Below, piece by piece: positions 1 to 64,000 of a stretch of 64,000 nucleotides of DNA. The DNA lies in NCBI GenBank assembly GCA_029573725.1, contig JAKQDQ010000178.1, forward strand, positions 401,174 through 465,173, in the 5' to 3' direction. A model generated the notes under the pieces. It was given only the letters and a program-made list of their open reading frames with translations, searched no databases and was not told the DNA's origin. The translations under genes and the position numbers were made by a program. This DNA comes from Verrucomicrobiota bacterium. GTDB taxonomy: Bacteria > Verrucomicrobiota > Verrucomicrobiia > Limisphaerales > JADLHS01. How positions within the stretch are numbered: the first letter of the stretch is position 1; each line of letters begins with the position of its first letter.

Positions 1-1181
1 AACGCCGCCACCGGGGCGCGGTCCGCGGGTCGCAGCGGATAGGTGAAGCTCACTGCTTCGAAGGCGATTTCCCGGTGGGCGGCGGGCAGCGGCACCGGCC
101 GGGCCGGTTGCGGGACGGTGTCTTCCGCGTCCAACACCTGCTCCAATCGTTCCAGCGAGGCGGCGCCCATCTTCCAAACGGCATTCAGGATGCTGAGTTT
201 CTTGACCGGTTCGTACGCCATGTACAACGCGACGCCCATGGTCAGAAACACCTCGAATTTCATGCCGTTTTTGAAACCGAAATACAGCGCGGCCGCAAAC
301 CCGCACGCCGAGAGGAATTCGATCACCGGATTGACGAACGCCTGATATTTCACCGTCTTCATGGCGAGGCGGAAGATTTTCCGGACGCTGGCGGCAAAGC
401 GGGCGCTCAACTGCGGTTGCAGGTTGTAGGCCTGAATTTCCATCGGGGACTGCAGCCCTTCCACGACGATTGCATTGAGCTCGCCGGTTTCGGCGGTCAG
501 CTGGCGTGATTTCTTGATCAGCCGTCGCGCGAGGATGCGAATGGGCACGATGCACAGCGGAATGCTCGTCAGGGTCACCAGCACGAACAGGGCGCTCCGA
601 TTGGTGATGGCGAGGTAGAGCAGGAAACTGAACGCGCCCACCAGGGTGAACGGCTGTTTCAACGCGTCCGTACTCATCATCACCACCACGTTCTTCAACT
701 GTTCGGTGTCGGTCATCAGACGCGCCGTCAGGTCGCCGGATTTGTGCCGGAGATAAAAGGCGAGCGGGAGTTCCTGCAGCCGTCGGAAGACCTCGGTGCG
801 CAGGGTCTCCAGCAATTGAAAGCCCGCGTAGTTCAGCCAGTAACGGTTCAAAAACGCCGTCAGGCCGCGGCAGAAAAAAACCACGGGCAATCCCAGGCAG
901 GCGACCAGCAGCAATTGCTCCTGGTACGCCGCGCCAAACAGCCGCCGGGCCCATTCGGCGACGACCTCGGTTTTGGCATTTTGCGCGCCGGGATCAGCAA
1001 AGATCACCGGGGCCACCGTGTAGAGCATCATCGGCAGACCAAAGCCGCTGATGGCCGCAAAGGCCAGTCCGGCCAGCACGCCGCCGGCAAAATGCCAGCG
1101 CGCCGGCCGCAGGTAGGTCAACAGACGCCGGACGCGCCGTGCGGCCGATGGAGTGCTGGATTGTGCGTGCTTTGGCGTCAT
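1..1181 (-). CDS. MsbA-like ABC exporter, N-terminal part (truncated by window edge)
   Basis: The reverse strand reads 393 codons from an ATG at 1181 and runs off the window without a stop. The visible part is an ABC-exporter transmembrane domain: several hydrophobic helices and the intracellular-loop pattern around ELPLAFYLRHKSGDLTARL, which is typical of lipid A/multidrug exporters. The last residues (IAFEAVSFTYPL) are the start of the nucleotide-binding domain with its A-loop aromatic; Walker A, signature and Walker B lie outside the window. An LPS flippase role (MsbA) is inferred from the fold and from kdsB 2.3 kb away, and a multidrug exporter cannot be excluded. It is divergent from the next gene. 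Confidence 0.85.
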   Translation of the reverse strand, partial: MTPKHAQSSTPSAARRVRRLLTYLRPARWHFAGGVLAGLAFAAISGFGLPMMLYTVAPVIFADPGAQNAKTEVVAEWARRLFGAAYQEQLLLVACLGLPVVFFCRGLTAFLNRYWLNYAGFQLLETLRTEVFRRLQELPLAFYLRHKSGDLTARLMTDTEQLKNVVVMMSTDALKQPFTLVGAFSFLLYLAITNRSALFVLVTLTSIPLCIVPIRILARRLIKKSRQLTAETGELNAIVVEGLQSPMEIQAYNLQPQLSARFAASVRKIFRLAMKTVKYQAFVNPVIEFLSACGFAAALYFGFKNGMKFEVFLTMGVALYMAYEPVKKLSILNAVWKMGAASLERLEQVLDAEDTVPQPARPVPLPAAHREIAFEAVSFTYPLRPADRAPVAA

Positions 1182-1344
1182 CGGTGCAGCGGGCAACCGT
1201 TGTGCGGTGCAGACGGTAAAGCAGCGTCCCGCGACCGGGAAGAATCTTTTTCCGTTTTTCCCCTGTTCCGCAACCCGCCGCGTGAGCCGTCCCGGGCGCG
1301 TCCGCCATTCTGCGCTTGCACATTCCCGCCGATGGTGGCCCACT

Positions 1345-2211
1345 GTGCGGGTGCGGGTGCGACAAATTTTTCTGGCCGGCGTGTTGGGGCTCGGAGTGAC
1401 CGTTGCCTTGCGCGCCCAGGTGTCGGTCGAGATCGCGATGGACCAGGAGAATTTTCTCGCGGGAGAGACAATTCCGCTGACCGTGCGCGTGATCAACCGC
1501 TCCGGGCAAACATTGCGCCTGGGCGAGACGCCGGACTGGCTGACGTTTGCCGTGGCGTCGCGGGCCACTTACATCGCCGAAAAGAGTGGCGACGTGCCGG
1601 TGCTGGGTCCGTTTGAGCTCGAGTCCGGAAAAACCGCGCTGCGGCGGGTGACCTTGACCCCCTATTTTGTTCTGACGCACGCCGGACGTTATGAAGTGAC
1701 CGCCAGCGTGCGGATTCCGCAATGGGAGACCACGGTTGTTTCCCCGCCCAAAACCTTCGAGATCGTCAACGCCGCCCGGATTTGGGCGCAGAATTTCGGC
1801 ATGCCGCTGGCGCCGGGGACCACCAACGTCGCTCCGGAGGTGCGCCGTTATTCCCTGGAGCAGGCCAATTATTTGCGCGGCAAATTGCGCCTTTATTTGC
1901 GTCTGATGGATGCGGAAAGCGACCACGTTTTCAAGGTGATCCCCATCGGCGGCATGGTATCCTTCAGCAGCCCGGAAGCGCGCATTGACCGGAGGAATTG
2001 CCTGCACGTGCTGTACCAGTTCGGCGCCCACTCCTATCTTTATACCGTCGTGACGCCCGAGGGGGAGATCACCACGCAGCAGACCTACGAGATCACCCAA
2101 AACCGCCCGCGCCTCGCGCCGGATGAGCAGGGCGGGTTTTTTGTGGCGGGCGGTCAGCGCCGGCTTACGGATGCGGACATTCCAACGCCGCCGGCGGCTG
2201 TCGTTCCGTAA
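1345..2211 (+). CDS. Secreted protein of unknown function
   Basis: I do not recognise the family. The frame is open further upstream (to 1153), but that part is basic, low-complexity and overlaps the divergent ABC exporter. A signal-peptide-like segment (RQIFLAGVLGLGVTVALRAQ) begins just after three in-frame GTG codons at 1345, 1351 and 1357, so a GTG start there is likely; I chose 1345. The mature part has an Ig-like/beta-sandwich look (GETIPLTVRVINRSGQTLRL, then alternating hydrophobic strands), followed by a segment ending in a proline/alanine-rich tail. It is probably exported to periplasm or surface. The start is uncertain, but the codon structure supports a real gene. Confidence 0.65.
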   Translation: MRVRVRQIFLAGVLGLGVTVALRAQVSVEIAMDQENFLAGETIPLTVRVINRSGQTLRLGETPDWLTFAVASRATYIAEKSGDVPVLGPFELESGKTALRRVTLTPYFVLTHAGRYEVTASVRIPQWETTVVSPPKTFEIVNAARIWAQNFGMPLAPGTTNVAPEVRRYSLEQANYLRGKLRLYLRLMDAESDHVFKVIPIGGMVSFSSPEARIDRRNCLHVLYQFGAHSYLYTVVTPEGEITTQQTYEITQNRPRLAPDEQGGFFVAGGQRRLTDADIPTPPAAVVP

Positions 2212-2277
2212 CCGGTGGAGTCCACCTGCTCCCGGCGGGAACGTGCTCCATTTCGCTGCGCCATCTGGTCCGAAGGG

Positions 2278-3294
2278 TTATTGCAAATCGTCGGGGGACA
2301 GCACCTGTTTTTGCACGTGGCGCACGATGGGCAACGCGCGTTGCAGGATGGCCTGTTCGGTCTGCCCGGGAAACGACTTCATGATGACTCGAATGGCGGC
2401 GATTGGTTCGCCATTGCGATCGCGTAATGGCTGAATCACCGCCACCGTCCGCTTGTCCTTGCCGTAGAAAACCGCGCCGTCGCGGATCGCACCGGTTTCC
2501 GAGTCGCCGCCCGCCTGGCCCACTTCCCCGGCTGCCTTGCTGGCCACAATGCGCGGGATGCCGACGGCGTCGGGCGCGTAGATTTTTAACCCGACCAATC
2601 GGGGGTATTTGTCGAGCGTGTTGCCCAGGATGGCCTGGACCCGGGACGCCCTGGGTGTGTACTCGATCCGCGTCTCCGCAAACCGGCTCAGGGAGTCGGA
2701 CTTGGTCCAGAAACCGATCTTTCCGCTGGCGAAACTGGTGTCCGTTAATTCCGGGATCACCGGTTGGTCGTTGAGCCAGATGCGGATTTTGTTTTTTTGG
2801 CATTGCACCCGGAGCGTGTACCAGACTTCCTTCGCAAGCGGCAGGTTCGGTCCGATGGGCGGACTGCGGAGTCCGCCCACCACCTTGTAAAAGCGCAGGT
2901 TCTGTCCCAAAACGCTCGCGCGCACCACGTAAAAACTCTTTTCGTCCTGGTAGCGGAACACCACGCCCGCCATTTGTTCCGCCACGCCATCCACGATTTT
3001 GAAGCGGGTCGTCAGCGTGAAATCGTCAAAGACCGCGCCGGCATAGACCAGGACCGGGAAGTGTTCATCTTTGACATCGGCGCTGAGCTGGGCCAGCACC
3101 ACCTGGTTGGTGGCATCGGGCGTCGCCTCGCGAACGGCGCGCCACCGCCCGGGCGCGCCTTCGCCCACCAGCACGCTGGTGAAACCGGGTGGAGGGGCGT
3201 CGGTATCGGGCGGACCAAAATCCAGGATCAGCTCCGCAGCTTCCCCCGGCGCCGTCAGCCGGGCGGCGAGCAGCAGCCATGACAACCACTTCAT
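2278..3294 (-). CDS. Secreted LamG/DUF1080-like protein with a C-terminal sensory-like domain
   Basis: 338 residues from the ATG at 3294, chosen because it begins a clear signal peptide (MKWLSWLLLAARLTAPGEAA); the open frame upstream is shadow sequence. Residues ~20-210 have the strand pattern of a concanavalin A-like/DUF1080 sandwich (FKIVDGVAEQMAGVVFRYQD, then VWYTLRVQCQKNKIRIWLND). The C-terminal ~110 residues (GLKIYAPDAVGIPRIVASKA, then a GAVFYGKDKRTVAVIQPL stretch) resemble a small PAS/Cache-type extracellular sensor fold, here without any signalling output domain. DUF1080 proteins are abundant in Planctomycetes and Verrucomicrobia and are mostly uncharacterised, some being 3-keto-glycoside hydrolases. 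No catalytic residues can be assigned. It is divergent from kdsB. Confidence 0.75.
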   Translation of the reverse strand: MKWLSWLLLAARLTAPGEAAELILDFGPPDTDAPPPGFTSVLVGEGAPGRWRAVREATPDATNQVVLAQLSADVKDEHFPVLVYAGAVFDDFTLTTRFKIVDGVAEQMAGVVFRYQDEKSFYVVRASVLGQNLRFYKVVGGLRSPPIGPNLPLAKEVWYTLRVQCQKNKIRIWLNDQPVIPELTDTSFASGKIGFWTKSDSLSRFAETRIEYTPRASRVQAILGNTLDKYPRLVGLKIYAPDAVGIPRIVASKAAGEVGQAGGDSETGAIRDGAVFYGKDKRTVAVIQPLRDRNGEPIAAIRVIMKSFPGQTEQAILQRALPIVRHVQKQVLSPDDLQ

Positions 3295-3463
3295 CACCGG
3301 CAGCGTTGCAAACCGCCGCCGGCCGGACAAGCAAATGTGCGGTGCCCCCCGCGCGCGCGGCTGCATTCCAGGCTCGCTTGTGTCGTTGCGGCCGGATAGC
3401 TTTGGCGCACGGTTCGGGGGCGGGCGCCGTGCGGGGTGTCGTCCGGGCCGGCTTTGCATTAAC

Positions 3464-4204
3464 ATGAAAATCTTCGGGATCATCCCGGCGCGGTACGGTT
3501 CCACCCGGTTTCCGGGCAAGGCGCTGCACCCCATCGCGGGCCGGCCGCTCATTCAGCGGGTCGTGCAGCAATGCCAAAAATCCCGGGCGTTGGACGAGGT
3601 GATCGTGGCCACCGACGACGTCCGCATTGCGGCCGTGGCGGAGAAATTTTGCCGGGTGGAAATGACCCGCGCCGATCATCCGAGCGGCTCGGACCGCATC
3701 GCCGAAGTGGCGGCGCGTCATCCCTGCGACATCGTGGTGAACATCCAGGGCGACGAACCGTTGCTGGATCCGGCGGTGGTGGATGCGGTGGCAGCGGCGG
3801 CGCGCGGGTGTGAAATGGCCACGGCGGCCACGCGGATTCAAGACCCGGCCGAATACGACAACCCCAACGCGGTGAAAGTCGTTGTCAATGCCCGCGGTCA
3901 CGCCTTATATTTTTCCCGGCGTACGATTCCGTATCTGCGCGAGGCCGCCAGTCGTTCCCTTCCTGAACAGTTGGCGGCGTTTCCTTTTCTGAAACACCTC
4001 GGCATTTACGGTTTTCAACGCGACGCGCTGTTGCGCCTGGTCCAGCTGCCGGTTTCCCCGCTGGAACAGGCGGAGAAACTGGAGCAGTTGCGGGCATTGG
4101 ATCACGGCTTCCGCATCGCGGTGGTGACGGTGGATTATGACAGCGTGGGCGTGGATGTGCCGGCCGACGTGGCGCGCGTGGAACGCCTGCTGCGGGACGA
4201 CTGA
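3464..4204 (+). CDS. kdsB: 3-deoxy-manno-octulosonate cytidylyltransferase (CMP-KDO synthetase)
   Basis: 246 residues, the normal length of KdsB. It activates KDO with CTP to give CMP-KDO, the sugar donor for the LPS inner core, in the cytoplasm. The N-terminus has the nucleotide-binding signature ([16 protein letters not shown]), followed by the metal/nucleotide region [10 protein letters not shown] and the conserved [14 protein letters not shown]. The start at 3464 places the signature at residue 5, as in the family; the longer open frame upstream is antisense to the neighbouring gene. It is followed 10 bp later by pyrG, which makes the CTP it uses, so the two are probably co-transcribed. 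KDO synthesis indicates an LPS-bearing outer membrane. Confidence 0.96.
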
Positions 4205-4214
4205 GATTTGCATT

Positions 4215-5828
4215 ATGAAATTTATTTTCATCACGGGGGGCGTCATCAGCTCCCTGGGCAAGGGATTGACCGCCGCCGCCCTCGGCACGTTGCTGGAAAA
4301 TCGCGGCCACAAGGTCGCCATTCAAAAGTTTGATCCTTATCTGAATGTGGACCCCGGCACGATGTCCCCGTATCAACACGGCGAGGTGTACGTGCTGGAC
4401 GACGGGGCGGAGACGGATCTCGACCTCGGCCACTACGAACGCTTCACCAACACCAAGCTGTCCCGGCTCAACAGCCTGACCAGCGGCCAGGTTTACCAGA
4501 CGGTGCTCAACAACGAGCGCGAGGGCGTTTATCTCGGCAAAACCGTGCAGGTGATTCCGCACGTCACGGACGAAATCAAGCGCCGCATCCACGTGCTCGC
4601 CGCGGAAAGCCGGGCGGACATCGTCATCACCGAAGTGGGCGGCACCACGGGCGACATCGAGGGCCTGCCCTTTCTGGAGGCGATCCGCGAATTCGCCCTC
4701 GAAGCCGGCGTCGGCAACACCTGCTTCATTCACGTCACCTACGTGCCCTACATCAAGGCCGCCGGGGAGCTGAAGACCAAGCCCACCCAACAATCCGTCG
4801 CCAAGCTGCGCGAGATCGGCCTCTCGCCGCAGTTGATGGTTTGTCGTTGCGAAAAACCGCTCGACAAGGAGTTGCGTCAGAAAATCTCCCTGTTTTGCAG
4901 TGTGCCGGTTGAGGCGGTGATCGAGGTGAAGGATGTGGATCATTCCATTTATGAACTGCCGCTGGTGCTCCAGCGCGAGCAGGCGGACGAACTGGTTTGC
5001 CGCGTCCTGCACCTGGACGGTCCGCCCGCCAAGATGGGGCACTGGCAGGAAATCATCCGCAAACTGATCGCGCCCCAATTCCGCGTGCGCATCGGGGTGG
5101 TCGGCAAGTATATCGGGCTGCAGGACGCCTACAAATCCGTTTATGAAGCGTTGATTCATGGCGGCATTGGCAACGATTGCGGCGTGGAAATTGTGCGGAT
5201 TGACGCCGAGGAGATTGAGAAGGAGGGCCCGGAAAAGAAGCTGGGCGGGCTGCACGGCATTTGTATTCCGGGCGGCTTCGGCGAACGCGGCATCGAGGGG
5301 TTGATCAAGACGGCCCAGTTTGCGCGCGAAAACAAGGTGCCGTATTTCGGCCTGTGCCTGGGCATGCAGATCGCCACCATTGAATTCGCCCGGCACGTGC
5401 TCAAAATGGAGAAGGCGCACTCCACGGAATTCCATCCCGAGACCACCCAGGCGGTGATTGCCCTGCTCGACGCGCAACGCAAAGTCACCAAGAAAGGGGG
5501 CACAATGCGCCTGGGCGCGCAGCCGTGTCAACTGCAGGTGGGTTCACTGGCCGCCAAGCTTTATGGCGCGTTCATGGCCAATGAACGGCATCGCCACCGC
5601 TTTGAATTCAACAACGCGTTCCGCGAAAAATTTGAGAAGGGCGGCCTGGTGTTCAGCGGCCTGTCACCTGACGGCAAGCTGGTGGAGGTGATTGAATTGC
5701 CCGGGCACCCCTTCTATCTGGCCAGTCAATTCCACCCCGAATTCCTCAGCAAACCGCACCAGCCCCATCCGCTCTTCAAGGGGTTCATTGCCGCGGCGCT
5801 GCAGCAAAGCCGCGTGGGCCCGGCCTGA
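4215..5828 (+). CDS. pyrG: CTP synthase
   Basis: 537 residues, the usual length. It converts UTP to CTP using ATP and glutamine in the cytoplasm. The N-terminal amidoligase domain begins [17 protein letters not shown] (P-loop). The C-terminal class I glutaminase has its nucleophile in [10 protein letters not shown] and the catalytic His/Glu in SQFHPEFLS. The ATG at 4215 is fixed by the highly conserved first residues; longer frames upstream belong to kdsB in another frame. It lies between kdsB (10 bp gap) and folC (16 bp gap), all in one direction and probably one operon. Nothing unusual in motifs or length. Confidence 0.98.
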
Positions 5829-5844
5829 TCCGAAGCGGTCGTTT

Positions 5845-7152
5845 ATGACCTACGCCGAGGCCATCAAATTTCTGTACGAACTGCGGCTGTTTGGGGCCAA
5901 ACTGGGCCTGGAAAATACGTTCGCCCTGGCCGCCCGGGCCGGACAACCCCAGCAGCGCCTGCGCTTCATTCACGTCGCCGGCACGAACGGCAAGGGGTCC
6001 ACCTGCGCGATGTTGGAAGGCATTTACCGTGCGGCCGGGTTGCGGGTGGGCTTGTTCACTTCCCCGCATCTGGTTTCGTTTCGCGAGCGGATGCAGGTGA
6101 ACCGGCAGTGGATCAGTGAAGCCGAGGTCGTGGCCTTGCTGGCCCAAATCCGGCCGTGGCTGGCCACGTTTCCCGCCGCGCATCATCCCACGTTTTTTGA
6201 AGTCGTCACGGTGATGGCGCTGCTGCACTTCGTCCGGCAACAGTGCGAACTGGTGATCTGGGAAACGGGGCTGGGCGGGCGCATGGATGCCACCAACATT
6301 GTGACCCCGCTGGCCAGTGTCATCACGCCCATCAGTCTGGATCATCAACTCTGGCTCGGTGAAACCCTGCCGGAAATCGCGGCGGAAAAGGCCGGCATTA
6401 TCAAGCCCGGCGTACCCGTGGAATCCGCCGCCCAACCGGCCGGGGCGTTGCTCGTGTTGCAGGCGGCAGCCGCCCGCCAGGGCGCGCCTTTTCGGGCGTT
6501 GCCGCCCGGGGCTCCGGCGCCCCCGCCCGGCGCGCTCGCGTTGTCGGGGCCGCATCAACAACAAAACGCGGCGCTCGCTTTGCGCGTGGTGGAGACCCTG
6601 CAGCCCATCCTGCCGGTGCCTCCTGGGGCCTCGGCCCGGGGGCTGGCCACCGTGCAGTGGGCCGGACGCCTGCAAGCGCTCACCCTGCCGGGCGGGCAGT
6701 CGGTTTTGCTGGACGGGGCGCACAACCCGGCGGGAGTGGCGGCACTGACGCAAGTTCTTCGCCGCGCGCCGCCCCCGCGCGGCCGCGTGTTTATTGTGGG
6801 CATCATGCGCGACAAAGATTGGCCGGCGATGTGCCGCCAACTGCTGCCGCTGGCGCGCCTGATCCTGTTCATTCCCGTGGGCAGTGACCGCACGTTATCT
6901 CCGGAAATCGCCGTGGCGTGGTGTCGTGCCCAGCATCCGCAGGTGGCCTGCGCCGCCGCCGCCTCGCTGCCGGCGGCGTTGCGCCAGGCTCCCGCCGGAG
7001 CGGAGGTGGTCATCACCGGCTCGTTGTATCTGATTGGTGAAGCTCTGGCCTGGTTGTCACCCGAGTTTCAAAGCGTGGCGGCCGAATACGCCCTGAATGA
7101 GTGGGGCGGCCACTCTGCCAGACCACAGGAAGCACTGCCCTGTCACCCCTGA
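5845..7152 (+). CDS. folC: Bifunctional folylpolyglutamate synthase / dihydrofolate synthase
   Basis: 435 residues. FolC joins glutamate to dihydropteroate and then to tetrahydrofolate, using ATP. Visible signatures are the P-loop VAGTNGKGSTCAML near residue 48, the folate-binding region LFTSPHLVSFRERMQVN, and ETGLGGRMDATN, all in family order. The C-terminal Mur-ligase-like domain contains LDGAHNPAGVAAL. The ATG at 5845 gives the standard MTYAEAIKFLYEL beginning. It follows pyrG by 16 bp. A Pro/Ala-rich linker around residues 220-240 is longer than in compact relatives, but the gene appears intact. Confidence 0.95.
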   Translation: MTYAEAIKFLYELRLFGAKLGLENTFALAARAGQPQQRLRFIHVAGTNGKGSTCAMLEGIYRAAGLRVGLFTSPHLVSFRERMQVNRQWISEAEVVALLAQIRPWLATFPAAHHPTFFEVVTVMALLHFVRQQCELVIWETGLGGRMDATNIVTPLASVITPISLDHQLWLGETLPEIAAEKAGIIKPGVPVESAAQPAGALLVLQAAAARQGAPFRALPPGAPAPPPGALALSGPHQQQNAALALRVVETLQPILPVPPGASARGLATVQWAGRLQALTLPGGQSVLLDGAHNPAGVAALTQVLRRAPPPRGRVFIVGIMRDKDWPAMCRQLLPLARLILFIPVGSDRTLSPEIAVAWCRAQHPQVACAAAASLPAALRQAPAGAEVVITGSLYLIGEALAWLSPEFQSVAAEYALNEWGGHSARPQEALPCHP

Positions 7153-7256
7153 ACGGCCGCCGGCGCTGGACTCACATCCGGTCGCGCGGCGCCGGCCCGG
7201 AGGCGGCGGGTGTTTCGATTGACTCCCTCCCGTTTGGTTTCCAGTATGGCCGCGGA

Positions 7257-7985
7257 ATGCGGAAGACCATTTTAGTTCTGGCCATTTTCGGCAGCGCGGT
7301 GATGGCGCCGGCGGCGCCGCATCAATACAAATATCTTCCTGCGGATTGTTCCGCCCTGGTCGGCCTGCTGCCGCCGCCGCCCGCCACCAACTCTCCGGCA
7401 GGCATTGCCGATTTGGAAACTGTGCTGCAGGTGCAGGCGGACCGCACGCCCGGTCAGGTCCAGCGCGCGCGGCGGGTGGCCAGTCAATCGGTGTTTACCT
7501 TCGCGCAACCCGTTTTGGGTGGATGGTTCAACCCGACCAACTGCCCGGCCACGCAGCGCTTGTTGGCGGAAATCACACGCGAAAGTCAGACCATCGTGGA
7601 CGACCAGGTCAAACCGCACTGGCAACGCCTTCGTCCCTATCAGGCTTCGCCGGACGTCCGGCCGATTGTGGGCCGGCCCGGCAATACTTCGTATCCCAGC
7701 GGACATGCTGCGGTCGCCGCCTTGTGGGGCACCATTTTGTCCGCCGCGTTTCCAGACCAGGCGGCGGCGTTCCAGGCGCAGATTCGGGAGGTGATGTGGT
7801 GCCGGGTGATTGGCGGCGTGCATTATCCCAGCGACACCGCCGCGGGAGCGAGACTCGGCACCGCCATTGCCCACGCCATGCTTGCCGCGCCCGCCATGCC
7901 CGAAACGCTGGAAACAATTCGCGCCGAAGCCGCTCCGTTCCGGAACCCGGCAACCACACGATCCGCCGCGCCCGTGGGTCAATAA
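7257..7985 (+). CDS. Class A non-specific acid phosphatase (PAP2 superfamily), secreted
   Basis: 242 residues with an N-terminal signal peptide (MRKTILVLAIFGSAVMAPAA). The three-part phosphatase signature is complete: KPHWQRLRP (K-x6-RP), YPSGHAA (PSGH) and CRVIGGVHYPSD (R-x5-H-x3-D, with Cys where the family usually has Ser). These residues form the phosphohistidine active site of PhoN/PhoC-type enzymes, which release phosphate from organic monoesters in the periplasm. The start at 7257 is chosen because it begins the signal peptide; the open frame upstream overlaps folC and its downstream gap. It is convergent with the DUF885 gene. Confidence 0.93.
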   Translation: MRKTILVLAIFGSAVMAPAAPHQYKYLPADCSALVGLLPPPPATNSPAGIADLETVLQVQADRTPGQVQRARRVASQSVFTFAQPVLGGWFNPTNCPATQRLLAEITRESQTIVDDQVKPHWQRLRPYQASPDVRPIVGRPGNTSYPSGHAAVAALWGTILSAAFPDQAAAFQAQIREVMWCRVIGGVHYPSDTAAGARLGTAIAHAMLAAPAMPETLETIRAEAAPFRNPATTRSAAPVGQ

Positions 7986-8034
7986 CGCTCCGCCGCGGCG
8001 GCCGGCCGGCCCGCGGGCACTCCGCCGGTGGCGG

Positions 8035-9792
8035 TTAATTCGCCAGGTGTGCGCGGACCAGTTCCGGCAGATATTTCACCGGCACGGAGCCCGCTTGCAA
8101 TACGGCCTCGTGGTACCGGGCCAGGTTGAACTTGTCGCCCAGCTCCCGCTGCAGGGCCTGGCGCAGGCGTTGATGGGCCAGATATCCGACGAAATACGTG
8201 CTCAATTGCGTGGAGCTTTGTTTGGCGCGAATGATCTTGAGCCGCGCCTCGCCCTCCGATTGGAAGGCCTCTTCCACCATCAGCCGCATCGCTTCGTCGT
8301 CGGTCATCGTGGTGCAGTGCATCCGGTAATCGAGGAGCGCATTGACGACGGTGCGCAGGTAGAACTTGAGTTGCATCAGGCGGAGGCGGAGGTCGCCCCC
8401 GCCGTAGCCCTGGTCCAGCATCATGGACTCGGTGTAAACCGCCCAGCCCTCGATGTACACGCCCGAGGCCAGGATTTTCCGGATCAACGAGGGGTTCCGG
8501 TTGGCGTATGCCAGTTGCACATAGTGCCCGGGATACGCCTCGTGAATGGTCAGGATTTGCAGCAGGTGGGTGTTGTATTCCTCCAGATAGGTTTGCACGC
8601 GGCGCGCGTCCCAATCCGCGGGCGGCGGGCTCACCGCATAATAACTTGCGGCGCGCGGATCCAAGGGCGGCGCACTCTCGAGGTACGCCACGGAGTTGCC
8701 GCGGTTGAACTCGGGCATTTCAATCACCCGGCAGGCATCCGGCTCGGGCAGGCGCAAAATCTTCCGCTCGCGAATGAACGTCTGAATGCGGCTCACCGTG
8801 GCTTGCGTGTCTGCCAGCAGCCGGTCCGGTGGACCGTGTTCGGCGCTGGCGGCGGCAATCACGCGGGCGATGGTTTCGCGGCGGCCGGCGGCATTCCCGG
8901 GCGGCAGCGGTTGCGGCGGGAAATAGCGGCTCCACAACTGGCGCGCGATGACGTACAAGTCGCGTTGCACCTGCACCAATTCAGCTTCGGCCGCGGCCAC
9001 CACCTGCTCGGCGCTCCAGCCCGCATCCAGCACCAGCTCCAGTTTCCGGGCGAATTTGCGTTTTCCAATGCGCCAGTTCCCGGTCGCGCGCCGGCGCAGT
9101 TCAGTTTCCAGAAAGTGCTGGTAATCCTGCAACGCCGTGACAATGGGAGCGGCGGCGGCTTCGAGTGACGCCCGCTGTGACGTCGGCCCGGCGAGCTGGA
9201 AGAGGCCGGTCTCATAGAACGTCAGCGCCCCGCGATTCTGGCGGATGGCGGTTTCCAGCACGGCTTCCGGCGGATGCGTCAGGGTTTGTCGGGCGATGGC
9301 AATGACCCGGGGGATGGCGCGCATCCGTGCGATGCAGTTGGCGAGGTTGGTCTCCGCCGGCAGTGTAGACTGGGTCAGCAGGCGGTAAACACTGTCGCTG
9401 ATGTAGGCGCCGTACGTGCGTGGGTCGGTTTCAAACGGGCGGAAGCTGGCGTCCAGCCAGAGCTGGCGTCGCAGTTCCTGCTGCAGGATTTCAAAATCCA
9501 TCTGGGCCGGGCGGGACAACTTTCGGTAGGCGATGCGCCGCGGCAGTTCCCGCAGCGTTTGCCGGGTCAATTTTTGCCAGCGGGCCCGGGCGGCGGGGGT
9601 GATGTCCTCCAGTTGCGCATCGAAGCGGTGATCGCCCAGCGCCGAGGCGGTGGTGGGTTGTTGTTGGAAAACCTGCTCGAGATATTCCCGAAAAAAAGTT
9701 TCGAGACGCGCATCTTCCGTCGCCCGCAGCGTTGAGCCGCCCAGCATCCATTCCACCAAGAGCAGTAAGAGCAGTAAGCGCGCTTGCATCAA
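8035..9792 (-). CDS. DUF885 family secreted metallopeptidase-like protein
   Basis: 585 residues with a leucine-rich signal peptide (first ~24 residues), so exported. The protein is mostly helical. Near residues 417-423 it carries HEAYPGH, the HExxPGH motif typical of the DUF885 family and reminiscent of zinc carboxypeptidases/gluzincins, followed ~22 residues later by GVYIEGWAVYTE, which can supply the third ligand. The family is predicted to be metallopeptidases and few members are characterised; the substrate is unknown. The start could be either of the two adjacent ATGs (9792 or 9789). It is followed by a convergent acid phosphatase gene. Confidence 0.9.
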   Translation of the reverse strand: MMQARLLLLLLLVEWMLGGSTLRATEDARLETFFREYLEQVFQQQPTTASALGDHRFDAQLEDITPAARARWQKLTRQTLRELPRRIAYRKLSRPAQMDFEILQQELRRQLWLDASFRPFETDPRTYGAYISDSVYRLLTQSTLPAETNLANCIARMRAIPRVIAIARQTLTHPPEAVLETAIRQNRGALTFYETGLFQLAGPTSQRASLEAAAAPIVTALQDYQHFLETELRRRATGNWRIGKRKFARKLELVLDAGWSAEQVVAAAEAELVQVQRDLYVIARQLWSRYFPPQPLPPGNAAGRRETIARVIAAASAEHGPPDRLLADTQATVSRIQTFIRERKILRLPEPDACRVIEMPEFNRGNSVAYLESAPPLDPRAASYYAVSPPPADWDARRVQTYLEEYNTHLLQILTIHEAYPGHYVQLAYANRNPSLIRKILASGVYIEGWAVYTESMMLDQGYGGGDLRLRLMQLKFYLRTVVNALLDYRMHCTTMTDDEAMRLMVEEAFQSEGEARLKIIRAKQSSTQLSTYFVGYLAHQRLRQALQRELGDKFNLARYHEAVLQAGSVPVKYLPELVRAHLAN

Positions 9793-9924
9793 CAGCCCAA
9801 GGTTGAGTCAGCCGGAGCCGGATTTCCAGTCTGAACCGGGTGGAATTTTTGTCGCCGTCCTGCGCTGCGTCAACGGCGCTGCCGCCCGGATCGGGGCGGG
9901 TGGGGAAGCGATGCGGAAGCCCCC

Positions 9925-10560
9925 TTACGTGCAAATCGCCCCGGCGGTGCCGACCAGTTTTGCGCAGCAGCGCTGGAAGACCTCGCGGCAGTCGGCCTCC
10001 CGCAATTGCAGATCCCGCGCTGCTGCATGAATGAAGCCGCGGGTGGTTTGGTGCGCGTAACCGAGCAGCCCCTGGCGCAAGGGCAGCGAATAAAGCACCA
10101 GCGTCATGCCATACACCAGCGTGTGCCAGCCGTGCGCCTGCCGGTTCTCCACCGCGGCCAGATACCGTTGCACCACGCGTTCGTCGCGCAGGGGCCGGAG
10201 TTTTTCCAGCTGCGCCCGGCCCACCCGCCGGCTCGCTGCGGCAAAATTCCGCCAGACCGGCCGGCCCGCCAGCGTCTGATCGTAGGCGATCAGTTCTCGC
10301 AACTCGTTCCTGCAGATGTGCTGGTAGGCCCGGCGAATGGCCGGCAGTTCGTGGGGGAACAAAATATCCTCCAGATAGACCCGCAGAAATTTTTGCAATG
10401 CACCAAGGCTGGTCACCGGTTGCGCCACCAGTGCCTGGGCCAGGCAGTGCAACGCCACCAAACCATCCGCCGAGCCAAGTTGGGCGACCAGCGGATGCGC
10501 GTCCCCCAGCCATTCGGCTGGATCGTACGCCAGTTGTGGTTGCGGGTCCACGCTCATCAC
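9925..10560 (-). CDS. UreF-like helical protein (urease accessory-like orphan)
   Basis: 211 residues, all-helical, no signal peptide. The pattern resembles UreF, the GTPase-activating/scaffold partner in urease nickel insertion: a helix with DILFPHELPAIRRAY, a basic helix with SRRVGRAQLEKLRPL, a His/Gly-containing helix (AHGWHTLVYGMTLVLYSLPL) and a C-terminal segment where UreF has its conserved VRL-x-Q stretch. The match is by pattern only, and the usual UreF N-terminus (PxGxFSxSxGLE) is not evident. No ureABC, ureD, ureE or ureG lies in the window, so a urease role is unproven. Its stop is 132 bp upstream of the DUF885 start on the same strand, so the two may be co-transcribed. Confidence 0.55.
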   Translation of the reverse strand: MMSVDPQPQLAYDPAEWLGDAHPLVAQLGSADGLVALHCLAQALVAQPVTSLGALQKFLRVYLEDILFPHELPAIRRAYQHICRNELRELIAYDQTLAGRPVWRNFAAASRRVGRAQLEKLRPLRDERVVQRYLAAVENRQAHGWHTLVYGMTLVLYSLPLRQGLLGYAHQTTRGFIHAAARDLQLREADCREVFQRCCAKLVGTAGAICT

Positions 10561-10786
10561 CTTAGCCAGTTACATGCCTGCAGGCTGGCCTTGAACAAAA
10601 TTGTTGCTCTGTCCAACGCGGAATGGCGAGAGGTAAAATTTCCGCGGCCCCAGTTTTCTGTCTTGACGCGGGAGCCGCGGTATTGCGGGTGTGCCGGACG
10701 CGCCTGCAGGCCCCGGCGGCGCCGGATCGCGGGGAATTGAAATTTGTACTCGCCCCGGGTGCCGGCCTTGGTTACTTCAAGCATGC

Positions 10787-12082
10787 ATGACCGGTCCCGC
10801 TGCCCCGCCAGGCGGCGCCCCCACCCGGGCGCGATATTGGGTGGTGGCGTTCGCCGTGTCATTGGCCGTCATTCAATACATTGACCGGATCTGTATTGCG
10901 CAAGCGGCGCCGCTGATCGCGCGGGATTTGCATCTGGACCCGCGCCAGATGGGATGGGTGTTTGGCGCCTTTACCCTGGCGTATGCGCTGTTCGAGATCC
11001 CCACCGGCTACCTCGGGGACCGGCTTGGCCCGCGGCGCATTTTATTGCGCATCGTGTTGTGGTGGTCGTTCTTCACGGCGGCCACCGGCTGGATGCGTCA
11101 GCTTTGGTCGCTGGTGGTGGTGCGGTTTCTTTTTGGGGCGGGCGAGGCCGGCTGTTTTCCCAATTTGACCAAGGCGTTCAACCGGTGGCTGCCGGTTGCG
11201 GAACGTCCGCGGGCGCAGGGCATCATGTGGATGAGCGCGCGCCTTGGCGGGGCCTTCACCCCCTTGCTGGTGGCGGCGAGTCTGGCCTTTGTTTCCTGGC
11301 GCACCGCGTTTGTGCTCTTTGGTTTGCTCGGGGTCCTCTGGGCCGTCGTTTTCGCGTGGTGGTATCGGGATGAACCGCGGACGCATCCCGCAGTGAACGC
11401 TGCGGAAGCAGCCCTGTTGCCCCGGGAGGAGACCGCCGGGGCGCGCTTCAAAATGCCCTGGCGCACCCTGTTTTCATCGCGCACAGTCTGGTGTTTGTGC
11501 GGGCAGTATTTTGCCTGCAGCTACTGTTTCTATTTTTTCATCACATGGTTTCCCACTTACCTGCTGGAGCAACAGGGCTTTGACATGAAGCAAGGCGCGT
11601 TGCTGGCGGGCACGCCGCTGCTCGTGGGGGCGTTTGGTTCGTTATTCGCAGGCTGGTTGCTGCCGGCGCTGGAGTCCCGGCTCGGGGGGGCCGGCCGGGC
11701 GCGGCGCTGGTTTGGCGCGGCGGCGGCGGGCGGCGCGGCGCTGTTGCTGGTGACCGCCGCGCAACTCACGCCGCCGTATCTTGCCGTGACCGCGATCGCC
11801 CTGGTGGCCTTTTGCAACGACGCCCAGATGCCCGGGGCATGGACGGCATGCATGGATGTGGGGGGGCCGGCGGTCGCCACGCTGTCGGGCACGATGAACA
11901 TGATGGGCAACCTGGGTGGTTTTCTCTCCTCCATTGCGTGCGGTTACCTGGTGCAATGGACGGGGAGCTGGAATCTGGTGTTTTACGCGGCCGCCGTCAT
12001 GTACGGCGGCGGCTTGGCCTGCTGGCTGGCCATGGACCCGGTCACACCGCTGGCGCAACAATCACGTCTGCGTCCTCCGTGA
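10787..12082 (+). CDS. MFS transporter, anion:cation symporter (ACS) type
   Basis: 431 residues with about 12 hydrophobic helices. The loop 2-3 major-facilitator signature reads GDRLGPRRI. The first helix region (AVSLAVIQYIDRICIAQAAP) and the helix 4-5 region (FLFGAGEAGCFPNLTKAFNRW) match the ACS family, which takes up hexuronates, galactonate, phthalate and similar organic anions by proton symport. The substrate cannot be told from sequence. The start at 10787 is an ATG just before a short cytoplasmic segment; the frame extends further upstream but into non-coding-looking sequence. The stop is convergent with purC across a hairpin. Confidence 0.92.
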   Translation: MTGPAAPPGGAPTRARYWVVAFAVSLAVIQYIDRICIAQAAPLIARDLHLDPRQMGWVFGAFTLAYALFEIPTGYLGDRLGPRRILLRIVLWWSFFTAATGWMRQLWSLVVVRFLFGAGEAGCFPNLTKAFNRWLPVAERPRAQGIMWMSARLGGAFTPLLVAASLAFVSWRTAFVLFGLLGVLWAVVFAWWYRDEPRTHPAVNAAEAALLPREETAGARFKMPWRTLFSSRTVWCLCGQYFACSYCFYFFITWFPTYLLEQQGFDMKQGALLAGTPLLVGAFGSLFAGWLLPALESRLGGAGRARRWFGAAAAGGAALLLVTAAQLTPPYLAVTAIALVAFCNDAQMPGAWTACMDVGGPAVATLSGTMNMMGNLGGFLSSIACGYLVQWTGSWNLVFYAAAVMYGGGLACWLAMDPVTPLAQQSRLRPP

Positions 12083-12090
12083 GCGTGTTC

Positions 12091-12114
12091 CGCGCCCCGG
12101 TGGCGGCGGGCGCG
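12091..12114. terminator. Possible bidirectional terminator hairpin
   Basis: Perfect 7-bp inverted repeat CGCGCCC/GGGCGCG with a 10-nt loop, in the 36-bp gap between two convergent stop codons (MFS transporter and purC). There is no T-tract, so function as an intrinsic terminator is only a position-based inference. Confidence 0.35.
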
Positions 12115-12118
12115 TGGT

Positions 12119-13024
12119 TCACAATTTTTTGCCGGTCAGGCGTTCGTAGGCTTCCAGGTACTTGGCACGCGTCCGGGCCACCACCTCGTCCGGCAACGCG
12201 GGAGCGGGTGGCGTTTTGTTCCACGCCAGCGTTTCCAGGTAATCGCGCACGAATTGCTTGTCGAAGCTGGGCTGGCTTTTGCCGGGCGCGTATTCGCTCG
12301 CCGGCCAAAACCGCGAAGAATCCGGCGTCAACACTTCATCAATCAGCAGCAGTTGCCCGTCAAACAGCCCGAATTCGAATTTCGTGTCGGCAATGATGAT
12401 GCCCCGCTGGCGCGCGAAATCGCGGGCGAACGCATAAATTTTCAAGCTCAGGTCCCGCACCTGGCGCGCGTGGTCCGCGCCCAGGATCGCGGCGGCGGCG
12501 GCGAATGAAATGTTCTCGTCGTGGCCCGTGGCGGCCTTGGTGGAAGGCGTAAAAATCGGTTCCGGCAACGCGGCGGATTCCGCCAAACCCGCGGGCAGCG
12601 CCAGTCCGCAAACGGTTTGAGATTTTTGATATTCTTTCCAGCCGGAGCCGGCCAGATAGCCGCGGACGATGCACTCGACCGCCAGGGGGCGGGCCTTCTT
12701 GACGACCATCGCCCGCTTGGCCAGCGCTGTCCTGGTGGTGGCGGGCAGCGCCGCCAGCGCCGGAAAATCGCAGACGGCATCCGCTTTCACCATGCGGTGA
12801 TTCGGCACCAGCGACTCCGTTTGATCGAACCAGAAATGCGACAGCTGGGTGAGCACCTCGCCCTTCTGCGGAATGCCGTTGGGCATCACGCAATCAAACG
12901 CCGAGATGCGGTCGCTGGCCACAAAGAGCAAGGCGTCGCCCAGATCGAAAATTTCCCGCACCTTGCCGCTCCGGATCTTCTGAATGCCGGGAAGATCGAG
13001 GTTCAACAGAATCGAATCAGCCAT
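12119..13024 (-). CDS. purC: Phosphoribosylaminoimidazole-succinocarboxamide synthase (SAICAR synthetase)
   Basis: 301 residues, the longer (yeast Ade1-like) form of PurC found in many bacteria. It joins aspartate to CAIR with ATP in purine synthesis. Signatures: GKVREIFDLGDALLFVASDR at the N-terminus, ECIVRGYLAGSGWKEYQ, GHDENISF and the catalytic-region GIIIADTKFEFG with LIDEVLTPDSSRFW. The ATG at 13024 is chosen because the family begins within ~15 residues of the GKVRE motif; the frame is open further upstream without conserved sequence. It is divergent from polX. Confidence 0.96.
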   Translation of the reverse strand: MADSILLNLDLPGIQKIRSGKVREIFDLGDALLFVASDRISAFDCVMPNGIPQKGEVLTQLSHFWFDQTESLVPNHRMVKADAVCDFPALAALPATTRTALAKRAMVVKKARPLAVECIVRGYLAGSGWKEYQKSQTVCGLALPAGLAESAALPEPIFTPSTKAATGHDENISFAAAAAILGADHARQVRDLSLKIYAFARDFARQRGIIIADTKFEFGLFDGQLLLIDEVLTPDSSRFWPASEYAPGKSQPSFDKQFVRDYLETLAWNKTPPAPALPDEVVARTRAKYLEAYERLTGKKL

Positions 13025-13205
13025 AAAAAACCATGATGGCGGTTCCGCCACCGGCTTCAATCTCAAAGCACGGGCAGCCGGGCCCGCCCACCCGCCGGTC
13101 CGCGGCCCTGCCCCGCGCATTGGCCAGCGGCACAGCTGCCGCGCGCGCCTCGAGGCCGTCCCTTTGTCACTTGGCCCGCAGGCGGGTTTGCGTTACAACC
13201 AGCGC

Positions 13206-14966
13206 ATGGACAAAGAGCGCGTGGCGGAGATCCTTCTGGAAATCGGCACCTTGCTGGAACTCAAGGGTGAGAACCCGTTCAAGACCCGCGCCTACCAGAA
13301 TGGCGCGCGCATCATCGGAAGCCTGAACGAGCCGCTGCCCCGGCTGATCGCCGAGGGTCGCCTCGGGGAACTCAAAGGCATTGGGGCGGCGTTGCAACAA
13401 AAGATCACCGAACTCGTCACAACCGGCCGCCTGAAGTATTACGAGGAACTGAAAGCCTCCGTGCCGTCGGGGCTGGTGGCGCTGCTGGACATTCCAGGGC
13501 TGGGCCCCAAAAAAATCATCGTGCTCAACCAAAAACTCGGGGTGGACTCGCTGGAAAAACTCGAGGCCGCCTGCCAGACGGGACGGGTGGCTCAACTGCC
13601 CGGCTTCGGCGCCAAGACCCAGGAGAATTTGCTCCAGGGCATTGCGTATCGCCGGCTCTACGCGCAGCGCACCCGCCTGGACGAGGCGTTGCAAGCCGCC
13701 GAACCGATCCTCGAAAGCCTGCGACAACATCCGGACGTGTTGCGCTGCAGCATCGCCGGCAGCCTGCGCCGCTGGCGCGAAACCATCGGCGACGTGGACT
13801 TTCTGGCTTCCTCGCGCCAGCCGGTCCGGGTCATTGAACATTTTGTCGCGTTGCCGGGACACCGTAACGTCGTTGCCCGGGGTGACACCAAAGCCAGCGT
13901 CATTCTGGCGACCGGAATCCAGGCGGATTTGCGGGTGGTATCGGATGCGGAATATCCTTTTGCGCTGGCCTACTTCACCGGCAACAAGGAACACAACATT
14001 GTCATGCGGCAGCGGGCCATCGCCCGGGGCCTGCGCCTCAATGAATACGGATTGTTCCGGTCCAAGGAGGAAACGCGCGATCCCAAGCTTCGCCTGGCCT
14101 GCCAAACCGAGGCGGAGATTTTTGCCGCGCTGGATCTCGCCTACGTGCCGCCCGAACTGCGCGAAGACCACGGGGAATTCGAGGCCGCCGAGCGGGGTGC
14201 GTTGCCCCGGCTGCTCGAGTGGACCGATCTCAAGGGCGCCCTGCACAATCACACCACTTGGAGCGACGGCCACCATACGCTGGAGGAAACGGCTGCGCAC
14301 ATGGAGGAACTGGGCCTGCAGTACTGGGCGGTCACCGACCATTCGCGCGCCGCCTTTCAAGCCAACGGCCTCGAGCCCCAACGCCTGCGGAAACAAATCA
14401 AGGCCATTGCAGCATTGAATCAACGTCTGGCCGATGCGGGCCGGGAATTCCGCCTGCTCACCGGCAGCGAGGTGGACGTGCTGAAAGACAAATTGGATTT
14501 TGATGATCGGTTGCTCGCCGAGCTGGACGTCGTGGTCGCCAGCCTGCACGTGCCCGCCCGGGAGGAGGCTGAAAACACCAAACGGCTCATTCGCGCCGCG
14601 GAAAATCAATACGTGCACATCCTCGGCCACCTGACCGGCCGCCTGCTGCTCGAACGCGAGCCTTACCCCGTCAATCAGGAAGCGGTGATTGACGCCTGCG
14701 CCGAAACCGGCACCTGGATCGAACTCAACTGCAATCCCTGGCGGCTGGATCTGGATTGGCGCAAATGGTTTTATGCCCGGAGCAAAGGGGTGAAGTGCGT
14801 CATCAATCCTGACGCGCACCGGAATGGGGATGCCGGTTATTTGCGGCTCGGCGCCGGCGTGGCCCGCAAGGGCTGGCTCACCCGGGCGGAGGTGATCAAT
14901 ACGCTGCCGCTGGCTAAATTACGTCAGGCGCTGCGCAAAAAGCGGGACCGGGCCGCCCGCGGCTGA
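13206..14966 (+). CDS. polX: Family X DNA polymerase with PHP exonuclease domain
   Basis: 586 residues in the classic bacterial PolX layout: an N-terminal helix-hairpin-helix region, a polymerase-beta catalytic core with IAGSLRRWRETIGDVDFLAS (GSxRR and the two metal Asp in GDVD; the third Asp in QADLRVV), then a C-terminal PHP domain beginning LHNHTTWSDGHHTLEE and containing WAVTDHS and INPDAHRN. It fills short gaps in base excision repair, and the PHP part gives Mn-dependent 3'-5' exonuclease/AP activity. The start ATG at 13206 gives the conserved first helix (ERVAEILLEIGTLLELKGEN). It is a stand-alone gene. Confidence 0.96.
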   Translation: MDKERVAEILLEIGTLLELKGENPFKTRAYQNGARIIGSLNEPLPRLIAEGRLGELKGIGAALQQKITELVTTGRLKYYEELKASVPSGLVALLDIPGLGPKKIIVLNQKLGVDSLEKLEAACQTGRVAQLPGFGAKTQENLLQGIAYRRLYAQRTRLDEALQAAEPILESLRQHPDVLRCSIAGSLRRWRETIGDVDFLASSRQPVRVIEHFVALPGHRNVVARGDTKASVILATGIQADLRVVSDAEYPFALAYFTGNKEHNIVMRQRAIARGLRLNEYGLFRSKEETRDPKLRLACQTEAEIFAALDLAYVPPELREDHGEFEAAERGALPRLLEWTDLKGALHNHTTWSDGHHTLEETAAHMEELGLQYWAVTDHSRAAFQANGLEPQRLRKQIKAIAALNQRLADAGREFRLLTGSEVDVLKDKLDFDDRLLAELDVVVASLHVPAREEAENTKRLIRAAENQYVHILGHLTGRLLLEREPYPVNQEAVIDACAETGTWIELNCNPWRLDLDWRKWFYARSKGVKCVINPDAHRNGDAGYLRLGAGVARKGWLTRAEVINTLPLAKLRQALRKKRDRAARG

Positions 14967-15073
14967 GCCGGGCCGGGCCGCGTCCGAACCCGCGCAGGCC
15001 CGGTGCCGGGGCGCCCGGATCGCCGCGTTGGTCCGGGCTTTACGCAGTGGAGGAGACGTTTACACTCGGGGGC

Positions 15074-16339
15074 ATGAAACAAGCGCCATCCCCCTGCACT
15101 GCTGCGGGCGGTCCCGGGAATGTCTCCCCGGGATTTCCGCCGCTGAACCGACGTTCCTTCCTGCACACGGTGAGCTGGGGCGCGGCCGCGCTCGGACTGT
15201 CTCCCGCCGTCATCGCCGGCGCGCAAACCACGAATCCGCCCATCGCTGGATTTGAAGCGGCCCCGGCCACCGCGGAAACACATGCCGGCTGGCAGCCGAT
15301 CTCCGAGCGGAAACTGCGGGTCGGGCTGGTGGGGTATGGCGTCTGCAAATTCGCCGCGGCGTTCGGGTTTCAAAATCATCCCAACGTCGAGATTGTCGCG
15401 GTGAGCGACCTGGTCCCCGCGCGTTGTGCGGAACTGGCGTCCGTGGTGAAGTGCAGCACCACCTATCCCTCGTTGGAGGAACTGGTGCGGGATGATCGGA
15501 TCGAGGCGGTGTTTGTGGCGACCGACGCCCCGAGCCATGCCAGGCATTGCATCGAAGTGCTCAAGCATGGCAAGCACGTGGGCACGGCGGTGCCGGCGGT
15601 GTTCGGCTCGCTGGAAGATGCCGATCGCTTGTTCCACACCGTCAAGCAGAGCGGGTTGAAGTACATGATGTTCGAGACTTCCTGTTTTCACGACGATCTG
15701 TATGCGATGCGGCAGCTGTACCAGGCCGGCCAGCTCGGACGGATCGTTTATGCCGAGGGCGAGTATTTTCATTACATGGAGCAGCCCATTGATTCCTACA
15801 AAGGCTGGCGCATCGGTCTGCCGCCACAATGGTATCCCACCCACTCCAATGCGTATTACGTGGGAGTCACGGCGGGCAGCTTTACGGAAGTGTCTTGCAT
15901 GGGCATTCCAAGCCACCTCCCGCACTTGCAACCGATGAACAATACGTACCACAACCCCTTCGGCACCGAGATCGCCCTGTTTCGCACCAATGAAGGGGGC
16001 ATGGCGCGCATGGGGGTCAGCTGGGATACACCCACCAACGAAGGTGAGATGGGGCGCATCCGCGGCGACAAGGGCTCGGTCTATTTCAATACTTATCGCG
16101 GTCTCGAAACCTTGAAGACCAACTTGAAACGTCCGCCCCTGCCCCCGGGCGTGGCCGCGGGCGGACACGGAGGGTCGCACGGATATTTAATGAACGAGTT
16201 CGTCACCGCCATCCTGCAAGATCGGCAGCCGCTGGTTCACGTCGCGATGGCGTTGAACATGACGGTCTCCGGCATTGTGGCGCATCAATCCGCCTTGAAG
16301 GACGGGGAGTTGCTGCGGATCCCGCAGTATCAGCTGTAA
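15074..16339 (+). CDS. Tat-exported Gfo/Idh/MocA family oxidoreductase
   Basis: 421 residues. The N-terminus has a twin-arginine signal (NRRSFLHTVSWGAAALGL), so the folded protein is probably exported with its cofactor bound. A Rossmann fold follows (LRVGLVGYGVCKFAAAFGFQ), with VATDAPSHARHC and the C-terminal Gfo/Idh beta-sheet domain containing YHNPFGTEIALFRTNEGG. Family members oxidise or reduce sugars and inositols with NAD(P); exported members are numerous in Planctomycetes and Verrucomicrobia. The typical EKP motif is replaced here (AVPAVFG), which raises doubt about standard catalysis. I chose the ATG at 15074, preceded by a G-run that can act as ribosome site; a GTG at 15047 is the alternative. 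Confidence 0.9.
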   Translation: MKQAPSPCTAAGGPGNVSPGFPPLNRRSFLHTVSWGAAALGLSPAVIAGAQTTNPPIAGFEAAPATAETHAGWQPISERKLRVGLVGYGVCKFAAAFGFQNHPNVEIVAVSDLVPARCAELASVVKCSTTYPSLEELVRDDRIEAVFVATDAPSHARHCIEVLKHGKHVGTAVPAVFGSLEDADRLFHTVKQSGLKYMMFETSCFHDDLYAMRQLYQAGQLGRIVYAEGEYFHYMEQPIDSYKGWRIGLPPQWYPTHSNAYYVGVTAGSFTEVSCMGIPSHLPHLQPMNNTYHNPFGTEIALFRTNEGGMARMGVSWDTPTNEGEMGRIRGDKGSVYFNTYRGLETLKTNLKRPPLPPGVAAGGHGGSHGYLMNEFVTAILQDRQPLVHVAMALNMTVSGIVAHQSALKDGELLRIPQYQL

Positions 16340-16640
16340 GGAAACCGCCGGCCCACGTCCAGTCCGGCACATCACTTCACCTTCAAACTCCACCCTCACT
16401 GGCCATCGGGATAAGCTCCTGATTGAGCCACCTCCAGCGAAGGCCACGCGAAGTGCTGCCCCAAACGGGGCCGGATCTGTCCCGCGCACCCGACACACCG
16501 ACATCCCTGTAAAGGAAGGTTCATTCATGGCGTGAATTCCGGCTCAATGAACTAAATTGTTATTATTTTAAACTTTTTTGTTGCGTTTTGAACAATGCGC
16601 CAGTAATTATGTGGACGGTTAGTTCGTAAGTTATAGATAA
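16340..16640. other. Gene-free stretch upstream of the nitrogen block
   Basis: No coding pattern seen. The first ~200 bp are GC-rich; the last ~90 bp (from about 16545) switch to strongly AT-rich sequence, unusual for this window, and run up to the Lrp-type regulator. This is the likely promoter region for the regulator-gltB-gltD run. I found no convincing -35/-10 pair and no GG-N10-GC sigma-54 element here. Confidence 0.4.
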
Positions 16641-17246
16641 ATGAACAATATCGAAATAGGTGAACGTGAAAAACGGTTGCTTGATGAGCAAGAGCGGCTG
16701 ATCGTGCGCGCCCTGATTCGCGATCCGCGACTCAGTGACAATCAGATTGGGAAGTTAACAGGGGTGCCGACACCGACCGTGCGGCGCAAGCGCAAGAAGC
16801 TCGAGGACGAGGGTTTGCTCAGTTACTACTGTGCGCTGGACATGCAGGAGCGCGGCACCGGCCATTTTAGCGCGCGGCATCTCTACGTGATCAAGTTCCG
16901 GATCGGCATCACGGTCACGCAGATCGTGGAGGAGATCAAACACGAGCCAAACATCCGCACGATTTTTACCGACTTGATCTATGAGTCGCACATTGCGGAA
17001 ACGGAAGGTCGTGTGGCCTTGATCATGATCGTCGAGGGCAAGCATGCGACGGACATTGTCGAGAACATGCACGCGACCATCATCCCGTCGTTGCGCAAGA
17101 ATCACGGCCCGGATTCCATCGAAGAAGTTTCCTCCATCCGCCTGCTCGCGCCCATCCGCATCTTCCACAACTACGTGCCGCTGGTGAACATGCACGGCGG
17201 GGTGCTGCGGGCCGACTGGCCAAAAGACGCGGTTTTCGTAGGTTAA
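16641..17246 (+). CDS. Lrp/AsnC-family transcriptional regulator
   Basis: 201 residues. An N-terminal winged helix-turn-helix ([20 protein letters not shown], then [20 protein letters not shown]) matches Lrp/AsnC DNA-binding domains. The C-terminal half can form the RAM/ACT-like effector and oligomerisation domain, though it is longer and more divergent than in Lrp (usual total ~150-165 residues). Lrp-family proteins sense amino acids, and Lrp in enterics activates gltBD. Here the gene ends 5 bp before gltB on the same strand, so it is almost certainly its co-transcribed regulator. Which amino acid it binds is unknown. Confidence 0.85.
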
Positions 17247-17251
17247 ATGTT

Positions 17252-20200
17252 ATGACACCTCCTGGTTTTCCCTCCCGGCAAGGCTTGTACGATCCCGCCC
17301 ACGAACATGACGCCTGCGGGGTGGGGTTTGTGGCGGACATTCGGGGTCGCAAGTCGCACACGATCCTGCGGCAGGCCCTGCAGGTCTTGAATAATTTGCA
17401 GCATCGGGGCGCCAGTGGCAGCGAAATCAACACCGGCGATGGCGCCGGGATTCTGCTGCAAACGCCGCACGAGTTTTTGGTGGCCGCCTGTCGGCGGGAA
17501 CAGATCTCCCTGCCCGGCCCGCGGGAATACGGCGTCGGCATGGTTTTCTTGCCGCGGAATCGGGCGGATCGTTACAAGTGTGAGAAGCTGTTTGAGGAAA
17601 TCGTGGATGCCGAAGGGCAGACCGTGCTGGGGTGGCGGCCCGTGCCGACCTGCAACACGGGATTGGGGGATTGGGCGCGGCAGAACGAGCCGATCATCCG
17701 GCAGGTTTTTATTGGCCGCGCCCCGGGCCTGGCCGACGATCTGGCGTTTGAGCGCAAGCTCTATATCATCCGCAAACTCGCAGAAAAGGGCATTCGATAC
17801 TCCGGCATCAAAGGATGCGAACAGTTCTATATTCCCAGCCTGTCGTACAAAACCCTCATCTACAAGGGCATGCTGTTGCCCAGTCAACTCGAGGCGTATT
17901 TTCCCGATCTCAGCGATCCGGCGCTGGAAACCGCGCTGGCCCTGGTGCATTCACGCTTTTCGACCAACACCTTCCCCAGCTGGGAGCGCGCGCACCCGTA
18001 CCGGTATGTGGCGCACAACGGCGAGATCAATACTTTGCGCGGCAATGTCAACTGGATGCTGGCGCGTCAGGCAACACTGGTATCCGAGGTCTTTGGTGCG
18101 GACCTGAAAAAACTGTTTCCGATCATCAACGAGGATGGCTCCGACTCCGCCATGTTTGACAACGTGCTGGAGTTTCTGGTGCTGGCGGGCCGGTCGCTGC
18201 CGCAGGCGATGATGATGATGGTTCCGGAGCCCTGGTCCGGCCACGAAGGCATGAGTGATGCAAAGAAGGCATTTTATGCGTATCACGCCTGTTTGATGGA
18301 ACCCTGGGATGGGCCGGCCAGCATGGTGTTCACCGACGGCATCCAGATCGGCGCCACGCTTGATCGGAATGGCCTGCGTCCGTCGCGGTACTACATCACC
18401 AAGGATCATCTGGTGGTGCTGGCCAGCGAAGTGGGTGTGCTGGATGTGCCGGCGGAGCGGGTGCTGCACAAGGGCCGGCTGCAGCCCGGTCACATGTTTC
18501 TGCTGGACACCGCCCAGGGCCGGGTGATTGCCGATGCGGAGATCAAGGCGACGATCGCCGCGGAACAGCCCTACCGGCTGTGGCTGAACACGCACCAGAT
18601 CACGCTCGCAGCCCTGCCGGAGCGGGCGGTGCCGCCCTCCGACCCCGCAACCCTGTTGCCGCGGCAGCGGGCATTTGGTTATACATTCGAGGACTTGCGG
18701 CTGATTCTGGCACCCATGGCGCGGGACGGCGCGCAACCCATCGGTTCCATGGGCACCGACACGCCCCTGGCAGTGCTCTCCAACCAGCCCCAGTTGCTTT
18801 ACAACTACTTCAAGCAACTGTTCGCCCAGGTCACCAATCCGCCGATTGATGCCATTCGGGAGGAGATTGTCACCAGCACCGAGACCGTGCTTGGGGCCAG
18901 CGGCAACCTGCTCCAGTGCGTGCCGGAAAATTGCGCCAACATCAAGATCCCGGGCCCGATTTTGTCGAACGAGGATTTTGCCAGGCTGCAGCACTGTGCG
19001 TTGCCGAACTTCAAGCCGGTCACGCTGCCGATATTGTTTCCGGCGGCGGCTGGCGCGCGGGGGTTGGAGCGCGCCGTGGACCAGCTCTGCCAGCAAGTCA
19101 CCCAGGCGATTCGCGCGGGGCGGACGTTCATCATTTTGTCGGATCGCGGCGTCAATGCGGAGCAGGCGGCGATTCCGGCGCTGCTGGCGGTGTCAGCGGT
19201 CAATCATCATCTGATCCGGACCGGCACGCGCACGCGCGCCAGCCTGCTGCTGGAATCCGGCGAGCCGCGCGAGGTGCATCACTTCGCCTTGCTGCTCGGT
19301 TACGGTGCCAGTGCCATCAACCCCTATCTGGCGTTTGAATCACTCGATGATCTGATCCGGCAGGGAATGTTGACCGACATTCAGCATCCGCAAGCGGTCC
19401 GGAACTACCTGAAGGCGGCCACGAAAGGCGTGGTGAAAACGATGGCCAAGATGGGCATCTCGACGATCCAATCGTACCGGGGCGCGCAGATTTTTGAGGC
19501 GATCGGGCTCAATTCGTGGGTCATTGACAAGTATTTCACCTGGACCGCTTCGCGCATCGAGGGCATCGGCATCGAGGAACTGGCGGAGGAAGTCTTGCGC
19601 CGGCATCGGCACGCGTTCCCCGGACGCCCCGGGCCGGACCCCACGCTGGACACCGGCGGCCAATACCAGTGGCGGCACGACGGTGAACATCACCTGTTCA
19701 ATCCGGAAACCGTCCAGAAGCTGCAACTGGCCGTGCGCACCGACAATTACCGGGTGTTCAAGGAGTATTCCACGGCCGTCAACGATCAATCGCGGCGCCT
19801 GTGCACCCTGCGCGGGTTGTTCCAGTTCAAGTATGCGCCGACACCCCTGCCGCTTGACGAGGTGGAATCGGTTGAGAGCCTCGTGCGGCGGTTCAAGACC
19901 GGGGCCATGAGCTACGGCTCGATCAGTCAGGAAGCTCATGAAGCGCTGGCCATCGCCATGAACCGGCTCGGCGGCAGGAGCAACACCGGCGAAGGCGGCG
20001 AGGACCCGGCCCGGTACGTCCGCGAACCCAACGGGGATTCGAAGAATTCCGCCATCAAGCAGGTGGCCAGCGGCCGGTTTGGCGTGACCAGTCTGTACCT
20101 CACGCAGGCCCGGGAATTGCAGATCAAGATGGCGCAGGGCGCCAAGCCGGGCGAGGGCGGCGAATTGCCGGGCACGAAGGTGTATCCGTGGATTGCCAAG

Positions 20201-21841
20201 ACGCGCGGCACCACGCCCGGGGTGGGGCTGATTTCGCCGCCGCCGCACCACGACATTTACTCCATCGAAGACCTGGCGGAGCTCATCCATGATCTGAAGT
20301 GTGCGAACTCGGAAGCGCGGATCAGCGTGAAGCTCGTGGCCGAAATCGGCGTCGGCACCATTGCCGCCGGGGTGGCCAAGGCGCATGCGGATGTGGTGTT
20401 GATTTCCGGACATGACGGCGGGACCGGCGCCTCGCCGCTCTCCTCCATCAAACATGCCGGCGCCCCGTGGGAACTGGGGCTGGCGGAAACGCAACAAACC
20501 CTGCTGCTCAACAATCTCCGCAGCCGCATTGTGGTCGAAGCGGACGGCCAGTTGAAAACGGGCCGGGACGTGGTGATTGCCGCCTTGTTGGGTGCGGAAG
20601 AGTTCGGATTCGCGACGGCGCCGCTGGCGGCCTTGGGCTGCATCCTGATGCGGGTTTGCCACCTCAACACCTGCCCGGTGGGAATCGCGACCCAGGACCC
20701 GCGCCTGCGGGCCCGGTTTGCCGGGGCCCCGGAACACGTGGTCAACTTCATGCGGTTTATTGCCCAGGAAGTTCGCGAACTGATGGCGCAGCTCGGATTT
20801 CGCACCCTCATGGAAATGGTGGGGCGAACCGACAAACTGGAAATGCGGCCGGCCGTGGAACATTGGAAGGCGCAGGGGCTGGACTACGGGAGAATCTTTC
20901 ATCAACCCGCACTGCCGCCTGACGTTGGCCGGCATTGCCAGATGGCGCAGGATCACGGGCTGGCCAGGACTTTTGACCGGCGTGAGTTGTGGGAGGTGTG
21001 CCGGCCGGCCTGGGAACACGGCCGACCGGTGCAGGTGACCCTGCCGGTGCGCAACATTGATCGGGTCATCGGCACGCTGATCGGCAGCGAGATTACCCGG
21101 CGGCACGGGGCGGAGGGGTTGCCGGCAGACACGGTGCAGCTGAATCTGCACGGGAGCGCCGGCCAGAGTTTCGGTGCGTTCGTGCCGCGCGGGCTGACGC
21201 TCACCCTGGTGGGTGATGCCAATGATTATCTCGGCAAAGGGTTGAGTGGCGGAAAAATCATCGTCCGGCCGCCGGACGCGGCCACCTTCGCGGCCGAAGA
21301 GAATGTAATCATCGGCAACGTTGCGCTCTACGGCGCCACGAGCGGCGAGGCCTACATCCGCGGCGTGGCGGGCGAACGATTCGCGGTGCGCAATTCCGGC
21401 GCCCAGGCGGTGGTGGAAGGCGTGGGTGATCACGGGTGCGAGTACATGACCGGCGGACAGGTGGTGGTCTTGGGGGGCACCGGACGCAATTTTGCCGCCG
21501 GCATGTCGGGCGGCGTGGCGTACGTGTTCGATCCCGCCGGCGAGTTTGCGCCACGGTGCAACCGGGCCATGGTGGACCTGGAAAGCCTGACCGATCCGGA
21601 CGAGGTGGAAACGGTGCGCCGGCTGATCGCCCGGCACCACGAGTACACCGGCAGTGTGCGCGCCCGGGATATTCTCGCCCAATGGGCGCCGGACCGGTTT
21701 GTAAAAGTGATGCCGAAGGACTATCGCCGCGCGCTGGCTGCATTGCAGCGCGCCCGGGCGGAGGGGCTGGAGGGCGAGGCGGCGGTGCTGGCAGCGTTCG
21801 AGAACAATGCGCGGGAACTCGCGCTCGCAGGAGGACATTGA
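17252..21841 (+). CDS. gltB: Glutamate synthase (NADPH) large subunit
   Basis: 1529 residues, full length. It transfers the amide of glutamine to 2-oxoglutarate. Layout: N-terminal class II glutaminase with the nucleophile Cys in [14 protein letters not shown] (the preceding ~20 residues would be a cleaved propeptide), a central domain, the FMN-binding synthase barrel ([12 protein letters not shown], then [19 protein letters not shown]), the 3Fe-4S cysteines in [15 protein letters not shown] near residue 1140, and the C-terminal GXGXG beta-helix ([16 protein letters not shown]). It starts 5 bp after the Lrp-like regulator and ends 1 bp before gltD, which takes its ribosome site from within this gene. 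Product goes to amino-group donation throughout the cell. Confidence 0.98.
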
Positions 21842-21842
21842 C

Positions 21843-23318
21843 ATGGGCAAGATCACCGGATTTTTGGAGTTTTCACGGGAGCTGCCCGAGGACCGCAAGC
21901 CGGAGGAACGGCTCCGGGACTGGCAGGAATTTCACCAGCCGATGTCGGAAGACAAGCTCCGGCAACAGGGCGCGCGTTGCATGGATTGCGGCATCCCGTT
22001 TTGTCATACGGGCAATCTGCTGGCCGGCATGGCCAGCGGTTGTCCCATTCACAACCTGATTCCGGAATGGAACGATCTGGTGTACCGCGGGCTGTGGCGC
22101 GAGGCGCTGGAGCGGTTGCACAAGACGAACAACTTTCCCGATTTCACCGGCCGGGTGTGTCCGGCCCCCTGCGAGGGCTCATGTGTGCTGGGCATGCACC
22201 AGCCGCCCGTCACGATCAAGAACCTCGAATACGCCATCATCGAGAAGGGGTTTGCGGAAGGGTGGGTCACGGCTCAGCCGCCCGCCCAACGCACCGGCAA
22301 GTCGGTGGCCATTGTGGGCAGCGGCCCGGCGGGATTGTCGTGCGCGGCGCAGTTGAACCGGGCCGGACACCTGGTCACGGTGTACGAGCGGGCGGACCGG
22401 ATCGGCGGTTTGCTGATGTACGGCATCCCGAACATGAAACTCGATAAGGCCGTGGTGCAACGGCGGGTGGATTTGCTGGCGCAGGAGGGCATCCGGTTCG
22501 TGACGCGCTGTGAAGTCGGCCGGGACTTGCCGGCCGGAAAGCTCTTACAGGATTTTGACGCGGTGGTGCTTTGTGGCGGGGCAACCCGCCCCCGCGATTT
22601 GGCGGTGCCGGGGCGCGAACTGTCCGGAGTCCACTTTGCGATGGAATTTCTCACGGCCAACACCCGGCATTTGTTGGACCCGCAGGTGCCGTACATCAAC
22701 GCTGCCGGCAAGGACGTGATCGTCATCGGTGGCGGGGACACCGGCACGGATTGTTGTGGCACGGCCCTGCGACACGGCTGCCGGAGTCTGATCCAGCTCG
22801 AAATCATGCCGCAACTGCCGCCGGAGCGGGCGGCGGATAATCCGTGGCCGCAGTGGCCGAAGGTGCATAAGCTGGATTATGGCCAGGCGGAGGCGGCGGC
22901 GGTGTTTGGGGCGGATCCGCGGCAGTATTTGGTGACCGTGAAGCAGTGTCTTGGTGCCGGGGACGTGCAGGCCCTTGAGATCGTCCGCGTCGAGTGGAAG
23001 AAGGACGCTCAGGGACGGTTGACTCCGGCAGTGGTGGCCGGCAGTGAGCAGCGGCTGCCGGCGCAGCTGGTCCTGCTGGCAATGGGCTTTTTGGGGCCGG
23101 AGGATGGACTCTTGAAGGCGCTACAGGTCGAACAGGATGCGCGCAGCAACGTCAAGGCCGAACACGGGAAGTTTACGACCAACATCCCGGGAATCTTCGC
23201 TGCGGGAGACATGCGCCGCGGACAAAGTCTGGTGGTTTGGGCCATCAACGAAGGCCGGGGGGCCGCGCGGGAATGTGACCGGTATCTGATGGGCGAGGTT
23301 TCGGAGGCGTTGCGGTGA
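21843..23318 (+). CDS. gltD: Glutamate synthase (NADPH) small subunit
   Basis: 491 residues. It passes electrons from NADPH through FAD and Fe-S clusters to GltB. The N-terminal cysteine-rich domain is intact ([47 protein letters not shown]); then the FAD-binding [17 protein letters not shown] and the NADPH-binding [13 protein letters not shown]. The ATG at 21843 is set by AGGAGG at 21829-21834, eight bases upstream and inside the end of gltB, indicating translational coupling. The next gene, a sigma-54 activator, begins 44 bp downstream. Confidence 0.98.
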
Positions 23319-23362
23319 GGCGCCCGCCTCCCGGGATCCCGCGAACCTGATGGAGGTGATGC

Positions 23363-24967
23363 GTGAAACCCTTCGCGAGTGAAACCAAGCCGGAATGGGT
23401 GCGGTTTACCGAGGAGGTCTGTGCCTGGGCGGCGGAAAAGGGCGGCCGGGTGGCGGATGGGCTGGGTCTGCTGCTGAACATTGCCTACATGCTGGAAAGC
23501 CGCCCGAACTTGCGCGCGGTTCTCGCGCCGATTCTGGCGCAAATGGAACAGGTGATGGCCTTTCAGCGCGGCCTCATTCTCATTCTGGATTCCAAGCACG
23601 ACGCCATTTCGATCACTGAGACGATCGGCCTGCCCCGCAGTGTCGCCCCAACGGAGTATCTCAAGCGGTGCCGTCCGGTGGTGGACCAGGTGATTCGCAC
23701 CGGCGCCCCGCTGGTGTTGCCGGAATTCGCCCCCGCCGCCCCCGCTCCAGCCGGAGTCCCGGAGGTGGCGCCTGAAACAATGGCGCTGCTTTGTGTGCCG
23801 GTGAAATGCGGCGGGGAGGTGGTGGGTTGCCTGAGCGTGGAACGGCGGCGGCATGCGGAAGCCAGCCTGGCGGCCGATCAGCGGCTGCTGTCGCTGGTGG
23901 CCAACGTCATGGCTCAAAGTGTCCAATCCCACCGCCAGACGGCCGACCACCTGGAGACGTTGCGCCGCGAGAACGAACGCCTGCAGGAGCAGCTGGAATC
24001 GAGCCTGCGGCCGCCGAACCTGATCGGCAACTCCACCGGGATGCGCTCTGTCTATCTGCACATCGAGCAGGTGGCGGGCAGCAGCACCACCGTGTTGGTT
24101 CGCGGGGAATCCGGCGTCGGCAAGGAACTGGTGGCGCGCGCGCTGCATGAGCAGAGTCCGCGTCAGGGGCGCGCCTTCGTCAAGTTCAACTGCGCCGCCC
24201 TGCCGGAATCCATCATCGAGAGCGAACTGTTCGGTCACGAACGGGGCGCCTTTACCGGGGCCATCGCCATGCGCCAGGGGCGGTTTGAAATCGCCAATGG
24301 CGGCACGCTGTTCCTGGATGAAATCGGCGACGTGTCGCCCGTCACACAGGTCAAACTGTTGCGCGTGTTGCAGGAAAAGGAATTTGAGCGGGTGGGCAGT
24401 CACACCCCGATCCGCACTGACGTGCGGATCATCGCCGCGACCAGCCGGAATCTCGAAGAGATGATCGAACAGGGCAAGTTTCGCGCGGATCTCTACTATC
24501 GGCTCAATATTTTCCCAATCTATGTACCGCCGTTGCGTGAGCGGAAATCGGATGTTCTCCTGCTCGCCGATCATTTCGTCGAAAAGTTCAGTCGCAACAG
24601 CCGCAAGCCGGTGCGCCGGATTTCCACCGCGGCCATTGATTTGCTCATGAGCTATCATTGGCCCGGGAACGTCCGTGAACTTGAAAATTGCCTTGAACGG
24701 GCCGTGCTGCTCTGCCAGGGCAATGCCATCGAGGCGCACCACCTGCCGCCCACGTTGCAGAAGCGGGAGGCGACCGAGCCGGGTGCGGGAGGAACACTGC
24801 AGGCGGCCGTGGCGGCGTTGGAATATGAAATGATTGTTGCCGAACTCAAAGCCAGCGACGGCAACATGGCGGCCGCCGCGCGGAGTCTGGGTCTGACTGA
24901 ACGTCAGATCGGCCTGCGCGTGAAACGATTCGGCATTGACTTCAAGCGTTTTCGACGCGGCAGTTAA
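23363..24967 (+). CDS. NifA-type sigma-54-dependent transcriptional activator (GAF-AAA+-Fis HTH)
   Basis: 534 residues. Residues ~45-190 form a GAF sensor domain; then the AAA+ domain with Walker A GESGVGKE at 248-255, the sigma-54-contacting GAFTGA loop at 295-300 and Walker [12 protein letters not shown]; the C-terminus is a Fis-type helix-turn-helix ([20 protein letters not shown]). This order is that of NifA/NorR-like activators. A GTG start at 23363 follows an excellent ribosome site, GGAGGTGA at 23352-23359. No nif genes are present. Between gltBD and the amtB-glnK-glnA operon it most likely activates the sigma-54 promoter at 25138 in response to nitrogen status. What the GAF domain binds is unknown. 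Confidence 0.93.
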
Positions 24968-24979
24968 TGCGGTCTGCAC

Positions 24980-24999
24980 AAGCTACGTTTCCGTAGCTT
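24980..24999. terminator. Perfect 8-bp inverted repeat after the sigma-54 activator gene
   Basis: AAGCTACG / CGTAGCTT with a 4-nt TTTC loop, starting 12 bp after the stop codon. It may be the activator gene's terminator (only a weak T-tract follows). Because it also lies ~140 bp upstream of the sigma-54 promoter, it could be an enhancer-type binding site. The sequence cannot decide. Confidence 0.45.
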
Positions 25000-25137
25000 T
25001 CCTGCCGCGTTCCCACCTGAATGTCGCTTTGCTACGGCGAAGAGTTCGGCGCGCAAGGAATCTGCGCGCAAAATTTTCTGCAGTTTTCCTGAGGATTCCG
25101 GCGTGTTTTTACGCGGGCCGCATTTGTTCCGGGCGGA

Positions 25138-25153
25138 TGGCATGACCCCTGCA
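25138..25153 (+). promoter_or_regulatory. Sigma-54 (-24/-12) promoter for the porin-amtB-glnK-glnA operon
   Basis: TGGCATGACCCCTGCA has the invariant GG-N10-GC spacing and matches the TGGCAyr-N4-TTGCw consensus at most positions (C for the first T of the -12 box). It lies 60 bp upstream of the porin-like start codon, downstream of a gene for a sigma-54 activator, and ahead of ammonium-assimilation genes that are classic sigma-54 targets. No TGT-N10-ACA NifA site was found upstream. Confidence 0.75.
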
Positions 25154-25212
25154 CAAAGACCGGCGAGTTGGCGATGCAACTCATTTAACCCGTGCAAACC
25201 ACCGACAGCTCC

Positions 25213-25989
25213 ATGAAACGCGTTTATCTTTGGGAATGGCTGGCCACGCTGGCGATCGTTACGCCGGTCGCGTGTTCAGGAGAGCTTCGCGAACCGGAGG
25301 CCACGACAGAACGTAACTGGAAGGCGGAAGCCGGAGCCGATTACTACAGCACCTACCTCTTTCGCGGGGTGGACATTTCCAAACACCACCCGCTGGCCCA
25401 AACCCGTCTCCTGCTTGAATACAAGCGTTTCACCGCCGCCTACACCGGTTACTACAGCCCGGTGGATCAGCCCGGTTTGAAGTGGTACACAGAACATAAT
25501 TACACGCTCGATTATACGGCGACCTGGGAGCAATTCTCCCTTACCGCCGGGGCGCAATATTATCAGTACCCCAATGGCCGTTCCGGAGTGGATACTTGGG
25601 ACCTCTACGGCGTTCTCGCCTACGATTTTCCGCTCTTAAACCCCAGAGCCACGCTGAACTGGGACGTGGACGAATTCCACACCGGGTACGCGACTGTGGG
25701 CCTCAGCCATGAGTTCGATCTCAGCAAGCCGGCCTGTTTGCCAGAACCAGGCATGCTGACCCTGACCCCTTCCGCCGCGCTGGGAATTGACCTTGGTTAC
25801 AATTCCAGGAAAACACAGGCCAACCTCAACTGGAACGATGTCTTGCTGGGTCTCACTGTCAATCTGGCCGTAACCCGGAACATCTCCCTCCATACCGGGG
25901 TGCTGGCGTCCTTTGCCCTCGATTCGCTTCACGAAATCAACCAAGGCAACGAAGTCATCGGAAATTTTGGCGTCGTGGTCACCTTCTGA
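25213..25989 (+). CDS. Outer-membrane beta-barrel (TorF/gcw_chp-like putative porin)
   Basis: 258 residues from the ATG at 25213, which starts a signal peptide (MKRVYLWEWLATLAIVTPVA); an in-frame GTG at 25192 is the alternative. After the signal the sequence alternates aromatic/hydrophobic and polar residues in ~10-residue strands (DYYSTYLFRGVDISKHHPLA, TLDYTATWEQFSLTAGAQYY) and ends in Phe (FGVVVTF), as outer-membrane barrels do. The FRGVDIS-type motif near the N-terminus recalls the TorF/gcw_chp family of putative porins, often next to glnK-amtB. First gene of the sigma-54 operon, 13 bp before amtB; it probably lets ammonium or another N source across the outer membrane. Confidence 0.8.
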   Translation: MKRVYLWEWLATLAIVTPVACSGELREPEATTERNWKAEAGADYYSTYLFRGVDISKHHPLAQTRLLLEYKRFTAAYTGYYSPVDQPGLKWYTEHNYTLDYTATWEQFSLTAGAQYYQYPNGRSGVDTWDLYGVLAYDFPLLNPRATLNWDVDEFHTGYATVGLSHEFDLSKPACLPEPGMLTLTPSAALGIDLGYNSRKTQANLNWNDVLLGLTVNLAVTRNISLHTGVLASFALDSLHEINQGNEVIGNFGVVVTF

Positions 25990-26002
25990 AAGGAAAAAGG
26001 AT

Positions 26003-27798
<1,796 letters not shown>

Positions 27799-27828
27799 CA
27801 AAAACTTAACCAGTAAAACCAACATCCT

Positions 27829-29238
27829 ATGACCTCCCAAGAAGTACTGACACTGTGCAAAAACAAGAATGTTCAACTCGTGGACGTAAAATTCTGCGAT
27901 TTCCTCGGCACCTGGCAGCATTTTTGTGTGCCCATTGCCGAACTCAACGCCGAGGTGTTCGCGGAAGGATTGGGCTTCGACGGCTCCTCCATTCGCGGTT
28001 GGAAATCCATCGAGGCCAGCGACATGCTGCTCCTGCTGGATCCCGACACGGCGATCATTGATCCATTCCCCACCACGCCGACGCTGAGCCTCGTGGCGGA
28101 TGGCGTGGACCCGATGACCCGTGAACCCTACAGCCGCGACCCGCGCAACGTCGCGCGCAAGGCGGAGGCCTATCTGAAAAGCACCGGGGTTGCCGACACG
28201 GCTTACATGGGGCCGGAAGCGGAGTTTTTCATCTTCGACGAAGTGCGGTACGGCCAGACGGCCAACAGCGGGTTCTATTTCCTGGACAGCATCGAAGGCA
28301 TCTGGAACAGCGGCCGGGAGGAGGGCCCGAACCTGGGCAACAAAATCCGCCACAAGGAAGGATACTTCCCGGTGGCGCCGGCCGACACGCAGGTCGAGAT
28401 CCGCAACGAAATGATCAACGTGATGCGCGATTGCGGGCTGCGTGTTGAGCGGGAGCACCATGAAGTGGCGACCGCCGGACAGGCGGAAATTGATCTACGG
28501 TTCAACTCCCTGGTGAAAATGGCCGATGACATGATGCTCTACAAGTACATCGTCAAAAACGTCGCCCGACGCCGCAATAAAACCGTCACCTTCATGCCCA
28601 AGCCGTTGTTCGGCGACAACGGCTCCGGCATGCATACACACCAGTCGCTGTGGAAGAAGGGCAAACCCTTGTTTGCTGGCAATCAATACGCCGGCCTGAG
28701 CGAGATGGCCTTGCACTACATCGGCGGAATCTTGAAACACGCCCGCGCCATGGCGGCATTCACGAATCCCACTGTGAACAGCTACAAACGCCTGACTCCC
28801 GGCTTCGAAGCGCCGGTCAATCTGGCTTATAGTTCGCGCAACCGGTCGGCCGCCATTCGCATCCCGACCTACTCGCCCAGTCCGAAGGCCAAGCGCATCG
28901 AATATCGCCCGCCCGATCCCACGGCGAATCCCTACCTCGCCATGGCGGCCATGTTGATGGCCGGTTTGGATGGCATCCAGAACCGGATTGATCCCGGCGA
29001 GCCCCTCGACAAAAACATTTATGAACTGCCCCCGGAGGAACTCAAGCAGGTTCCCTCCATGCCCGGCAGTCTGACCGAGGCGTGTGACGCCCTCGAAAAA
29101 GACCACGGTTTTCTTCTCAAAGGCGATGTCTTCACCCGGGATGTGATCGAAACCTGGATTGAAATGAAGCGCAAGGAACAGGACCAAATCCGATTGCGTC
29201 CGCATCCCTGGGAGTTCAGTATGTACTACGACGCGTAA
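27829..29238 (+). CDS. glnA: Glutamine synthetase type I
   Basis: 469 residues, dodecameric GSI-beta type. It makes glutamine from glutamate, ammonia and ATP. Signatures: [34 protein letters not shown], the ATP-site [20 protein letters not shown], and NRSAAIRIP. The adenylylation segment [10 protein letters not shown], with the Tyr modified by GlnE, is present near residue 399, and glnE is encoded 4.5 kb downstream. The protein ends [12 protein letters not shown], as expected. It lies 30 bp after glnK and 24 bp before carA, all in one direction. Confidence 0.98.
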
Positions 29239-29262
29239 ACCGCGCCCGGAGATAACTGATCG

Positions 29263-30438
29263 ATGTCGCCCGCCCTGCTTGCGTTGGAAGATGGCTCTCT
29301 GTTCTATGGAGAGTCCATCGGTGTTGCCGGACGGGCCGTGGGTGAGGTGGTGTTCAACACCGCCATGACCGGCTACCAGGAAATTCTCACCGATCCTTCC
29401 TACGCCCGGCAGATTGTCACGCTCACTTATCCGCACATCGGCAATACCGGCACGAACCCCGAGGACATGGAGTCCGACCGGGTGCATGCGGCCGGGCTGG
29501 TCATCCGCGACCTGCCCCACCTCCACAGTAGTTTCCGCGCCACGGAGGCCTTGCCCGATTTCATGCGCCGCCACAAGCTGGTCGGCATCGCCGGCCTGGA
29601 TACCCGCCGCCTCACGCGCCTGCTGCGCGAGAAGGGCGCGCAAAACGGTTGCATCCTCGCGGTGGGCAAGGGGCGCCGGCCCGGGGTTCGGGCCGCCTTG
29701 AAGGCGGCCCGCGCCGTCCCCGGCTTGCAGGGTGCGGATCTGGCCAAAGTGGTCAGCATCAAACAACCCGGCCGCTGGGACGAGGGCTTGTGGGTGTTGG
29801 GCAAAGGTCATGCCCGGCAGCAACGTCCCCGGTTTCATGTTGTGGCGTACGATTACGGCATCAAACGCAATATTTTGCGCATGCTGGCGGCCCGGGGGTG
29901 TCGGATGACGGTGGTGCCGGCGCGGACGCCGGCCGGGGCGGTGCTCAAGCTCAAACCGGATGGCGTGTTTTTGTCCAATGGTCCGGGCGACCCGGAGGCC
30001 TGTGACTACGCGATTGTAGCGATCCGCCGCTTTCTCGACGCCGGCCTGCCCATTTTCGGCATCTGCCTTGGGCACCAGTTGCTCGGCCTGGCGGCCGGGG
30101 CGCGCACCATCAAAATGAAATTTGGTCATCATGGGGCCAATCATCCCGTGCTGGCGGTGCACAGCGGCCGCGTGTTGATCAGCAGCCAGAACCATGGCTT
30201 TGCGGTGGACGAAGCCACCCTGCCACCGAACGTGCGCGTGACCCATCGCTCGTTGTTTGACGGTTCGGTGCAGGGCCTCGAATTCACCGATCATCCGGTC
30301 TTCTGCTTTCAGGGGCATCCGGAGGCCAGCCCCGGCCCACATGACGTGGCCCCGTTGTTCGACAGGTTCATTGCCGGCATGGCAAAGCGCCAGTCCGCGG
30401 GCCGCCCCAAGCCGAAAGGGAAGCCCATCGCCTCGTGA
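29263..30438 (+). CDS. carA: Carbamoyl-phosphate synthase small (glutaminase) subunit
   Basis: 391 residues. It hydrolyses glutamine and channels ammonia to CarB for carbamoyl phosphate (arginine and pyrimidine synthesis). The N-terminal CPSase domain has [19 protein letters not shown]; the class I glutaminase domain has the nucleophile in [13 protein letters not shown] and the His/Glu in [13 protein letters not shown]. It lies 24 bp after glnA, so glutamine made by GlnA feeds directly into this step. A basic, Ala/Pro-rich segment between the domains (around residues 140-155) is slightly unusual. Confidence 0.97.
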
Positions 30439-30478
30439 CAGATTGGCGACCTGCAATCGTCCACCGGCCCCTGATCCT

Positions 30479-33724
<3,246 letters not shown>

Positions 33725-33752
33725 CTGCCAATCCGCGCGGCCCGGCGCCCCT

Positions 33753-36746
33753 TCAATGTCGTTCCGGAGGCGGAGTTCTGGCGTGGTTGCGCTGAAAATA
33801 GATCTCATAAACCTCGCGCACCGCCGCACGCCAGTGCGCCAGCGCGGCGGCAAACGCCGTGGGCGCGGCAAACCCGCACCGTACCGCCACGCGCTCATAC
33901 GGTTCGGGATCGCTCGGGAGAACGGTTTCCCCTGCGTAACTCCAACGGCGCAGGATGCTTTCCACGCGGCGCAACTGCCGGTAATTCTCCAGCAACTTCC
34001 CGGCTTCCGGCAGGAGCCCGGCGGCCGCCGCCCGTTCCAGCGCCCGCAAGGTATGCGCTTCCTGCCAGCCGTGTTCGAGGCAGAGGGCCTGGGCGATGAA
34101 CTCCGCGTCCATCAATCCCCCCTGGCCGGTTTTGATGGCCAGAGCCTCCTGACCGGCGGGCGTGCGTTCCTTTTCGATGCGCATGCGCATGTCATGCATC
34201 CGGGATTTCCAATCCGGTGTCGCACAGGCGGGCAACCCCGCTGCGGGGCGGCGGGGGGCCGTCGCTGCCAGGGTGGCAAAATTCGTCATGCGCGCGGCCA
34301 GTTGTTGGAAGCGCGCTCCAAGTTGCGGATCGCCGGCCACCGGCCGGGTCCGGGTGAGGGATTGGATCTCCCACAACTGTGCGCGCTTCAAATAATAGGC
34401 TTCATAGGCGGCCAGGGTGTTGACGAGCAGCCCCTTCTCGCCGTCGGGCCGCAACCGTGCGTCGGTCTGGAAAGTGGTGCCGTGGTCCGTCCGCCGGGAT
34501 ACCAGGTCCATGAATTCGACGGCCAGCCGTTGCCGGGAGGGGAGTTGCGGCAACGGCACATCCGCAACAAACAGGAGATCAAGGTCGGAACCGTAATTGA
34601 TTTCACGGCCACCCAATTTTCCGAGCCCCACGATGACAAACGGCGGCGTCTTGAGTCGGTGCCGGCGCATGATGACTTCCAGGGCGTATTGGAGACAGGC
34701 ATCGGCCAGGGCCGACAGTTCGCCCAGGTTCTGCTCGAAGTCGGCCAGGCCGAGGATGTCGCGCAAGCCCAGTCGCGTCAGCTCCGCTTCATGATAACGG
34801 CGCAGCCAGACGTATTGGTCCTCGTCCTTCAGCCCGTGGCGAAGATCGCGCAGGATTTCCGGGGCCGTCTTGCGCACGTTCAAACGTCCGCCGTAAACCA
34901 GGTCATCCAGCAATTCGGGGGACCGGATCAAGGCTTCGGCCAGAAACTCCGAGCGATCGAACAACAGCAGCAACAGCTCGAAAAAATTCGGGTTGTTGTG
35001 CCACAACTCAAACAGCGCCGCGCGCGCGCCATAGACCGCGATGAAGTTGTCCAGACGGGTGAGCACCCGATCCGGATCGGAAAGGGTTTTCGGCGGCAGC
35101 TCCCTGTCCGCGCCCTGGCCCTCATCCGTGCGGCACAGGGTAAAGAGCCGGGGCAGAAGGCCGCGCGCCAGCTCGAGGGTGCGCGCGGAAACGTGGACGA
35201 ATCCCGGGCCCTGCACAAATTCCCTGAGCGTTCGCAGCGACTTGTCCACGTCGCGAAACCCATGCCGGGTCAGCAGGGCCTTCCACTCGGCCTCCGCCCC
35301 GTCGAATTCCGGCGGAAAGGGGGAAGCCGGCGGCGCCGGCTCGTCTCCGAACAGGTCGTCAAACACGCGCCGGACGTTGCGGCAATGAGTCTGCCGGGCC
35401 GTTTCAAAGTCGCGCCACGTGGCAAAGCCCATCAGCCGGGCCAGCCGCTCCCGTGCCGGGCGGTCCGGAGGAATGGTGTGAGTCTGGAGATTTTCGTCCA
35501 TTTGCAGACGGTGTTCCACGTCGCGTAAAAAGACGTAGGCGGACTGCAGCTGCTCCGCCTCCCGGGCGGCCAGCCGGTGGTATTGCACCAATTTGTCGAG
35601 ACACCGGAGCGTTTGCGCGGATTGCAGAAAGGGAAGCCGGCCCGCATCAACCAGTTGTTGCGCCTGCACGATGAATTCGATTTCGCGGATGCCGCCGCGT
35701 CCCAGTTTCACGTTGTACTCCCGTGCTTCCACGTCGAGCAGCTCGCGCTCAATGCGCGCTTTCATTGCCGCAATTTCGCGCCGGACTCCCGGATGGACTG
35801 CGCGCGGGAAGCGAAACGGCTGGATCATCTCCAGGAACTCGGCGGCGAGGCTGCCATCGCCCGCCACCCCGCGCGCCTTGATCAGCATCATCCGCTCCCA
35901 GGTTTGCCCCCACTGGCTGTAATAATTTTCGTAGCTGGCCAGCGAGCGGCACACCGGGCCAGTGTTTCCTTCCGGCCGCAGCCGCAGGTCGATGCGGAAT
36001 AACGTCCCGTCCTCCGTCATGGGCGACACGGCCGCGATGAACGCCTCCGCCAGGCGGTTGAAGAACTGATGATTGGACAGACGGGATGCCGGTTTCCTCG
36101 CCTTTCCGGGCGGCGTCGGAAACACCTGCCCCTCCTCGCCATACACGAAAAGCAGGTCCACGTCCGAACTGTAATTCAATTCCTGCCCGCCCAGTTTGCC
36201 CAGGCCAAGCACACAGGCCGGCGTCGGTTGCCAGCGCCCCGCCGCATCCTGGTGATACGGCTGCCCGAGCTGCTCGCGGCCCTGCTGTTCGCACAAACGC
36301 CACGCGAACTCGAGGCAGAGATCGGCGACATCGGAAATTTCCTGGACAATCTCCGCGGTGGTTCCAAGCCGCGCCAAATCCCGGGCCGCAATCCGGAGCA
36401 TTTGCGCCTGTTTGAAACCGCGCAACTCACGGAGCGCATCGCGGTAATTCCTGGTCGTCAGCAGTGGTTGCAAAAGGCCGTCGATTTCCTGGCGCAGGCC
36501 TTGGGGCCGCCGGGGATGGCGGAGGTGCTCCAGGTCGAGCCCTGCCAGCCACTGGGGATTTGCGACCAGCAACCCGCCGAGTGCCGGCGAGGCGCTGAGC
36601 ACCAGTGCCAGCAGTTGCGCCTGCGCTTCCGTGGTTTCGGCCAGCTTCTCTCCCGGAGCGGTCGTCATCAGGATTTCCCAAAAATGCCGCGCCCGTTGGG
36701 GGTCGGGACAGGCCTTGATGATTTTGGACCAGAGGGGATTTATCAT
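33753..36746 (-). CDS. glnE: Bifunctional glutamine synthetase adenylyltransferase/adenylyl-removing enzyme
   Basis: 997 residues. GlnE adenylylates and deadenylylates GlnA under P-II control. Both nucleotidyltransferase cores are intact: VLGLGKLGGQELNYSSDVDL (N-terminal, removing) and VGLGKLGGREINYGSDLDLL (C-terminal, adding), each followed by the helical GlnE linker. The start at 36746 gives MINPLWSKIIKACPDP, preceded by GGAAG; the frame extends further upstream but is low-complexity. It is transcribed convergently to carB, 28 bp apart. With amtB, glnK and glnA nearby, most of the post-translational GS control is in one place; only glnD is missing. Confidence 0.96.
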   Translation of the reverse strand: MINPLWSKIIKACPDPQRARHFWEILMTTAPGEKLAETTEAQAQLLALVLSASPALGGLLVANPQWLAGLDLEHLRHPRRPQGLRQEIDGLLQPLLTTRNYRDALRELRGFKQAQMLRIAARDLARLGTTAEIVQEISDVADLCLEFAWRLCEQQGREQLGQPYHQDAAGRWQPTPACVLGLGKLGGQELNYSSDVDLLFVYGEEGQVFPTPPGKARKPASRLSNHQFFNRLAEAFIAAVSPMTEDGTLFRIDLRLRPEGNTGPVCRSLASYENYYSQWGQTWERMMLIKARGVAGDGSLAAEFLEMIQPFRFPRAVHPGVRREIAAMKARIERELLDVEAREYNVKLGRGGIREIEFIVQAQQLVDAGRLPFLQSAQTLRCLDKLVQYHRLAAREAEQLQSAYVFLRDVEHRLQMDENLQTHTIPPDRPARERLARLMGFATWRDFETARQTHCRNVRRVFDDLFGDEPAPPASPFPPEFDGAEAEWKALLTRHGFRDVDKSLRTLREFVQGPGFVHVSARTLELARGLLPRLFTLCRTDEGQGADRELPPKTLSDPDRVLTRLDNFIAVYGARAALFELWHNNPNFFELLLLLFDRSEFLAEALIRSPELLDDLVYGGRLNVRKTAPEILRDLRHGLKDEDQYVWLRRYHEAELTRLGLRDILGLADFEQNLGELSALADACLQYALEVIMRRHRLKTPPFVIVGLGKLGGREINYGSDLDLLFVADVPLPQLPSRQRLAVEFMDLVSRRTDHGTTFQTDARLRPDGEKGLLVNTLAAYEAYYLKRAQLWEIQSLTRTRPVAGDPQLGARFQQLAARMTNFATLAATAPRRPAAGLPACATPDWKSRMHDMRMRIEKERTPAGQEALAIKTGQGGLMDAEFIAQALCLEHGWQEAHTLRALERAAAAGLLPEAGKLLENYRQLRRVESILRRWSYAGETVLPSDPEPYERVAVRCGFAAPTAFAAALAHWRAAVREVYEIYFQRNHARTPPPERH

Positions 36747-37234
36747 GCTTTCTTCCGTCCGGCTTGGATCCGTGGCCTCCGGCGGGGCGTTGCCGGCGGC
36801 CGGCTGGGGCGCATGCGCCGGTGGAGCGCCACCGCCCATCCGACGTTCCGGAGGTTGCCTGTCCGTGCCGTCGCCACCGCTTGCGGCAACGGCAGCCGCG
36901 TCCGGAAGGAGCAACCGCTGGCTCCGTCCAAATTCAAAACGACATTCACGAAAGGCCTCTCCCGCTTCGTCCAGCGCGAGAACAGTACCAGCCAGAGGCA
37001 CACCGTGTCACTGGGGAATCCCACGACCGGACCGCGGATCACAAACAAAGCTTTTGCCTCATCCCGGCACTGGATTAAACTCGATCCATGCAATCACCCG
37101 CCGCCCGCCCGGGGGAACCCGCCAGAGAGCGCTTGCGTCAGCCGGGCGGGGCGGACGTTGTTATGCGCCCGGATCGAAGGCATCGCGCCTTTTGGTTTCG
37201 ATTGTCGCACGGGCTCCGTCGCGTCCGGGCGCAG

Positions 37235-38662
37235 ATGCAGGGCGGGTGGTTGGCGCGGCGGGGGCGCATCCTGCTGTTGCTGTTTTGCCCGGGCGTGGTG
37301 GCCGGGGCTCTGGCGGCGGCGGACCGGCCGGCCGCGACTCCACCCTCCGCCACCGTGGAAATCGAGGAGGACGTTTACTCTTTTGAGCCGGCGAACAACG
37401 GGGCCGGGCCCTTATGGTGCAGCGGCTCCACCTGCCTCGTGCGTGTCGGCAGCCGGGTTTTCGCCAGCGGCATCGAAACGCTTCCGGACGCCAAACCGCT
37501 CAACAACTGCCGGTGGACCCTGTATGAACGCCTGACCAATGGCTGGCGGCGGGTGGGAGCGGACGCCACGGACCGCACCCGTGAGCCTTCGCCCCTTGCG
37601 GCCCTGGCCGACGATCGCCTGCTGCTTTCCGTCAATCCCACCCTGGTCACCAACCGTGAGGCCTACAGCGGCCCGGCGCGGCCGGAGATTTTACAATTTT
37701 CAGCGCGCGACGTGTTGCGTCCACCCGTCATCCTCCGGCCCCAATGGGATGGCCGGCCGCCATTCAGCGAACATTCTTACCGCAGCTTTGCCGCGGACGG
37801 CCCGGGGCGGGAATTCATGCTCTTGCAAAACATCGGTTACACGCACGCGGAGTGGGCGTTTCAGAACCGGGCCGGCCAATGGTTCAAGGGGCAATTGCGC
37901 TGGCCGGACGGCCGGGAATATCCGCAACCGCAACCGGTCCGGGTTTATTATCCCAACGTGTTGCTGCGGAATCGCGCGGTTTTTTTCTGCGGCGTCAGCG
38001 ACATCGTCGAGCCGTATCCGGCATGGCGGCAGTTCAAAAAGGAGCTCACGGGCCAGGAATGGGATTACGACTTCCGCCGGTTGTTTTTCACGTGGTGTCC
38101 GGACATTACCACGGGGAAATTCAGCGCGTGGATTGAGGTGGCGAGCCGCGACTCCACCTGTGGCTGGATCATGCCGGGCGATCTCTGGGTGGACGACGAC
38201 GGCACGGCGCATCTGGTGTGGACCGAGCGGGCGCTGGACGAGCGGTTGCGCGCAAAATTCTTTCCCGCAGCCAGGCAAAGCCACTCCATCGGTTATGCCA
38301 CGGTGCGGGAGGGCCGGTTGACGGGACGGCGGACGCTGCTCATGGCCGAGGAGGGCGGATCGGGGGAAATTCCCTCCGCGCCGCGGTTTCAGGTGACTCC
38401 CGACCGGCATCTGTTTCTGATTTACTACGTGCAGGGCACCGATGCCGCCGGTCGGGCGGTTTCCGAAAACCGCCTCCTGGAGATTCTGCCGGGGGGGGAA
38501 ACCAGTCCGGCGGTAAGGGTGGGTTTCCAGAAACCGTTCACCAGTTACTTCACGGCCACCGTCCGCGCCGGCTCACCACCCTCGAACACACTGGAACTGC
38601 TCGGCCACCGCGCCGGCGGCGCCCAAACCATCAGCTACGCCCGCGTCCGGCTCCGCCGCTGA
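37235..38662 (+). CDS. Secreted beta-propeller-like protein of unknown function
   Basis: 475 residues from the ATG at 37235, chosen because it starts a signal peptide (GRILLLLFCPGVVAGALAAA); the frame is open back to 37088. The mature part has repeated units with aromatic/Asp signatures typical of propeller blades (GPGREFMLLQNIGYTHAEWA, PGDLWVDDDGTAHLVWTERA, PRFQVTPDRHLFLIYYVQGT). I do not recognise a family or active site; sialidase- or BNR-type folds are possible. It lies alone between glnE (divergent) and dnaE. Confidence 0.7.
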   Translation: MQGGWLARRGRILLLLFCPGVVAGALAAADRPAATPPSATVEIEEDVYSFEPANNGAGPLWCSGSTCLVRVGSRVFASGIETLPDAKPLNNCRWTLYERLTNGWRRVGADATDRTREPSPLAALADDRLLLSVNPTLVTNREAYSGPARPEILQFSARDVLRPPVILRPQWDGRPPFSEHSYRSFAADGPGREFMLLQNIGYTHAEWAFQNRAGQWFKGQLRWPDGREYPQPQPVRVYYPNVLLRNRAVFFCGVSDIVEPYPAWRQFKKELTGQEWDYDFRRLFFTWCPDITTGKFSAWIEVASRDSTCGWIMPGDLWVDDDGTAHLVWTERALDERLRAKFFPAARQSHSIGYATVREGRLTGRRTLLMAEEGGSGEIPSAPRFQVTPDRHLFLIYYVQGTDAAGRAVSENRLLEILPGGETSPAVRVGFQKPFTSYFTATVRAGSPPSNTLELLGHRAGGAQTISYARVRLRR

Positions 38663-38726
38663 CGCGCCGTGGCCGGCGCCGGTTCGCCCCTTGCCGCCGC
38701 GTTGCGAATCGCGCTAACATGCCACG

Positions 38727-41700
38727 ATGGCGCACGCTGATTTCGTCCACCTGCATCTGCACACCGAGTATTCCTTGCTCGATGGCGCCTGCCGGCTGGA
38801 CCGGTTGTGCGCCAAGGCCCGCGAGCTGAAATTTCCCGCGCTCGCCATCACCGATCATGGGGCGATGTACGGGGTGGTGGATTTTTATCAGGAAGCCCAG
38901 CGCCAGGGCATCAAACCGATCATCGGTTGCGAGGTGTACGTCGCGCCAGGGTCGCGGCTGGACAAAAAGACCATGAACGGCGGGCGCGATGTTTATCATC
39001 ATCTGGTGTTGCTGGCCAAGGACCAGGCGGGCTACAAGAACCTGGTCAAACTCACCACAGCCGCCCATCTGGAGGGCTATTACTACAAGCCGCGGATTGA
39101 CAAGGAAATCCTGGCCGCCTGCCGGGAGGGGCTGATTGCCCTGTCCGGTTGTCTGGCCAGTGAGATTCCCCAGGCGATTTTGACGGATCAGCTCGCGGCC
39201 GGGCGCGCAGCGGTGGATTGGTTCAAGCAGACCCTGGGGGCGGAAAATTTTTATCTGGAACTGCAAAATCACGGGGTCGAGGAGCAGTTCCGGGTCAACC
39301 GCCAGCTGCTGGCCTGGGCGGCGGAGTTTGGGTTGAAATGCGTGGCGACCAACGACGTGCATTACCTTGAGAAAGCCCATTCCCATGCGCACGATTGCCT
39401 GGTCTGCATTGGCACGCAGGATTTGCTGAGCAACCCGAAGCGCATGAGCGCCGGTTACGCGCCGGAACAGTTTTTCCTCCGCAGCGCCGAGGAAATGAAG
39501 GCGCGCTTTGCCGAACGGCCGGAGGCGATCCGCAACACGCTCGAAGTGGCGGAAAAGTGCAACGTGGCGTTTGACTTCAAGACGCTGCACTACCCGAAGT
39601 TTCATCCCCCGGAGCATTTCACGCGGGAAGGGTATCTGCGGCATCTGCTCGCCGAGGGGCTGCAACGGCGCTACACGATCCGCGCGCGCGCTGTCGGCCA
39701 GGAGTTTGTCATTGAGGGCATCGAGCAGCCGCAACGGTTGCCCACCTACCGGCCGGCGGGCCCCACCGGGGAAAAGCCGGATCATCGGGACCCCGCCGTG
39801 GCCGCGGCCATCCAGGCGGTGATTGACCGGCTGCAACTGGAACTCAAGGTCATCGAGAAAACCGGGTTCATCAGCTATTTCCTGATCGTGGCGGATTTTG
39901 TGCAGTACGGCCGGCGCATGGGGGTGGCGTGCGTGGCGCGCGGCAGCGCGGCCGGTTCGCTGGTGACGTATCTGCTCGAAATCGCGAACGTGGACCCGAT
40001 TCGTTACGGACTGCTGTTTGAGCGGTTCCTGAACCCGGAGCGCGTCAATCCGCCGGATATTGACATTGATTTTGCCGATGACCGGCGCGCGGACGTGATT
40101 GCCTACGTGCGGCAGAAATACGGGCATGACGCCGTGGCGCAAATCATCACCTTCGGCACGATGGGCGCCAAATCCGTGGTGCGCGACGTGGGTCGTGTGA
40201 TGGGGTTGAGCTACGGCGACTGCGACCGGCTGGCCAAGCTGATTCCCGCGGAACTGAAAATGACCCTGGAAAAGGCATTGCGGCAGTCGGCCGAGTTGAA
40301 AGCCGCCTACGAGGAGGAACCCGTCACGCGCGAGTTGATGGACGTGGCCTTCATCCTGGAGGACCTGGCGCGCAACGCCAGCGTGCATGCGGCCGGCGTG
40401 GTGATCGGTCCGGAACCGCTCGTCAATCTGCTTCCGCTCAAGACCGACGATGCGGGGGCGCTGGTGACCCAGTATCCGATGAATCCGGTGGGCGAGCTCG
40501 GCCTGCTGAAGATGGATTTTCTCGGGCTGAAAACGCTCACCGTCATTCGCAACGCCTGCGAGCTGGTGAAGCAGACCCGCGGCCTCACGCTGGACATGGA
40601 TCATCTGCCGCTGGATGATCCCCAGACCTACGACCTGCTGAATCGCGCGGAAACCTCCGGTGTGTTCCAGCTGGAATCCGGCGGGATGCGCGACCTCTGC
40701 CGCAAGTTTCAAATCGCCAGCATCGAGCACATCACCGCGCTGGTGGCGTTGTATCGTCCCGGCCCCATGGATCTGATTCCGGAATTCATCAAGCGCCGCC
40801 ACGGGGAGGTGAAGGTCGAGTATGAACATCCGCTGCTCGAACCGATTGCCAGGGAGACGTATGGCATCCTGATTTACCAGGAGCAGGTGATGCAGGCCGC
40901 GCAGGTGCTGGCCGGGTACACGCTCGGCCGCGCGGACCTCCTGCGCCGCGCCATGGGCAAAAAGAAGGTGGAGGAAATGCAGGAGCATCGGGCCATCTTC
41001 GTGAAGGGGTGCGCGGAGACGCATAAAATTGCCCGGGCCAAGGCCAACCAGATTTTTGACCTGCTGGAAAAATTCGCCGGCTACGGTTTCAACAAGTCCC
41101 ACGCCGCGGCCTACGCCGTGGTGGCGTACCAAACCGCATATCTCAAGGCGAACTATCCGGTGGAGTTTCTCTGCGCGTTGCTGACCAACGACATGAACGA
41201 TACCGCCAAGTTGAGCGAGTACCTTGCCGAAACGCGCAGCCTGGGCGTGGAGGTGCTGGGCCCGGACGTCAACGAGAGCGAGCTGTTTTTCGCGCCGGCG
41301 CCGGAGAACCGGCGCATCCGCTTCGGGCTGGCAGCGATCAAGGGCGTGGGCGAGGCCGCCGTACAGGTGCTGCTGAAAGCCCGGCGCGAAGGCGGGCGGT
41401 TCAAATCCCTGGCCGACCTGTGCGAGCGCGTGGACAGCCGGGCGGTGACGCGCAAGACCCTGGAGGCGCTGATCAAGGCCGGCGCGTGTGATGGCTTCGG
41501 CTTGAATCGCGCCACGCTGTTTGCACAGGTCGAACGCACGCTGGCCCGCGCGGCCAGCATCATCAGCGACCGGCAAAAAGGGCAGAGCTCGCTGTTCGGC
41601 ATGTTGGAGGAAACGCCCGCTCCGGCGGCGGCGGAAAAGGAGGCGTTGCTGCCCGAGTGGCCCCAGCATGAACTGTTGGCGCACGAAAAGGAGCTGCTGG

Positions 41701-42362
41701 GGTTCTACGTCACCGGGCACCCGCTCGCCCCGTACGCCGCCATTCTGGAAAAATATTCGCTCACCAGCACCAGCCGGTTGATGGAACTGCCGCATCGTGC
41801 GATGACCCGCGTGGGCGGGTTGATTGCCGCCGTGCAGCACGGCGTGGCCAAAAAAAGCGGGAAACCTTACGCGCTCGTCACCCTGGAGGATTTGCAGGGC
41901 ACGGCCCAGGTGCTGGTGATGAACGAGCATTATGACCGGTTCCGGTCGTTGCTCGAACCCAACCAACCGATCATGGTGGTGGGCGAGGTCAGCACGACCG
42001 AGGACCGCCCCAAAATTTTTCCGCAGGAGATCCTGCCGCTGGAGGACGCGCCGAAGCGTTGGACCCGGCGCGTGACCCTGCACCTGCATACCGCGCACCT
42101 CACCGCGGCCGCCCTGGACCAGGTGCGCGAGCTGGTCGCGGCGCACCCGGGCCGCTGCGAACTGCTGCTGTGTTTCCGCTATCCGACCGGACGCTACGTG
42201 TTTGTCGCGCCCAATGAGCGCTTCGCCGTCACGCCCTCGCGCGAGTTGCAGGCGGCGGTGACCCGGCAGTTTGGCGACGACGCCTACCACGTGAAGGTGG
42301 ACTCGAGCCTGCCCGAGCGGGAAAAGCGCTACGGGCGCCGCTCGTCCAACGGGGCGGATTGA
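38727..42362 (+). CDS. dnaE: DNA polymerase III alpha subunit
   Basis: 1211 residues, replicative polymerase of the C family. N-terminal PHP domain (FVHLHLHTEYSLLDGACRLD), polymerase core with the catalytic Asp cluster PDIDIDFADDRRADVIAYVR, FVKGCAET and GYGFNKSHAAAYAVVAYQTA, a helix-hairpin-helix region, and a C-terminal OB fold (GGLIAAVQHGVAKKSGKPYA). The start at 38727 matches the family beginning. It has the DnaE1 layout; no separate proofreading domain is expected in this family. Stand-alone gene, nothing abnormal. Confidence 0.98.
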   Translation: MAHADFVHLHLHTEYSLLDGACRLDRLCAKARELKFPALAITDHGAMYGVVDFYQEAQRQGIKPIIGCEVYVAPGSRLDKKTMNGGRDVYHHLVLLAKDQAGYKNLVKLTTAAHLEGYYYKPRIDKEILAACREGLIALSGCLASEIPQAILTDQLAAGRAAVDWFKQTLGAENFYLELQNHGVEEQFRVNRQLLAWAAEFGLKCVATNDVHYLEKAHSHAHDCLVCIGTQDLLSNPKRMSAGYAPEQFFLRSAEEMKARFAERPEAIRNTLEVAEKCNVAFDFKTLHYPKFHPPEHFTREGYLRHLLAEGLQRRYTIRARAVGQEFVIEGIEQPQRLPTYRPAGPTGEKPDHRDPAVAAAIQAVIDRLQLELKVIEKTGFISYFLIVADFVQYGRRMGVACVARGSAAGSLVTYLLEIANVDPIRYGLLFERFLNPERVNPPDIDIDFADDRRADVIAYVRQKYGHDAVAQIITFGTMGAKSVVRDVGRVMGLSYGDCDRLAKLIPAELKMTLEKALRQSAELKAAYEEEPVTRELMDVAFILEDLARNASVHAAGVVIGPEPLVNLLPLKTDDAGALVTQYPMNPVGELGLLKMDFLGLKTLTVIRNACELVKQTRGLTLDMDHLPLDDPQTYDLLNRAETSGVFQLESGGMRDLCRKFQIASIEHITALVALYRPGPMDLIPEFIKRRHGEVKVEYEHPLLEPIARETYGILIYQEQVMQAAQVLAGYTLGRADLLRRAMGKKKVEEMQEHRAIFVKGCAETHKIARAKANQIFDLLEKFAGYGFNKSHAAAYAVVAYQTAYLKANYPVEFLCALLTNDMNDTAKLSEYLAETRSLGVEVLGPDVNESELFFAPAPENRRIRFGLAAIKGVGEAAVQVLLKARREGGRFKSLADLCERVDSRAVTRKTLEALIKAGACDGFGLNRATLFAQVERTLARAASIISDRQKGQSSLFGMLEETPAPAAAEKEALLPEWPQHELLAHEKELLGFYVTGHPLAPYAAILEKYSLTSTSRLMELPHRAMTRVGGLIAAVQHGVAKKSGKPYALVTLEDLQGTAQVLVMNEHYDRFRSLLEPNQPIMVVGEVSTTEDRPKIFPQEILPLEDAPKRWTRRVTLHLHTAHLTAAALDQVRELVAAHPGRCELLLCFRYPTGRYVFVAPNERFAVTPSRELQAAVTRQFGDDAYHVKVDSSLPEREKRYGRRSSNGAD

Positions 42363-42450
42363 CGGGCCCGCGGGTGGCGGCCCTACACATCTTTTGACAT
42401 GCGCCAGCGCTTGACCTGACGGGAAGGCCGGGGAAGATTTGTCGCAATTT

Positions 42451-44931
42451 ATGCAGAAAATCAGAGCTGTGTTCCATGCCCTGCGTGTCGTTCCCCCCGC
42501 CGCCCTGCTGCGTTTTTTTTGCCGGCGTGCGGTCGCCGGCTGGGGCCTGCTGCTGATCTGGGGCGCCGACGGCATGGCCTTCGCGCAGATCCGGGACGGG
42601 GACATCAACCCGCGCAACCTGGGGCGCGGCTCCTGGATTTACATCCTCTCCACCGCCATCGACGGGCTGGGAGGCAATGTGCCGTCCGTCAACACCCTTT
42701 CCAACCTGATGACCTACATGAAAAACCAGGGGTTGCAATATGTCATCATCAAGGCGGCGCAGGCGGACACGGTGTTCACGGACAAGGGCGTCGCTCAATT
42801 CACCCCGGAGGTGGTGGCGGCCGGGCACGCCGCGGGGCTGAAGGTGTTTGGCTATCTGTACACCACCGGCGCCAATGTTCCGGGGGAGATCGCCATGGCC
42901 GATTACATTTTCAACCAGGGCGCCGATGGTTTGATTTACGATGCGGAATTGGAATGGGAAACGGTGGGGGGCAGCGCGGCGGCGCGCTCCGCCCTGGCCA
43001 TTCAGCTCTGCGGCACGGTCCGCACCAACTGGCCGAACAAGTTCATGGGCGTTTCCACCTGGCCGTATCGCGCCCTGCACCCCAATCTGCCCTACAAGGA
43101 GTTTGCCTATTACTGCGACGTGATCATGCCACAGGTCTATTGGATTGAATTGGGCGTCACTCCGACCGCCTGCGTCAATCGCGTCAACAGTGAGTGGACC
43201 AGCTGGAAAAACGGCCTGACCGGAATCTGGACCAACGCGGTCAAGCCCTTCGTCATGACGGGGCAGGGCTGGAGTTCGGGCGGTGGCACCGTCACCGCCG
43301 CGCAGATCACGGAATACGAAACCGCCCTGCGGAACGTCGCCAATCCGGTTTCGCCCGGCGGCTTTCGCGCCGTGGATTACTGGCGGGCGGAAAAGCATCC
43401 GCCCGATGTCTGGGCCGCCATCCGCACCAATTTTCTTGCCTGGCCCCATACCAATGCGCCAGTGGTGCAATATCCGCCCGCGGTCGTCGCCCAAGCCACC
43501 ACCGCCACCATTTCGTGGCCGACGGATCAGGTGAGCGATGGCGTGGTGGAGTATGGATTGACCCCGGCGTACGGGTCGGCCCGGACGAACTCGGCCCAGC
43601 TGTGGTATCACACGGTGAACCTGACCGGACTGAGCCCCGACACCACCTACCATTACCGGGTGCGCTCCCGCGGGACCAACGACCTGACCGGGTACTCGGC
43701 GAATGGCACGTTTACCACGACCCCGGTGGAGGTGCCGGATCTGGTGATTGATGAAAATCCCGCCAACAACACCGGCGGCCACGCCGTCACCTTTACCGGT
43801 GCCTGGAGCGCGGCCACTTCCGGCAAGGCGTACCTGGGTTACTTCCGGTATGCGAGTCCGCGTTACGTGCTGGGAAGCCCGGATCGCACGGCCCGGTTCA
43901 CCCCCAACATTACGGTCGCCGGCCATTACAACATCTACGCCTCGTGGTCGGCTTCCGCGCCCGGAGGCAATCGTGCCGTGGACGCCCCCTTTCGGATTTT
44001 TGACGGGGTCAACACCACCTTGACCCGGGTGAACGAGGAGGCCAATGGCAACTCGTTCCAGTTGATTGCCAGCAACCGCTATTTGCCGGCCGGCACCCTC
44101 AGTTACATCGAAGCGGGAAACGATGTCACCCAGGGCGTCGGCGGGGACATTGTCATTGCGGATGCGGTGAAGCTGGTTTATCTGCCGCCGCCGCCCACGC
44201 CGCCCGCCATCGTGGCGGCGCCGCAGGACCTGACGGTCAACCAGGGGCAGCTGATCCAGTTTACCGTGGCGGCCAGCGGCACCGGCCCCCTGGCCTATCA
44301 GTGGCGTCATGCCGGCGACGATCTGGCGGGCGCGACCAGCGCAACCTTTCTCAAGTTCAACGCGCAGCCTGCCGATGCCGGCGTTTACCAGGTCGTGATC
44401 ACCAATGCGTTTGGCGCCCTCACCAGTGCGCCGGTGTTGCTGGTCGTCCAGACCGCGCCGTGGATTGCGGCGCAGCCGCAAAGTCTGGTCGTTGCCGCGG
44501 GTGATCCGGCCACGTTCAGCGTGACGGCCACCGGCGTGCCGGCGCCGACTTATCAATGGCGCTTCCAGGGGGTGGACCTGCCGGGGGCGACGGGCTCCAG
44601 TTACACCCGGACTGCCGTGCAGCCGGCGGATGTCGGAGATTACACGGTGGTGGTGTCCAATGACGTGGGGGTGGTGGTCAGTGACGCGGCCTGGTTGACA
44701 CTGGCCGCGCCCGAACCGCCGTACATTGAGGCCATCACGATGCTGCCCAGCGGCCAGGCCCAACTGCTGATCCGGGGCGGTCCCGGACAATTCACCGTGG
44801 AGCAATCCACCTCCTTGCTTGAGTGGACTCCGGTGATCACCACCAATCTCAGCGGCCCCAGTTTCTGGTTCACGGATCCGGAAAGCAATCAGCCGGTGCG
44901 CTTCTACCGCGCAGTTCGCACCCAGCCGTGA
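42451..44931 (+). CDS. Secreted multidomain glycosidase-like protein with Fn3, golvesin-type and Ig-like modules
   Basis: 826 residues from the ATG at 42451 (a TTG at 42439 is also in frame). A long signal peptide ends near AFAQ (~residue 45). Residues ~50-330 look like a TIM barrel: YVIIKAAQADTVFTDKG, then GLKVFGYLYTTGAN, GADGLIYDAELEWETVG with acidic residues at a strand end, and CDVIMPQVYW. Then an Fn3/phosphatase-N-like module (VVEYGLTPAYGSARTNSAQL), a golvesin C-terminal/Xly-type carbohydrate-binding-like module (TPNITVAGHYNIYASWSAS), two Ig-like modules each ending in a DAGVYQVVITN- or DVGDYTVVVSN-type strand, and a short C-terminal domain. Substrate unknown; a polysaccharide or cell-wall target is likely. 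Confidence 0.8.
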   Translation: MQKIRAVFHALRVVPPAALLRFFCRRAVAGWGLLLIWGADGMAFAQIRDGDINPRNLGRGSWIYILSTAIDGLGGNVPSVNTLSNLMTYMKNQGLQYVIIKAAQADTVFTDKGVAQFTPEVVAAGHAAGLKVFGYLYTTGANVPGEIAMADYIFNQGADGLIYDAELEWETVGGSAAARSALAIQLCGTVRTNWPNKFMGVSTWPYRALHPNLPYKEFAYYCDVIMPQVYWIELGVTPTACVNRVNSEWTSWKNGLTGIWTNAVKPFVMTGQGWSSGGGTVTAAQITEYETALRNVANPVSPGGFRAVDYWRAEKHPPDVWAAIRTNFLAWPHTNAPVVQYPPAVVAQATTATISWPTDQVSDGVVEYGLTPAYGSARTNSAQLWYHTVNLTGLSPDTTYHYRVRSRGTNDLTGYSANGTFTTTPVEVPDLVIDENPANNTGGHAVTFTGAWSAATSGKAYLGYFRYASPRYVLGSPDRTARFTPNITVAGHYNIYASWSASAPGGNRAVDAPFRIFDGVNTTLTRVNEEANGNSFQLIASNRYLPAGTLSYIEAGNDVTQGVGGDIVIADAVKLVYLPPPPTPPAIVAAPQDLTVNQGQLIQFTVAASGTGPLAYQWRHAGDDLAGATSATFLKFNAQPADAGVYQVVITNAFGALTSAPVLLVVQTAPWIAAQPQSLVVAAGDPATFSVTATGVPAPTYQWRFQGVDLPGATGSSYTRTAVQPADVGDYTVVVSNDVGVVVSDAAWLTLAAPEPPYIEAITMLPSGQAQLLIRGGPGQFTVEQSTSLLEWTPVITTNLSGPSFWFTDPESNQPVRFYRAVRTQP

Positions 44932-44939
44932 GGCCCGAT

Positions 44940-45914
44940 TCAGCGCGCGGCCGGCGTGGCGCCGTCCAGCCGCCGCAGGCACCGGCATAATGCCGTGAGG
45001 TGAGGCGTGCGCACCCCGGCGATTTGCGCCTGACGCTGCGGCGCCAGGAACAGGCTCTCCAGTTCCAGCGGCCGGCCGTGTTCGAAGTCAAGCACCGTGG
45101 AAGGTTTGTACGGCCCCATGGTGCGCGTGCGGCGGATCATGGTTTCGACCAGGGCCGCGTCCAGGTGGTGGCCAAGCGCGTGCGCGACCGCAATGACCTC
45201 CAGCATCAACGCGCGCACCCGGGCCTCCCAAAGTCCGCCATCCAGCAGCCGATCAGTGGTCCGGCAGGGCTGGGCGGCCGCGCGGGGGGCGTGCCCTCCA
45301 TCGAGGGCGGCGTCTCCCGCGGCGCTGGCCACCCCCAGGCCGTTGAAGGGAATGTTCCAGACCAGCTTTTCCCAATGCGCGCGCGCCAGATCGTCCGCCA
45401 CACGACAGACAATTTCCGCGCGCTGAAATCGCGCCACCACCTCACGCAATTGCGGCGTGGGTGGGCGGCCCAATTCACCCATCATGATCAGGCCGTGATC
45501 CAGGTGTTGGATCACCCCGGGCGCGATGCGATTGACGCAAACGAAACAAAGCCCGCCAAATATCCGGTGTCCGGGAAACAGTTGCGCCAGCTGCTCTTCA
45601 TTTCCCAAACCGTTTTGCAACGTCAGCAGGCCGGTGTGCGGACCGACCAGGGGCGGCAACAACCGCGGGAACGCGGCGTTGGCGGTTGTCTTGAGCGCAA
45701 TCACCACCAGATCGCTGGGCCCGATTTCCTCCGGCCCCGCGGCCGCCCGGGGGTGCGCCGTGAAATCACCGCGCGGGCTCTGAATGTGGACCCCGCTTTG
45801 CCGCACGACGGAATAATCACTGCGGAGCAGAAAATGCACCTCCTCGCCCGCGCGACGGAGCAAGGCGCCGTAGTAACTGCCAACGGCGCCGCAACCGACC
45901 ACCGCAATTTTCAT
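44940..45914 (-). CDS. 2-dehydropantoate 2-reductase family protein (ketopantoate reductase)
   Basis: 324 residues. Rossmann fold MKIAVVGCGAVGSYYGALL, then VVIALKTTANAAFP, LTLQNGLGNEEQLAQLFPGH and the conserved HWEKLVWNIPFNGLG with the catalytic-site Lys, as in PanE, which reduces ketopantoate to pantoate with NADPH for coenzyme A. The family includes paralogues of other function, so I leave the symbol empty. An insertion of ~25 residues (DGGHAPRAAAQPCRTTDRLL) after the catalytic region is unusual. Its ATG overlaps the stop of a small upstream reading frame on the same strand (ATGA). Confidence 0.85.
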   Translation of the reverse strand: MKIAVVGCGAVGSYYGALLRRAGEEVHFLLRSDYSVVRQSGVHIQSPRGDFTAHPRAAAGPEEIGPSDLVVIALKTTANAAFPRLLPPLVGPHTGLLTLQNGLGNEEQLAQLFPGHRIFGGLCFVCVNRIAPGVIQHLDHGLIMMGELGRPPTPQLREVVARFQRAEIVCRVADDLARAHWEKLVWNIPFNGLGVASAAGDAALDGGHAPRAAAQPCRTTDRLLDGGLWEARVRALMLEVIAVAHALGHHLDAALVETMIRRTRTMGPYKPSTVLDFEHGRPLELESLFLAPQRQAQIAGVRTPHLTALCRCLRRLDGATPAAR

Positions 45915-46234
45915 CGCTGGTCAAGAGACGCCGCGGGGCGAGAAACGGCAATCTTAAAATTTGTCCTGAAATCCACGGCCGGGCATTCGTCTGGAACGGG
46001 TGACTGGGCGGGTGCCGGCCCGAGGCACAGGCACGACAGGAGGGTTGCCAGCGCCCACACAGCACACAGCCTCGGCTGGGCCCCCCGACGCAGGCACGGA
46101 TGGATGAAGGCGCGGATCTGGACTTCTCCGCTGGCTCCGGCGGACGTAAAAGGAAGCCACTCCTCCGGGGAAACCGCTGGACGCTTAGTTGGAAACAGTT
46201 GCGGCATCATGGCAGGCACAAATTGGCGTCGCAA
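45911..46234 (-). CDS. Possible small secreted protein, coupled to the ketopantoate reductase gene
   Basis: 107-residue frame whose TGA overlaps the ATG of the ketopantoate reductase gene (ATGA). It contains a hydrophobic signal-like stretch (VWALATLLSCLCLGPAPAQS), leaving only ~30 residues after cleavage. No homology recognised. Codon bias and compositional support are weak, and long random frames are common in this high-GC DNA. The overlap with the next start is the only real argument for it. Confidence 0.22.
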   Translation of the reverse strand: MRRQFVPAMMPQLFPTKRPAVSPEEWLPFTSAGASGEVQIRAFIHPCLRRGAQPRLCAVWALATLLSCLCLGPAPAQSPVPDECPAVDFRTNFKIAVSRPAASLDQR

Positions 46235-46463
46235 GGGTCGGTCTTGTGTCTATCAGAGGTGCGCCGGCTGTCGAGCCAGCAATTGCGCAGCCAATAATTG
46301 CCCCCGCCCGACCCCCGCCCCGTGAGGCTCATCCGTGCGCAGGGCCCGGGCCGCCCGCGCCGATGGCGTTCCGGCCCGCACCGCCGGTGCTGTATCCGTC
46401 TCCCGCCGGCGGAGGAGCAGCCTGCGGGAACGCCCGCACACCGGCGGGAGCGTGGGGCCGGAC
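45915..46463. other. Gene-poor gap of about 550 bp
   Basis: Apart from the doubtful small frame listed separately, I see no gene, tRNA or repeat here. The right half is GC-rich low-complexity sequence downstream of the isomerase-like gene stop. The promoter of the ketopantoate reductase gene may lie in the left part. Confidence 0.4.
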
Positions 46464-47900
46464 TTACGGCGTTGAGCCGACGTGTTGCACTTCCAGGCCC
46501 AGCACTGCGCCGAGTTTTGTGAGTTTGTTCGCGAGATGGCCGACGCCGATGGCGCAATGATGCGCCGGGCCGGCTTGCGACCACTCGTTGAGAAACGCCT
46601 TCGCCCCAAGGCGGAAGCGGTAGCGGCTGTTCGTGTTGCCGATCTGCAATACCGGTCCGGCCACCGATTCACCTTCCGCCACCAGCAACGATAATTTCCC
46701 GCCCGCGCCCTGCACCACCGAGAGCAACGTCACCGGTCCGTGTTTCACCGTCATTTGAATCGAAAGACCCCGCCCCGGTTTGCCATGGTACACCGGCAGC
46801 GGCACCAGCCCGACGTGACCCTCGGCGATGGCGAAATGCGCCGGGCCGTCGTGCCCCAGCAACACCACGTCGTCCTTGAAATCGGCCAGGTAAAACTCGG
46901 AAAACGAACCGCCCGCGCCGAACAAATCCAGGATCTTCATCGCCTGCACGTTTTTGATTTCGCATTCGCCGGCCACCGGCACGTGATGGCCCGTCAGCAG
47001 CGTGTTGCCGGCGATGACCGAGGTGACAATGTCGCGGTACGCCGTGCCGTCCTCGCTCTCGTAGTAATACGCCAGCGCTCCGAGCTCGTGTCGTTGTACC
47101 AGCGCGTCCAGCGCGCAGGAGGTTTTCGCCGCGCGGACCAGTTCGCTCTTGGCGCACTCGGGCGCCACCGCGAACTCGCGACGGAATTGTTTCAGCTTTG
47201 CCTCCACCTGCCGGGCCGTCACCGCCTCGCGCAATTTATGCAACGCGCAGATTTCGAGCAGTTCAAAGTGGTTGCCGAACGCGGCGGATTGCTGGGTCAG
47301 GTCGCTGTAGACGTCCAGCATGCCGCAGTAATAATGGCCCAGCACCCCCACGCGGTTCCGGCGCAGCGCGCTCGCCACCTGCGCCGCATCCACCCACTCC
47401 TGAATCTCCGCCCACGCCGCCTCGTCCGCGAGATGGCCCGTCACCAGGTGATACGGGATGTTGGTGCGATTGAACACGCAGGCGATCTCCGGCGCGGCAC
47501 ACGACTGGCAATGCTCGAGCCACACGCCGGTCATCAGGCCGCGATCACCCAGCGCGTTGAACCGGGCGTAATCCAGTTGCGGCACAGGCTGCAGATTCAG
47601 CACCACCACCGGCGCGCGCGCGGCCTGCACCACCGGCAGGACCGTGGACGACAACGCGTAGGTGGAAACGTAGAGGAAAATCAAGTCCACCTCCTCGCGG
47701 CGGAACAACGACCCGGCCACGCGAGCCTTGGCGGGGCTGTCCACCAGCCCGGCATCAATCAACTCGACCCCGCCGGCGCGAATCCGCGCGGCAATGCGAC
47801 GTTGATAACCCTGGAGGCGATTTTTCAAACCTTTGAACTGCGGCCAGTACGTGTCGAGGCCGATGCCAAACAAACCCAGGCGGAGCGGAGTGGAATTCAT
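46464..47900 (-). CDS. L-fucose/L-arabinose isomerase family protein
   Basis: 478 residues. The two-domain layout and several motifs match the FucI/AraA superfamily: a Rossmann-like N-terminal domain (LRLGLFGIGLDTYWPQFKGL, then VDLIFLYVSTYALSSTVLPV) and metal-site candidates in YYYESEDG (Glu), VAGECEIKN (Glu), LLGHDGPAHF (His) and PAHHCAIGVGH (His). These fit the Glu-Glu-His-His metal set of arabinose isomerase. Such enzymes interconvert aldoses and ketoses with Mn2+. The exact sugar cannot be told, and sequence similarity to classical AraA looks distant. Stand-alone, with no sugar transporter or kinase beside it. Confidence 0.75.
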   Translation of the reverse strand: MNSTPLRLGLFGIGLDTYWPQFKGLKNRLQGYQRRIAARIRAGGVELIDAGLVDSPAKARVAGSLFRREEVDLIFLYVSTYALSSTVLPVVQAARAPVVVLNLQPVPQLDYARFNALGDRGLMTGVWLEHCQSCAAPEIACVFNRTNIPYHLVTGHLADEAAWAEIQEWVDAAQVASALRRNRVGVLGHYYCGMLDVYSDLTQQSAAFGNHFELLEICALHKLREAVTARQVEAKLKQFRREFAVAPECAKSELVRAAKTSCALDALVQRHELGALAYYYESEDGTAYRDIVTSVIAGNTLLTGHHVPVAGECEIKNVQAMKILDLFGAGGSFSEFYLADFKDDVVLLGHDGPAHFAIAEGHVGLVPLPVYHGKPGRGLSIQMTVKHGPVTLLSVVQGAGGKLSLLVAEGESVAGPVLQIGNTNSRYRFRLGAKAFLNEWSQAGPAHHCAIGVGHLANKLTKLGAVLGLEVQHVGSTP

Positions 47901-48345
47901 GATGAATAAAAATTAGCGATGCGGATCAAGCGTCGCGGAAATGGCGTTGGTCGGCAAGGGTTGCGGCGGCTTGTTGATGGAAACGGGCTTTGGTTGGGTC
48001 ATGCGCTTTTGTTCGGTGGTTAGCGTGCCGCGCGCGGACGGCGAAAGCAATGTCCGATAGAGCGTCGCAGTTTCGGCCGCCCGGGGCCGTCGTCCTCGAA
48101 TTCCGGTCGGTGAAAAGCGGTCGTGGATGAGGCAAGTGGAAGTCGTTGGAGGAATTTCGTTGGTCGGGGAAAATGGGACGGTTTTCAGATGCCTGGCCAA
48201 TCTGCCTGGTGCGGCGCATACCCAACCCCGCCTTCCGTCTCCGGCAAGACCAACTGCGTCGCCACAAGCACGGCCCCCTCGGGAGTCAGGGACGAACCCG
48301 CTGTATCATTGCGCCGGTTGAACCGAACCGGCATCATCATGCCCC
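47901..48345. other. Gap of about 445 bp without recognisable gene
   Basis: Sequence between divergent genes. Short frames on both strands (95-113 residues) show no coding pattern. No repeat or promoter that I would defend. Confidence 0.4.
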
Positions 48346-49338
48346 GTGCGATTCGATCGCTACGAAGCCTCCCACCAACGCAGCCGGCTCGCCGGACAAC
48401 TCCAGGCGCGCGCGACGCGGGCCGGAATGCCGGCCATTGTCCTGGTTTTATTTGGTTTGCCATTCGTCGCGGTTGGCCTTGGGGCGATGCTGGCGGGCAC
48501 CGGACACATCCCTTTGGCGGCACCGAAAATGAATGCTCCACTCTGGATATTGGCGGTGTTTGGATTGGTCTTTGCCTTGGCCGGTGGCGTCGTTTGGAAC
48601 ATGGCCTGGCGGTTGCACCGGGCCAATCGGCGGCTTCGCGAGTTGGGTGAGCGGAATCCGGAATTGGCGGATTACCCCTGGGATCAACGCGGTTTCACCC
48701 CACCGCGCTGGTCGCGGGTCATCAAAGGAATCGGTCTGCTGATTTTTCTGGCGCTCTTTCTTTCAATGTTCAACTGGTGGGCGTTTTGGAGCAACGGTCC
48801 GTGGCCGGTGAAGATGATCGTGGGTCTCTTCGATTTGTTTTTGGTGCTGGCCGTCTGGCAGGTGATCATGGCGCTGGGGCACGCCCTGAAATTCGGCCCG
48901 TCGCGCATCGAATTCGGTCGGTTTCCATTTCGTCCCGGCGAAACGGTATCGCTCTACTGGCAGGTGCCGCGAGGAATGGCGCGGGTAGCGAACGGCAACT
49001 TCACCTTGCGGTGCGTCGAGGAGTGGTACGAGACGCGTGGTTCCGGAAGAAACCGGAAGCGTACGCTGGTGCAGGAACAAATCTGGAGCGGCATCGGCCA
49101 CCTTGACCAACCGTGCGAAATTTTGCCCGGCAAAACCGAGGAGTTACAGTTCGCGCTGCCGGCCGAGGCGGTGGGCACTGCACTCAGTTACCGTGGTTCA
49201 AAGGCGGTCTTCTGGGAATTGGTGATCCATCTGGATCTGGCGGGGCTGAACTTCCGGGAAAGTTACTTGGTGCCGGTGTATCGTCAGGCCGGCGGCGGCG
49301 GCAGCAGTGAACCCGCGTCCCTCCGTTTGGAACAATAG
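48346..49338 (+). CDS. Membrane protein with four helices and a C-terminal beta-sandwich domain
   Basis: 330 residues from a GTG start; no better start is in frame nearby. Four hydrophobic helices in two pairs (IVLVLFGLPFVAVGLGAMLA and LWILAVFGLVFALAGGVVW; then IGLLIFLALFLSMFNWWAFW and MIVGLFDLFLVLAVWQVIMA). After residue ~175 comes a soluble domain of short strands (GPSRIEFGRFPFRPGETVSL, NGNFTLRCVEEWYETRGSGR) with an arrestin-like/DUF3592-like feel. No enzymatic motif. Unknown function; the soluble domain probably faces the periplasm or cytoplasm as a binding module. Confidence 0.7.
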   Translation: MRFDRYEASHQRSRLAGQLQARATRAGMPAIVLVLFGLPFVAVGLGAMLAGTGHIPLAAPKMNAPLWILAVFGLVFALAGGVVWNMAWRLHRANRRLRELGERNPELADYPWDQRGFTPPRWSRVIKGIGLLIFLALFLSMFNWWAFWSNGPWPVKMIVGLFDLFLVLAVWQVIMALGHALKFGPSRIEFGRFPFRPGETVSLYWQVPRGMARVANGNFTLRCVEEWYETRGSGRNRKRTLVQEQIWSGIGHLDQPCEILPGKTEELQFALPAEAVGTALSYRGSKAVFWELVIHLDLAGLNFRESYLVPVYRQAGGGGSSEPASLRLEQ

Positions 49339-49641
49339 GGATCCGTCACGGCCAGGAGCCCAGGCGGGCGCGAGGCCTCCCAGGCGGGCGCGACGACCAA
49401 CGTTTGGGTTTTGTCGCCACGAAACAACCAATGTTCCGGTGGTCACTCGCGGCATCCAACTTTCATCACGGAGGTGTGGTTGCCCGGCAAGTTTGCGAGC
49501 CGCCCCGGAAAACCCCAAACCAAGGCTTGCCCGGCCAAACGACACGGCGTAAAAATCCTGTTGCGGGCCGCCTTGGTTTGTTGGTCGAGTGCCGACCGGT
49601 ATCGGTCCAGCAAACCTGTTGGGCGACTCCGCGCGCACTCC
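49339..49641. other. Gap of about 300 bp without recognisable gene
   Basis: Contains a short near-repeat of CCAGGCGGGCGCGA at about 49358 and 49380. No other structure seen; the promoter of the following small membrane protein may lie here. Confidence 0.3.
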
Positions 49642-50040
49642 ATGACTTTGCTTCGTTATTTTGGCTCGTTGCCGCCGCGCAAACTGATCCTTTGGTGCTA
49701 CCTGATTTGGTACCTGGTAACGGTGGTGTTCCTCTTCGATCCTTCGCCCGCGCTTTGGCTCAACTCCGCGGGAATCAGCCTGGTGATTGGCATTGCGCTG
49801 CAGCTCAGCGTCTCGGCCGCCAGCCCCAGGGAGAGGCGGTGGCAGACGTTCCGGCTTTTTCTCATGCCGTTTTGCGTCTCCAGCTTTGCCGCCCTCATCA
49901 AGGGCCAGGGTTACGTGCTCATCCTTCCTACGCGCATTCCCATCCTGGTCTGTTCGGTATGTGCCTGCACCGCATTCGCGGTGGCGGCTTTTGCGCTCAA
50001 GAAATTTGTTTCGAGCAACTCCGCAACCGACACTGTTTAA
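49642..50040 (+). CDS. Small integral membrane protein, unknown function
   Basis: 132 residues with four predicted helices: LILWCYLIWYLVTVVFLF, LNSAGISLVIGIALQLSV, LFLMPFCVSSFAALI and IPILVCSVCACTAFAVAAF. The ATG at 49642 gives a compact protein starting MTLLRYFGSLPPRK; the frame is open further upstream but that part is charged and low-complexity. No family recognised. Possibly translated with the upstream membrane protein gene, 300 bp away. Confidence 0.6.
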   Translation: MTLLRYFGSLPPRKLILWCYLIWYLVTVVFLFDPSPALWLNSAGISLVIGIALQLSVSAASPRERRWQTFRLFLMPFCVSSFAALIKGQGYVLILPTRIPILVCSVCACTAFAVAAFALKKFVSSNSATDTV

Positions 50041-50198
50041 CTGAGGCCTTGGCGCGCCACCAAAAGCTCAACGAGCCGCCGACCGGAAAAACTCTCAAGC
50101 GGTTGGACGCCGGATAATCTCTTCTGGCCAGCCGTTATGCGAGTCCTGCCGGCGAAGCGGACTCCCGCTCTGGATCCCACGCGTACTGCCCCCTGCGA

Positions 50199-51437
50199 TC
50201 ACCACTTCAATTCCTGCAAACGGCGGGCGACTTCCTCGGCGTTGGCGCGGCTGTTGAAGGCGCTGATGCGGAAGTAGCCTTCGCCCTTCGAGCCAAATCC
50301 GGAGCCGGGCGTGATGACGACGTTCGCCTCGCCCAGAATCTTGTCAAAAGCCTGCCAGCTCGTGACGCCCTTGGGCGTGCGCACCCAGAGGTACGGCGCA
50401 TTGACTCCGCCAAACACTTTCAGCCCGGCCTTCTTGGCGCCTTTGCGCAGCACCTCGGCGTTGCCGAGATAATGCGCGATGAGCGCCTTCACCTGCGCCT
50501 TGCCTTCCGGCGAATAAAGCGCCTCGGCAGCGCGCTGCACGATGTAGCTCACGCCATTGAACTTGGTGGTCATGCGGCGCGCCCAGAGTGGATGCAGCGG
50601 TTTCGCCTCGCCGGCCTTGGTGCTGGCGCTGAGGGATTTCGGAACGACGGTGAACGCGCAGCGCGTGCCGGTGAAGCCGCCGTTCTTCGAGAAGCTGCGA
50701 AACTCAATGGCACATTCGCGCGCGCCGGGGATCTCGTAGATGGAATGGGGAATCGCCGGGTCGGTGATGTAAGCCTCGTAAGCGGCGTCGAACAAAATGA
50801 CGGCCTTGTGTTCGAGCGCGTATTTCACCCAGGCTGCGAGTTGTTCGCGCGTGGCAACGGCGCCGGTCGGATTGTTCGGCGAGCAGAGATAAATCACATC
50901 CACGTGTTTCTTCGGCGGCTCGGGGACAAAACCGTTGCCCGGGCGGCACGGGAGATAAACCAGCTTGGCATACGCGCCGGCTTCGTTGGCCGGACCGGTG
51001 TGGCCGGCCATCACATTGGTGTCCACATAGACCGGATACACGGGATCGCTGATGGCGATTTTGTTTTTGTCCCCGAAGATGTCGAGGATGCTGCCGCAAT
51101 CGCACTTCGAGCCGTCGCTGACAAAGATTTCATCGTCGGCCACGTCGAGGCCGCGGTCGCGGAAATCATTTTGTGCAATGGCCGCCCGCAACCAGGGATA
51201 ACCCTGTTCCGGACCATAGCCCTTAAACGTGTCGCGGGACGCCATTTCGTCCACGGCCTGGTGCAACGCTGCGATGACGGCGGCCGGCAGGGGTTCGGTC
51301 ACGTCGCCGATGCCACAGCGGATGAGCCGTTGGGCGGCGGCGGGGTTGGCTTCGCAAAAGGCCTTCACGCGGCGGCCGATCTCGGGGAAGAGATAGCCGG
51401 CCTTGAGTTTCAGATAATTTTCGTTGAGCAGTGCCAT
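50199..51437 (-). CDS. dapL: LL-diaminopimelate aminotransferase
   Basis: 412 residues. It converts tetrahydrodipicolinate directly to LL-diaminopimelate using glutamate, the short lysine/peptidoglycan route used by Chlamydiae, Verrucomicrobia, plants and others. Fold type I PLP enzyme; [37 protein letters not shown] and SPNNPTGA are present, and the PLP Lys is in [15 protein letters not shown]. The ATG at 51437 yields the family N-terminus [20 protein letters not shown]; the longer frame upstream has no conserved sequence. Last of a same-strand run with the DUF1343 and ceramidase-like genes. Confidence 0.95.
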
Positions 51438-51558
51438 AATGTTGTGGATTCCCACCAGGTCCGGACGGGGCCCGGCGCGGGTCGGCCGGGAGAATAGGGG
51501 AAGGAGGGATGCGGGAGCAACTGCGGGAAGGTCTTCCCGGGTCACCCGTCGGGCCGGT

Positions 51559-52737
51559 TCAGGCATAGAGCCGGTGCGGTTGCGTCCGCTCCGCCCAGCC
51601 GGGTGCCCGGGTCCAATCGTCAATGCTGGCGTTCCCATGGATCGCCGGTTGCATCAACGCTTCCCGCAGGTCCACCCGTCCGATCAAGCGCTCAAAATGT
51701 CCGGTGCCCTCCGGGTTGGCGGCGGTGGGATAAGCGGCCCATTGGAAACGGGATTGAGGGCAATGAATCACCGCCTGCAGGAGTCGCAGTCCGGCGGCCA
51801 CCGGCCGCACGCAGCCGTCCTGGCGGATGTGCAACCGCACCCCCGCGCAAGGGATGCCGGCGTGGGGATTCTGCGTGGGGGTGAATGTGCAGGGGGCCAC
51901 GGTCAGACCCGGGAGTGGCTGGGATTGGAACTGCGTTACGAGGGCCGGGGCCTGCAACCACGGCGCGCCGATTACTTGAAACGGGAGCGGCGTGCCCCGG
52001 CCGACGCTCAGATTGGTCGCCTCGAACAGCCCGAGCCCCGGATACAGCAGGGCGGATTCGTAACTTGGCATGGCGGGTGAAGGGGGCACAAACGGGAGAC
52101 CTGTCGCCGGCCAGCGCAGCGAACGTTGCCAGCCGGCACACGCCACCACTTCAAGCGGTGCATGCAGTTGCTGCTCGAAGTTCCACAGCCGCGCGAGTTC
52201 GCCCAGGGTCAGCGAATGGCGGATGGGAATGGCCGCCCGCCCCAAAAAACTCGCCGTCGTTTGCACATCCAGCACCGGACCTTCGGCGGCTGACAAGTCT
52301 CCGCCCAGCGGATTGGGGCGGTCCAGAAGGATGAGCGGAATGCCCGCTGCCGCGCAGGCCTCCAGCACGTGGGACAGGGTCCAGAGGTAGGTGTAAAAGC
52401 GTGTGCCCACATCCGGCAGATCGAACAAAACCGCATCCAAATCCACCAGACTTTCCGGCGCGGGCCGCATCCGCTCGCCGTATAAACTGACCACCGGCAG
52501 ACGCGTCAGGGGATCGTACCCATCGGCCACGGGTGCGCCATCGGCCGCCCGGACGAACAGTCCATGTTCCGGAGCAAAGAGCCGGACCAGATGGAAGCCG
52601 GCCTCCTGCAGGGCGCGGCGGCCCGGCCGCTGCGGGGACTGCGCGGTGAATGCGGCGGCGTTGGTGACGAGCCCGAAACGGCGGCCATCCGGCGGGGTGG
52701 TGAGCCATTGGTCCAGGCCAAAACGTATCGCATGCAT
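51559..52737 (-). CDS. DUF1343 / GH171 exo-beta-N-acetylmuramidase-like protein (NamZ family)
   Basis: 392 residues. The DUF1343 family, of which Bacillus subtilis NamZ is an exo-muramidase that removes terminal MurNAc from peptidoglycan fragments, has all its hallmarks here: [44 protein letters not shown] and [10 protein letters not shown]. The C-terminal half has [20 protein letters not shown] and [21 protein letters not shown]. No signal peptide is evident from the ATG at 52737 (the frame extends 16 codons upstream), so it may act in the cytoplasm on recycled muropeptides. It follows the ceramidase-like gene by 48 bp. Confidence 0.88.
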
Positions 52738-52785
52738 GGTTCGGCAGGACCGGGCAGTGCGGCCGGCGCACGCCTGATGGTTCAC

Positions 52786-54189
52786 TCAAGGTTGCGTCCT
52801 GCCCAAGGCTTGCGCCAGCGCCCGACGCATGACCGTTTCCGTCATGGGCTGCACCCAGCAATAATGGTCCTCATAACCGTCGCGCCAGCAGGCGTCCGTG
52901 GGGATGTAGCCCGGAGCGCCATCGCCAAATCCGGCCACCATGACAAACGACTTGGGCCGCAGCTGCTGCGCAGCCAGCTGGTAGCCGACGAAACTTTCCG
53001 CCGGCAAAATGGTGAACAGGGCGGCGCCGTCGTTCAAATCCAGGCAGGGCACATCCACGGGCTGGTCCCGGCTGACGCGGGCCCGCCAACTCAAACCGAG
53101 CGCGGCGGAAATCCGTTGCCAGCGGGTGGCGTTGGTGTTGGCCAGCGTCGCGCGCATGGCGGGGATGGTGAAGGCGCCGGTGTCCCGCGGGGGCAGGCGC
53201 AATTCCGCGGCGCGAAAAGTGACGCGTTTCAGGGGCTGCCGCCGGGTGTGTTGCCAGGCGTCCACCATGCCCTGATACAGCCGCCCGGCGAGGACGGCAC
53301 GATTGGTCGGATCGCCGGTGTTGTATTTGCCCGCCGTGGTGTCCCCCGCGCATCCGGTGAAATAGATTTGAAAGACCGCCGGATCATCCTGTTGCCGGCG
53401 CTGCCGGGCCAGCCCGGGAAAATCAGCGGAGACGCCCCCCCGGCCGTAATGACTCATCGGATGAATGGCATAACAACTCCACGCCAGCAGCGGCGTTTCC
53501 CCGTTCCAAAGACTCAGAGTCTTGAGCCACGGATCAATCTCGCCCTCCGGCGCGTGATAGAGATCGCCGCTCATGCTGCCGCGCTCCCAGGTGATCTTGC
53601 CGTCCGGGCGGACGATGCGCCGGTTCGAGGCCAGTTTTTCAATCCGGGCCTGCCCTAAACCGCAATGCGTGACGCGCCGCGCGGTGGGCAGCGCCTGGCG
53701 CAGGGCGGCAGCGGTGCGCTGCACCGCGCGCTCGTGAAACTCCGGATCGCAGTTCCAACCGGGCAGCCCCTGGTCGTCCAGCAACCGTTGCGCAGTCAGA
53801 TCACAGATGGGGGCGTCGTGCTGATGCACCGTGGCCAGCATCACGCGTTGCGGCGTGGTGCCCGCCGCGCGGGCCAGCACTTCGCGCCAGCGATCGTACG
53901 AGTCGTTGTTGCATTGACACCAATCCAACGCCACGACCACGATCGGCTGATCGGCCCCCAGCAGCACAAAACCCTTGGCGAACAGCGGATCAACGATTTC
54001 ACGCGCATCCGCCACGCCACCCCCCATGCAGGCGTGGCCGATGGGAATCGTGATGTCCGCCTCGAAGGTGGCAACGCGAAATGCGGCGGGGGCGGTGAAC
54101 CACGGGAGCACGCCCAGCCACGTGACGAGCCAGCGCCGGGCGAGGACTCGCAACGGAAACCAAAGAACAGTCTGCAGATGCACAATCAC
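52786..54189 (-). CDS. Neutral/alkaline ceramidase-like secreted protein
   Basis: 467 residues from a GTG at 54189 (GTG at 54183 is equally possible), chosen because a signal/anchor segment follows (WLVTWLGVLPWFTAPAAF). The body resembles the N-terminal domain of neutral/alkaline non-lysosomal ceramidases: ADITIPIGHACMGGG, LATVHQHDAPICD (metal-binding His), LLAWSCYAIHPMSHYGRGGV and FQIYFTGCAGDTTAGKYN. These domains bind zinc, but in Verrucomicrobia and Planctomycetes many relatives have unknown substrates, so ceramide is not assured. Same strand and 48 bp upstream of the DUF1343 gene, probably one operon. Confidence 0.8.
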   Translation of the reverse strand: MIVHLQTVLWFPLRVLARRWLVTWLGVLPWFTAPAAFRVATFEADITIPIGHACMGGGVADAREIVDPLFAKGFVLLGADQPIVVVALDWCQCNNDSYDRWREVLARAAGTTPQRVMLATVHQHDAPICDLTAQRLLDDQGLPGWNCDPEFHERAVQRTAAALRQALPTARRVTHCGLGQARIEKLASNRRIVRPDGKITWERGSMSGDLYHAPEGEIDPWLKTLSLWNGETPLLAWSCYAIHPMSHYGRGGVSADFPGLARQRRQQDDPAVFQIYFTGCAGDTTAGKYNTGDPTNRAVLAGRLYQGMVDAWQHTRRQPLKRVTFRAAELRLPPRDTGAFTIPAMRATLANTNATRWQRISAALGLSWRARVSRDQPVDVPCLDLNDGAALFTILPAESFVGYQLAAQQLRPKSFVMVAGFGDGAPGYIPTDACWRDGYEDHYCWVQPMTETVMRRALAQALGRTQP

Positions 54190-54383
54190 TGACTTGGCCC
54201 ATTCCTGCGCCGCGCTCAAGTAAAAACCACGCGCCGGCCCGCCACCGCTGTGCGCACGCTTCCGATCCGCTGCGTGCGCCACGGATGATCCGCCGCAGGT
54301 TTGCCGTTGCCTCTCTTGCCCCCTGCCGGCGTTATCGCTTTCTTCTCTGCAGGCCGCTTCGCGGGGGCGGCGGCCACCGCCGG

Positions 54384-54699
54384 CATGGCCCGCAAGTGAC
54401 GCGTGGAGTATCCCGGGGCGATTTATCCTGTGATGAATCGTGGCGAGCGCCGGGAGGAGATTTTCAAAGATGACCAGGACCGGGAGCGGATGATTGCTGA
54501 AGAATTGCAGCGTCGCAAATGGCGGGCGGGCGGTTTGGCGGCGTGGGCGAAAGGCGACTTGAGCAAGGTGGCAATAGCGGCGCCGGTGCGGGCGGAGACG
54601 GTGGTGACGGTGGCGTGGCTGGCGAACCGATTGCAGATGGGCACGGCAGGCTATGTGAACAACCGTTTGTACCGGTGGCGACAAGGAGTCCTCAGGTGA
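54384..54699 (+). pseudogene. RAYT transposase remnant, copy 1 (internally deleted)
   Basis: The frame reads MARK-stop and then VEYPGAIYPVMNRGERREEI, the N-terminus of a REP-associated tyrosine transposase (Y1/HUH, TnpA_REP). It passes directly to the family's C-terminus (AWAKGDLSKVAIAAPVRAET, then LANRLQMGTAGYVNNRLYRW). The middle ~130 residues, which hold the HUH histidines and catalytic Tyr, are missing. A TGA at codon 5 breaks it as well. An almost identical copy lies at 63227. REP-like motifs follow directly. It forms the left boundary of the restriction-modification-like island. Confidence 0.85.
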
Positions 54700-54713
54700 A
54701 TGATGTGAGTGAA

Positions 54714-54739
54714 CAATACCAAGAACTGACCCCTTTCCG
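54714..54739 (+). repeat. REP-like motif 1
   Basis: Contains CCAAGAACTGACCCCTTTCC directly after RAYT remnant copy 1. The same motif occurs at 54772 (one change), 63552 and, inverted, at 63172. It is the probable cognate REP sequence of the RAYT element. Confidence 0.8.
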
Positions 54740-54771
54740 TCCCTGTAGGGGAGAAGCCGCCCAGAGTTGTC

Positions 54772-54796
54772 ATTACCAAGAACCGACCCCTTTACG
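54772..54796 (+). repeat. REP-like motif 2
   Basis: Contains CCAAGAACCGACCCCTTTAC, a variant of the motif at 54714 in the same orientation, 58 bp further on. Confidence 0.75.
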
Positions 54797-55024
54797 CGAG
54801 CCGCTACTTCCGTTTTCGGTTCCGCATCTGCGTTCATACTTGGCTTTCGACCTTCGACATCCGCCCTCCACATTCCGCACTCCGCACTCCGCACTCCGTC
54901 TTTCTACCACAGGCTTTTTGAAGAACCGCAAGTCCTCAGCTTCCACGCAGAATCCGCACTGTCAGGCGCTGCCTCGAACTGCCGCGCACAGACCCACGCC
55001 GACACACTTTTTTCAAAAAAACTT

Positions 55025-55030
55025 TTGACA
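55025..55030 (+). promoter_or_regulatory. Possible -35 element for the restriction-modification-like operon
   Basis: A perfect TTGACA right after an A-tract/T-tract stretch, 70 bp before the first methylase start codon. I see no good -10 box at 16-18 bp, so this rests on the -35 and the position only. Confidence 0.35.
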
Positions 55031-55100
55031 GGGTTTGGAATTGGAAAGTCCGCTCTCGCCACGGACCTGCGCCATCACTATCCTTCGCAAGCCTTTGGCC

Positions 55101-55745
55101 ATGAGCCTCGTTAAATCCAAACAACGCGTCGCCGACCACGGGGAAGTCTTCACGCCCCCGTGGATGGTCGAGGCCATGCTCGACCTCGTCAAAGGCGAGA
55201 CCGAGCGCATTGACTCGCGGTTTCTTGAACCCGCTTGCGGCAACGGCAACTTTCTCGTCCAAATCCTCCGCCGCAAGCTCGCCGCCGTGGAACTCAAATA
55301 CGGCCCGTCCGATTTCGAGCGCCGCCACTACGCGCTGCTCGCTTTGATGTGCGTTTACGGCATTGAGCTGCTGCCGGACAACATCGCCGACTGCCGCGCC
55401 AACCTCCTCGAAATCTTTGCCGAGTACTTGCAACTCGAACCGTCCGACGACTTCTATCGCGCCGCCGTCTGTGTGCTTTCGGTCAACCTCATTCACGGCG
55501 ACGCCATGACCATGCGCACCGGGGACGATCTGCCGATCACCTTTGCCGAGTGGGGCTATCTCTGGAAAGGCCGCTTTCAACGGCGAGACTTCAGCCTCCA
55601 AAGCCTCACGCTGTCTTCGACCTTCAGCGCCGACGACTCGCTCTTTTCCCAACTCGGCAAACACGAGATCTTCACCCCCACCAGGACCTACCCGCCGATG
55701 ACGGTTAGTGAACTGGTTGCCGCCACGCCGGAGGCATCCCTATGA
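55101..55745 (+). CDS. Short N6-adenine DNA methylase-like protein (motif I half)
   Basis: 214 residues. It starts with the motif X-like GEVFTPPWMVEAMLDLV (residues 15-31) and has a canonical SAM-binding motif I, FLEPACGNGNF (41-51), then GIELLPDNIADCRANLL and LIHGDAMTM. The catalytic motif IV (NPPY/DPPY) is absent and the protein ends ~80 residues after the region where it would be expected, so it is either a partner subunit or inactive alone. The start at 55101 is preferred over the open upstream frame because MSLVKSKQRVADHGEVFTPP is family-like. Its TGA overlaps the ATG of the rhuM-like gene (ATGA), indicating translational coupling. Confidence 0.85.
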   Translation: MSLVKSKQRVADHGEVFTPPWMVEAMLDLVKGETERIDSRFLEPACGNGNFLVQILRRKLAAVELKYGPSDFERRHYALLALMCVYGIELLPDNIADCRANLLEIFAEYLQLEPSDDFYRAAVCVLSVNLIHGDAMTMRTGDDLPITFAEWGYLWKGRFQRRDFSLQSLTLSSTFSADDSLFSQLGKHEIFTPTRTYPPMTVSELVAATPEASL

Positions 55746-56788
55746 GCGACGAGCCTTTGCCGAAGTCGGAAATCATTCTCTACCAGACCGAGGACGGGCA
55801 GACGCGCGTGCAATGCCGGTTCGCGGATGAAAACGTCTGGATGACGCAGGCGTTGATGGCGGAATTATTTCAAAAGGATGTCCGCACGATCAACGAGCAC
55901 ATCCGGAACATTTTTGAGGAGGGTGAATTGAGCCGGGAGTCAACCATCCGGAAATTCCGGATAGTTCGACCGGAAGGCAGCCGTCAGGTGATGCGGGAGA
56001 TTGAGCATTACAATCTGGACGGCATCATCGCTGTCGGCTACCGCGTGAAATCGGCGCGCGGCACGCAGTTCCGGCAATGGGCCACCGCGCGGTTGAAGGA
56101 ATATCTCGTCAAGGGCTTCACCATGGATGACGAGCGGCTCAAGAACCCGCCGGGCAAAGGCCACGTGGATTACTTCGATGAGTTGCTGGCGCGCATCCGG
56201 GACATCCGCGCCAGCGAGCGCCGGATGTATCTGCGGGTGCGGGAAATCCTGGCGCTGGCGGCGGATTACGAGCCGGACGAGCCGGAGACGCAGGTGTTTT
56301 TCCAGACCATCCAGAACAAGCTGCACTTTGCCGCCACGGGCAAGACGGCGGCGGAACTCATCGCCGAACGCGCGGACGCCACGCAGCCGAACATGGGCCT
56401 CACCGCCTGGCACGGCGGCGTGGTGCGGAAGGGGGATGTGACCATTGCCAAGAACTATCTGCGCGAGCCCGAAATCGAGGAGTTGAACCGGCTGGTGGTG
56501 ATGTTCCTGGACTTCGCGGAAGATCAGGCCCGGAGGCGGAAGCAAATCTTCCGGCAAAACTGGCTCACGCGGCTGCATGACTTCCTGAACCTGAACGAGC
56601 GGGCGATTCTCCCCGATGCCGGCAAGGTGAGCCGCGAGGAAGCCCACCAACGAGCCGAAGCCGAGTATGATCGCTTCGCCGCCCGCCGCCGCGCCGCGTT
56701 GGAAGCGCAAGGCGAGGCGGATTTGCTCGGCTCGCTGACCGAAGAAGTGAAGCAGCTGAAACGGACCAGGAAGGGAAAGAAGCCATGA
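55742..56788 (+). CDS. RhuM family protein (virulence RhuM / Fic-associated type)
   Basis: 348 residues. N-terminal DNA-binding-like part with VWMTQALMAELFQKDVRTIN and HIRNIFEEGELSRESTIRKF, a BRO-like segment YNLDGIIAVGYRVKSARGTQ and FRQWATARLKEYLVKGFTMD, then a helical C-terminus with DFAEDQARRRKQIFRQNWL. RhuM was named in a Salmonella pathogenicity island but its biochemical role is unknown; family members recur inside restriction-modification loci. Here it is embedded by ATGA overlaps on both sides, so it is surely part of the system. It has no nuclease motif; a regulatory or DNA-binding subunit is my guess. Confidence 0.9.
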   Translation: MSDEPLPKSEIILYQTEDGQTRVQCRFADENVWMTQALMAELFQKDVRTINEHIRNIFEEGELSRESTIRKFRIVRPEGSRQVMREIEHYNLDGIIAVGYRVKSARGTQFRQWATARLKEYLVKGFTMDDERLKNPPGKGHVDYFDELLARIRDIRASERRMYLRVREILALAADYEPDEPETQVFFQTIQNKLHFAATGKTAAELIAERADATQPNMGLTAWHGGVVRKGDVTIAKNYLREPEIEELNRLVVMFLDFAEDQARRRKQIFRQNWLTRLHDFLNLNERAILPDAGKVSREEAHQRAEAEYDRFAARRRAALEAQGEADLLGSLTEEVKQLKRTRKGKKP

Positions 56789-58359
56789 CCGCCCAAGTCC
56801 CCTTCACCCTGCGCGGGCGCAACCCGGACGTGCTCACCTGCATCGCCAACCTCTCCAACGACGAGGTGTTCACCCCGCCCGAGTTTGCCAACCGCATGCT
56901 CGACACCCTCGCCAAGGCTTGGGCGGCGAACCACAAGGGCGCAAATATCTGGGCCGACAAGACGGTGAAGTTCCTCGACCCCTGCACCAAATCCGGCGTG
57001 TTCCTGCGCGAGATCACCAAGCGCCTCACCGCCGGGCTGGAGCACGACATTCCGAACCTGGAACAGCGCGTGGACCACATCCTCACCCGTCAGGTGTTCG
57101 GCATCGGCATCACGCAGATCACCAGCCTGCTCGCGCGCCGCAGCGTCTATTGCTCCAAGCACGCCACCGGCAAACACTCCATCGCCCGGACCTTCAAAAC
57201 CGACGATGGCAACATCTGGTTCAAGCGCCTCAAACACACTTGGGATGGTGATAAGTGCCAGTATTGCGGCGCGGGCAAATCTGTTTTCGACCGGGCGGCG
57301 GGACTGGAAACCCACGCCTACGCGTTCATTCACACCGACAACATCAAAACCCGGCTCGCCGGGATTTTTGGAGGCAACATGCAATTCGACGTCATCATTG
57401 GAAATCCACCGTATCAGATAGCGAGTGAGGGCGGCACACGCGACATTCCGATCTACAACAAGTTTGTGGAGCAGGCGAAGAACCTTGAGCCACGCTATCT
57501 CTCGATGGTCATTCCATCGCGTTGGATGGCGTCAGGACTTGGCCTCAGTGATTTTCGCAAAGTCATGCTTGAAGACCGGCATATCAGAAAGCTCGTGGAC
57601 TACGAGCGGATGGATACGGTATTCCCGGGCGTGGATTTCGAGGGCGGCATTTGCTACTTCCTGTGGGATCGCGATAACGCCGGTAAGTGCGAAGTCACCA
57701 CGGTTACCGGCGAGGAAACCATCGGGCCGATGCAGCGTGACCTGAACGAATACGATATTCTCGTGCGCGATAGCCGTGGGCTAAACATCCTCAAAAAGGT
57801 GTTGGCAGTAGGCGAGCCGTCCATCATCGACATTCTTTCCGCCGACAAGGAGTTTGGCTGGACGTCCAACTTCGATGAATTTCGAGAGGACAAAAGGCCT
57901 AGCGATGTCGCGCTGTATTATGGGCGTGCTGGCAAGCGGCTTGTCGGTGGCATTGCCCGCAAAGATGTCACGAAGAGTCCACATCTGATAGACAAGTGGA
58001 AGGTGATGGTCTCTGCGGCCTACGGCGAACGTGGCGCGCGGCCTGCGATGGTGCTTGGTCCTAGCTTCATTGCCGGATCACCTTCTGTTTGCACGCAGAC
58101 ATACTTGTTCTTTTATGTGGATTCAAAGAAGCAGGCTCAAAGTCTGCAAAGTTATCTCAATACTCGCTTCTTTCGCTTTCTGATTTCGTTGCGAAAGATC
58201 ACCCAGCACGCCACTCGCGCGACTTACACTTGGATTCCGCAACAGACATGGGATCGGGTCTGGACGGATGAGGCCCTTTACAAGAAATACGGGCTAAACA
58301 GCGCCGACATCGCCCACATCGAAGCCTGCATCCGCCCGAGAACTACCGCCGATGAGTAA
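56785..58359 (+). CDS. Eco57I-like N6-adenine DNA methylase with a cysteine-rich insertion
   Basis: 524 residues. Motif X-like DEVFTPPEFANRMLDTL (26-42), motif I FLDPCTKSGVF (63-73; the family norm is DPACGSGxF, so it is diverged), then motif IV NPPY at 207-210 in FDVIIGNPPYQIASEGGTRD. Between I and IV is an insertion with CSKH near residue 124 and CQYC at 158-161, a likely zinc ribbon. The C-terminal half (FRKVMLEDRHIRKLVDYERM, YLNTRFFRFLISLRKITQHA) resembles Eco57I/type IIG target-recognition regions. It overlaps rhuM by ATGA, and its end overlaps the first copy of the helicase 5' end. It would methylate adenine at an unknown site. Confidence 0.92.
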   Translation: MTAQVPFTLRGRNPDVLTCIANLSNDEVFTPPEFANRMLDTLAKAWAANHKGANIWADKTVKFLDPCTKSGVFLREITKRLTAGLEHDIPNLEQRVDHILTRQVFGIGITQITSLLARRSVYCSKHATGKHSIARTFKTDDGNIWFKRLKHTWDGDKCQYCGAGKSVFDRAAGLETHAYAFIHTDNIKTRLAGIFGGNMQFDVIIGNPPYQIASEGGTRDIPIYNKFVEQAKNLEPRYLSMVIPSRWMASGLGLSDFRKVMLEDRHIRKLVDYERMDTVFPGVDFEGGICYFLWDRDNAGKCEVTTVTGEETIGPMQRDLNEYDILVRDSRGLNILKKVLAVGEPSIIDILSADKEFGWTSNFDEFREDKRPSDVALYYGRAGKRLVGGIARKDVTKSPHLIDKWKVMVSAAYGERGARPAMVLGPSFIAGSPSVCTQTYLFFYVDSKKQAQSLQSYLNTRFFRFLISLRKITQHATRATYTWIPQQTWDRVWTDEALYKKYGLNSADIAHIEACIRPRTTADE

Positions 58360-58461
58360 GCCACTCGAAGAAATTCTCGCGCCGAAGCCGGAGGCGCGTC
58401 CGCGCATCTACGCCTACTTGATTGCCGACAAGGCGCACGCGGGTTTGCTCAAGGTCGGCCA

Positions 58462-58538
58462 GACCACTCCTGTCCTTTCCCTCTCCTCTCCTTTCGAAGG
58501 AGCGGAGAGGGTGGCCGCAGGCCGGGAGAGGCGTGGTC
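58462..58538 (+). repeat. 77-bp palindromic element A, copy 1
   Basis: Bounded by GACCAC and GTGGTC, with nested inverted repeats around CTCCTTTCGAAGGAG. It abuts the first truncated helicase 5' end. Same orientation as copy 2, opposite to copy 3 (60213). Confidence 0.85.
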
Positions 58539-58556
58539 GTTCGAGTTCGCGCCTTC

Positions 58557-58608
58557 ACTCCCTCTCCTCCATTCGGAATGGAGGAGAGGGCCGGGGAGAG
58601 GAGGGACT
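58557..58608 (+). repeat. 52-bp palindromic element B, copy 1
   Basis: Core CTCCATTCGGAATGGAG flanked by complementary CCTCTC/GAGAGG tracts. An equal copy is at 58983 and an inverted partial copy at 59483. Confidence 0.75.
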
Positions 58609-58639
58609 CGGGTTCATGCGAATGAGGGCCGGAAGGATT

Positions 58640-58690
58640 TCCCCTCTCCCCAACCCTCTCCCCGCTCGTGCCTCGCGGGGAGAGGGAGTC
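58640..58690 (+). repeat. Palindromic element C, copy 1
   Basis: CCCTCTCCCC arms around CTCGTGCCTCGCGGGGAGAG. A partial second copy is at 58727-58756. It belongs to the same CT/GA-rich palindrome cluster as A and B. Confidence 0.6.
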
Positions 58691-58726
58691 GAAAGCCCAG
58701 AGCTTCATGGCAGCCGCGCTGCGGGA

Positions 58727-58756
58727 CCCGCTCGTGCCTCGCGGGGAGAGGGAGTC
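58727..58756 (+). repeat. Palindromic element C, partial copy 2
   Basis: Repeats CCCGCTCGTGCCTCGCGGGG and the following GAGAGGGAGTC of copy 1, just before the second duplicated helicase 5' end. Confidence 0.6.
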
Positions 58757-58887
58757 CGACGAAGCCGGTCCGCGCCCATGAGTAAACCCCTCGAAGAAAT
58801 TCTCGCACCCAAGCCGGAGGCGCGGCCGCGCATCTACGCCTACGCGATTGACGACAAGGCGCACGCGGGTTTGCTCAAGGTCGGCCA

Positions 58888-58964
58888 GACCACTCCTCTC
58901 CCTGCCCTCTCCTCTCCTTCCGAAGGAGCGGAGAGCGTGGCCGCAGGCCGGGAGGGGCGTGGTC
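58888..58964 (+). repeat. 77-bp palindromic element A, copy 2
   Basis: Exactly the same length and layout as copy 1, with a few substitutions. It abuts the second truncated helicase 5' end at the same GACCAC position. Confidence 0.85.
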
Positions 58965-58982
58965 GTTCGAGTTCGCGTATTC

Positions 58983-59034
58983 ACTCCCTCTCCTCCATTC
59001 GGAATGGAGGAGAGGGCCGGGGAGAGGAGGGACT
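58983..59034 (+). repeat. 52-bp palindromic element B, copy 2
   Basis: Same length as the copy at 58557. It ends 6 bp before the DUF559 start codon. Confidence 0.75.
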
Positions 59035-59040
59035 CGTCAC

Positions 59041-59564
59041 ATGAATCCCACCGCGCGCGCCCGGCAACTTCGCCGCGAACAGACCGACGAGGAAAAGGAA
59101 CTTTGGCGGGCCGTCAAGGCGGGACGGTTCGCGGGCTTCAAGTTCCGGCGTCAGCATCCGGCGGGCAGATTCTTTCTCGACTGCTATTGCCCGCTGGCGC
59201 GCCTGGCGGTGGAATTGGATGGCTTTCAACACGGGTTGCCGGAAGGAATCCAACGCGATGAGGAGCGGGAAGCATTTCTTGCGGACCAAGACATTGAGGT
59301 GTTGCGATTTTGGAATCATCAGTGGAACAAGAATCGCGAGGGCGTATTGCTGGAAATCTGGCACGCACTCCACCGGCGGACGGGTTGCGTGAAGGTGATG
59401 CGAAAAGAACAGAATCACCGGTTCGCGCCGCCACAGCCGGAGCAGTTGACCGGTGAGCCGAAACCGTTGCCCAGAAAACGAACCTCCTCTCCCCGGCCCT
59501 CTCCTCCATCCGATGGAGGAGAGGGTGTCCGGAGGACGGGAGCGGCGGCAGCAGGAGCGCGCCG

Positions 59565-59568
<4 letters not shown>
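59041..59568 (+). CDS. DUF559 (Vsr-fold) endonuclease-like protein with a repeat-encoded tail
   Basis: 175 residues. Residues 1-~115 are a DUF559 domain: ARQLRREQTDEEKELWRAV, then FAGFKFRRQHPAGRFFLDCY, LAVELDGFQHG (acidic metal site) and QDIEVLRFWNHQW. DUF559 proteins share the Vsr/type II endonuclease fold and are thought to be nucleases. The tail after ~residue 145 (SSPRPSPPSDGGEGVRR) is read from a palindromic repeat and is probably not native. Its TGA overlaps the helicase ATG (ATGA). It sits between the methylase and helicase genes, whose original junction (methylase stop/helicase start) is preserved upstream, so it looks inserted. Confidence 0.85.
59483..59525 (-). repeat. Palindromic element B, partial inverted copy 3
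   Basis: CCTCCTCTCCCCGGCCCTCT followed by a CCATCCGATGG centre and GAGGAGAGGG; reverse orientation to the copies at 58557 and 58983. It lies inside the 3' end of the DUF559 gene. Confidence 0.65.
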
Positions 59569-62213
<2,645 letters not shown>

Positions 62214-62218
62214 GGAAC

Positions 62219-62520
62219 ATGAAATGCGCAACCGAAGACGTGAGCATCATTGTTGACGGCGCAGAATTCTACCCGTTCGTCCGGGCCTTGAAACGCTCAG
62301 ATCACCCGAGCGATGTTGGCGATGCGACATTGTGGGTTCAAGATGACGCGTTGCACGCCAGCACCACCAGTGCATCTGAGAATCCGCGGCAAAGAATTTG
62401 TTCGGCTCGTCCACCTCGGTTGGGATGCCAAAGCCGCAGGCCCTCTCAAGATCTTGTTCCGGCCTGTAATCGGCGTCATCTCGCTCCCCCGCTCCTCAGC
62501 GAAAGCCAAATTCTTCAAGC
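62219..62520 (+). pseudogene. Broken gene following the helicase, unknown function
   Basis: It starts with an ATG 5 bp after the helicase stop, so it was part of the operon. The first ~45 codons (MKCATEDVSIIVDGAEFYPF, then VRALKRSDHPSDVGDATLWV) read well. Around 62350-62375 the plausible continuation moves to the +1 frame (VHLRIRGKEFVRLVHLGW, then DAKAAGPLKILFRPVIGVIS). After ~62520 both frames run into sequence antisense to the HTH gene, so the end is lost. No family recognised. The frameshift could be a sequencing error, but the missing end could not. Confidence 0.5.
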
Positions 62521-62567
62521 GTCTGCCAACGCGATCAAGCCTTGGCCAAATCCGGCAACGGGCAGTT

Positions 62568-63173
62568 TCAGGCGGCCGTATTCTCGCCCGGCTTCGGGTT
62601 TGGATTTGGGCGGGTGGCCCTGCTTACCCGGCGCAGGCGCACTTGGACCTCTTTGCCATTCGGCATATCTTGCTGGCAGTTCCCCAAGATGGTCAGAATG
62701 TTGAAAAACGCCTCGCCAAAAAATGCCTGGATGGCCTGCTCCGTCTCCAAATCCTGATGCGCCATCTTCGCCAGCGCCGAAAGATGTTCCTTGATCCCAA
62801 ACGCGTGCCACTTGACGGACTCGACGTGGTTCATGGGCTTGCCCACGGCCAACACGAATTGCTGGCTTGTGGCCTTGGCGTATTCGCAAAGCTCGCGGAT
62901 GGTGATTTCATCATCGGCGCTGCTTTCCAATTTGGAAATGGCGCCCTGCGTCTTGCCCACCATCTCGGCTAATTGGTGCTGGGTCAGTCCAGCGCTTTGG
63001 CGCATTTCGACCAGGTTTTGGACGATACGTGTCTCACGGTCAAACTCGGCAAACTTGGTCCGCACCTCGGGCGCGACGGCTTCCCCGCTCATCAAGTCTT
63101 CCACCGTCGCGTAGCGGCGGCCCGTGCGCTTTGCCGCAGTCTTCTTCTCTCGTTCGATCAGAAAAGGGGTCAA
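62568..63173 (-). CDS. XRE/HigA-type helix-turn-helix protein (antitoxin-like)
   Basis: 201 residues if started at the TTG at 63173, 174 from the ATG at 63092. A HigA-like layout: ATVEDLMSGEAVAPEVRTKF, then the helix-turn-helix NLVEMRQSAGLTQHQLAEMV and GKTQGAISKLESSADDEITI. The longer C-terminus has KPMNHVESVKWHAFGIKEHL and QAIQAFFGEAFFNILTILGN and is not a standard antitoxin tail. The N-terminal EDLM segment looks native and favours the upstream start, but that TTG lies in a REP-like motif, whereas the ATG at 63092 has a GGAAGA ribosome site. No toxin partner is adjacent; RAYT remnant copy 2 lies where one would be expected. Confidence 0.75.
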   Translation of the reverse strand: MTPFLIEREKKTAAKRTGRRYATVEDLMSGEAVAPEVRTKFAEFDRETRIVQNLVEMRQSAGLTQHQLAEMVGKTQGAISKLESSADDEITIRELCEYAKATSQQFVLAVGKPMNHVESVKWHAFGIKEHLSALAKMAHQDLETEQAIQAFFGEAFFNILTILGNCQQDMPNGKEVQVRLRRVSRATRPNPNPKPGENTAA

Positions 63174-63195
63174 AAGGGGTCAGTTCTTGGTATTG
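63172..63195 (-). repeat. REP-like motif 3 (inverted)
   Basis: Reverse complement of the motif at 54714 and 63552. With 63552 it brackets RAYT remnant copy 2 as an inverted pair, the usual REP-RAYT-iREP arrangement. It overlaps the upstream end of the HTH gene. Confidence 0.8.
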
Positions 63196-63226
63196 ACTAC
63201 TCGCTGTCCACTGGGCGGGCCTGGTC

Positions 63227-63537
63227 ATGGCGCGGAAGTTACGCGTGGAGTATCCCGGCGCGATTTATCCTGTGATGAATCGTGGCGAGCGCCGGGAGGA
63301 GATTTTCAAAGATGACCAGGACCGGGAGCGGATGATTGCTGAAGCATTGAAGCGTCGAAAATGGCGGGCGATTTGGCGGCGTGGGCGAAAGGCGACTTGA
63401 GCAAGGTGGCAATAGCGGCGCCGGTGCGGGCGGAGACGGTGGTGACGGTAGCGTGGCTGGCGAACCGATTGCAGATGGGCACGGCAGGCTATGTGAACAA
63501 CCGTTTGTACCGGTGGCGACAAGGAGTCCTCAGGTGA
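63227..63537 (+). pseudogene. RAYT transposase remnant, copy 2 (internally deleted)
   Basis: Nearly identical to the copy at 54384, same orientation. The N-terminus is intact (MARKLRVEYPGAIYPVMNRG), without the codon-5 stop of copy 1, but a 4-bp deletion relative to copy 1 just after the internal junction shifts the frame, and it ends at a TGA after ~57 codons. The same internal deletion removes the HUH/Tyr catalytic region. Bracketed by REP-like motifs at 63172 and 63552. Right boundary of the island. Confidence 0.85.
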
Positions 63538-63551
63538 ATGATGTGAGTGAA

Positions 63552-63577
63552 CAATACCAAGAACTGACCCCTTTCCG
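63552..63577 (+). repeat. REP-like motif 4
   Basis: Identical to the motif at 54714 over 26 bp and at the same distance from its RAYT remnant. Confidence 0.8.
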
Positions 63578-63712
63578 TTCCATGTAGTAGTGGAGTCCTC
63601 TGGTGTTAATAGTCTGCTTATATCGCACCCCCGCACGCGGTCAACTGATTACTCAGCCCCGTGTCAAAAGTTGAAGTGGACGCGGTCGGAGGCGTCCCGC
63701 AAACTCGGCCCC

Positions 63713-64000
63713 ATGAATGGTCCTTGTCCGGAAATCACACGGAGGATCCGCCATCGCGCCTGGGGTGGGGTGGGGTTGGGAGTGCTCCTGGGCGCGCTGG
63801 TCGCCCGATCGGCGGTCGCCGTCGAACCCTGTTTGCGGATTACGAGCCGTGTGGTGACGACCAACCGGCCGGGTTATCTGGCGGCGGTGTATGCGGAGCC
63901 GCAAGGCGGGCGCCTGTTCGGATTTAATGCGGTTTCCGCAGACAACGGACGCAGTTGGCGGCCGCAGGTCTGGCAGCCGGACCCTGCCGCGGCGCTGCCG
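63713..64000 (+). CDS. Secreted protein, N-terminal part (truncated by window edge)
   Basis: 96 codons from the ATG at 63713 to the window edge, no stop. It has a signal peptide (WGGVGLGVLLGALVARSAVA) and then LRITSRVVTTNRPGYLAAVY and SADNGRSWRP; the SxDNGxSW pattern is that of BNR/sialidase-type repeats, so a propeller-fold exported protein is likely. Family not identifiable from this part. It lies 135 bp outside the right REP motif, so its promoter probably lies in that gap. Confidence 0.7.
   Translation, partial: MNGPCPEITRRIRHRAWGGVGLGVLLGALVARSAVAVEPCLRITSRVVTTNRPGYLAAVYAEPQGGRLFGFNAVSADNGRSWRPQVWQPDPAAALP

Follow-up and report, generated by a model that had tools for sequence, protein, structure and literature searches.

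The element TGGCATGACCCCTGCA at positions 25138-25153 (+ strand) of the 64,000-base stretch of DNA analysed here, which we call the window, is probably the sigma-54 promoter of an ammonium operon, activated by the adjoining NifA at two enhancer dyads, and the unit as a whole probably descends from a nifA-nifH junction. The element runs from T25138 to A25153, its GG (25139-25140) and GC (25151-25152) are separated by ten bases, and it has the wider TGGCAY...TGCW context. It begins 170 bp past the stop codon of the activator gene (24967) and ends 38 or 59 bp ahead of the first operon gene, in a gap of 224 bp to the GTG at 25192 or 245 bp to the ATG at 25213, and from the meaning of -12 the operon transcript is predicted to start near 25164. 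The initial annotation had proposed a sigma-54 promoter with correct GG-N10-GC spacing at this place, between a NifA-type activator gene and a porin-amtB-glnK-glnA run. The site is as it described, a candidate element with the right kind of activator adjoining. It had also suggested a search for rpoN, whose absence would have counted against the proposal; the window's genome has one PF04552 match (195.8 bits), so that objection fails.

The -24/-12 motif by itself is at chance level in the window and in the genome, and proves nothing alone. In the window TGGCAYNNNNNNTGCW occurs once against 0.76 expected from shuffles, and TGGCAYGNNNNNTGCW, with at most one mismatch, six times against 7.1 expected, while genome-wide counts are 19 for TGGCAYNNNNNNTGCW and 56 for TGGCNYGNNNNNTGCW, against 46 and 65 for the reversed controls. 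Since the motif is not enriched anywhere, we dropped these counts as evidence, and the case rests on context. The same lack of enrichment speaks for a chance match, in which case the operon would be transcribed from some other promoter or by transcripts running on from gltBD-nifA. However, the position of the element, its enhancer, their spacing and the spacer between the dyads all agree with nifH promoters (see below), no sigma-70-like promoter was found in 24900-25300, and the gap contains a weak terminator-like hairpin (25049..25069, + strand; one found, 0.7 expected) that could end gltBD-nifA transcripts. Simple arithmetic, scaled from the window shuffles, puts the chance of TGGCAYNNNNNNTGCW on one strand of the gap at roughly 0.001, and we regard a chance match as very improbable. 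Another consensus-grade element, TGGCACGAACTTTGCA, was seen at L093:8046-8061 (G000:C71:294045), in the gap ahead of a small secreted-looking ORF that is followed by genes resembling a type II secretion or pilus set.

The operon opens with an ORF at 25192..25989 (+; GTG 25192 or ATG 25213) and continues on the same strand with amtB for an ammonium transporter (26003..27442), glnK/glnB for a P-II protein (27460..27798) and glnA for a type I glutamine synthetase (27829..29238), the last three identified by family scans. The names amtB, glnK and glnA given in the initial annotation therefore stand. The product of the first gene, probably an outer-membrane protein, has no Pfam match and its structure model is unusable (pLDDT 28), so that "porin" stays a guess. 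The T-loop of the P-II protein reads GSEYAVDF and has the tyrosine at which enteric PII is uridylylated. Close behind glnA, with gaps of 24 and about 40 bp, are carA-carB (29263..33724, +; named from sequence), perhaps read from the same sigma-54 promoter as glnA. Directly upstream of the activator gene lie gltB-gltD for glutamate synthase (17252..23318, +; family scan). Facing carB in convergent orientation is a glnE-type adenylyltransferase gene (PF03710, PF08335; 33753-36746, - strand), which means that the window encodes a post-translational control of GlnA as well. The genome has scattered near-copies of a short protein (VDYPGAIYPVMNRGERREEIF...) resembling a REP-associated transposase, among them window 54403-54699, L307:7409-7723 and L307:17445-17759.

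The activator gene (23363..24967, +; GTG start, 534 aa) encodes an arm N-terminal to a GAF domain (49-186), a Sigma54_activat domain (220-386, with lid) and a Fis-type HTH_8 domain (483-523), as assigned by Pfam, and alignment finds the GAFTGA and Walker motifs of the AAA+ part intact. The receiver domain of an NtrC response regulator is absent by Pfam scan, and the best model for the protein is TIGR01817 (NCBIfam nifA), which scores 507.4 bits, under its cut-off of 528.85. An activator of NifA type with GAF in place of the receiver, as the initial annotation had it, is thus borne out. Orthologs were sought in 320 genomes of the order (E <= 1e-105) and found in 16, the window's genome included, eleven of them at 56-73% identity (that of G222 as two fragments) and four at 45-49%. 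All eleven genomes with a 56-73% ortholog (G068, G069, G108, G012, G220, G222, G228, G236, G241, G262 and G272) carry PF00148 nitrogenase-type genes, and the four with 45-49% identical copies gave no PF00148 match. The window's genome, a 187-contig draft that is 96% complete, has no PF00148 match anywhere, and its best match to the nifH model reaches 27.7 bits against a cut-off of 394.35. The annotation's description of the segment as lacking nif genes therefore extends to the genome, and this NifA has no nif genes to regulate in its own genome. The activator ortholog is found in none of the 11 other members of the window's family that were searched, nor does any of them have PF00148 over the cut-off (G161 has one match below it).

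The activator and nif genes lie on the same fetched stretch in eight of the 11 nitrogenase-carrying relatives; these are draft genomes, with genes on the stretches called by a simple codon-usage caller and nif names assigned from sequence together with PF00148 and nifH model searches. The activator is directly before nifH in G220, draG-draT stand between it and the nif genes in G241, G236, G262, G222 and G069 (both families confirmed for G241 by family scan), and nif genes are on its stretch in G012 and G108 too. The nif genes of G228, G068 and G272 are on contigs other than that of the activator. In G272 the nifA gene (L186, G272:C475) is interrupted by a stop, in a genome still with nitrogenase-type genes. 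A tree was made from 14 of the order's activators together with 18 named relatives belonging to other phyla (L227-L239, L241, L243, L245, L258 and L264, from at least 80 loci matched; L240 was dropped) and three paralogs as root, the split gene of G222 and the broken frame of G272 being left out of alignment and tree. The window activator falls in a clade of ten (support 100/100), whose other nine members each have nitrogenase-type genes in their genome, and it is sister to that of G220 (100/99), with an end branch of 0.34 against 0.094 for G220. This nesting and the longer end branch indicate a nif-linked NifA as ancestor of the window protein and a faster rate of change since.

The gap before the operon contains an enhancer of the kind found before nifH in these relatives. 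The first dyad, CTACGTTTCCGTAG (TAC-N6-GTA; 24983..24996, +), sits within a perfect 8-bp inverted repeat (24980-24999), and the same element occurs upstream of the relatives' nifH; the second, CACCTGAATGTC (25014..25025, +), is a degenerate YAC-N6-GTN 30 bp after the first, with an 18-bp spacer (24996..25013, +) between them. In all ten relatives read, the gap before nifH has at least one exact TAC-N6-GTA, and most of these gaps have the pair YAC-N6-GTR, 18 bases, YAC-N6-GTN, usually with the dyads 30 bp apart. The 64,000 bases of the window contain four exact TAC-N6-GTA, one of which is in the activator-operon gap at 24984. The pair was first noticed by visual inspection that included the window; the weight matrix made from seven relatives' nifH enhancers leaves the window out. 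Among 718,446 positions scored in the fetched sequence of that genome (on both strands, with some overlap between loci) the matrix ranks 24984-25025 first, at 23.5 bits; the second score, 22.9, comes from reading this element on the opposite strand, and the next is 17.1. This 17.1-bit candidate, which comes with TGGCACGGAGAAGGCA, lies inside an ORF (L086:10649-11551) and was taken as chance. The training enhancers score 34-40 bits, so the window site is weaker. Held-out nif promoters, read on the promoter strand, score 40.0 and 30.6 (G228), 29.3 (G220), 27.7 (G108), 24.4 (G262), 20.6 (G068) and 19.4 bits (G222), and G069, with 17 bases between its dyads, is missed.

From the first TAC to -24 there are 154 bases in the window, as in G220 and G236, 152 in G241, G222, G262 and G228, 175 in G068, and 186-189 in G069, G108 and G012, so that the enhancer lies 152-154 bp before -24 in six of the ten relatives' nifH promoters and at other distances in four. 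Two of the ten (G012 and G108) lack the GC at -12. TGT-N10-ACA, given as the NifA site of Alphaproteobacteria in PMC4999443, is absent from the window gap and from the nifH gaps of nine of the ten relatives (it is present in G068), and the NifAs of the window's clade seem to use dyads of the TAC-N6-GTA type instead. The perfect palindrome AAGCTACG-N4-CGTAGCTT was rejected as a genome-wide motif, since it is unique and at up to two mismatches has fewer matches than the control; only when read as one half of an enhancer pair does it make sense. A paired pattern, loosened and written so as to include the window, occurs exactly at two places in the genome, the activator-operon gap and C73:99901, and with one mismatch at seven places, the same number as for the reversed control. 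We set the match at C73:99901 aside, as it has near-copies in G236, G228 and G241 that in our reading resemble a conserved coding stretch. Judged by this pattern test, which is not strict, NifA may have a single target in the window's genome.

The likeness to nifH promoters goes beyond the dyads. The spacer of the window is identical to that of G220 at 14 of 18 positions and to that of G241 at 15 of 18, against 6-10 of 18 for the other six nifH enhancers compared, and none of the 127,925 other 18-mers of the window reaches 14. Because the spacer bases should be free to change, we count this likeness as a signal of descent. When the whole gap was aligned locally, the score was reached by none of 300 mononucleotide shuffles for G241 and G236, by one for G228 and by two for G220. 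This test is weak, however, since the porin gaps of G015 and G122 give much the same result (three of 300 each). The nifA-nifH gap of G220, the closest relative, is about 221 bases long against 224 (245 to the ATG) for the nifA-porin gap of the window, and the ammonium operon stands where nifH stands in G220. The window promoter thus has what a nifH-type promoter by descent should have, namely paired dyads at the same spacing and distance and a common sequence outside the motifs. The nested NifA and the shared enhancer, spacing and spacer make the link to NifA stronger than the initial annotation had thought, and a unit of nifA and the nifH promoter apparently now drives ammonium uptake and glutamine synthesis. 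The simplest history that we infer is that nifA and its nifH promoter were placed, or left, before the ammonium operon, by capture rather than by re-evolution.

The operon itself has other affinities. The AmtB of the window groups with those of G058, G122 and G015 (83/99) and its GlnA with those of G122 and G015 (100/99), in neither case with its own family. In G058, G122 and G015 the gene order is porin-amtB-glnK or porin-amtB-glnK-glnA, as in the window, though the first gene differs, being a BBP2 porin in G015 and G122 (L193:10265-11212) and of no known family in the window (25192-25989). The operon and NifA thus each have their own closest relatives, and the history of the locus is mosaic. 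NifA-like proteins of 45-47% identity to that of the window adjoin gltBD-carAB in G015 and G122 and glnA-gltB in G004, all genomes without PF00148 matches, and among the matches listed such proteins also adjoin gltB (L229), carAB (L236) and amtB-glnK (Treponema L232), nif having been sought in these three on the fetched stretch only. In G004 (L080:10908-14447) the activator is divergent from glnA, with gltB behind, and the gap contains TGGCACGCCGGATGCA and a pair of exact TAC-N6-GTA dyads at a distance of 32 bases; in Treponema (L232:10001-13513) the activator is followed by amtB-glnK, and TACTTTTTTGTA and TGGCACGGTTTATGCT, a TAC-N6-GTA dyad and a -24/-12 site, precede amtB. These dyads suggest that the enhancer code is older than the nif link.

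It could be, then, that the window activator comes from an ancient group of NifA-like regulators of ammonium genes and that its lineage never used it for nif control, the likeness to nifH promoters reflecting a DNA-binding code common to the group. The 45-49% identical proteins beside gltBD-carAB or glnA-gltB in genomes with no PF00148, the Treponema copy, the dyads and -24/-12 sites of G004 and L232, and the grouping of AmtB and GlnA with G015/G122 would all fit. In the tree, however, the window protein sits inside the nif-linked clade, beneath three starred forks, with the activators of G004, G015, G122 and L232 all on other branches, and it is the spacer, not the dyads alone, that is common to G220 and G241. 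We therefore think such an origin unlikely, and descent from a nifA-nifH junction the preferred reading.

The promoter might also be worked by a different activator. The window's genome has eight other full sigma-54 activators, seven of them with a receiver domain, and one (L085, G000:C101:25000-39000, at 6192-8613) is an NtrC-like response regulator adjoining a HisKA/HATPase kinase, with NtrC as its best model (TIGR01818, 506.8 bits, below the cut-off of 558.6). This pair is perhaps the NtrBC of the genome. The initial annotation had suggested that nitrogen sensing here may not use NtrB/NtrC, and had proposed looking for their genes; as an NtrC-like regulator beside a histidine kinase exists, albeit below the NtrC cut-off, the absence of NtrBC is not supported. 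This wording is the part of the earlier interpretation that lacks support; the promoter candidate, the NifA-type activator, rpoN and the absence of nif genes remain. Among the relatives' glnK-amtB operons, 15 of 15 have a strict TGGCAY-N6-TGC no more than 400 bp upstream of their first gene, against six of 182 other genes on the same stretches (of the 20 loci fetched, two are truncated at contig ends and another three open with a porin gene). These sites, upstream of glnK or amtB in L194-L200, L202-L205 and L207-L210, are without a NifA enhancer where scanned (none of at least 11 bits in any relative's glnK gap scanned), and no dyad stood out clearly as common to the glnK gaps when one was sought. 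Control of ammonium uptake by sigma-54 therefore seems to be old in the order, with another activator.

On these grounds the promoter at 25138-25153 could be served by an NtrC-like regulator, a mode of control that may also apply to the glnK-amtB promoters of relatives lacking NifA, with the neighbouring NifA acting elsewhere or not at all. The sites in all 15 operons that do not begin with a porin, the lack of a NifA ortholog in all 11 other family members and the presence of the L085 pair agree with such a scheme. Yet the enhancer of the window matches those of nifH promoters and has no counterpart in the scanned glnK gaps of the relatives, and we hold control by an NtrC-like regulator to be rather unlikely. 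NifA control is the better reading at this promoter, although NtrBC may still act in the cell, and the window's genome seems to have changed both the activator and the enhancer of its ammonium operon.

If NifA does control the operon, it would bind at 24983-25025, where the two dyads of TAC-N6-GTA type start 154 bp ahead of -24, DNA looping would bring it to the sigma-54 complex, and ATP-driven opening would start transcription near 25164, the promoter driving porin-amtB-glnK-glnA and perhaps also carAB. By analogy with NifA studied elsewhere, under nitrogen shortage the state of P-II and 2-oxoglutarate would relieve the GAF domain, allowing NifA to open the sigma-54 complex; AmtB, GlnK and GlnA would then rise together, and the P-II product of the operon would close a feedback loop. 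The protein has changed unevenly. Its identity to the G220 activator is 93% in the HTH, 87% in the AAA+ part, 54% in the GAF domain and 46% in the N-terminal arm, and dN/dS against G220 is about 0.18 for the whole gene (0.08 for the AAA+ part, 0.37 for GAF), which places the gene under purifying selection. As the GAF domains of G220 and G236 are only 57% identical, GAF divergence is high among the relatives too and is not by itself special to the window protein. A motif C-R-[VA]-[VLI]-[DKQ]-[ED]-L precedes the GAF domain in all ten nif-linked relatives with a readable arm. In the window its cysteine is replaced by glycine (GGRVADGL), with one other cysteine left in an arm whose length, like those of the relatives, is uncertain because the start codons are. 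This cysteine is absent from the four non-nif relatives too. A sensing role for these cysteines in the nif-linked NifAs is our guess, by analogy with other NifA-type proteins.

The arrangement resembles NifA-sigma54 control of nifH in diazotrophs in its GAF-AAA+-HTH activator, its -24/-12 promoter and its paired dyads about 150 bp upstream. It differs in its target, porin-amtB-glnK-glnA in a genome without nitrogenase genes, in its dyads, which are TAC-N6-GTA and not TGT-N10-ACA, and in the glycine that stands for the nif-linked arm cysteine. NtrBC and sigma-54 control glnK-amtB and glnA in enteric and other bacteria; targets and sigma factor are the same in the window, but the activator has GAF in place of the receiver. 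The nearest systems within the family are the NifA-like activators of G004, G015, G122 and Treponema L232, with nitrogen-assimilation neighbours and, in G004 and L232, the dyads. In Desulfovibrio vulgaris, DVU1949 is a one-component, likewise receiver-less sigma-54 activator with predicted control of nitrogen metabolism and transport operons, nine in its predicted regulon; in the parts of PMC4641369 consulted it is not called a NifA or traced to a nifH promoter. Among the titles and opening lines of abstracts listed by literature searches, we found no description of a NifA that drives amtB-glnK-glnA in a genome without nif.

The presence of NifA is usually taken as a sign of nitrogen fixation, and here NifA is under purifying selection in a genome without nitrogenase, which is a caution against calling diazotrophy from nifA. 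Tied to ammonium genes via what looks like a nifH promoter, it would be a natural case of circuit capture, and the TAC-N6-GTA pairs offer a proposed enhancer code for the NifAs of the window's order. In the broadest reading, for and against which we see about equal weight, a lineage without nitrogenase captured a nif regulator and a nifH promoter as one ready-made circuit that now runs ammonium uptake and glutamine synthesis, and mostly lost the N-terminal cysteines, which in nif-linked NifAs may be used to sense oxygen or redox state; NifA would then be a branch within an older GAF-type family that regulates ammonium genes through TAC-N6-GTA enhancers and extends over several phyla. The window's genome lets one ask what NifA senses where there is no nitrogenase to be protected from oxygen.
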